A stretch of DNA of 32,587 bases. Origin: a virus. Shown here piece after piece: positions 1 through 32,587 of this stretch (its first letter is position 1; the number at the start of each line of letters is the position of its first letter). The notes beneath the pieces were generated by a model. It saw nothing but the letters and a program-made list of their open reading frames with translations, was not told the DNA's origin and searched no databases. The DNA is taken from positions 1-32,587 of IMG/VR virus record IMGVR_UViG_3300042352_000719, one strand, 5' to 3'. Made by a program: the position numbers and the translations under genes.

Positions 1-513
1 TCTATCGGTTTCTCCAAAATTATCAACGGAGTGTTTTTGTTTGTCGTTGTTAATTTCCCATAGTTCACCTAATCTTAGATTTCTTTTATCATCACCTACA
101 GTAAAAAAACAATCTTCATTTGTTTGAATTGGTATGTGAATTCTTCGACAAATAACTAAACTAAACCCTACAATATCAACATGAGGTCTAATGGATTCTC
201 CCGCAGTTAACTTAACTAATATTGCTCTCATTATTCTACCATTTTCTCCGGTGTTGAGTTTAATAATGTCTTCAATTTTGGTAATCTCTTCTTTGAATAA
301 AGGATAATGAGTGGTTGGGATTATTTTTAAGTGATTAAAATTAAATGACTTATCAAAAATTATTGGGATTGTTTTTGTGTGGATATGTTCAGTCCCATAC
401 CTTTTTTGTCTATCGGTAAATTCATCCCAATCCAAATTATTGTCGTTGATTATTTTTAAAATATTCTCGACATTGTAATCTCCGTGATTAATAAATGTTT
501 CAGTTGCGTCCAT
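1..513 (-). CDS. Asp/Asn beta-hydroxylase-like 2OG-Fe(II) dioxygenase (3' part missing)
   Basis: Reading the minus strand from an ATG at 513 gives 171 uninterrupted codons to the left edge, so the C-terminus lies outside the window. Residues 109-171 carry the aspartyl/asparaginyl beta-hydroxylase signature: RPHVD (iron ligands His111 and Asp113), RRIHIPIQTN (123-132), a GELW turn (149-152), KHSVDNFG (third iron ligand His161) and Arg171, the expected 2-oxoglutarate-binding arginine. The family hydroxylates Asp/Asn or related side chains using 2-oxoglutarate and O2; the substrate here cannot be read from sequence. The gene is divergent from the 530 gene across a 16-bp gap holding a TATTTATA/TATAAATA box. 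Family call is firm; role is unknown. Confidence 0.8.
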   Translation of the reverse strand, partial: MDATETFINHGDYNVENILKIINDNNLDWDEFTDRQKRYGTEHIHTKTIPIIFDKSFNFNHLKIIPTTHYPLFKEEITKIEDIIKLNTGENGRIMRAILVKLTAGESIRPHVDIVGFSLVICRRIHIPIQTNEDCFFTVGDDKRNLRLGELWEINNDKQKHSVDNFGETDR

Positions 514-517
514 AGTT

Positions 518-527
518 ATATTTATAA
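518..527. promoter_or_regulatory. Candidate late promoter shared by divergent genes
   Basis: ATATTTATAA fills most of the 16-bp gap between the minus-strand ATG (513) and the plus-strand ATG (530). It begins 12 nt before the plus-strand ATG. Read on the minus strand it gives TATAAATA, the classical T4 late box, 13 nt before that ATG. Either or both directions could be used, and transcripts would be almost leaderless. Confidence 0.55.
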
Positions 528-529
528 GT

Positions 530-862
530 ATGAGACCATTTGAAAATTTTTTAGTTAGCAGTGTTGGGTTACAACGCATAATTGAAATATACCTTAAGAT
601 AAGACAATATTTCCAATCAGAAGGGTGGAGTGAAAAGGATTTAGAAAATCCACCATATTACTCGGCCCAATTAATGACCCTTCATGAAAAATTTGGTGGT
701 GAAATAAGAGATTTACTTCAACAGATGAAGGACTTAGGTTTTGAGGTAGAAAAAGAGGATTTTAATGAATACTTAAAACCTATTTTACAAAACATAAACG
801 AACTAACACCACTAAGCGATGGGGATTACGAGAGAGGAAATCAAGGGGACGAAGATTATTAA
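530..862 (+). CDS. Small hypothetical phage protein
   Basis: 110 aa, not recognised. It is mostly helical and charged: an N-terminal stretch (residues about 10-35) looks like one amphipathic helix, and the end is acidic and polar (DGDYERGNQGDEDY). No membrane segment or signal peptide is seen. The start is supported by the TATTTATA box ending 4 nt upstream and by the very short gap to the divergent oxygenase gene. Its last 44 nt overlap the start of the KTSC gene in another frame, which suggests translational coupling. Real gene likely; function unknown. Confidence 0.6.
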   Translation: MRPFENFLVSSVGLQRIIEIYLKIRQYFQSEGWSEKDLENPPYYSAQLMTLHEKFGGEIRDLLQQMKDLGFEVEKEDFNEYLKPILQNINELTPLSDGDYERGNQGDEDY

Positions 863-1061
863 TGAAATAAAATCGTCAAACATTAAACGAACAGAATACG
901 ATACTGAAACAAAAAAACTTGTTGTTGAATTTAATAATGGATTCAAGTATGAGTATGATGAAGTTCCACACCAAACCTACACAAAATTCAGAGCGGCAGA
1001 GTCTCAAGGAAAATATTTTGTAACTGACATATCAAAAGCCTACAAGTATAAGAAACTGTAG
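819..1061 (+). CDS. KTSC-domain protein
   Basis: 80 aa. From residue about 18 the protein follows the KTSC domain pattern: a short IKSSNIKRTEYD strand, LVVEFNNGFKYEYDEVP, then FRAAESQGKYFVTDI and a basic end. KTSC domains are small (about 60 aa) beta-rich units found alone or fused to lysyl-tRNA synthetase-like and phage proteins; their biochemical role is not established. The start at 819 overlaps the upstream gene; there is no internal Met, so this is the only ATG that includes the whole domain. The stop abuts the late-type box before the nucleotidyltransferase gene. Confidence 0.75.
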   Translation: MGITREEIKGTKIINEIKSSNIKRTEYDTETKKLVVEFNNGFKYEYDEVPHQTYTKFRAAESQGKYFVTDISKAYKYKKL

Positions 1062-1071
1062 TATTTATAAT
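1061..1071 (+). promoter_or_regulatory. Candidate late promoter, 12 nt before ATG
   Basis: GTATTTATAAT begins on the last base of the preceding stop codon and 12 nt before the ATG at 1073. If it acts like the T4 late box (about -13 to -6), transcription would start at or next to the ATG, giving a leaderless message. Confidence 0.55.
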
Positions 1072-1072
1072 A

Positions 1073-1804
1073 ATGAGTAAATTACAACAAATACTTAATA
1101 GTTTCACTATTAAAGAAACACTTAACCCAAAAGTATGGGAAAATCCTACTGACCCTAAAAAGTCAACTATGATTCCTAAAGTTAGAAAAGCTCTTGAGCG
1201 TATTGCTGAGGAATTTGTCAACTATTTGGGTGATGATGTATTTGTTGAAGATGTTGTCCTAACCGGTTCTCTTTCAAATTTTAATTGGTCAGAATTTTCT
1301 GATTTTGATTTACACATTATTGTTGACATGGACGAATACGGAGACGAGGATGAATTATACAAAGAGCTTTTTAATTTAAAAAAACAACTTTTTAACGACA
1401 AACATAATATTAAAATTTTTGGGTATGATGTTGAATTATATGCTCAAGATGCTGAAGAGCCACATATTAGTTCGGGAGTTTATTCTGTGATGAATAACAA
1501 ATGGATTAATGTTCCAAAGAAAATGAATTTAGAAATAGATAAAAAAGTTCTTGAGGATAAAATACAAAATTGGGTTGAAAAAATTGATACTGCCGTTGAA
1601 AATGGAGATGTCAAAGTTCTTGAATCACTTAAAGACAAATTAAAAAAATATCGTCAATCCGGATTGGATGGTGATGGGGAATTATCCTATGAAAATTTAG
1701 TGTTTAAATATTTGAGAAGGTCCGAACATATTGAAAAATTATTTGATTCAATCAATAAAGGTACAGACAAAGAACTCTCCGTTGAAAGAAAAATGGAGGA
1801 TTAG
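1073..1804 (+). CDS. Nucleotidyltransferase-fold protein
   Basis: 243 aa. Residues 62-85 carry the nucleotidyltransferase signature: LTGS (Gly65-Ser66) followed by SDFDLHIIVD, giving metal-binding Asp77 and Asp79; a third acidic residue is supplied by YDVELY (Asp119/Glu121). This matches DNA-polymerase-beta-type nucleotidyltransferases, which transfer NMP to a protein, RNA or small molecule; the substrate is not predictable. The C-terminal third is helical and charged. The N-terminus (MSKLQQILNSFTIKE) is a short amphipathic helix ending in IKE, resembling a T4 (L/I)xE prohead-protease site, so this may be a packaged protein (inference). It is followed by a 55-nt gap with a late-type box. Confidence 0.75.
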   Translation: MSKLQQILNSFTIKETLNPKVWENPTDPKKSTMIPKVRKALERIAEEFVNYLGDDVFVEDVVLTGSLSNFNWSEFSDFDLHIIVDMDEYGDEDELYKELFNLKKQLFNDKHNIKIFGYDVELYAQDAEEPHISSGVYSVMNNKWINVPKKMNLEIDKKVLEDKIQNWVEKIDTAVENGDVKVLESLKDKLKKYRQSGLDGDGELSYENLVFKYLRRSEHIEKLFDSINKGTDKELSVERKMED

Positions 1805-1836
1805 TTGGTAAAATTTCAATAATTGTTAATAATCGT

Positions 1837-1849
1837 ATATTTATAAATA
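1837..1849 (+). promoter_or_regulatory. Candidate late promoter with both box orientations
   Basis: ATATTTATAAATA contains TATTTATA (1838-1845) and, overlapping it, the T4 consensus TATAAATA (1842-1849). The ATG of the Thr-Pro repeat gene is at 1860, 23 nt after the first base. This is the one site in the window where the two forms coincide on the coding strand. Confidence 0.6.
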
Positions 1850-1859
1850 AAAAAATTTA

Positions 1860-2705
1860 ATGGCTTTAGTTACATATCTTATAGGTGCTTGTTCGGGCGG
1901 TCCCGCAATATTAGTTGATTTTAATAGTTCATCACTACCTGCGGTAAACGGAAACTATTATTTAACATTCAACGGAGCGACTGACGATGGTTGTTACGAT
2001 ATTATTGATAATGCTGAGCCATCTACAGGTGTCGATACTGTGACAACTATATCTACGGATTACGGTGATTGTGGGGCTTGTTTATCCGCAAATCCAACAC
2101 CAACTCCAACACCTACTTTAACTCAAACACCAACAAATACTGCGACAAATACACCGACACCTTCAGTGACGGCAACAAATACGCCTACTGTTACTAGAAC
2201 TCCAACAAATACACCAACTGTAACTACAACAAACACTCCAACAGTAACTACAACAAATACTTCAACTCCAACAAATACACCAACTGTAACTACAACAGTA
2301 ACTACAACAAATACTTCAACTCCAACAAATACACCAACACCATCGGTAACTACGACAAAAACTAGTACTCCGACAGTAACACCAACAAATACTTCAACTC
2401 CAAGAAATACACCGTCAGTAACTGCAACAAACACTCCAACAGTTACTAAGACACCAACAAATACGCCAACACCAACAAGTACACCAACACCGTCACCAAG
2501 TCCATATCCATTATCAGGTTATAGTGTGGATAATCAATACGCATACACAGTTGAAATATTAGGTAATTTTAGTGGTGGGTCAATTACTATAGGAGGACCA
2601 GCAAATGGAGTTGCACCACACCCTATATTCACTGATGCAAATGGAGTACCATTCGCTCAGTTAAACGCAATTACGTTAGGTGGAGTTAACGGATTAAATA
2701 ATTAA
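1860..2705 (+). CDS. Thr-Pro repeat (mucin-like) virion-surface candidate
   Basis: 281 aa in three parts. Residues 1-78 form a small beta-rich domain with four cysteines (CSGG, DDGC, DCGAC). Residues about 79-215 are almost entirely Thr, Pro, Asn, Val and Ser in TPTNTPT-like units. Residues 216-281 are a Gly-rich beta-type tail. Such Thr/Pro stalks occur in extracellular and phage-surface proteins as extended linkers and O-glycosylation substrates. No signal peptide or membrane segment is seen. Its own late-type promoter and neighbours suggest a structural role such as a head or tail decoration or fibre (inference). The two glycosyltransferases at 29158-31018 could act on it, but nothing in the sequence proves this. 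Confidence 0.65.
2094..2505 (+). repeat. Degenerate ACA/CCA-rich tandem repeat encoding Thr-Pro units
   Basis: About 400 bp of imperfect repeats built on aacaccaacaaatacacca- and gtaactacaaca-like units. Segments such as acttcaactccaacaaatac recur several times. Synonymous drift between copies suggests selection for the Thr-Pro pattern rather than recent duplication only. The repeat is a likely site of length variation. Confidence 0.8.
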
Positions 2706-2726
2706 AAACAAACAAATTAATATACA

Positions 2727-4058
2727 ATGGGAAATTTAAAACCAATTGGTAGTGAAAAGCTAACAGGGGACCAAAAATTAAAAAGAATTATGGAGATTGC
2801 TCGTTTTAACGAGGTAATTCCTAATCGTATAAACGAAACTGCGAAATCAGAATATTCTATTGGTCTTGCGGATGGTAATAAATATGAAATTGTTAAAGAG
2901 AGACAAGGTTATATCATTAAGAAAACTATCTCAGAATCTGAAACAGATTATATTGAGCCAATGAAAAATAGAAAATACTATTCTTCGTATTCACAAGCAT
3001 TCAAAAGATTAAACTTAGTTGCTGGTGAGTTAAATAGACTTAACGAGAATGAAGAAGGTTTGTCTCTATATGGTGAACAAAAAAAATTCACATTAAAAAC
3101 ACCAAAACCAAAAATGGATATGCCGGTACCTGATGAAGTTCCTTCTGCACCACCAGCGGTTCCATCTCCGGAATTACCACCATCACCAATGGATATGGGT
3201 ATGGAAGACACAGGTATGGAAGATACAGGTATGGATGACACAGGTATGGATGATATGGGTATGGATACTGAAGTTGATGTTGATACTGAAGTTGATGTAG
3301 AGGATGAAGGAGGTTCTAACGAACAAGTAACTTTCAAAACAATTCAAAAGTTAACAGGTAAATTAACTCAAAAAATTAGAACATTAGATTCTGAAGAAGG
3401 AATGACTTCTGAGAATATGAAATACGTTATCAATATGGTGTTGTCATCATTTGATTTGAATGAATTAACTGAAGAAGATAGAGAAGATATTTTATCTAAA
3501 TTTGAAGATGAAACTGAAGATTTAGGTGGAGACGATATGGATGGTGAAGACTTAACTGACGATACTGAAGTTGAAGATATTCAAGCTGACATGGACATCC
3601 CAATGGAAGGTGATATGGAAGAAGGATATGAATATGATGATGTTGACGAAGTTAATCCTGATGATATTTTTGATGACGAAGAATTTGAAAAACATCGTAG
3701 ACATTCAAAATTTAAGAGAAGACATTCTGACTTAGGAAATGGTGCTATCTTTGATAGTATTTTTGGAGAGTCTAAAGTAGATAAAGTATTATCAAAATAC
3801 TTTGAAGTTTCTAAGAAAGAAATTGTTGAAAGTAGACAAAAAACCGCGGAGAAAAAAACAAGAACAATTACGGAAGTTAGAAGAAAAATGAAATCAGTTG
3901 TTAAATTAACTGAAACTATCGAACAAGAATTAGCTTCTCAAAAATTTTTAGAAGAAAACTCAGGAGCAAAAATTGTTGGAAAAACTAACAAAAATAACTT
4001 AGTTTTTGAAAACAAAGGAAAAGAAATTAAAATCACACCTGAAGGATTATTAGTATGA
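2727..4058 (+). CDS. Large acidic hypothetical structural protein
   Basis: 443 aa, not recognised. Residues 1-130 form a basic/neutral globular part; about 131-155 is a Pro-rich linker; about 157-195 contains GMEDT/GMDDT and DTEVDV repeats; the centre is strongly acidic; the C-terminal about 130 residues are basic and coiled-coil-like and end in a compact beta segment (KIVGKTNKNNLVFENKGKEI). The charge layout resembles scaffold or core proteins of T4-like phages. It starts a tight run of four genes ahead of the terminase and overlaps the next gene by 4 nt. No recognisable promoter box precedes it, so it probably reads on from 1837. Function unknown. Confidence 0.65.
   Translation: MGNLKPIGSEKLTGDQKLKRIMEIARFNEVIPNRINETAKSEYSIGLADGNKYEIVKERQGYIIKKTISESETDYIEPMKNRKYYSSYSQAFKRLNLVAGELNRLNENEEGLSLYGEQKKFTLKTPKPKMDMPVPDEVPSAPPAVPSPELPPSPMDMGMEDTGMEDTGMDDTGMDDMGMDTEVDVDTEVDVEDEGGSNEQVTFKTIQKLTGKLTQKIRTLDSEEGMTSENMKYVINMVLSSFDLNELTEEDREDILSKFEDETEDLGGDDMDGEDLTDDTEVEDIQADMDIPMEGDMEEGYEYDDVDEVNPDDIFDDEEFEKHRRHSKFKRRHSDLGNGAIFDSIFGESKVDKVLSKYFEVSKKEIVESRQKTAEKKTRTITEVRRKMKSVVKLTETIEQELASQKFLEENSGAKIVGKTNKNNLVFENKGKEIKITPEGLLV
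3198..3299 (+). repeat. 15-bp and 18-bp tandem repeats in coding sequence
   Basis: Four 15-bp units (ggtatggaagacaca and variants, 3198-3257, encoding GMEDT/GMDDT) are followed by two 18-bp units (gatactgaagttgatgtt, 3264-3299, encoding DTEVDV). They expand the acidic linker of the 2727 gene and are likely variable in copy number. Confidence 0.8.
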
Positions 4059-4450
4059 GTTATTTGATTTACGTAAACGGTTTAGGTCCTAACTATAAGG
4101 GTGATAACCTTTACGAATTCATATTCTCCGATAGTTTGGATGTGTGGGGTGAAGCGTGGGATAATCGTCCGTCTAACGGATACCCTCAACCACCTGATTT
4201 AAAATATATTAAAAAAGTAGGAGTTTTGAGAGATACTGATGTAAAATTGGAATTGATTCAAAACTCCGATTTTTTTTCAGTAATGGACGCAATGGACGAC
4301 ATAATTGCGTTAGCATGGGAAACAGAAGATGAAACTAACCAAAAAAGAATGGTTTTTAGATTTGGAGTTTCGGAACAAGAAATAAAAGACAAACTCTATG
4401 AAAGAGATTTGGTATTAGAATTTGAAAAGAAAGTAGTCTATGAAAGTTAA
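4055..4450 (+). CDS. Conserved-looking hypothetical protein
   Basis: 131 aa, not recognised. It is a compact mixed alpha/beta protein with aromatic N-terminal motifs (YLIYVNGLGPNY, WGEAWDNRPSNGYP) and a C-terminal segment MVFRFGVSEQEIKDKLYERD. It starts inside the stop of the preceding gene (ATGA overlap) and itself overlaps the next gene by 11 nt, so translation is likely coupled along 2727-6529. The position upstream of the terminase is where T4 has neck and small-terminase genes, but no sequence signature supports either assignment. Confidence 0.65.
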   Translation: MSYLIYVNGLGPNYKGDNLYEFIFSDSLDVWGEAWDNRPSNGYPQPPDLKYIKKVGVLRDTDVKLELIQNSDFFSVMDAMDDIIALAWETEDETNQKRMVFRFGVSEQEIKDKLYERDLVLEFEKKVVYES

Positions 4451-5228
4451 TATAAAAGCATTAGAACTTATCGAAAAGGGGTTATCCTCTAAAACTGTTG
4501 GGAAATTAACAGAATCTCAAATCAATGTTTTACACAGTAAACTTGTTAATGAACAAGTTACTGAGGTACCCGGTAAAAAAACATATAAAGTAGGGCCGGC
4601 AGGTGGTAAGGTAGGTAATTTGAATATTACACAAGACCCGAGCACTAAAGAAGTTATGGTTACTGCAACCGAATCTGAAATCTCTGAAGATGATGATTTT
4701 GATTTAGATGCTGACCAAGCATATACAGGACAACAAGGTTCTCATGACGAATATCAAGCATCTGATGATGGTATGGATGATGATACATCTCCTGAAAATC
4801 ATGACAGCAAAATGATTGGTATGTCTGAAGAAAAAAAAGACAAACCAAACCCATGGGCTATTTGTCACTCACAAGTTGGTCCTAAAAAATCAAGAAAATG
4901 GGAAAGATGCGTAAAAGCGGTAAAAAAACAGTTGGGTGAAGGAAAAAATGTTGTATCTTTGTTTCTTGAAAACGAAATTATGAGAATAGTAGAAAGAAAT
5001 TTACCTCCAAGAATCACCAAAGGTGAACTTGTAAAGTATTTGACAGAGGCAGATACTGAGACCGCACCAACAAGAACAAAACCAACAACTAAGCCTGGTA
5101 CAAGACCAAGTCATCCGGGTAAGAATCCAAATCCGGGTGTTAATCCAGCACCAAAGGCGAATAGACCATCACCTGAGGAGGCTAAAGACAAAATTATGGA
5201 TGTAATCATGCAAATCTTAGAAAAATAA
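4440..5228 (+). CDS. Modular phage protein with N-terminal TES...EQ tag
   Basis: 262 aa. Residues 24-39 (TESQINVLHSKLVNEQ) align without gaps to residues 8-23 of the gene at 22197-22658 (TESDLNRIVKKVLKEQ), 7 of 16 identical with conservative hydrophobic exchanges. The middle has an acidic Gly/Asp region, then a Cys-containing cassette NPWAICHSQVG...KWERCVKAVKKQ (about residues 138-168). Next comes a second helical element ENEIMRIVERNLPPR ending in KYLTE/AD, and a Pro/Lys/Thr-rich linker. No enzyme domain is seen. The mix of short cassettes suggests a packaged or internal virion protein rather than an enzyme (inference). It overlaps its upstream neighbour and lies 2 nt from the next gene. Confidence 0.65.
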   Translation: MKVNIKALELIEKGLSSKTVGKLTESQINVLHSKLVNEQVTEVPGKKTYKVGPAGGKVGNLNITQDPSTKEVMVTATESEISEDDDFDLDADQAYTGQQGSHDEYQASDDGMDDDTSPENHDSKMIGMSEEKKDKPNPWAICHSQVGPKKSRKWERCVKAVKKQLGEGKNVVSLFLENEIMRIVERNLPPRITKGELVKYLTEADTETAPTRTKPTTKPGTRPSHPGKNPNPGVNPAPKANRPSPEEAKDKIMDVIMQILEK

Positions 5229-5230
5229 TA

Positions 5231-6529
5231 ATGGCAAAGAAAATTAAAGAACAATTAGATTACGGGGATAGACCTGAAAGAATGGACCCAAATTTGGAAA
5301 GAAAACTTGCAAGTCCTGAAGGTTTATATGCACAGAATCCTGCGATGAAAAAGAAAGAGGGTGACGTTCAAAGATTAGTTAGTAATCGATTTCAAAAAGT
5401 TGCGGAAAAATTAAGTGATGTTACAGGTATCCAAAATTTAAGTTCTCAACAAACTCAAGGTATGATATACCAAGAGATGATGAGAAAATTACCTAACATC
5501 ATGAGAATTGAGGCGGCTCACAGAGATGAACTTGAAGAATTGGCAATTGAGGCCGCGTTGGAGGAATCTGAAGTACCTGTTGATTGGTATAAAATTGAGG
5601 CTTATTTAAATAGAGAACCGATTGATACGTCTAACTTTAGAATGAAACCTGAAGAAGAGGATAATGAAGAGGAAAAAGATGAGGAAGAAGAAATGGAAAT
5701 TCCATCTTTTGAAATTGAGGATTTAACTAAAGACGAAATTTTTGAATTAGAAAAACATAAGAGAAATATTATCAACGCTATTATTCAAGGTGCTGCGAAA
5801 AAAGGACATTATATTTTTCAAAAACCAGATATTAAAGCAAGACTTGATGAAATTGACCCATCTCTCTATAGAGATTATTTAGGTATTATGGCAATCAATG
5901 ATTTCTTATATTTCAGTATGGAACAAATGATTGAAATGATGAGTCAAACAGGTCAAGGAATTGCGGGAAAAGTTGAGTTAGATAATAATGATGAAGAGGG
6001 TGAAGAAGGTGAAGAAGGTGAAGAAACTCCGGATACAGTAATTAAAGCCTTTGGTCTAATATTTCCAATCTTATGTCATGAAATAATCAAAGGATTAGAA
6101 GAAGCTAAAGGTAGACACGGATTACCTAAAGACCCTGAAATGGCTCAACGAGTTATGGGACAAACTGATACATTAAGTAATGAACCAATGCAGTTGAGAA
6201 TAGGCCCGGAAATCGTGGAAAGAATAAGGTTTGCATTACCTGATAAAATGTACGAACCTGAAAACAAAGGTTTGATAAACTGGTTTCATACTTTGTTATA
6301 CCAAATTGAAGCCCAAGAGTTTTTAGAAATTATCGGAAACGCAATCTCTGAAGATTCTTCAAAAGTGGCGAAAGCGACCTCAAAATTTGATGAAATTATG
6401 AGAGAGGCAATCAAAATGAAAGAAGAGTTTGAAGATTACAAAGAAGAAGAAGGGATTGATTCTGATGAAGACGAAGATGACGGATTAGATGATTTCTTGG
6501 GTAGTTTAGGTATATCGAGACCTAAATAA
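5231..6529 (+). CDS. Acidic hypothetical structural protein before the terminase
   Basis: 432 aa, not recognised. Two helical, globular-looking blocks (about residues 40-140 and 175-245) are separated by an acidic stretch rich in Glu. A GEEGEEGEE run (about 257-265) precedes a third block (about 270-400), and the tail is acidic. No catalytic motif, membrane segment or signal is seen. It ends 13 nt before the terminase gene. In T4 the small terminase gp16 occupies this slot, but at 432 aa this protein is far longer and has no visible DNA-binding motif, so I leave it unassigned. A head, neck or connector component is the best guess from position. Confidence 0.6.
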   Translation: MAKKIKEQLDYGDRPERMDPNLERKLASPEGLYAQNPAMKKKEGDVQRLVSNRFQKVAEKLSDVTGIQNLSSQQTQGMIYQEMMRKLPNIMRIEAAHRDELEELAIEAALEESEVPVDWYKIEAYLNREPIDTSNFRMKPEEEDNEEEKDEEEEMEIPSFEIEDLTKDEIFELEKHKRNIINAIIQGAAKKGHYIFQKPDIKARLDEIDPSLYRDYLGIMAINDFLYFSMEQMIEMMSQTGQGIAGKVELDNNDEEGEEGEEGEETPDTVIKAFGLIFPILCHEIIKGLEEAKGRHGLPKDPEMAQRVMGQTDTLSNEPMQLRIGPEIVERIRFALPDKMYEPENKGLINWFHTLLYQIEAQEFLEIIGNAISEDSSKVAKATSKFDEIMREAIKMKEEFEDYKEEEGIDSDEDEDDGLDDFLGSLGISRPK

Positions 6530-6542
6530 CCAAAAATTACTT

Positions 6543-8303
6543 TTGAATAATAAAGAACAATTAATAATTGAAGTAACGAAGTGCATGAGGAATACACCCT
6601 ACGCACTTCGTACTTATTTACAGACATACGATAATACGGTATCAAAATATGTACCGTTAGATTTATTTCCCGACCAAGTTTCTTTAATTGAGGATTATGA
6701 AAATTACAATGAAAACATCGCCCTTAAGTATAGACAGGCAGGTGTTTCAACAGTAACTGCCGCTTGGGCGTCAAAACGACTTGTATTTGCCAAAAAAACT
6801 AAACCGGAAAAAATTCTAATCATTGCCAATAAATTGGATACATCCATGGAGATGGCAAACAAAGTTAGAGGTTTTACCGAACAATGGCCTAGTTGGGTTG
6901 GAGTTGGATTCTCAAATGAAAAAAACTCACAACGACATTTTAAATTAACAAATGGGTGTGAAGTTAAAGCCGTTGCAACATCTCGAGATGCGTTAAGGGG
7001 TTATACCCCAACCATTCTTATCTTTGATGAGGCGGCGTTTATTGAAGCGGACGGAGATTTTTGGTCGGCTTGTATGGCGTCCCTATCTACAGGGGGTAAA
7101 GTAATTGTGGTTTCAACCCCAAATGGTTATGATGCAATTTACTATGAGATTTACGACCAAGCTCTTCGTAATATGAATGATTTCAAAATTACGGAAATGT
7201 TTTGGCACCGTGACCCTCGATATACCAAAGATTTGTATATGGTTAAAACACCTGATTTAGTTCACTTTTTACTAAATCGTGAGGAATATAACCTCGATGA
7301 GGTAATTATTGATTTATCAATGCCTAATCCATTCGAAAGGGACCATTCAATTGTAACTAAATATATTGAAGATGGATACAAACCTTGTTCCTCATGGTTT
7401 GAGGCGATGGTTAAAAAATTAAAATACGATAGACGTAAGGTGGCTCAGGAGTTAGAATGTAACTTCTTAGGTTCAGGGGATAACGTATTTGATTCTGAAT
7501 TAATGCAGGATATTGCCAAAAACCAAGTTAGAGAACCACAGGCAAAAATGATGGGTGGTGGATTATGGATTTGGAAAGAACCTGTAAATGGACACAAATA
7601 TGTTATGGGTTGTGATGTATCTCGTGGAGATTCTGAGGATTTTTCAAGTATTGAAATTATTGATTTTGACACTAGAGAACAAGTATTGGAATATGTTGGA
7701 AAAATACCACCAGATGTATTGGCCGAAGTGGCGTACAAATGGGGTACAATGTATAATGCTTATTGTGTTGTGGATATCACAGGTGGTATGGGAGTTTCAA
7801 CTGCAAGAAAAATGCAAGAAATGAACTATCAAGGTGGTTTATATGTTGATGGTGTGGATACAACTAATAAATGGAAGTATGACCCAAAAATAAATGAAAA
7901 AATTCCGGGAATTAATTTTAACTCAAAAAGGGTTCAAATTATTGCGGCATTTGAAGAGTCAATGAGACATAAGTTTAGAATTTATTCTAGTCGTCTTTAT
8001 AATGAAATGAATACGTTTGTTTACATTAATGGACGACCTGACCATCAAAAAATGCATCACGATGACTGTATTATGAGTATTGCGATGGCAATATATGTTG
8101 CGGAAAAATCATTCCAATCATTGGAAAAAGTTACCAATCATACAAGGGCAATGTTAAATTCATGGTCAACAGCTGTTACTGAAAATAAAAACTCTTCAGA
8201 GTTCTTTAACCCAATGGTTCCTCAAATGGGTAGACAACACCCAATTAATCAAGGACCGACAAGAGATGATTACCAAAAGTATGGGTGGTTATTTGGTGGG
8301 TAA
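6543..8303 (+). CDS. Terminase large subunit (gp17-like)
   Basis: 586 aa (T4 gp17 is 610). This is the packaging motor ATPase and headful nuclease that docks on the portal. The ATPase half shows a deviant Walker A KYRQAGVST (62-70), where the usual GK(S/T) lysine is replaced by Val and a Lys sits at the motif start as in many KxRQxGxST terminases. Walker B is TILIFDEA with Asp162 and catalytic Glu163; the coupling motif is STPNG (191-195). The RNase-H-like nuclease half has MGCDVSRGD (Asp358), CVVDITGG (Asp411) and HHDD (505-508). The start is TTG at 6543; the next in-frame Met is residue 15, still before the first conserved block, so the exact start is uncertain. Confidence 0.95.
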   Translation: MNNKEQLIIEVTKCMRNTPYALRTYLQTYDNTVSKYVPLDLFPDQVSLIEDYENYNENIALKYRQAGVSTVTAAWASKRLVFAKKTKPEKILIIANKLDTSMEMANKVRGFTEQWPSWVGVGFSNEKNSQRHFKLTNGCEVKAVATSRDALRGYTPTILIFDEAAFIEADGDFWSACMASLSTGGKVIVVSTPNGYDAIYYEIYDQALRNMNDFKITEMFWHRDPRYTKDLYMVKTPDLVHFLLNREEYNLDEVIIDLSMPNPFERDHSIVTKYIEDGYKPCSSWFEAMVKKLKYDRRKVAQELECNFLGSGDNVFDSELMQDIAKNQVREPQAKMMGGGLWIWKEPVNGHKYVMGCDVSRGDSEDFSSIEIIDFDTREQVLEYVGKIPPDVLAEVAYKWGTMYNAYCVVDITGGMGVSTARKMQEMNYQGGLYVDGVDTTNKWKYDPKINEKIPGINFNSKRVQIIAAFEESMRHKFRIYSSRLYNEMNTFVYINGRPDHQKMHHDDCIMSIAMAIYVAEKSFQSLEKVTNHTRAMLNSWSTAVTENKNSSEFFNPMVPQMGRQHPINQGPTRDDYQKYGWLFGG

Positions 8304-8306
8304 TAC

Positions 8307-8314
8307 TATTTATA
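8307..8314 (+). promoter_or_regulatory. Candidate late promoter upstream of portal gene
   Basis: TATTTATA in the 39-bp gap after the terminase gene; the 8-mer (with preceding c) begins 37 nt before the portal ATG, farther than the usual 12 or 22-26 nt. A weaker AAATTTATA (8332-8340) lies directly before the ATG. Confidence 0.45.
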
Positions 8315-8342
8315 TTACTGAGGAAACAAGTAAATTTATATC

Positions 8343-10202
8343 ATGAGTGAACAACAAAATAATATGACGGTATGGCAGAGATTATCCCAAACATTTGGAC
8401 CTAATTCTCTGTTGAATCAAGATTATCCAACTTTTAAGTTTGATAAGAAGGAATTATTACGTACCAAAAGTAAGGAAGAATACGAAAAAGAGAAGTTACA
8501 GGCACAACAAACCTATTACTTAACAAATCAATGGGCAAAAGTTGAGAATAACTTATATTCCCAAGCAATCTATTACGAACCATCAAGGTTATCCGCACAA
8601 TACGATTACGAGTCAATGGAGTATACTCCTGAGATTTCTGCTGCGTTAGATATCTATGCGGAAGAATCAACAACAACAGATGAAGATGGTTTTATTCTAC
8701 AAATTTATTCTGAATCAAAAAGAATAAAAGGGGTACTAGCCGATTTATTTAACAACTCACTTGATATTAACACTAACTTACCAATGTGGACAAGAAACAC
8801 TTGTAAGTATGGTGATAACTTTATTTATTTGAAATTAGACCCGGAGAAAGGTATTGTTGGAGTACAACAATTACCGACAATTGAAATTGAACGTCATGAA
8901 GTAGGTGTTAGTGCAAAAATCTCTACGGATATTACTCATGAAATAGATAAAGATAAAAAGTCACTTCATTTTACTTGGAAAAATAAAAACATGGAATTCC
9001 AATCATGGGAGATTGGTCACTTTAGATTATTAGGTGATGATAGAAAACTTCCTTACGGAACATCTATGTTAGAAAAAGCAAGACGTATTTGGAAACAATT
9101 ATTGTTATCAGAGGATGCAATGTTGATTTATCGTACATCAAGAGCTCCTGAGAGAAGAATGTTTAAAGTATTCGTAGGTAATATGAACGATGATGATGTT
9201 GAGGCTTATGTACAACGTGTTGCAAACAAATTCAAAAGAGAACAAGTAGTGGATAATAAAACAGGTAACGTAGATATGAGGTTTAATCAAATGGCGGTTG
9301 ACCAAGATTATTTCATTCCTGTTAGAGACCCATCAGCACCGGACCCTATTACAACATTACCGGGAGCAACAAACCTTTCTGAGATTGCGGATATTGAATA
9401 CATCCAAAAGAAATTATTAACCGCTCTTCGTGTCCCTAAGGCGTTCTTAGGATTTGAAGAAGTAGTTGGGGATGGTAAAAATTTATCATTACAAGATATT
9501 CGTTTTGCAAGAACTATTAACAGAATCCAAAAAAGTATGATTGCGGAATTAAATAAAATTGCAATCGTTCATTTATTTTTACTTGGGTTTGAAGATGAGT
9601 TAGATAATTTCACATTAGGTTTATCGAATCCTTCAACACAGGCGGATTTATTAAAAATTGATGTTTGGAAAGAAAAAGTTTTATTATACAAAGATTTAGT
9701 TGCCGACCCAGGAAATGGTATTCAAGCAACATCATCAACATGGGCTAAAAAACATATATTTGGATGGTCAGATGAAGAAGTTCGTTTGGATTTACAACAA
9801 CAAAGAATTGAAAGAGCTGTTGGTGAAGAACTTAAAGCAACTGCAACTGTTATAACTAAAACAGGATTATTCGATAATATCGATAAACTTTATGGTAATA
9901 CATCAGGTTCTACCGCGGCAGTATCGTCTGAAACATCAGAACCTACACCATCATTTGGTGGAGGTGGTTTTGAAACTGCTGATTTAGGTGGAGGTGAAGA
10001 ACTACCACCGGCAGGTGAGGAAACGGCAGCTCCACCACCGGCGGGAGGTGAGGCTGAAATAACGCCAGAATCACGAATGAATAACTTAAATATGTTAGTT
10101 GAGAATAACCTAATTGACGGGGCTCGAATGATTAATTTAGGTCATGGTCAAGAATCTTTAGGAGAAATTTCAAAAGAATTGGATAAGTTACTAAATTCCT
10201 AA
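8343..10202 (+). CDS. Portal vertex protein (gp20-like)
   Basis: 619 aa (T4 gp20 is 524). This is the dodecameric head-vertex ring through which DNA is packaged and to which the terminase docks. T4-portal features include the N-terminal YEPSRLSAQYDYESMEYTPEISAALDIYAEE block (about 76-110), NTCKYGDNFIYLKL, SEDAMLIYRTSRAPERRMFKV, and QKKLLTALRVPKAFLGFEE with the long helix SLQDIRFARTINRIQKSMIAELNKI. After about residue 520 there is a Gly/Pro/Ala/Glu-rich extension not typical of T4 gp20, then a short helical end (NLNMLVENNLIDGARMINLG). It follows the terminase directly; T4 has tail sheath and tube genes between the two. Confidence 0.95.
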   Translation: MSEQQNNMTVWQRLSQTFGPNSLLNQDYPTFKFDKKELLRTKSKEEYEKEKLQAQQTYYLTNQWAKVENNLYSQAIYYEPSRLSAQYDYESMEYTPEISAALDIYAEESTTTDEDGFILQIYSESKRIKGVLADLFNNSLDINTNLPMWTRNTCKYGDNFIYLKLDPEKGIVGVQQLPTIEIERHEVGVSAKISTDITHEIDKDKKSLHFTWKNKNMEFQSWEIGHFRLLGDDRKLPYGTSMLEKARRIWKQLLLSEDAMLIYRTSRAPERRMFKVFVGNMNDDDVEAYVQRVANKFKREQVVDNKTGNVDMRFNQMAVDQDYFIPVRDPSAPDPITTLPGATNLSEIADIEYIQKKLLTALRVPKAFLGFEEVVGDGKNLSLQDIRFARTINRIQKSMIAELNKIAIVHLFLLGFEDELDNFTLGLSNPSTQADLLKIDVWKEKVLLYKDLVADPGNGIQATSSTWAKKHIFGWSDEEVRLDLQQQRIERAVGEELKATATVITKTGLFDNIDKLYGNTSGSTAAVSSETSEPTPSFGGGGFETADLGGGEELPPAGEETAAPPPAGGEAEITPESRMNNLNMLVENNLIDGARMINLGHGQESLGEISKELDKLLNS

Positions 10203-10210
10203 TATTTATT
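10202..10210 (+). promoter_or_regulatory. Candidate late promoter, 26 nt before ATG
   Basis: ATATTTATT begins on the last base of the portal stop codon and 26 nt before the ATG at 10228. It matches the first eight bases of the window consensus. Confidence 0.45.
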
Positions 10211-10227
10211 TAATAAAATTAAGCGTA

Positions 10228-10926
10228 ATGACCTTCGGAAACCTAAAATCCATAATCGAAAAAAATCTACTTGAGTCATATAGTGACGAGAAAGATTTCA
10301 AAAAATCTTTAAGAGAGTTCAAACATAATGTTCTGAACAATAAATCTATGTCAAAGGCTTATGCTTTATATGACCAATTAAGTACGCCTCAAGGTTTATC
10401 TGAACAGGACGCTAAAGAATTTTTAGAAGAAGGGATTAGTTTATTACATAAAATTTTACCAACAATAAAATCACCAAAAAGTCTATCAGAAACAATTAAA
10501 AATAATTATTCTGATTTAGATGTATTGGCATATTCAAACAAATTAAATTTACTTGAAAGAGTAAATGCTAAGAAAAACATTATTAAAGTTTTAACTACTA
10601 AAAAAGAAACGGTTAAAGAATCAATTAATATTCCAATTAAATCGATGGTTAGTATCGCCAACCAAACATTAAGAGGATATATTGAGAACTTAGATGAAAA
10701 TTCTAAAAAAGAATTTTTCCAATTAATCTCTGAAGATACTAAGACTCTTGAAACTAAATTTGAAACTTTACGTGAGAATACAATCACAAAACTTAAAGGG
10801 ATGTTAGATACTGAACAAGAGTTTGAAATGAAAACAAAAATTTCTGAAACTATTGATAGATTAAAAGATGAAAAGTTCGACCAAATGAATTTTTTAAAAC
10901 TTAAAAATTTAGAAGAATCTATTTAA
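10228..10926 (+). CDS. Helical protein in the prohead-core gene slot
   Basis: 232 aa, not recognised. It is almost wholly alpha-helical, Lys/Glu-rich and without cysteine or a membrane segment. Its N-terminus (MTFGNLKSIIEKNLLE) ends in LLE, compatible with a T4-type prohead-protease site. The gene sits between portal and protease, where T4 has the small prohead core genes 67 and 68, so a core/scaffold function is reasonable by position; no sequence similarity is claimed. It has its own late-type box and is closed by a strong hairpin terminator. Confidence 0.65.
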   Translation: MTFGNLKSIIEKNLLESYSDEKDFKKSLREFKHNVLNNKSMSKAYALYDQLSTPQGLSEQDAKEFLEEGISLLHKILPTIKSPKSLSETIKNNYSDLDVLAYSNKLNLLERVNAKKNIIKVLTTKKETVKESINIPIKSMVSIANQTLRGYIENLDENSKKEFFQLISEDTKTLETKFETLRENTITKLKGMLDTEQEFEMKTKISETIDRLKDEKFDQMNFLKLKNLEESI

Positions 10927-10952
10927 TTTAACATATTACATTATAAATCAAT

Positions 10953-10995
10953 AAGTGTTTTTGCAATTCAAACGGTAAAAACACTTTTTTTTTTT
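10953..10995 (+). terminator. Rho-independent terminator
   Basis: A perfect 10-bp stem (aagtgttttt at 10953-10962 with aaaaacactt at 10977-10986) has a 14-nt loop and runs into an 11-T tract. It closes the terminase-portal-10228 unit. Confidence 0.85.
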
Positions 10996-11039
10996 GACAT
11001 ACACAATAATTTCAATTATATTTTTATTATAACCAATAA

Positions 11040-11050
11040 ACATTTATAAT
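11040..11050 (+). promoter_or_regulatory. Candidate late promoter, 22 nt before ATG
   Basis: acATTTATAAT matches the consensus ATATTTATAAT except for one base (c for t at 11041) and begins 22 nt before the ATG at 11062. An alternative sigma70-like promoter, ttgaca (10994-10999), 17 nt, tatatt (11017-11022), overlaps the preceding terminator T-tract and is less convincing. Confidence 0.45.
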
Positions 11051-11061
11051 GAAAAACATTA

Positions 11062-11502
11062 ATGAAAAAAGGAAAAAGTGTAAAATTAAATTTATACAAT
11101 CCAATTAAATCGGTCTATGGTACCGTAGATTCAAAAAACTTAAAATCAGTTTACATAAACATCCAATCATGGGTAACCCCAAAAGAAGAATACGATAATT
11201 GGAATCGAGTTGTTTCCAATTTAAGTCGAGAGATTAAACACTCTGTTTATAAGTCCATTAACACTGATTTATTCCAAAATAAAAGTATTGTGGATTTAGA
11301 CTTAAGAACCAGTGGAATATCTCACGGTAAAAAATCGTTTTTTAATTTAGAAATAAATCTATACACAACAAACGAATTAGATTTTAAATCCATAGAAATT
11401 AAAGACTCCGTAAAAAATATAGTCCAATCCATTTATAATAATAACATCACAACAAACAAATATTTTGAATTTTCAACCACAAAAAAAGAGGTTATCTTGT
11501 AA
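11062..11502 (+). CDS. Small hypothetical protein between portal and protease
   Basis: 146 aa, not recognised. It is basic at the N-terminus, then beta-rich with repeated aromatic and hydrophobic strands (VYINIQSWV, SIVDLDLRTSGIS, SFFNLEINLYTT) followed by a helix (IKDSVKNIVQSIYNN). No signal, membrane segment or catalytic motif is visible. It stands as a short unit: a terminator lies upstream, a late-type box just before it, and another late-type box before the downstream protease gene. An earlier ATG at 11049 is in a different frame. The position fits a small head-assembly gene, without sequence proof. Confidence 0.65.
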   Translation: MKKGKSVKLNLYNPIKSVYGTVDSKNLKSVYINIQSWVTPKEEYDNWNRVVSNLSREIKHSVYKSINTDLFQNKSIVDLDLRTSGISHGKKSFFNLEINLYTTNELDFKSIEIKDSVKNIVQSIYNNNITTNKYFEFSTTKKEVIL

Positions 11503-11516
11503 AGTATCATAATTGA

Positions 11517-11525
11517 TATATTTAT
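11517..11525 (+). promoter_or_regulatory. Candidate late promoter, 22 nt before protease ATG
   Basis: TATATTTAT followed by C, with the 8-mer starting at 11518, 22 nt before the ATG at 11540. It lacks the AAT end of the best sites. Confidence 0.45.
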
Positions 11526-11539
11526 CTTAAAAAGAATTA

Positions 11540-12256
11540 ATGAAACAATTAAGAATATTAGAGGCAACCGAAACCGGACACGGTATATTAGTTGAGGCTG
11601 ACGCAGGTTGGGTTTCACCAAAAGACAAACATAATGAAAAGGTTTTAAGAGAGGCTAAAGAAATGGATTATAGAAACCCATTTGAATTTTATGCCGTTTT
11701 ACAAAAATATGATACACCTAACAGAAATGGTAGAACATACCCTGAAAGGATATTAAAAAGAGAGGCCGACAATTATAAAATTGCAATCGAAAAAGGATTA
11801 TCAACATCAGAGTTAAATCACCCTGAATCATCTTTAATTGATTTAGACCGAGTATCTCATATCATTACTGACGTATGGTGGGATAGAAACATATTAATGG
11901 GAAAACTTAAATTATTAACTTCTCCGGGATTTCATGAAAGAGGAATTGTTTCAACTAAAGGAGACCAAGCAGCAAATTTAATGAGACAAGGAGTTACTTT
12001 AGGTATTTCTTCTCGTGGGGTTGGTTCACTTAAAAAAGTTGGGGAAAGAAACGAAGTTCAAGATGATTTTGAATTAATTTGTTTTGACTTAGTATCATCA
12101 CCATCAACACCGGGAGCGTATTTGTTTACAAATGCTGACGATAGAGACAAGTATGAAGAAAATCTTGAAGAAGAAAAAAAATATAAACAAAAAGACGATT
12201 ATGTTGAGAAGTCAGTTGACTTAATGAAAAAATTAAACGACTTTTTAGGAAAATAA
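11540..12256 (+). CDS. Prohead core protease (gp21-like)
   Basis: 238 aa (T4 gp21 is 212). This serine protease matures the prohead by cutting scaffold, capsid and internal proteins after (L/I)xE. The family core is visible: VLQKYDTPNRNGRTYP (53-68), STSELNHPE with the expected catalytic His94, HIITDVWW (107-114), and GVTLGISSRGVGS with the catalytic serine at 157/158, followed by FELICFDLVSSPSTPGA. Its own N-terminus has two candidate self-cleavage sites, ILE/A at residue 8 and LVE/A at residue 19. The C-terminal about 45 residues are a charged tail. The scaffold and capsid genes follow after a small gene and two terminators. Confidence 0.93.
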   Translation: MKQLRILEATETGHGILVEADAGWVSPKDKHNEKVLREAKEMDYRNPFEFYAVLQKYDTPNRNGRTYPERILKREADNYKIAIEKGLSTSELNHPESSLIDLDRVSHIITDVWWDRNILMGKLKLLTSPGFHERGIVSTKGDQAANLMRQGVTLGISSRGVGSLKKVGERNEVQDDFELICFDLVSSPSTPGAYLFTNADDRDKYEENLEEEKKYKQKDDYVEKSVDLMKKLNDFLGK

Positions 12257-12264
12257 AAAAACAC

Positions 12265-12474
12265 ATGGAAGAAAAGTATTTCGTAGCGAAAATTCAGTAT
12301 GACTTACCTGATGATAAAACAGGTAAAATTAAAAAAATTAGAGAAGAAAAACTTGTAGAAGGGTATTCAGTAACAGATGTTGAAGCCAAAGTTACAAAAA
12401 AATATGAGGGGTTTGCACATGAGTGGAGAATTACCTCAGTCTCTGAAAGTAAAATTGATGAGGTTATCCAATAA
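12265..12474 (+). CDS. DUF4494-like small protein
   Basis: 69 aa. The pattern YFVAKIQYDLPDDKTGKIKKIREEKLVEGYSVTDVEAK (written in parts: YFVAKIQYD, KIKKIREEKLVEGYS, VTDVEAKV) matches the N-terminal half of DUF4494, a family I know mainly from Bacteroidetes, where full members are about 150 aa. This copy is therefore short. Function of the family is unknown. It lies 8 nt after the protease gene and is probably cotranscribed with it, then closed by two terminators. The family link is by eye and moderate. Confidence 0.6.
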   Translation: MEEKYFVAKIQYDLPDDKTGKIKKIREEKLVEGYSVTDVEAKVTKKYEGFAHEWRITSVSESKIDEVIQ

Positions 12475-12482
12475 CTAATTTT

Positions 12483-12515
12483 AAAAAAGTAGTCGAATTC
12501 GGTTACTTTTTTTTT
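12483..12515 (+). terminator. Rho-independent terminator (first of a tandem pair)
   Basis: Stem aaaaaagta (12483-12491) with tacttttttt (12504 on), with further pairing of the palindromic tcgaattcg inside, followed by a T-tract to 12515. It begins 9 nt after the DUF4494-like stop codon. Confidence 0.8.
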
Positions 12516-12525
12516 GTACTTAAAT

Positions 12526-12568
12526 AAAGTTTATTTTGTCTAATAGTTAGATAAAATAAACTTTTTTT
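12526..12568 (+). terminator. Rho-independent terminator (second of a tandem pair)
   Basis: An 18-bp stem (12526-12543 with 12547-12564, one G-U pair) has a 3-nt loop (tag) and a T-tract. It is the longest hairpin found in the window. Together with the preceding terminator it isolates the scaffold-capsid unit from upstream transcription. Confidence 0.9.
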
Positions 12569-12578
12569 GTTTTTGGTA

Positions 12579-12589
12579 ATATTTATAAT
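12579..12589 (+). promoter_or_regulatory. Candidate late promoter for scaffold-capsid unit
   Basis: ATATTTATAAT, a perfect consensus match, starts 11 nt after the tandem terminators and 31 nt before the scaffold ATG (12610). It is probably the main promoter for gp22- and gp23-like genes, because no clear box precedes the capsid gene itself. Confidence 0.65.
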
Positions 12590-12609
12590 GAAAATAACAA
12601 TAATTTTTC

Positions 12610-14223
12610 ATGCAAGAAAATAACAAATTAGTACAAGAGGCACTTATTCAAATGAAACAAGTTGAAGAAGCTATAGCCGAAAATGCAAAAGGAATACTTG
12701 CTTCAACTATGAAGGAAGAAATCAATCAGTTAGTAAAAGAATCTCTTTCTGAACAAGAAGAAGATGAGGTTGAATTAGATGTTGACATGGATGATGAAAT
12801 GGACTCTGACGAAGAGGAAATGGATTTTGATATGGATACTGATAATGAAGATGAGGATGAAATGGACATGGATTTTGACATGGACATGGATTCTGACGAA
12901 AGTCCAATTGATTTAACAGGAGCTTCTGATGAAGAAATTCTTAGAGTATTTAAAGCTATGGGTGAAGAAGATGGAATTATCGTTCAAAAGGACGGTGAGG
13001 ATATTCATTTAACTGATAACGATAATGACTCAGAATACATTGTTAAACTTGGTGAGTCTGAAGATGAAGATGAATTGTTAGACGAAGAGGATGACATGGA
13101 ATTTGATTTTGAAGAATTAGGTGAAATGGATGACCAAACTACAGATGACGTACTTGATGCGATTTTTGCGGATGGTGATGCTGATGACATCGAATTAGAC
13201 CAAGACGAAGAAGAAGTTATGTTTGAAATTGAATTTGAAGACGATGAAGAAGAAGAATTTATCGACGAAGAAGAAGATGATGACATGATGGACGAACAAT
13301 ACGACGACGAAGAGGACGAAGACGACGACATGATGGACGAACAATATGACGACGAAGAGGACTTAGAAGAATCTTACAACCAAAGAAGAACTGTTAGAGA
13401 ATCAAAATCAACAATTAAACCTAAAGGTGTTGGAATTGGTAAGGGACCTAAATTTACTTACAAAGATAAAGCCGATGGCGGATTCGATGAAAATAAAAAA
13501 GAAGGTCCAAAATCTGTAGGTACAGGTAAAGCTAAATTCGATTACAAGAAAGGTGCAAATATGGAAGGAAAATCCAAAGTTGTTAAGGCAGAAACAAAAG
13601 AAGGTGATTACGGAATGAATAAGGGTGAGAAATCTAAAACCATGAAAGGTAAAGAAGATTACACTACTAAAAAAGGTGACACTTTAAAAAGAAAGGCTTT
13701 TGAAAAAGAAGAAACAAAAGAGGCTGCTAGAACATACGGAATGGGTTCCAAAGAAGGTAGAGGACTTAGAAAAGGGATTACTAATAACAGAAATTATGTT
13801 TACGGTAAAAATGGAGTAAAAGTAGAATCTACTCAAGAGGTAACTATGTTGAGAGAAAAAAATGAAGAATACAGAAAAGCGTTAAATGTTTTCAGAGAAA
13901 AACTTAACGAAGTTGCAATCTTCAATTCAAACTTGGCATATGCAACTAGATTGTTTACTGAACATTCGACTACTAAAAAAGAGAAAATTAATATCTTAAG
14001 AAGATTTGACGATGTTGAAACTTTAAAAGAATCTAAAAATCTTTATCAGTCAATCAAAGGTGAATTATCTAAACCGGAAATTAAAAAATCAATTAGTGAA
14101 TCAGTGGAGAACAAACTTCAAAAAACTGTATCTACAGGTTCATCGACTACTTTAATTGAATCAAAAACTTACGAAAATCCGCAATTCATGAGAATGAAAG
14201 ATTTGATGAGTAAATTAGGGTAA
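12610..14223 (+). CDS. Prohead scaffold/core protein (gp22-like)
   Basis: 537 aa, about twice T4 gp22 (269). Scaffold forms the prohead core and is destroyed by the prohead protease before DNA enters. Residues 1-50 are a helical head; about 48-255 are extremely acidic (Asp/Glu/Met runs) with a 15-residue tandem repeat; about 260-400 is a basic Gly/Lys region with KxxGxGK..F.YK-type repeats. The C-terminal 140 residues are coiled-coil (LREKNEEYRKALNVFREKLN, NSNLAYATRLFTEHSTTKKE), the part that resembles T4-like scaffold proteins. The location between protease and capsid genes supports the call. The acidic/basic two-block design is unusual. Confidence 0.82.
   Translation: MQENNKLVQEALIQMKQVEEAIAENAKGILASTMKEEINQLVKESLSEQEEDEVELDVDMDDEMDSDEEEMDFDMDTDNEDEDEMDMDFDMDMDSDESPIDLTGASDEEILRVFKAMGEEDGIIVQKDGEDIHLTDNDNDSEYIVKLGESEDEDELLDEEDDMEFDFEELGEMDDQTTDDVLDAIFADGDADDIELDQDEEEVMFEIEFEDDEEEEFIDEEEDDDMMDEQYDDEEDEDDDMMDEQYDDEEDLEESYNQRRTVRESKSTIKPKGVGIGKGPKFTYKDKADGGFDENKKEGPKSVGTGKAKFDYKKGANMEGKSKVVKAETKEGDYGMNKGEKSKTMKGKEDYTTKKGDTLKRKAFEKEETKEAARTYGMGSKEGRGLRKGITNNRNYVYGKNGVKVESTQEVTMLREKNEEYRKALNVFREKLNEVAIFNSNLAYATRLFTEHSTTKKEKINILRRFDDVETLKESKNLYQSIKGELSKPEIKKSISESVENKLQKTVSTGSSTTLIESKTYENPQFMRMKDLMSKLG
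13276..13365 (+). repeat. Two 45-bp tandem repeats in the scaffold gene
   Basis: Units 13276-13320 and 13321-13365 each encode DDDMMDEQYDDEED plus one residue, differing by a few synonymous changes apart from the last codon. The repeat extends the acidic tract and may vary in copy number. Confidence 0.85.
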
Positions 14224-14265
14224 TCAAAAATAAATAAATAAAAATTAAAAACCAAATATTTTAAA

Positions 14266-16098
14266 ATGGGAGCATTATTAGAATCAGGATTAGTTGGTAA
14301 CATCGGGTTAAAACACCTTAAAGTTATCAAAGAAGACACAATCAACAAATGGGACAAATTAGGATTCTTAGAGGGTCTTAAAGGTCACATGAGAGAAAAC
14401 GTTGCACAATTATATGAAAACCAAGCATCGTATTTAATTAACGAAGCATCATCTACATCTGATACAGGTGCATTTGAAACAGTGGTTTTCCCAATTGTTA
14501 GAAGAGTATTCTCTAAATTATTATCTAACGACATCGTTTCTGTACAAGCTATGAACTTACCAATCGGTAAATTATTCTACTTCGTACCAAACATCCAATC
14601 GTATACTGAAGATTCAACATCTACTAATGGTATTCACCGTAAACCTTACGGAGCACCTGGGTATGACAACGCAATTGACGGACCTGATGGACCAGGAAGT
14701 GGTTACGACTACAACAACACTAAAGACCTTTACGATAGATTCTATGAAGGTAACGAACCAGCTTTAGACCCACCAGGTTTATATGACTATTCAAAAGGAC
14801 AATTCTCTGCTGTTACTCATTTAAGTACTAATGGAACTAAAGTTGTTACTGTTGCTTGGGCTGGTGATTCATTAGTACCTTCTTCGTATTCAACTAGTGA
14901 CTATAGAAAAGTATTAATCGTTATGTCAGGTTTTGCATCTAATGGAGCGGGTAAATTAATCGGTCCTGATGGTCAACCAATGGACAATGAATCTTTCTTA
15001 GCTGATTTAACTATTAAAGGTGTTGGAACTAACTGGTATACATCTGCAAATACAACTAACCCTTACTTATTTAGAGTTGTTACTCAAAGATATGGTAAAG
15101 GTATTGTTGAGTACGGAAACAACAACTCTACATTATTATTCCCTGAAAGTAAAACAGGTGGTGGTCAATATGACAACTTATGTGATGCTGAAGGAAAAAT
15201 CTATTTAGAGGTTGATTTACAAGTACCAGTATGTATTACTTGTGGTGGTTCAATGGACGGTTACACAGGTTCAACATTCTCAAGTAACACAGAAAATAAC
15301 AACGCATTCGTTGCTAGTTATAGAATCTACAAAAACTTAGAGTTTGAAGATAGAATTGGTGAGGTTTCTTTTGACTTAATGTCAGTAACTGTTTCTGTAA
15401 CAGAAAGAAAATTAAGAGCACAATGGTCTCCTGAAATGGCACAAGACGTTGCTGCATTCCACAACATCGATGCTGAAGCTGAATTAACAGCTTTATTATC
15501 TGAGCAAGTTGCGGCTGAAATCGACCGTGAAATCTTAAGAGATTTACGTAAAGGTGCAGCATGGAACTTACGTTGGGATTACAATGGTTGGAAACGTTTA
15601 GGGTCTTCTGCAGTTCCTTACACTCAAAAAGACTGGAACCAAACGCTTATCACAGCGATTAACCAAATCTCTGCTCAAATCCACAAATCTACATTAAGAG
15701 GTGGGGCTAACTGGATTGTAGTTTCTTCTGAAATCTCAGCTATCTTTGACGATTTAGAATACTTCCACGTATCAAACGCTTCTCCTGAGCAAGACCAATA
15801 CAACATGGGTATTGAAAGAGTTGGTACTCTTGCAGGACGTTACCAAGTTTACCGTGACCCTTACTTCCCACCAAACCAAGTGTTAATGGGACACAAAGGA
15901 ACATCATTGTTAGACACAGGTTATATCTACGCACCATACGTACCATTACAATTAACTCCAACAATGTATAACCCATTCAACTTTACACCTATCAAAGGTA
16001 TTATGACACGTTACGCTAAGAAAATGGTTAATAACCGTTTCTACGGACGTATCACAGTTGATGGTGTTAGAACATTCGACTTAAGAGAATTGAGATAA
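14266..16098 (+). CDS. Major capsid protein (gp23-like)
   Basis: 610 aa (T4 gp23 is 521). This is the shell protein of the head. The T4-type N-terminal region includes KEDTINKWDKLGFLEGLKG and the conserved FETVVFPIVRRVFSKLLSND and VQAMNLPIGKLFYFVP blocks (70-107). The C-terminal half has AQWSPEMAQDVAAFHNIDAEAELTALLSEQ, REILRDLRKGAAWN and GITRYAKKMVNNRFYGRI-like segments. A likely maturation site is LINE/A after Glu60, matching the T4 position near residue 65 and the (L/I)xE rule. An inserted Gly/Asn-rich region with a Cys pair (CITCGG) about residues 120-350 explains the extra length. The 42-nt leader is A-rich with no obvious late box. Confidence 0.95.
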   Translation: MGALLESGLVGNIGLKHLKVIKEDTINKWDKLGFLEGLKGHMRENVAQLYENQASYLINEASSTSDTGAFETVVFPIVRRVFSKLLSNDIVSVQAMNLPIGKLFYFVPNIQSYTEDSTSTNGIHRKPYGAPGYDNAIDGPDGPGSGYDYNNTKDLYDRFYEGNEPALDPPGLYDYSKGQFSAVTHLSTNGTKVVTVAWAGDSLVPSSYSTSDYRKVLIVMSGFASNGAGKLIGPDGQPMDNESFLADLTIKGVGTNWYTSANTTNPYLFRVVTQRYGKGIVEYGNNNSTLLFPESKTGGGQYDNLCDAEGKIYLEVDLQVPVCITCGGSMDGYTGSTFSSNTENNNAFVASYRIYKNLEFEDRIGEVSFDLMSVTVSVTERKLRAQWSPEMAQDVAAFHNIDAEAELTALLSEQVAAEIDREILRDLRKGAAWNLRWDYNGWKRLGSSAVPYTQKDWNQTLITAINQISAQIHKSTLRGGANWIVVSSEISAIFDDLEYFHVSNASPEQDQYNMGIERVGTLAGRYQVYRDPYFPPNQVLMGHKGTSLLDTGYIYAPYVPLQLTPTMYNPFNFTPIKGIMTRYAKKMVNNRFYGRITVDGVRTFDLRELR

Positions 16099-16118
16099 TC
16101 AATATCTTATGATATACC

Positions 16119-16149
16119 AAAAAGAGGACAAATATTTGTCCTCTTTTTT
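16119..16149 (+). terminator. Rho-independent terminator after capsid gene
   Basis: aaaaagaggacaaa (16119-16132) pairs with tttgtcctcttttt (16135-16148) across a minimal loop (about 13 bp with a 4-nt loop in practice) and ends in a T-run. It closes the scaffold-capsid transcript. Confidence 0.9.
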
Positions 16150-16159
16150 GTTTTATAAA

Positions 16160-16170
16160 GTATTTATAAT
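16160..16170 (+). promoter_or_regulatory. Candidate late promoter, 23 nt before ATG
   Basis: GTATTTATAAT starts 23 nt before the ATG at 16183 and just after the capsid terminator. Confidence 0.6.
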
Positions 16171-16182
16171 AAAACAATAACA

Positions 16183-17259
16183 ATGATTAAACAAACTTGG
16201 AATATAAGTGAGGATGAAAAAAATAGGATTTTAAATCTTCATGAGAGTGCAACTAAAAGAATGTACTTATCAGAACAAAATGAAGTTGAGCCTACATCCT
16301 ACTATGAAATAGATGGAACCGGATTAAAATTTAAAGTTCGTAACGGTAAATTATACTATGCAATCTTAGACGAAGAATATGGTATGGTAATACCTAAAAT
16401 TTTTATGAATGGTAATATGGAGGATTTTAAAGTTAATCCTAATGATAAAGAATTAATAATGCCAAATAAAGGATTTGAAAATAGCCTTTTAATTACCGAC
16501 GATAAATGGCCGAATATTTCAGCGGCTCAAAATGTTAGACCTCAAGAGTATAGTAATGTTGATTTTAAGTTCATAGGACTTGTATCAGACAAACTTCCAA
16601 AAAAACCAAGAGACCCAAAAATGATTGGTAGACCAATAGTTTTTACTGCTAAAGTACTACGAAGAGAAATAGAAATATTAAAGAGTGAAGGTTATAAAGA
16701 ATCAGAGGATGGTTCAATATCTCCACTTACATATGTTAAAAGAGGTCGTGATGGGATTTATTTGGACTTGTATCCTTCCGCAGGACATACTTCATATTAT
16801 TCAGGAGAACCGGACCCAACACCGGACCCAACACCGGACCCAACACCGGACCCAATACCATTTGAATTAAATATTACAAGTCCATTTAAATTTAATGAGA
16901 CTGATTTAACAGATGAGGCTAAACAAGAATTTAAAGATTTTATCGAATCTGTTAAGGAAAACTACGCAAATGTTCAAGGGGATGTTGAGGTTATATGTTC
17001 TGCATCTATAGATGGACCTCCTGACCAAAAAAGAATTGATTATGATATGAATTTATCTAAAAGAAGAGCTGAGGCAATTGTGTCAATTCTTAAGACTAGT
17101 TTACCGGGAACTAAGTTAAACTTTATCCCTAAAGGTATTGGACAAACAGACCAATTTGCTAAGGGTAAAAAATATCCTAATGTAAAAGATGAAAATGAAA
17201 CAGCTCCTAATAGAAGATTAATTATTAAACTTCCTCAAATAATGAAGCAACAACAATAA
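16183..17259 (+). CDS. Tagged protein with C-terminal OmpA-like domain
   Basis: 358 aa. Residues 1-31 form a helical tag (MIKQTWNISEDEKNRILNLH, then ESATKRMYLSE/Q) nearly identical to the start of the 17777 gene. A unique middle region of about 175 residues follows, then a (Pro-Asp-Pro-Thr)n linker at 210-225, then an OmpA/MotB-like domain (about 226-352). That domain is recognisable by FNETDLTDEAKQEFKDFI, VEVICSASIDG, LSKRRAEAIVSILK and NRRLIIKLP. OmpA-like domains usually bind peptidoglycan non-covalently. No signal peptide or membrane helix is present, so it is not an outer-membrane protein of the phage-infected cell in the usual sense; a virion or injected protein contacting the wall is more likely (inference). 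Confidence 0.8.
   Translation: MIKQTWNISEDEKNRILNLHESATKRMYLSEQNEVEPTSYYEIDGTGLKFKVRNGKLYYAILDEEYGMVIPKIFMNGNMEDFKVNPNDKELIMPNKGFENSLLITDDKWPNISAAQNVRPQEYSNVDFKFIGLVSDKLPKKPRDPKMIGRPIVFTAKVLRREIEILKSEGYKESEDGSISPLTYVKRGRDGIYLDLYPSAGHTSYYSGEPDPTPDPTPDPTPDPIPFELNITSPFKFNETDLTDEAKQEFKDFIESVKENYANVQGDVEVICSASIDGPPDQKRIDYDMNLSKRRAEAIVSILKTSLPGTKLNFIPKGIGQTDQFAKGKKYPNVKDENETAPNRRLIIKLPQIMKQQQ
16810..16857 (+). repeat. Four 12-bp tandem repeats (PDPT linker)
   Basis: Unit ccggacccaaca is repeated four times (the last with one change), encoding Pro-Asp-Pro-Thr. It forms the rigid linker before the OmpA-like domain. The near-perfect identity indicates recent expansion. Confidence 0.9.
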
Positions 17260-17289
17260 AAAAAAGGGTCTTAATAGACCCTTTTTTTT
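17258..17289. terminator. Bidirectional terminator between convergent genes
   Basis: aaaaaaaagggtct (17258-17271) and agacccttttttt (17276 on) form a 14-bp stem with loop taat, flanked by A- and T-tracts, so it works on both strands. It separates the 16183 gene (+) from the 17297-17686 gene (-). Confidence 0.9.
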
Positions 17290-17296
17290 ATTATTC

Positions 17297-17686
17297 TTAA
17301 AATACCTTAATATTAATAATTTTTTTATCGACATAATCATCAAAACAAAAAACCATAACATATTTGTTAGGACTTGGTAAAGTTCCTTTATAAGAAACTG
17401 TTTTCATAGTAACTACTCCGGTTGTCTTGTGTAAAACATATGAATATCCTGTGTAAGAATACTTTTCGTGTAATTCTACATTTAAATCAAATTCGTCAAA
17501 AAATTTAACATTAGTTAAATTAGTGGTATCTATTTTATAGTTATCCATTAATTTTTTAACTGATATGGAATCACGTTTCCATAAATCGTTTAATTCATAA
17601 AAGTCTCCTGCCTCTCTGATAGTAAGTTGACCAAATGATAGATTCGAAATAAAAATAAAAAGAATGATGGTAATTAAGTTTTTCAT
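17297..17686 (-). CDS. Small secreted protein with signal peptide (moron candidate)
   Basis: 129 aa. The N-terminus is a classical Sec signal peptide: MKN, hydrophobic LITIILFIFISNL, then SFG/Q, the cleavage style common in Flavobacteria. The mature part (about 110 aa) is unknown, beta-rich and aromatic (KYSYTGYSYVLHKTTG, KYVMVFCFDDYV), probably periplasmic. The gene is inverted relative to its neighbours, has its own host-type promoter (17712-17743) and a terminator at its end. That is the layout of a moron, an independently expressed host-modifying gene. An action at the cell envelope, for example blocking a second phage, is plausible but unproven. Confidence 0.72.
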   Translation of the reverse strand: MKNLITIILFIFISNLSFGQLTIREAGDFYELNDLWKRDSISVKKLMDNYKIDTTNLTNVKFFDEFDLNVELHEKYSYTGYSYVLHKTTGVVTMKTVSYKGTLPSPNKYVMVFCFDDYVDKKIINIKVF

Positions 17687-17711
17687 ATGTGTAGATGTTT
17701 TAATATTTGTA

Positions 17712-17743
17712 CAAATATAAATATTTTTTAATTACCTACAAAA
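17712..17743 (-). promoter_or_regulatory. Bacteroidetes-type host promoter
   Basis: On the minus strand: TTTTG (17743-17739), exactly 19 nt, TATATTTG (17719-17712). This matches the Bacteroidetes sigma consensus TTTG / TAnnTTTG with normal spacing. Transcription should start about 7 nt downstream, leaving a leader of roughly 20 nt before the ATG at 17686. The same elements with the same spacing occur at 19562-19593 and, with TATCTTTG, at 22117-22147. Confidence 0.75.
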
Positions 17744-17753
17744 CTTTTTGGTT

Positions 17754-17763
17754 ATATTTATTA
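17754..17763 (+). promoter_or_regulatory. Candidate late promoter, 23 nt before ATG
   Basis: ATATTTATTA begins 23 nt before the ATG at 17777. It lies back-to-back with the minus-strand host-type promoter in the same 90-bp gap, so early (minus) and late (plus) transcription would diverge here. Confidence 0.5.
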
Positions 17764-17776
17764 TAAAATAGTTGAA

Positions 17777-19300
17777 ATGATTAAACAAACATGGAATATA
17801 GACGAAGACGAAAGAAATAGGATATTAAATCTTCACGAGAGTGCAACTAAAAACTTATATTTAATTAAGGAACAACAGGTTAAGATTGGTGAAAAAATAA
17901 CTACAACAGATAAAAATTTTGAGTTGGATAAAAAATCATTTCCTGCCGGATTTTATTCTATTAACAAATTGGGTGAAGGTAAAAAAGATTTGGACGCTAA
18001 ATTACAGGAGATTGCTCAATTTGCACAAGAAAATAATGGTAGTCAAGTTAATATTCAGATTGAGGTTGGTGAATCTAAAGTAACTAATTTTGACAATGAA
18101 TTAAAAAAAACTTTGGCTCAAGGAGAACTTGCAAAATTAAGAGGCCAAAAATTACAAGAATATTTAACTAACTATTTCCAAGGATTAGTTGAATCAAAGT
18201 ATTTGACTACAATGCCAAATATACCAACCCCTCAAACAAATGTTGAGCTTGGTACTCAAAAACACGATTATATTAGAGGTACAGATAATCCTAAAGACCC
18301 TAAGTATTTGGATGACCAGTATGTTAAATTTATTATTACATTATCCTCAACTAAAAAAGAGGATGTTTATGGTTGTTTAGTTGATTTAACTATTGATGTA
18401 AGTTACTACGGTCAGAAAGATTCAAAATTCCCTTGTAGAGGTGGTCACTATTGTGATAATGCAAAATTTGAAGTATTTTTAGCTAGTACATCAATAGGGA
18501 TTGCAGATTTAAATAATTCAGAATGTAGAGAAAAAGTATTAAAAGATAGGACAGCTTGTGATAGAACCGCAAAACTTACCGTTACTAACGATATGGTTCA
18601 AAAAATAATTTCTGACCCAAATTGGAATCAAAAAACTTTAATATTATCAACAAGATGTATATCAAGTGCTAATTGTCATACATCCATTCAAGAAGTTAAA
18701 ATTGTTAATGGGGAAGGTGTTGTTGTGTATCATGGTTGTGTTAACCCTCAATCTGCAAGAGGTAACACATCTCAAAAAATATTAGCAGTTTTAGATAAAT
18801 GTGGTAAACCGATTGAGGGGTCAATCGACGATAATGTTAGTCCTGATGAGATGAAAGCGTTATCTGATGAGGTTAAGGTAAATGATAGTAAAAAGGTGTT
18901 AGAGATTGCAAATACTGAAGGATTTAATGTTGGTCCAAATTTAGGTATAAACATAGGAATAGTGACAAATAATTGGTATGAACTAACAGATTTAAAGATG
19001 GGTAATAATATTTTAACCGGAACGTTTAAAATTAAAAAGGCCGCTTATTATGGAACGTTTGTTAACCCTTTAGGTGATGGTAGAAATCGTACTTTTAAAT
19101 TTAATATAGGTGATACAGTAAAAATTAATTATCCGGTAATGACTGCTAATATACCACAAAATAAATTAGATAAATTTTTATCAAAAAAATTAATGTATAA
19201 AATCGAAAATTTTGATGGATACTTTGTTATGACTGAATTTAAATATGATGGGAATACATATCCAAGTGGTATTGTTATAACACCAACTACCGAACAGTAG
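17777..19300 (+). CDS. Tagged protein with divergent OmpA-like domain
   Basis: 507 aa. Residues 1-32 repeat the tag of the 16183 gene (MIKQTWNIDEDERNRILNLH, then ESATKNLYLIKE/Q). Residues about 50-195 look like a diverged OmpA-like fold: FPAGFYSINKLGEGKKDLDA, an amphipathic helix, VNIQIEVGESKV, and LAKLRGQKLQEYLTNYF in place of the usual N-L-S-x-x-R-A helix. The central part has several Cys residues (GCLVDL, PCRGGHYCDNA, TRCISSANCHTS), and the C-terminal third is beta-rich and unrecognised. It is a paralogue of the 16183 gene at least in the tag. The last 14 nt overlap the 3' end of the lipoprotein gene on the other strand. Confidence 0.72.
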   Translation: MIKQTWNIDEDERNRILNLHESATKNLYLIKEQQVKIGEKITTTDKNFELDKKSFPAGFYSINKLGEGKKDLDAKLQEIAQFAQENNGSQVNIQIEVGESKVTNFDNELKKTLAQGELAKLRGQKLQEYLTNYFQGLVESKYLTTMPNIPTPQTNVELGTQKHDYIRGTDNPKDPKYLDDQYVKFIITLSSTKKEDVYGCLVDLTIDVSYYGQKDSKFPCRGGHYCDNAKFEVFLASTSIGIADLNNSECREKVLKDRTACDRTAKLTVTNDMVQKIISDPNWNQKTLILSTRCISSANCHTSIQEVKIVNGEGVVVYHGCVNPQSARGNTSQKILAVLDKCGKPIEGSIDDNVSPDEMKALSDEVKVNDSKKVLEIANTEGFNVGPNLGINIGIVTNNWYELTDLKMGNNILTGTFKIKKAAYYGTFVNPLGDGRNRTFKFNIGDTVKINYPVMTANIPQNKLDKFLSKKLMYKIENFDGYFVMTEFKYDGNTYPSGIVITPTTEQ

Positions 19301-19544
19301 TGGTGTCATAAACAACAATAATAGTGTCCTTAGTCATTAATTTAAGGTCTTCATCAGGTATAGAATTAACAAAATTTTTAGTGTAATTTTTTAGAAAATT
19401 TTTCTTTTTTGATTTTCTTATTAATTTTGCTTCTAATTTGCTCTCTTGATACATTTTTTCTGTCATGGGAACTTGGAATTCTTTTGAAGACACACAAGAA
19501 GTCATTAAGATGATGATTGAGATAAGTAAGAATATTTTTTTCAT
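19287..19544 (-). CDS. Small lipoprotein (moron candidate)
   Basis: 85 aa. The N-terminus is a lipoprotein signal: MKK, hydrophobic IFLLISIIILM, then TSC with Cys17 as the lipidation site. Residues after the Cys (VSSKEF) lack the acidic run typical of surface-exported Bacteroidetes lipoproteins, so a periplasm-facing anchor is more likely. The mature part is very basic in the middle (KLIRKSKKKNF), with a hydrophobic end (TIIVVYDTTTV). It has a strong host-type promoter and lies opposite to the late genes. Small phage lipoproteins made early often block superinfection; that role here is inference. Stop region overlaps the 17777 gene by 14 nt. Confidence 0.72.
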   Translation of the reverse strand: MKKIFLLISIIILMTSCVSSKEFQVPMTEKMYQESKLEAKLIRKSKKKNFLKNYTKNFVNSIPDEDLKLMTKDTIIVVYDTTTVR

Positions 19545-19561
19545 AATTTATAAATTTTCTA

Positions 19562-19593
19562 CAAATATAAATAGTTTTTACTACACTGCAAAA
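19562..19593 (-). promoter_or_regulatory. Bacteroidetes-type host promoter
   Basis: On the minus strand: TTTTG (19593-19589), 19 nt, TATATTTG (19569-19562); the ATG of the lipoprotein gene follows at 19544. The core elements and spacing are identical to those at 17712-17743. Confidence 0.75.
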
Positions 19594-19604
19594 TTTTTTC
19601 ACAT

Positions 19605-19612
19605 ATATTTAT
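19605..19612 (+). promoter_or_regulatory. Possible late promoter with about 100-nt leader
   Basis: ATATTTAT starts 112 nt before the ATG at 19717, much farther than elsewhere. If used, the message would have a leader of about 100 nt that contains a small hairpin (agtca 19639-19643 with tgact 19647-19651). No ORF or tRNA is seen in 19613-19716. A weaker TATTATAA lies close to the ATG and may be the real start signal. Confidence 0.35.
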
Positions 19613-19716
19613 TCATAGATTTTAGATTATTGGTCCCGAGTCATTTTGACTTTTGAGTATTCACGGACACGAAGGTATCAGTAACATAGTCATTAACTAT
19701 TATAAAATTAAGTAAA

Positions 19717-20685
19717 ATGAATTACACAACTGCGGTGAGCAAACCAAACGCTCACATCACAAAGAAAAAATCGCGTCTAAAAATCTACAATGGACACGTA
19801 GTCTTCATGGAAGACCAAGACAATTTCGAATTCGAAATTCATAACCCAACAAGAAAAACAGTACTTTGTAAAATTAAATTGAACGGAGATTATATCTCTC
19901 AAAGTGGTTTAGTTTTAAGACCGGGTGAAAGAATCTTTTTAGAGAGGTTTTTAGACACTAATAATAAATTTCAGTTCAGTACCTACTCTGTTAATAATAC
20001 TTCCGAAAATCAATCGGCAATATCGTTAAACGGGGATGTTAGGGTAGAGTTCTATGATGAAAAGATTGTTCACACAAATAATCTTAATCTAAACCATTCC
20101 GGTACATATCGTCCATGGGCGAATAATGTATTGTGTGGAAATTTAAATCACACAGGTGGGTATGTTTCTCCAACAACATTTACAACTAATACCTCAAGTT
20201 TGATTGGAGGTTCAAATGCATACTATACTAATACATCATCAGTTGATTTAAGTATACCTCGTACTCGTTCCAAAAAATCAATTGAAACCGGTAGAGTTGA
20301 GAAAGGAGAGAAATCTAATCAAAATTTCCAAAACTCATATGAGGAATTTAATTCTTACACTTCTCATCAGATATTGTATAAGATACAACCACTAACAACT
20401 AAAAATAAGACATCTCAGGATATCAGACAATATTGTGAAGAATGTAATACAAAAGTAAAATCTAATTTTAAATTTTGTCCAACTTGTGGTAATGATTTAA
20501 CAAAACTGAAAGAAACTAAAATTAAATACACTGATGGGTTGGGAATAAAAGTTAATGGACGTTCTTTGATAATGACCACATTTAAAACAACCTTAGATAA
20601 ATTGATTGAGAAAAATGAAGGTAAGACAATTGTGATTCACAAACCTTCATTATCAGAAGAATTTATTAGAGCGATAATATATTAA
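19717..20685 (+). CDS. Zinc-ribbon protein with virus-type N-terminal beta domain
   Basis: 322 aa. Residues about 20-95 form a beta-rich domain (LKIYNGHVVFMEDQDNFEFE, NGDYISQSGLVLRPGERIFL, ERFLDTNNKFQF) of a type I recall from structural proteins of large phages and giant viruses. The middle (about 100-220) is Asn/Ser/Thr-rich and probably flexible. A zinc ribbon follows: Cys240-x2-Cys243-x10-Cys254-x2-Cys257. The C-terminal 60 residues are a mixed fold with a helix. This suggests a virion or host-interacting protein with a metal-stabilised module; no enzyme activity is indicated. It ends at a strong bidirectional terminator. Confidence 0.65.
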   Translation: MNYTTAVSKPNAHITKKKSRLKIYNGHVVFMEDQDNFEFEIHNPTRKTVLCKIKLNGDYISQSGLVLRPGERIFLERFLDTNNKFQFSTYSVNNTSENQSAISLNGDVRVEFYDEKIVHTNNLNLNHSGTYRPWANNVLCGNLNHTGGYVSPTTFTTNTSSLIGGSNAYYTNTSSVDLSIPRTRSKKSIETGRVEKGEKSNQNFQNSYEEFNSYTSHQILYKIQPLTTKNKTSQDIRQYCEECNTKVKSNFKFCPTCGNDLTKLKETKIKYTDGLGIKVNGRSLIMTTFKTTLDKLIEKNEGKTIVIHKPSLSEEFIRAIIY

Positions 20686-20720
20686 AAAAAAAAAAAGGTC
20701 CCGTGAGACCTTTTTTTTTT
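20684..20720. terminator. Bidirectional terminator between convergent genes
   Basis: A 13-A tract then ggtc (20697-20700), loop ccgtga, gacc (20707-20710) and 10 T. The A and T tracts extend the 4-bp GC stem to about 14 bp and allow termination from both sides. Confidence 0.85.
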
Positions 20721-20958
20721 ATTCTATAACTTCATCATTACTTGATATCTTTTTATGAAGAACTCTTAACGCTTTTGATACTACTTCTGTTTCTTGCATT
20801 GTAAATAATCGAGTATTGTGAACATAGTGTAATGACTGTGTTAATAAATAAAAAGATTGTTCTATTGTCATTTCATCAATTAGAATATCAACATCTTCAG
20901 GTTTATTATACCCTACACTGTCAAATAATAACCCCATTGGTTGTCTTTCTTGTTCCAT
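20719..20958 (-). CDS. Small hypothetical protein
   Basis: 79 aa, not recognised. It is acidic, with a central helix-rich segment (EDVDILIDEMTIEQSFYLLT, then HYVHNTRLFTMQETEVVSKALRVLHKK) and no signal or membrane segment. The size and composition suit a small cytoplasmic protein. It is divergent from the 20997 gene over a 38-bp gap with a TATATTTATT box. No convincing host-type promoter is seen on the minus strand, unlike the other small minus-strand genes in this region. Its stop codon overlaps the T-tract of the terminator. Confidence 0.6.
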   Translation of the reverse strand: MEQERQPMGLLFDSVGYNKPEDVDILIDEMTIEQSFYLLTQSLHYVHNTRLFTMQETEVVSKALRVLHKKISSNDEVIE

Positions 20959-20972
20959 TATTCTTTAATTGT

Positions 20973-20981
20973 ATATTTATT
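20973..20981 (+). promoter_or_regulatory. Candidate late promoter, 24 nt before ATG
   Basis: ATATTTATT begins 24 nt before the ATG at 20997, in the gap between divergent genes; on the minus strand it reads AATAAATAT. Confidence 0.5.
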
Positions 20982-20996
20982 GTTAATTGAAAATAT

Positions 20997-21683
20997 ATGA
21001 AAAAGAATAAGATTAGTGAAGCAACCAGTTCCGGAAATTCAGGTTCAATTAAAGTTCCAATAGTACTAGCGCCTCAAATTTGGGAAAAAAAACAATTAGG
21101 ACCTTTTACTGATGATGTGTACAAATATACGAATGCGGAATTAGCGTATGAAGAGGCTGATGGGGATTTTAAAGAAACACCACAAAAACGAAAAGAAATT
21201 GAAAATAGAACAATAAAAATATCTAAATTATTAATGAAACAAAAGAAAGATTACCGAGGACAAAATGATGAAGAAGGTTCTGCGGTTAATCCAACTATGG
21301 ATGGATTACCATTGAAAGAAGATTTATTAAGAGAAGATTTAGCGGTTTGGTTTGGTACTAAAAAGAAACCTAAAGGGTCTAAACAACCAAAAGGTCCTTG
21401 GGTTAATATTTGTCGTAAAGTTGACGGAAAACATCCTCCATGTGGTCGACCTGATGCAAGCCCAAAAAGTTATCCAAAATGTCGAGCAGCCGGAGTTGCT
21501 GGAAAAATGAGTGATAGTCAAAAAAAATCTGCTTGTTCACAAAAACGTAGAGAAGAAAAGAAAGACCCTAAAATTGGTAAAGGTAACAAACCAACTATGG
21601 TTAGTTATAAACCAAAAAAACCTCAAAACGAATCGTTAAGAGGTTTAATCATCAAAGTAATTAAGGAACAATATAAAAATTAA
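20997..21683 (+). CDS. DUF5872-like protein with C-terminal EQ tag
   Basis: 228 aa. Residues about 106-185 match the DUF5872-type pattern: LREDLAVWFGTKKKPKGSKQ, PWVNICRKVDGKHPPCGRP, SYPKCRAAGVAGKMSDSQKK and ACSQKRREEK, with conserved cysteines and many basic residues. I know this family from phages and giant viruses; function unknown. The N-terminus has KISE/A at residues 5-8, and the C-terminus ends with ESLRGLIIKVIKEQ plus three residues. That resembles the helical EQ-ending tag seen at the N-termini of other proteins here, but at the opposite end. The high basic charge would suit a DNA-associated internal head protein (inference). Its stop abuts the stop of the opposing gene with no gap. 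Confidence 0.7.
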   Translation: MKKNKISEATSSGNSGSIKVPIVLAPQIWEKKQLGPFTDDVYKYTNAELAYEEADGDFKETPQKRKEIENRTIKISKLLMKQKKDYRGQNDEEGSAVNPTMDGLPLKEDLLREDLAVWFGTKKKPKGSKQPKGPWVNICRKVDGKHPPCGRPDASPKSYPKCRAAGVAGKMSDSQKKSACSQKRREEKKDPKIGKGNKPTMVSYKPKKPQNESLRGLIIKVIKEQYKN

Positions 21684-22094
21684 TTAGGTTAGTCTTTCAA
21701 GTATTGTGGTTAACGAATGTTTAATTTGACTTTTAATTTCAGTTTCAAATTCTAATCGTAAAGATTCTACTTTATTGTCAAACATATTGTTTAACTTATC
21801 TGAAATAATTTGAGTTAAGTTAACATCATAATTGTAAACGTGATTGGTAATGTTAATTCTATTGTTGGATAAAACAATGAACACACCTAAAGAATCATTT
21901 TTGATGTATCTTTTCTGAGATAATGGTGCAATTAAAAAAGTCGAATCCGGATGTGATATTAATTTTCTACAAATTGCGGAGGACTTAATTTCATTTGCAT
22001 CAACAGACGACATATTAGTTCTTGATATGCTTTTGAATTTTAAGTAAATTCTTAAACATAATCTCTTAAATAATCTTTTGAAATATCTTCTCAT
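21684..22094 (-). CDS. Early-type hypothetical protein
   Basis: 136 aa, not recognised by name. A strongly basic start (MRRYFKRLFKRLCLRIYLKF) could be an amphipathic membrane- or nucleic-acid-binding helix. Next comes a compact domain (ICRKLISHPDSTFLIAPLSQ, KRYIKN, LGVFIVLSNNRINITNHVYN) and a helical end. It has a host-type promoter, so it is probably expressed early while its neighbours are late. It is the first gene after the terminator of the 28391-22197 operon and ends exactly where the opposing 20997 gene ends (TAATTA shared). Confidence 0.65.
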   Translation of the reverse strand: MRRYFKRLFKRLCLRIYLKFKSISRTNMSSVDANEIKSSAICRKLISHPDSTFLIAPLSQKRYIKNDSLGVFIVLSNNRINITNHVYNYDVNLTQIISDKLNNMFDNKVESLRLEFETEIKSQIKHSLTTILERLT

Positions 22095-22116
22095 TGTTTA
22101 GTGTTTTTTAACACCA

Positions 22117-22147
22117 CAAAGATAATCATATTTTTGAAAATACCAAA
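22117..22147 (-). promoter_or_regulatory. Bacteroidetes-type host promoter
   Basis: On the minus strand: TTTG (22147-22144), 19 nt, TATCTTTG (22124-22117). The -33 element lies at the end of the T-tract of the preceding terminator, so a stop and a restart of transcription are directly joined. The ATG follows at 22094. Confidence 0.7.
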
Positions 22148-22189
22148 AAAAAAAACAATTAAAATAAAACCCCCGAGATTGGAGGTTTT
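22145..22189 (-). terminator. Terminator of the minus-strand structural operon
   Basis: Minus-strand stem of 9 bp (aaaacctcc, 22189-22181, with gggggtttt, 22174-22166; one G-U pair) with loop aatctc, followed by a T-rich run and 11 T. It lies 8 nt past the stop of the 22197-22658 gene. Confidence 0.8.
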
Positions 22190-22196
22190 TTATTAG

Positions 22197-22658
22197 TTAA
22201 CAGTAAGGAGATGAACACCTTTTTTTTCCGTCCAATCCGGGTTTGGTTCCCTTACATACTTGAACTGCATATCCATTTGCGTAAGCGGAAGGGTAAACAT
22301 CAAATTTTGACTTAGCAGCAGCTTTACCTCTTGTACATAATTTGGTACCTGTTTTCTTTTCACCTTCACTAATGTCTTCGTAATCGATATATTCTTTTTT
22401 TGTCTCGTTCATTAAGAAATCAAATACTTGGTCCATATTATTTTTAGCTTCAGTTACGTGGTCATCCGCCCAATCATGTCCCCCTTCATTAATAATTTCA
22501 TCAATTTGTTGAGGGTCCATTTCTAACAATATTTCACATTGTCTTTTAATTTGTTGTAGATTACTAAAAAACATATAATCGGCAACTTCTTGTTCTTTAA
22601 GAACTTTTTTTACAATTCTGTTTAAATCAGATTCTGTTATTTTAACTATTTTTTTCAT
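22197..22658 (-). CDS. Tagged small protein with YPSAYAN Cys-basic module
   Basis: 153 aa. Residues 1-23 form an amphipathic helical tag ending VLKE/Q (TESDLNRIVKKVLKEQ at 8-23), matching the 4440 gene tag. The middle is helical and acidic. The C-terminal about 50 residues carry KLCTRGKAAAKSKF, DVYPSAYANGYAVQVCKG and a Cys/Lys end, a module I recall as recurrent in phage genomes but without known function. The tag plus basic Cys-rich cargo layout suggests a protein carried in the virion (inference). It is the last gene of the structural operon; its ATG shares one base with the previous stop and it is closed by a terminator. Confidence 0.68.
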   Translation of the reverse strand: MKKIVKITESDLNRIVKKVLKEQEVADYMFFSNLQQIKRQCEILLEMDPQQIDEIINEGGHDWADDHVTEAKNNMDQVFDFLMNETKKEYIDYEDISEGEKKTGTKLCTRGKAAAKSKFDVYPSAYANGYAVQVCKGTKPGLDGKKRCSSPYC

Positions 22659-24160
22659 TATTTGTGATTTACAATATTAAAAGTTAATTGTTTTTTATAA
22701 GTATCTTTTTCTCCTGAAGTGTTCACTTGAATATCAACATAATATTGATTTGGTATTTTATCTCTCATATCAAACATAAAGTAATATTCATTTGGAGTTC
22801 TATTGATAGGTGTCCAATCTTGAACTAAAACTTCAGTAGTTCCCTCTTTAACGTATACTCTATAGAAAGATGAAACGTCTAACAATAATTGTTGTCCGGT
22901 ATATGCCTTTTTAATTGTCACACCAACCTTTCTAATATCCGTATTAAGAATTTGTTCATTTTGTAAAATACCGTAGAAATCAAATCCGTATTTTTGAGGT
23001 TCTCTTGATGTTGACCCAATTTGGATTCCTGCATTGTATTCTTGAAGAATAAATTGATTTTGGACATTAGGTATTGCCTGACCATTAATGGTTAAACCTG
23101 ACCATATATCATAGAATAAACAAGGTGATGGACTTCCGGTGAATCCGTTAGGTACTATAACCTCATAAACTCCTTTTGTTCTTAGACAAGTGTTTAGTGA
23201 TGACATACCATTAACAACATCACCATTTCGGTCTTCAATTCTAACAAATGGGTTTGAATCTAAATTAACAAAATCACCATTTTGATAAATGTATAAAAAT
23301 AATTTATTTTCTTGGTTCTTCAAAAATATATTTCGGTCGTCTTGAATTAAATCATTATATGTTGTTTGTAGGAATGGTTGGTAAAAAGTTTGTGTATGTC
23401 TTGAAAAGAATGCGGTACTATAACTATCGGTAAGACCTGAGATGTTTTCTATTTGAGGTAAGTAAGCGACTCCCCACCCCGTAACACCGGTTATGGTTCC
23501 GTTTAACACTCCATTAATTTCGTTAGACATATCCATGAATAAATCCTCATTACCTAATTCAAAATGTTGTTGAGCAACAATTGTTAATCCTGAATAATTT
23601 ACAACTCCTTGGTTGTTGTTATCGTAGATTCCCGGTTGAGACCAATCATTGATTGTTGTCGTTTGAAACCAGTTTGAAGGTCTTAATGAATATGCACGAC
23701 TATCCACAAAGGTTAGAGGGGTTGATGCCCCGTTTGGACTTCCTTGAGTTAAATTAAAGTTACTGTAATCATATCCGACACCTTCATCCCATGGTTGAGC
23801 ACCTCCGGTAGTTCCGGATATTTGAGGTATTCTAAATAAGATTAAATCAAATGAGGTTGCTCTTCTTCGTTCGTTAGTCATGAATGTATTTAACAATTCA
23901 TTATCAAACGAAGATGTGTTGGTCATGTTTAGTGTATGAGTCATCCCCGTAGTACATCCTGTTGATATTACTCCGGATTGGATATTTTGGCGTAGTAGAG
24001 ATAAATCTAAATCAAAGATGAATCTTGAATAACCAAAGTTGGGAACTATTAAATCAGATGCACCAAAATTTAACTCAATAACAGGGTTCCTTCCTGTATT
24101 AACATAGGAGTTTGAAATGATGGTGTTGTTTTTATCTATGTAAGACCTTAAAATTGACAT
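22658..24160 (-). CDS. Virion structural protein, unassigned
   Basis: 500 aa, beta-rich with many Asn, Gly, Thr and Ser and few Lys, typical of tail or baseplate proteins. Motifs include NPVIELNFGASDLIVPNFGY near the N-terminus, VGVTIKKAYTGQQLLLDVSS, and a C-terminal Ig-like-looking strand set (YYFMFDMRDKIPNQYYVDIQ). No enzyme motif, signal or membrane segment is visible. It has its own late-type box (24171-24182) and lies directly after the gp5-like gene, so a baseplate, wedge or short-fibre role is likely. I cannot match it to a particular T4 gene. Confidence 0.65.
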   Translation of the reverse strand: MSILRSYIDKNNTIISNSYVNTGRNPVIELNFGASDLIVPNFGYSRFIFDLDLSLLRQNIQSGVISTGCTTGMTHTLNMTNTSSFDNELLNTFMTNERRRATSFDLILFRIPQISGTTGGAQPWDEGVGYDYSNFNLTQGSPNGASTPLTFVDSRAYSLRPSNWFQTTTINDWSQPGIYDNNNQGVVNYSGLTIVAQQHFELGNEDLFMDMSNEINGVLNGTITGVTGWGVAYLPQIENISGLTDSYSTAFFSRHTQTFYQPFLQTTYNDLIQDDRNIFLKNQENKLFLYIYQNGDFVNLDSNPFVRIEDRNGDVVNGMSSLNTCLRTKGVYEVIVPNGFTGSPSPCLFYDIWSGLTINGQAIPNVQNQFILQEYNAGIQIGSTSREPQKYGFDFYGILQNEQILNTDIRKVGVTIKKAYTGQQLLLDVSSFYRVYVKEGTTEVLVQDWTPINRTPNEYYFMFDMRDKIPNQYYVDIQVNTSGEKDTYKKQLTFNIVNHK

Positions 24161-24170
24161 TTACCTTTTT

Positions 24171-24182
24171 AATTATAAATAT
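24171..24182 (-). promoter_or_regulatory. Candidate late promoter, minus strand, 22 nt before ATG
   Basis: On the minus strand ATATTTATAATT, a full consensus match in the 21-bp gap between the gp5-like stop and the ATG at 24160. That the same strand orientation is kept for a minus-strand gene supports a directional signal. Confidence 0.65.
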
Positions 24183-25699
24183 CAATTAAGTCGAATATTT
24201 GTATTAAGTATTTTAGTATATGCATTTTGCATCTCAGTTAGGATATTACCGACCGTAGAACCATCCTGAGTTTTAGGTACTGGTGGTAATCCTGGATACG
24301 CGTGAGTGTGACTTACTAAGAATCTAACAACCAATCCCATTAGTTCTAAAAGTTCTTCTCCTCTAACCATACTTGAAGTATTTGGTTCGATATCATCGGC
24401 AAATTTTTCAGTACTAATACCGTATAATGTATTGTCAAAATTAATTTTTTGTTTACCCGGAATCTGTGACTGATGTGATAATAAATAAAGTATATCAGAA
24501 CCAAGTGCACCATAGGTTGATTCGGTATTAACATAAGTGCTTTGAGGAACTACTTTTTTAACGGGAACTAAAGGAGTTCGTAACGTTACTTTACCTTTTA
24601 CATATATGAATCCATAACCACCCGGGTCAGCAGAATTTAATTTAATCCCTTTATAAATTTCGGAAAGATTTACGGTCTCAACACCCGACGATGAATTAAT
24701 TATATTATACATCGGATTTGAAGGTCTAAAAAATATTGGAAAATTAGGGTCCTGAGCGTTTGGAGTAAATGTTACAACTCCACCAATTGAAGGACTTTTA
24801 TCGTTACATTTTTTAATAAACGCATTAATAAATTTAATTACTTCGGCTTTTGATAATAAATTAAAATCTTGTACGGTAATTAATTGTTTTAAGTTTTCAT
24901 TTACTAAACTACCAACTGTTAGGTTATTAGTGTTAACAGACAAGTCTGATTTTAATTGGTATAAATAAACAGACCCTCCAAATTTGTCCTGAGTATTTTC
25001 AGGATTATTGACAACCCATTCGATTAAATATTTAGTTAAAAGAACATTTTCTTTAAGTTCAAAATAAGTTTTAGGTGATAAAGTTTGTTTAACACTATTA
25101 AATTTTGTTAATTGTAAAAATCCTCGTTTTGTATTTGCGGTTGGTACTACATTAGGTTGTAATAAATCACCCATAAATTTACCTGCTCTTAATAATACCT
25201 CATCTTGTTTAACAATTAAATCGGCACTTCCTCGACCTAAAATAGCGTTATCTCCCGGTTGTGGGAATACACCTTCGTGGATTCCGTTATCGGTGTAAGT
25301 ACCATTTTGATTTTTTAATGGTCTTGGATTTTGAATTTGAAATCCTGTTCCGGTAAATTTGTTTGCACCAAAATTAAATTCTTTAAATGTTGCGGTAGGA
25401 CTTGAGAAATTATTTTGAACGTAATACTGATTTTGATATTTAAAATCAGAGTTTAAGAACATTACTTGAATTAATTCATCAACTTTTGGTACTTGATAAA
25501 TAAAATAAGGTAATAATGAATTAAATACCAATGGGTCTCTTGATGTCCATGGGTCTTTTTCAGGATTCCATTTTGGGCTATCAACACTTTTAAGAATGTC
25601 TTCATAATTGTCCGTAACAATTCTTGCTCTAACTCTTCCAAGCATTAGAGGGTCTTGATTATCTAAAACAATACACTGATAAAATATAGAATCACTCAT
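24182..25699 (-). CDS. Baseplate hub/spike protein (gp5 OB-fold type)
   Basis: 505 aa. The N-terminal OB-fold signature of gp5/VgrG-type hubs is visible: CIVLDNQDPLMLGRVRARIV (residues 9-28), followed by WTSRDPLVFNSLLPYF and PKVDELIQVMF. A second block (PQPGDNAILGRGSADLIVKQ, DEVLLRAGKF) fits the same family, and the C-terminus contains SHTHAYPGLPPVP (about 466-478). T4 gp5 (575 aa) has a lysozyme domain after the OB fold; none of its catalytic motifs is seen here, so cell-wall digestion must come from elsewhere. The role is the central baseplate hub to which the spike attaches. It overlaps the upstream small gene by 1 nt. Confidence 0.82.
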   Translation of the reverse strand: MSDSIFYQCIVLDNQDPLMLGRVRARIVTDNYEDILKSVDSPKWNPEKDPWTSRDPLVFNSLLPYFIYQVPKVDELIQVMFLNSDFKYQNQYYVQNNFSSPTATFKEFNFGANKFTGTGFQIQNPRPLKNQNGTYTDNGIHEGVFPQPGDNAILGRGSADLIVKQDEVLLRAGKFMGDLLQPNVVPTANTKRGFLQLTKFNSVKQTLSPKTYFELKENVLLTKYLIEWVVNNPENTQDKFGGSVYLYQLKSDLSVNTNNLTVGSLVNENLKQLITVQDFNLLSKAEVIKFINAFIKKCNDKSPSIGGVVTFTPNAQDPNFPIFFRPSNPMYNIINSSSGVETVNLSEIYKGIKLNSADPGGYGFIYVKGKVTLRTPLVPVKKVVPQSTYVNTESTYGALGSDILYLLSHQSQIPGKQKINFDNTLYGISTEKFADDIEPNTSSMVRGEELLELMGLVVRFLVSHTHAYPGLPPVPKTQDGSTVGNILTEMQNAYTKILNTNIRLN

Positions 25700-25905
25700 T
25701 ATTTATTTCTTTCTTGATATACTTTTAAAGTATTATTATACAATTCTTCCACCTTATCTAAATAAAGGGTCGAATCAATTATATTTTGTTTAGTACCTTC
25801 AAAATCTGAAGATAGTAAATCCATGAACTCAACCAATTTTTGGTTAGGTAAGTCTTTAAGGTTTGATTGTTCCTTAATTATATTTTCAAATTCTTCTTTT
25901 CTCAT
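25699..25905 (-). CDS. Small helical hypothetical protein in baseplate operon
   Basis: 68 aa from the ATG at 25905. This start is preferred to one at 25989 because the latter would lie 83 nt inside the upstream gene, whereas 25905 follows its stop codon directly (TAATATG). The protein is helical and charged (RKEEFENIIKEQSNLKDLPN), possibly coiled-coil. The stop overlaps the next ATG by 1 nt (TAATG), implying coupled translation with the gp5-like gene. A small chaperone or wedge component of the baseplate would fit; nothing specific is seen. Confidence 0.62.
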   Translation of the reverse strand: MRKEEFENIIKEQSNLKDLPNQKLVEFMDLLSSDFEGTKQNIIDSTLYLDKVEELYNNTLKVYQERNK

Positions 25906-25906
25906 A

Positions 25907-28024
25907 TTATTGACATTTTCCCACTCCGGTTGCCGGGGTTTTAAGTACGATTTGTACCTTTTCATTTTCCGCTCTTTCAGTATCGACACCTTTATTTGAC
26001 ATTAAATTATACAACAACATTAAGTTAGGTGACCCGTCAGGTAATGTTCCGGTAGGAATACCAATGCCTTGTAATAATTCAATTGTATTAATAGTTGCTC
26101 TTTCAGGGGAGTAACCCGGTAAAAAGTCCGCCAAGTATAATAATGGTATTGGTATATCATTCTTACTAATTAATTGTTTTGGACCTAACCCATTTATTGC
26201 ATCCAACAATAATAAAATACTACTCATTAATGATTTACACTTTCTATAGTCATCAATTAATTGTGCAATAATTAATGCTAATTGGATTAGTTTTAATATA
26301 ATCGCATATTTCTTTAATCGTTGAGATTTAGTCACATCTTTTAAGATAGCAGCAACTAATAGTAAAATATCTTTCTTTAATTCTTGGAATAATACTTTTA
26401 AAAATTCATTATTGATTAATGAAATAGTGTCTATTGAGAATTTTTTATATTTTTTCAAAAAGTCCGCACCACCAGCGACAATATTACTTCCTTGGGCGGT
26501 ATTACTGTTTCCTGATTGGATTACTTCATTTACAGAAGTTACTTGTTGGTTATAGGTGTAAGTTGCACCTGATTGAACAACTGATAACAAAGTGTAAAGA
26601 GGTAACAATACTTTAGGAGATAAAACTCCTGCTGCCACGGCTAAAGGTATTTTTTGAATTATGTTCTTATCTATCGCAACGGACGCATTAAAGTTTGATG
26701 GAAGTAAAGGTGCCCATTGAGGGTTTTGTGATATAGAATTAAGAATGTTATTAATTGAATTAACTTGTTGTTCAGTTGTTTGATTATCAACATCATCTCG
26801 GAAATCTATAAGTTGTGAAACTAATGATTCACTATCTACAGGTAATTTAACGTTGTCACAATCAACAAATTCCATTACTCCGTTTTGTACATTTGTTATT
26901 TCAATGTCAATATTTCTTAAATCAACTTCAGATAATTCAAAAAAACTATCGTCTACCCCATCCAACTCGGCAATTTTTGCAGTACCACTAACATCAATTT
27001 CTTGTCTTGAATCAAAACAAAGACCTAAAACACGTTGAGCGATTAACATGAATTTAGATTGATTAGTTATTTCCCCAATACCAATTTGTGAATTAATACT
27101 AATTGCACCCGAAACTATGTTAGTTAATTGCATTCCAACATCTACAGGGTCAATTAATTTAATTGTACTGTAGTAATCAGATAAAAATTCACCAACATTA
27201 TTTACGTTATTATCTCGGTCAAGTAATAACATTCTAAAATAGTTACCGGTCACACCAAAATCATTTGTTGTTGTATATTGAAAATCAAATAAATTTTGAC
27301 CTGATTTTCCTAAATAATTTTTACCATTAATTTGTGAATATGAACGACCTATGTTTTGAGTTTCCATTATTTGGTACATTTGCTTGTTCATTGGGAACGG
27401 CTTTGTACCTCCATAAGGTTTAAATATCGGACTTGCAGATGGTACTGGTTTTTCATAAAACATTTTACCAAATGGTGTGTCGGGTGAGCTTTTTAAGTTA
27501 GAGAAAAAATCTATTGATTCTACCGGAATGTAAATACCATTAATTGGTGGTAGGGTTGCAAGAGGACTTATCTGAGCACCATTTAGATTAAAACCTTGAT
27601 ATGTTTGTTCTTGAGAACACCCTAACGCTTTAATAGTTTGTTCTTTAACAATTGCAGCAATTGTTGGTTCAATTTTTACCGCAACGTCAAGAACTTTTTT
27701 CTTTATGTATGCCAAAGAGTCTGAACCATTACCCTTAGTAGTACTCAAAAAATCCAACATTTTATCTGTTGAATTTGGTGGGTCTTTTAAATATCTTTTT
27801 TGAAGGTCTTTGATTTTATCAAGTTGGGTTGCTAATTGAGCATTTGATTTAGATAAAGAACTTCCGGCATTTTTACGCAAATCTTTTTCCGATTGAGATA
27901 CTTCATTAAATGTTTGGATTGCAGCAAGTCGTCTTTGGATTTTTTCTTCAGCGTTGTTTAAATCCACCACACCTCCACCAGATGTTGTTGTTGAGTTATT
28001 TGATGTTGATAAAGAATTTTGCAT
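25907..28024 (-). CDS. Large virion structural protein, probably baseplate
   Basis: 705 aa, not matched to a named T4 protein. Residues 20-100 are coiled-coil (EEKIQRRLAAIQTFNEVSQS, then LATQLDKIKDLQKRYLKDPP). The centre is mixed alpha/beta. Residues about 540-620 contain long hydrophobic helices (DILLLVAAILKD, YAIILKLIQLALIIAQLIDD, SLMSSILLLLDAI) that could insert in a membrane or pack as a helical bundle. The C-terminus is Gly/Pro-rich. It is the first large gene of the late minus operon, ahead of the gp5-like hub; a baseplate or tail role is inferred from that. The hydrophobic bundle would also suit a protein that contacts the host membrane during injection. Confidence 0.65.
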   Translation of the reverse strand: MQNSLSTSNNSTTTSGGGVVDLNNAEEKIQRRLAAIQTFNEVSQSEKDLRKNAGSSLSKSNAQLATQLDKIKDLQKRYLKDPPNSTDKMLDFLSTTKGNGSDSLAYIKKKVLDVAVKIEPTIAAIVKEQTIKALGCSQEQTYQGFNLNGAQISPLATLPPINGIYIPVESIDFFSNLKSSPDTPFGKMFYEKPVPSASPIFKPYGGTKPFPMNKQMYQIMETQNIGRSYSQINGKNYLGKSGQNLFDFQYTTTNDFGVTGNYFRMLLLDRDNNVNNVGEFLSDYYSTIKLIDPVDVGMQLTNIVSGAISINSQIGIGEITNQSKFMLIAQRVLGLCFDSRQEIDVSGTAKIAELDGVDDSFFELSEVDLRNIDIEITNVQNGVMEFVDCDNVKLPVDSESLVSQLIDFRDDVDNQTTEQQVNSINNILNSISQNPQWAPLLPSNFNASVAIDKNIIQKIPLAVAAGVLSPKVLLPLYTLLSVVQSGATYTYNQQVTSVNEVIQSGNSNTAQGSNIVAGGADFLKKYKKFSIDTISLINNEFLKVLFQELKKDILLLVAAILKDVTKSQRLKKYAIILKLIQLALIIAQLIDDYRKCKSLMSSILLLLDAINGLGPKQLISKNDIPIPLLYLADFLPGYSPERATINTIELLQGIGIPTGTLPDGSPNLMLLYNLMSNKGVDTERAENEKVQIVLKTPATGVGKCQ

Positions 28025-28025
28025 C

Positions 28026-28391
28026 TTATTTCATTTTATATGTTTCTAAATCATCAGAAACATCTTTTTCAATAAGATTCTGTATTAAATCTTCATCTAA
28101 ATCTGCTAATGAAAATGATTCGGTATTATTATTAGATTTTTCCCAAATACTCGATTGTAGTTTTGACAAACTAATTTTTTTCTCAACACAATCATTAACG
28201 ATTTTTTGTTGTTTTTCAATCACTGGTCCAATAGTTACCATATCAGCAGGGTCTTTCAACATTGCTAACATTTTATTTTGGATTCTAATTGCAGTCTGTC
28301 TTTGCTCAACAAGTTCATTATAGATTTCTTGCATAAGCGATAATATAGAATCTTTAGAAAAATTAATTTCTTTTCTTGTAGGTCTTGCCAT
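28026..28391 (-). CDS. Small helical hypothetical protein, first in late operon
   Basis: 121 aa, mostly helical: SILSLMQEIYNELVEQRQTA and IRIQNKMLAMLKD, then VIEKQQKIVNDCVEKKISLS and an acidic end. No known domain is recognised. The start is set by the late-type box 12 nt upstream and by the 19-nt gap to the sigma-factor gene. Its stop is 1 nt from the next ATG, so it heads the 28391-22197 operon. A structural or assembly role is likely from position. Confidence 0.62.
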   Translation of the reverse strand: MARPTRKEINFSKDSILSLMQEIYNELVEQRQTAIRIQNKMLAMLKDPADMVTIGPVIEKQQKIVNDCVEKKISLSKLQSSIWEKSNNNTESFSLADLDEDLIQNLIEKDVSDDLETYKMK

Positions 28392-28393
28392 AC

Positions 28394-28403
28394 TAATAAA
28401 TAC
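28394..28403 (-). promoter_or_regulatory. Candidate late promoter heading the minus-strand operon
   Basis: On the minus strand GTATTTATTA, 12 nt before the ATG at 28391, in the 19-nt gap after the late sigma gene. It marks the switch from the sigma/PhoH operon to the structural operon. Confidence 0.55.
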
Positions 28404-28410
28404 TTTCCGT

Positions 28411-29157
28411 TTAGTTTTTCATCTTTACCTGAATAATTAGATAAAGTTTTTTGAATCGTTTGATAGAACTACGAATTTCTTTAGTACTTAGATTCGTCAT
28501 TTCTCTTAATGAAAGAAGAATGACATTTTTATTAAACTTATTATTATCTGCACCTGAGAATATTTCCTCATAATTGTCAAACAAATCAATTAAAGCGTAA
28601 CCTAATTTTTTTTCATTATCATTTAACGATTCCCGTTCAATAAATTCTTTTAATTCTTTGAGATATTCATTGATGATAACATGGCTCTCAACCACATCAT
28701 CATCAATTCTATAAATCATATCAGGTCTTTCTTCAATACTTGCGGAAATATCTTCGTAAGATACTTTTCTATTTGTTTCTTTTTGGTCTTTAATGATTTG
28801 ACCCATTAAATAATTTTTACAAATAGTTCCAAAATATGAATATGCCTTCTTTTCTTTTGCCGGTTTGAATTTATCAACTTTGGTCATCAAAAAAGAATGT
28901 GTGTCGGTATGAATTTCAACAAAATTCATATCCTTACGATATAATTTGTATCGTCTAATAATAGAAGATATCATTTTATCAAGAGGAGCTCTTAAAAATT
29001 CATTATAAATTTTATTTTTTTCCTCAAAAGTTTCGGCAATTAAAAAATTTCTTACAGCTAATTCTTCTCTTTCCGCAAAATAATTTAAGTTAACGGTTTT
29101 CCTACCTCTTTTTTTTGATAAAACATCTTCTGTTGACGCAGATAGAGTTTCTTGCAT
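28411..29157 (-). CDS. Late-transcription sigma factor (gp55-like)
   Basis: 248 aa (T4 gp55 is 185). gp55 replaces the host sigma on RNA polymerase and recognises the late -10-like box. Residues about 53-125 show the sigma region 2 pattern: FLRAPLDKMISSIIRRYKLY, FVEIHTDTHSFLMTKVDKFK and KKAYSYFGTICKNYLMGQII, which resemble gp55-type factors more than host sigma70. The C-terminal part (about 175-248) is helical and basic. There is no full region 4, as expected for gp55. The gene directly precedes a late-type box. It is the obvious reader of the (A/G)TATTTATAAT motif found throughout the window (inference). Confidence 0.82.
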   Translation of the reverse strand: MQETLSASTEDVLSKKRGRKTVNLNYFAEREELAVRNFLIAETFEEKNKIYNEFLRAPLDKMISSIIRRYKLYRKDMNFVEIHTDTHSFLMTKVDKFKPAKEKKAYSYFGTICKNYLMGQIIKDQKETNRKVSYEDISASIEERPDMIYRIDDDVVESHVIINEYLKELKEFIERESLNDNEKKLGYALIDLFDNYEEIFSGADNNKFNKNVILLSLREMTNLSTKEIRSSIKRFKKLYLIIQVKMKN

Positions 29158-29964
29158 TTACTCATTTGATAGTTCATATTTTATGGCTCTATCCTCAACG
29201 AAGAAATATTCTCGTTTTGCAGTTTGAATCCAAAACTTAACCTCATCCTCTGTCATTACAGACTCTCCAAACTTATAATTCCAAAATATTGAACCTTCCC
29301 TCATATTAGTATGTTTATAACCAAGTTTAGGGATGGTCATAATTGAGACTGAATTATACGTTAACCTTAATAAAAATTCGTAAATAAATGTCAATTTAAT
29401 TGATGATTTGAAACCACCAAAATCTTCAATAATTTCTTTTTTAAATACCGAACCGGCAGTTTGAAAATTCTGATAATTTTGTAATGTATCATTAGTTAAA
29501 AATCCAACTTCTTGAGAGAAGTTAGCTGCAAATGTTGCCTCATTTGTGAAACCAGCAAAGACACCTTTTTCATCTGTTTCTACAACTACTGGTAAAAACA
29601 TCTGTATTTCAGGATACGCCTCACTATAAGTTTTAACATTTTTAAACCAAATTGATGAATATTCATCATCAAATTCAAACAATGAAACCCATTTACCCTT
29701 AGCGTTTTTAATACCGTGATTAACTTGGTCCATATAACTCGGGTCTTTATCCCAAAGTAATTTATTAACTGATAATTCCCCAAAATCATATCCATTTAAA
29801 TAAGAGACCAATGACTCTTCCGGAGTGTGTATGATAATTAATTCTTCAATACCAACTTGTTGGTTTTTAATAGACTCAATTGCTTTGTTAAAATAATTTT
29901 CAAAATCTTTTGATTTTGAAGATTTGATTGGTAATATAATTGAAAGTGATAATTTGTTTTCCAT
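29158..29964 (-). CDS. Glycosyltransferase, GT2-like (GT-A fold)
   Basis: 268 aa. The start LSLSIILPIKSS is the first strand of a GT-A nucleotide-sugar binding fold. DQVNHGIKNAKGKWVSLFEFDDE (in parts: DQVNHGIKNAKGKW, SLFEFDDE, residues 79-101) gives the AKGKWV-FxDDD element with Asp99/Asp100 as the metal/sugar-nucleotide site. FQTAGSVFKKEIIEDFGGF is the acceptor-side motif typical of GT2 enzymes. Sugar and acceptor are not predictable. It sits between the GT-B enzyme and the sigma factor with 0-2 nt gaps. Possible targets are virion proteins, such as the Thr-Pro protein, or host glycans. Confidence 0.78.
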   Translation of the reverse strand: MENKLSLSIILPIKSSKSKDFENYFNKAIESIKNQQVGIEELIIIHTPEESLVSYLNGYDFGELSVNKLLWDKDPSYMDQVNHGIKNAKGKWVSLFEFDDEYSSIWFKNVKTYSEAYPEIQMFLPVVVETDEKGVFAGFTNEATFAANFSQEVGFLTNDTLQNYQNFQTAGSVFKKEIIEDFGGFKSSIKLTFIYEFLLRLTYNSVSIMTIPKLGYKHTNMREGSIFWNYKFGESVMTEDEVKFWIQTAKREYFFVEDRAIKYELSNE

Positions 29965-29965
29965 A

Positions 29966-31018
29966 TTATTCTTCTGTTTTTGTAATTTGTTGTTCGAACG
30001 CGTCAGCTCTTGTGTTTAAGTAATCTTCAAATAAGGTAACTACAGTTGATTCGAATTTTTGTTTATCTGAAAATTGTTCTGAGGTTTTTTTCATTTCTTC
30101 ATAAACTTCAGGTTTAATATTATCTTCTAGCCAATTTTGAATAAAATCTGCAACAATATCCGCAAGTAACGTTTGGTCTGTTATCCATATTCCATTTTCT
30201 TCATTCATCCAACTAGGTGGTAAATTAGGTACTTTACCGATAACAGGGACATTACATTTCATTGATTCTAATGGGAATGTTCCAAAACCACTTTCGTTAT
30301 CAACCCAAACACTTACAAAACAATCCTTAAGAGAATTTGCAAATTCTGTTTCAGATAAACCTCGTAAATCTCTAAAGGTAAACCAACGATATTGTGGGAA
30401 TTTCAAATAGAACGTTTTAATTAAATTAACTGCGTCGCTTTGGTCTTTAGTATGAATACCAATAATTGGCATTGGTGGTAAAGATTTAGGTTCAAACGAC
30501 TCACTAATATAAGGTTCAATAATATCAAAAGAGCAATTTCTCATAACTTTCTCAATATATTCTTTTTGTTTGTTATTGGTTGTGATGCATTTCATAAAAC
30601 CAAATTGTGCCCAAGTTTGACCTGGTTGTAACGTTTCCAACATATACGCATAAGATTGTGTTAATACAATTTTAGCACACGGTAATTGTTTTACTTGGTC
30701 CATAACATAACCAAATACTTCAGGTATAACTAAAAAGTCTTCAGGAGATATTTCTAAGTTTTGACCTTCAATGGCTTTATGAGGTAACTCCATATATTCT
30801 TCACTTAACCATGCAATAACACCTGCGTAATCGGCCTTTTCATGAAGTATGATTGGGTTAAACCCATTGTCTTTTAATGTTTTACCCATTTGATACATAT
30901 AACGGACAGAAGCTCTTGCATTACCTTTAGTGTCTTGAACTAATAGATAAATTCGGGCTTGTTTGTCTCTTAATGTTTGGATGGATTGTTTTACTTTTTC
31001 TTCTAACGAATTTTCCAT
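29966..31018 (-). CDS. Glycosyltransferase, GT-B fold (GT4-like)
   Basis: 350 aa. The N-terminal half has an ARIYLLVQDTKGNARASVRY strand-loop with a GKTLKDNGFNPIILHE helix-strand, as in GT-B enzymes. The C-terminal donor-binding motif is clear: VSVWVDNESGFGTFPLESMK (235-254) followed by CNVPVIGKVPNLP, equivalent to the E-x7-E element of GT4 enzymes. No membrane helix is present, so it acts in the cytoplasm. Together with the adjacent GT2-like gene it forms a two-enzyme glycosylation cassette; 1-nt gap to that gene implies coupled expression. Confidence 0.8.
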   Translation of the reverse strand: MENSLEEKVKQSIQTLRDKQARIYLLVQDTKGNARASVRYMYQMGKTLKDNGFNPIILHEKADYAGVIAWLSEEYMELPHKAIEGQNLEISPEDFLVIPEVFGYVMDQVKQLPCAKIVLTQSYAYMLETLQPGQTWAQFGFMKCITTNNKQKEYIEKVMRNCSFDIIEPYISESFEPKSLPPMPIIGIHTKDQSDAVNLIKTFYLKFPQYRWFTFRDLRGLSETEFANSLKDCFVSVWVDNESGFGTFPLESMKCNVPVIGKVPNLPPSWMNEENGIWITDQTLLADIVADFIQNWLEDNIKPEVYEEMKKTSEQFSDKQKFESTVVTLFEDYLNTRADAFEQQITKTEE

Positions 31019-31021
31019 ATT

Positions 31022-31300
31022 TTAATAGTGATTTATAAGTTTTTTATTTAATAAACTGTTGAAAGCAATTCTAAAGGGAATGCTTGTGTTTGATGATTGT
31101 TTCATACCTAAAGTTTCATCACCGTCTTCGTGTTCAGTTAATACTGTGTCCAACAACATTTTAACCAAGTCAAACTTAATAATGTTTATTTTCATTTCAG
31201 ATGTTTCACCTGACATTGACACTTCATTGTTTGGTATTCCAATATACTCCTCAACTAAGTCTAAGTCAACATAATAAGTTTCTCCTAATACATTAATCAT
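31022..31300 (-). CDS. Small hypothetical protein
   Basis: 92 aa, not recognised. It begins with a beta segment (MINVLGETYYVDLDLVEEYI), has an acidic middle and a helical end (IPFRIAFNSLLNKKLINHY). No signal, membrane segment or catalytic motif is visible. The ATG at 31300 overlaps the stop of the upstream HAD-like gene by 8 nt, so coupled translation is likely; it is followed 3 nt later by the GT-B gene. Function unknown. Confidence 0.6.
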   Translation of the reverse strand: MINVLGETYYVDLDLVEEYIGIPNNEVSMSGETSEMKINIIKFDLVKMLLDTVLTEHEDGDETLGMKQSSNTSIPFRIAFNSLLNKKLINHY

Positions 31301-31889
31301 AAATTTCTGATATTTTAGATTTGAGCTCTTTAATACTTGATATTGAATGCTCGATGTTAATTTCTGAGTTATAATTGGTATTAAATTTAATTACCTTTTT
31401 ATCCTCAGGATGTTTTAATAATAGTTTAGGATTTGCCGTAAGTAAAACGTCTATTGAATCCCACATAGAATTTATTGTGGTTTCACTATAAAATTTTACT
31501 GTTTCGACCAAACATCCAAATTTCGAGATAAAAAATAATGACGCTGGTTTTGATTTACCCATTTCATCTGAGACAATTAAAATATCATGATTATCTCTAA
31601 CATCCAAATAAAATTCATTAAAATCCATCATACTCGACACTTCAACAGAACCTGCGTGACCAAAAATTTCCATAGTATGTTCTTTGTAAAGAAAATTATA
31701 CAATTCATCTTCGTCCTTAAATTTTAAATGACTTTTAATGTCTAAAGTTTTAAGGTCTGAAATTACTTGGTAATCAAATTCTTCATCAGGGTCGTTAAAT
31801 GGATTTTCTAAATACCATTTTTCATATTCCTGTTGTATTTTTTTTAGAGTGTCTCTTAACACTCCATTTAATTCTACCCCAATTCTCAT
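31293..31889 (-). CDS. HAD-like protein with altered catalytic motif
   Basis: 198 aa. The start MRIGVELNGVLRDT has the shape of HAD motif I (DxDGVLxDT), but both catalytic aspartates are replaced: Glu6 and Asn8. A motif II-like ILIVSDEMGKSKPASLFFIS (Ser107) and the helix after it are kept; a clear motif IV Asp pair is not seen, though NSMWDSIDVLLTANPKLL lies where it should be. The length fits a small 5'-nucleotidase-like HAD. It is probably catalytically inactive or altered and may serve as a binding or regulatory protein (inference). Its ATG overlaps the PhoH stop by 4 nt. Confidence 0.65.
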   Translation of the reverse strand: MRIGVELNGVLRDTLKKIQQEYEKWYLENPFNDPDEEFDYQVISDLKTLDIKSHLKFKDEDELYNFLYKEHTMEIFGHAGSVEVSSMMDFNEFYLDVRDNHDILIVSDEMGKSKPASLFFISKFGCLVETVKFYSETTINSMWDSIDVLLTANPKLLLKHPEDKKVIKFNTNYNSEINIEHSISSIKELKSKISEIYD

Positions 31890-32587
31890 GGTTCGTATCT
31901 TTTTAATATTTTAGAAATTAACGGATTTCTCACTACGTCTTCCGGGTTAAATTCAAAAGTCCCAACATCATCTAAATCTTGGAACTTTTTCAATGCGTCC
32001 CATAATCCTGTTTGTGTTTTATCTTTATGTCTGTCAAATTGTTCTAAATCTCCTGAGATAAAGAATTTTGAATTAAAACCAATTCTTGTTAGAAGAAGTT
32101 TCATTTGACTAGGTGTTGAATTTTGAGCTTCTTCAAAAATCAATATTGAATTGTCAATATTCATTCCTCTCATATATGCTAATGCAAAAACTTCAATTGC
32201 CTCAATTTCTTTTAATTTTTCTCTTGTTTCTTTCCCAATTATTTTATTTAAAAGATAATATGACGGAAAAATGTAAGGGTCTAATTTTTCTTCAACACCT
32301 CCGGGTAAACTTCCAAGTTTTTCTTCTGCCTCAACAGCTGGTCTAACAATGATTATTTTTTCATACGCATTGTTCTCGTCTAATAATAAGTCTACTGCCG
32401 CTTTCATCGCTATGTAACTTTTACCTACCCCTGCAGGTCCTGAACAAATTGTGATTTGATTATTATTGAGAATATCGTAATATTTTCTTTGACTCTCCGA
32501 TAGAAACTTTTGTTTAGTTTTCTTTTTAACCAAAGAACAAATTAGTTGTTTTTTTGTTCTTGTATCAACTTTATCACTTAATGGTGT
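31886..32587 (-). CDS. phoH: PhoH-like ATPase (5' end beyond window)
   Basis: An NTPase of the PhoH family, common in T4-like and marine phages; its true function (RNA metabolism, starvation response) is unsettled. Numbering from a TTG at 32533: Walker A GPAGVGKS (32-39), IIIVRPAVEAEEKLGSLPGG (the PhoH RP...LGxLPG block), Walker B SILIFEEAQN (129-138, with Glu instead of the usual Asp before EAQN), TRIGFNSKFFISGD and QFD motifs. The frame stays open from 32533 to the window edge, encoding TPLSDKVDTRTKKQLICS, so the TTG may not be the real start and the gene is probably longer. It overlaps the HAD-like gene by 4 nt. Confidence 0.9.
   Translation of the reverse strand, partial: TPLSDKVDTRTKKQLICSLVKKKTKQKFLSESQRKYYDILNNNQITICSGPAGVGKSYIAMKAAVDLLLDENNAYEKIIIVRPAVEAEEKLGSLPGGVEEKLDPYIFPSYYLLNKIIGKETREKLKEIEAIEVFALAYMRGMNIDNSILIFEEAQNSTPSQMKLLLTRIGFNSKFFISGDLEQFDRHKDKTQTGLWDALKKFQDLDDVGTFEFNPEDVVRNPLISKILKRYEP

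Follow-up and report, generated by a model that had tools for sequence, protein, structure and literature searches.

Label-like N-terminal tags appear to mark hundreds of related viral genes, often for wall-binding or wall-modifying proteins

Hundreds of related viral genes look, from comparison of their sequences, as if they bear short N-terminal tags that act as labels, often on proteins that bind or modify the bacterial wall, and the best reading is that these tagged wall proteins represent a variant of the internal-protein system of phage T4, extended to wall-directed cargo. Two such genes, which we call P1 and P2, lie in a 32.6-kb piece of an uncultured T4-like virus (the window, by which we mean the whole 32,587-nucleotide stretch analysed), and we think it rather probable that both encode internal head proteins with cleavable capsid-targeting propeptides, which are delivered with the DNA and act at the wall. 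According to this proposal, the first 31–32 residues of each protein would form a helical propeptide that binds the assembling prohead core, a gp21-type protease would cut this propeptide after the Glu in [I/L]-x-E↓Q, and the trimmed proteins would remain in the head, exit with the DNA and, once inside the periplasm of the next host cell, grip its peptidoglycan through their OmpA-like domains. P1 and P2 would thereby belong to a tagged wall-binding and wall-modifying set that helps the tail or the DNA to cross the wall, or that remodels the wall locally. We infer each of these steps, from targeting and cleavage through location in the virion to ejection and wall binding; the sequences speak strongly for the proposed packaging and processing, and delivery to the wall is suggested by the cargo. 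Release into the periplasm is an extra assumption of the proposal; internal proteins of T4, IPI and Alt among them, do their work in the cytoplasm.

P1 (positions 16183 to 17259, plus strand; 358 aa) consists of its tag, a beta-rich middle domain, a Pro-rich linker of DPTP repeats seen in the sequence (16807 to 16860, plus) and a C-terminal OmpA-like domain (16885 to 17169, plus), which is clearly of the PF00691 type by profile, fold and motif residues. Indeed, residues 235–329 match the Pfam OmpA family (E 1.2e-6, 29.2 bits against a gathering cut-off of 27.2), the P1 family profile matches solved OmpA chains in the PDB, the AlphaFold2 model matches OmpA, MotB and TssL with a Foldseek probability of 1.00, and D277 and R295, both invariant in a 12-sequence family alignment, line up with the D and R of OmpA. 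P2 (17777 to 19300, plus; 507 aa) is composed of its tag, a diverged OmpA-like domain (17924 to 18361, plus), in which E99, S100 and R122 are invariant in the P2 family, and a beta-rich C-terminal part without a recognised fold. Because a direct Pfam and PHROG scan of the P2 sequence on its own gave no OmpA match, a scan at the level of the family was needed: PF00691 is matched by 10 of the 18 members of the P2 alignment (best 5e-4), the family profile matches MotY weakly, and in Foldseek OmpA and MotB are highest in probability (0.47–0.63); the domain spans residues about 50–195. We regard the P2 domain as a diverged OmpA-like one on the strength of its family, its own model giving no confident match. 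The original prediction, made from the letters of the DNA, had placed an OmpA-like domain at the C-terminus of P1 and a strongly diverged one near the N-terminus of P2, and the first assignment is borne out while the second is supported through the family; structure prediction, which it had proposed as a check, came out firmly for P1 and gave OmpA and MotB as the best hits for P2. The domains of both proteins would be expected to bind peptidoglycan.

The resemblance to OmpA/MotB-type proteins, by fold and motif for P1 and at family level for P2, stops at the N-terminus, since P1 and P2 are phage-encoded, have neither signal peptide nor hydrophobic anchor and carry their domains behind a probably cleavable tag. 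As the original prediction had it, no signal peptide was found in either protein: in windows of 11 residues close to the N-terminus, the highest mean hydrophobicity is -0.53 for P1 and 0.11 for P2, against 3.1 and 3.4 for two small secreted-looking ORFs that adjoin them, and both proteins thus lack the signal peptide of an exported OmpA-type envelope protein. These two ORFs, which are antisense and have strong signal sequences, stand on either side of P2 (17297 to 17686 and 19287 to 19544, minus); they are possibly lysis (spanin-like) or envelope proteins, and the second is a likely lipoprotein with a weak LPAM_1 match. By contrast, an OmpA hit in the Prevotella phage Lak-A1 (L160), which by eye has a typical signal sequence, a barrel-like part and a C-terminal OmpA domain, was set aside, since it looks like a complete OmpA-type protein of the usual exported kind.

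The tags themselves, MIKQTWNISEDEKNRILNLHESATKRMYLSE↓Q in P1 (16183 to 16275, plus; predicted cut after E31, residues 10–31 helical in the AlphaFold2 model) and MIKQTWNIDEDERNRILNLHESATKNLYLIKE↓Q in P2 (17777 to 17872, plus; predicted cut after E32), are 78% identical across 32 residues, so that both ORFs lie where they were first placed and do share an N-terminal tag. To call the two genes paralogues, as was done at the outset, is right for the tag and the distant OmpA fold and wrong for the remainder of P1 and P2. In scans of viral contigs this tag (tag 1) heads 128 different proteins, whose bodies fall into 37 clusters, and is near-identical across many unrelated bodies; only two hits, both contig-end fragments, are without a nearby Met, and each of the 21 records searched holds one to six tagged genes, mostly two or more. 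The modularity is visible within a single alignment (A11), where one tag and a common C-terminal module enclose differing middle regions. We rejected the idea that the tag belongs to a single OmpA family, since one tag can head unrelated bodies and one body can follow different tags. Among the named phages of the searched collection, none carries tag 1 at detectable similarity, and a description of it, or of the second tag discussed below, was not found in the literature searched.

The last residues of tag 1 have the form [I/L]-x-E↓Q, beyond which the sequences are no longer conserved. In a first set, all 69 of 69 copies end in [ILVMT]xE↓[QDAT], with I or L at subsite P3 in 57, and small indels shift the position of the site between 29 and 32, yet the site is kept. 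Among 37 cluster representatives the information content at subsites P3, P1 and P1' is 2.8, 4.3 and 3.1 bits, falling to a background of about 0.8 one residue on. Of this pattern, just the preference at P1' and the fall after it are largely independent of our choices, because the alignment was anchored on Glu (subsite P1 being Glu by construction) and the site search restricted P3. Some [ILVM]xE[QDAT] near the N-terminus is also borne by 27% of untagged long ORFs, a pool that includes head proteins.

A candidate for the processing enzyme is encoded in the window, where the genes for terminase (6543 to 8303) and portal (8343 to 10202) are followed by one for a prohead protease of the S77/T4 gp21 family (11540 to 12256, plus; PF03420, E 1.9e-21; phrog_207). 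Next come an acidic ORF (12610 to 14223, plus), whose composition and position suggest a scaffold or core protein, and the major capsid protein gp23 (14266 to 16098, plus; PF07068) with a predicted cut LINE60↓A61; P1 begins 84 bases beyond the end of the capsid gene, and P2 is next after P1. The capsid site LINE↓A is invariant among relatives (11 large contigs), and around residue 48 the putative scaffold has ESLSE↓Q, likewise conserved, of the same [I/L]xE form as the tag end; the P1' residue is Gln in the tags versus Ala in the capsid site. The consensus of the T4 prohead protease is [L/I]-x-E. An S77 protease is encoded in 14 of the 16 large tag-bearing contigs, and the remaining two may be incomplete.

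A second tag, MKKIIKLTESDLxRIVKKVLxE↓Q, is like tag 1 at its end only, and 133 of its 134 hits are N-terminal, in 61 body clusters and mostly ending in [ILV]xE↓Q. In the window it stands as MKKIVKITESDLNRIVKKVLKE↓Q (22593 to 22658, minus) on a 153-aa ORF (22197 to 22658), and a tag-2-like segment ending in KLVNE↓Q, recognised from sequence, opens ORF 4440–5228 (4440 to 4553, plus); ORF 20997–21683 has the short N-terminus MKKNKISE↓A (20997 to 21020, plus), with the [I/L]xE site kept in most relatives. Tags are swapped: eight cargo families occur behind both tag 1 and tag 2, comprising the P1-type OmpA (L018, L021; bodies behind tag 2 are 71–76% identical to a tag-1 protein), the P2-type OmpA (L318, E 4e-22), a third OmpA type (L295/L227, 1e-24), a Tlde1-type L,D-transpeptidase (L307/L154, 7e-39), a LysM body (L334/L219), an annexin-like domain (L283/L113) and two further bodies (L303/L105 and L345/L042). 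In a 636-kb phage the P2-type OmpA domain has a third, T4-like N-terminus, MKYLKKYQDYGKINE↓A, which ends in KINE↓A. A 549-aa ORF in L113 has, joined to the end of a long protein, a body that stands behind a tag in L102; the site KVISE↓Q is still present where the two meet.

No domain is recognised in the majority of tagged bodies. Where the cargo of tag 1 does have one, it is mostly peptidoglycan-directed: the Pfam domains are OmpA, LysM (2.4e-16), Tlde1/YkuD, TseH-like, PG_binding_3, annexin and DUF6861, together with low-complexity matches. In 96 untagged control proteins, the 25 of 78 families listed serve chiefly in DNA metabolism, the head or the tail, a handful being wall domains (YkuD_2, GH25 and PG_binding_1), and because the comparison covers those 25 families the enrichment of wall domains in tagged over untagged genes is a clear impression and not a formal test. 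Some readings of the cargo are weak, such as the L,D-transpeptidases of L161 (YkuD, E 0.51) and L103 (no match) and the PG_binding_1-like C-termini, and we did not count the NlpC/P60-like (L167, L172, L176) and lytic-transglycosylase-like (L167, tag 2) cargo seen by eye, for which a PDB sequence search gave no support. An annexin domain (PF00191, E 1e-6) is present in a tagged phage protein (L113:5253-5642), and annexin-looking repeats are seen by eye in L283, L200 and L178.

Known systems provide instructive comparisons. In the passages of PMC9026906 and PMC3012670 that deal with them, T4 internal proteins have cleavable capsid-targeting sequences of 10–19 residues on diverse bodies, and the propeptide directs proteins into the core of the prohead, where it is then removed. 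Like IPI-III and Alt in those passages, the proteins described here have a short N-terminal sequence on unrelated bodies (37 and 61 clusters), closed by a predicted prohead-protease site of the [I/L]xE form, in phages with a gp21-family protease gene and homologues of gp20 and gp23; unlike them, they use different, longer tags (about 30 residues, and about 22 for tag 2) of at least two interchangeable types, and their recognisable cargo is largely wall-directed, whereas that of T4 is anti-restriction or ADP-ribosylating. The ejection and inner-body proteins of the giant phages SPN3US and phiKZ, as covered in the relevant part of PMC5694885, are similar in that several head proteins are trimmed by a gp21-like protease and the SPN3US paralogues gp53 and gp54, with protease motifs, are identical over their first 15 residues; the protease there is of family S80, the motifs are A-x-E or S-x-E, and that part describes no tag common to dozens of unrelated proteins. 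The type VI secretion wall effectors Tlde1 and TseH belong to the same Pfam families as tagged cargo of other contigs, the differences being that the carrier proposed here is the phage head and that Tlde1 and TseH cargo is absent from the window itself.

It could be argued that the tagged proteins are instead tail, baseplate or head-surface parts, with a tag that docks them on the outer surface of the virion and OmpA-like domains that grip the wall at penetration, as the wall-contact nature of the cargo would suit. The hub also has no visible lysozyme, as was first noted (the baseplate-hub/lysozyme profile matches residues 4–28 only), and an untagged protein of about 1,680 aa with an OmpA-like stretch adjoins other large structural-looking ORFs in relatives. 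We think this unlikely, however, since the tag end shares its [I/L]xE form with capsid and scaffold, the prohead protease works within heads, and P1 and P2 directly follow the capsid gene. Such untagged proteins are seen in a 309-kb and a 173-kb relative (L266, L267), and ORFs of similar size with an OmpA-like stretch and no tag in four more.

Many endolysins have no signal peptide, and several tagged cargo families are likewise wall enzymes or binders, so the tagged proteins might be late intracellular products that reach the wall only at lysis, their tag governing storage or stability; this would leave the protease-type site, the tag swaps and the many small non-enzymatic cargo unexplained, and we consider it distinctly unlikely. 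Very unlikely, in our opinion, is a role in head morphogenesis, with tag and site serving core or scaffold assembly and an OmpA-like fold that no longer binds peptidoglycan: the site form common to scaffold and capsid protein and the strong divergence of the P2 domain would fit, but P1 keeps the OmpA-motif D and R across its 12-sequence alignment and other tagged proteins bear unrelated wall domains (LysM, L,D-transpeptidase). Carriage in the virion and contact with the wall, which the original prediction had proposed, are favoured by the comparative evidence because the tag looks like a T4-type capsid-targeting propeptide with a predicted prohead-protease site, P1 and P2 come after the gene for the capsid protein, and further wall domains occur on other proteins with the same tags; what that prediction had missed is a tag that is modular, swappable and probably cleavable.

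More tentatively, and at somewhat less than even chances, we suggest that a large T4-like jumbo clade loads a varied, exchangeable set of peptidoglycan-binding and -modifying proteins into the head via at least two interchangeable cleaved tags and delivers it to the host wall. If true, tagged head cargo would be a phage-borne counterpart of effector delivery, the internal proteome could be predicted across a large group of uncultured phages from the first 20–32 residues that each gene encodes, and many ‘hypothetical’ proteins would become predicted head cargo. It might also answer how large phages of Gram-negative hosts manage the wall when the hub has no visible lysozyme. For the virus of the window a Bacteroidota host is plausible, because its nearest named capsid protein is that of Flavobacterium phage immuto (37% identity). 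Elsewhere in the window, ORF 1860–2705 is mostly Pro/Thr repeats (PTPTPT...) and is possibly a fibre or adhesin, and two ORFs that are glycosyltransferase-like by eye (29158 to 31018, minus) adjoin the tail genes.
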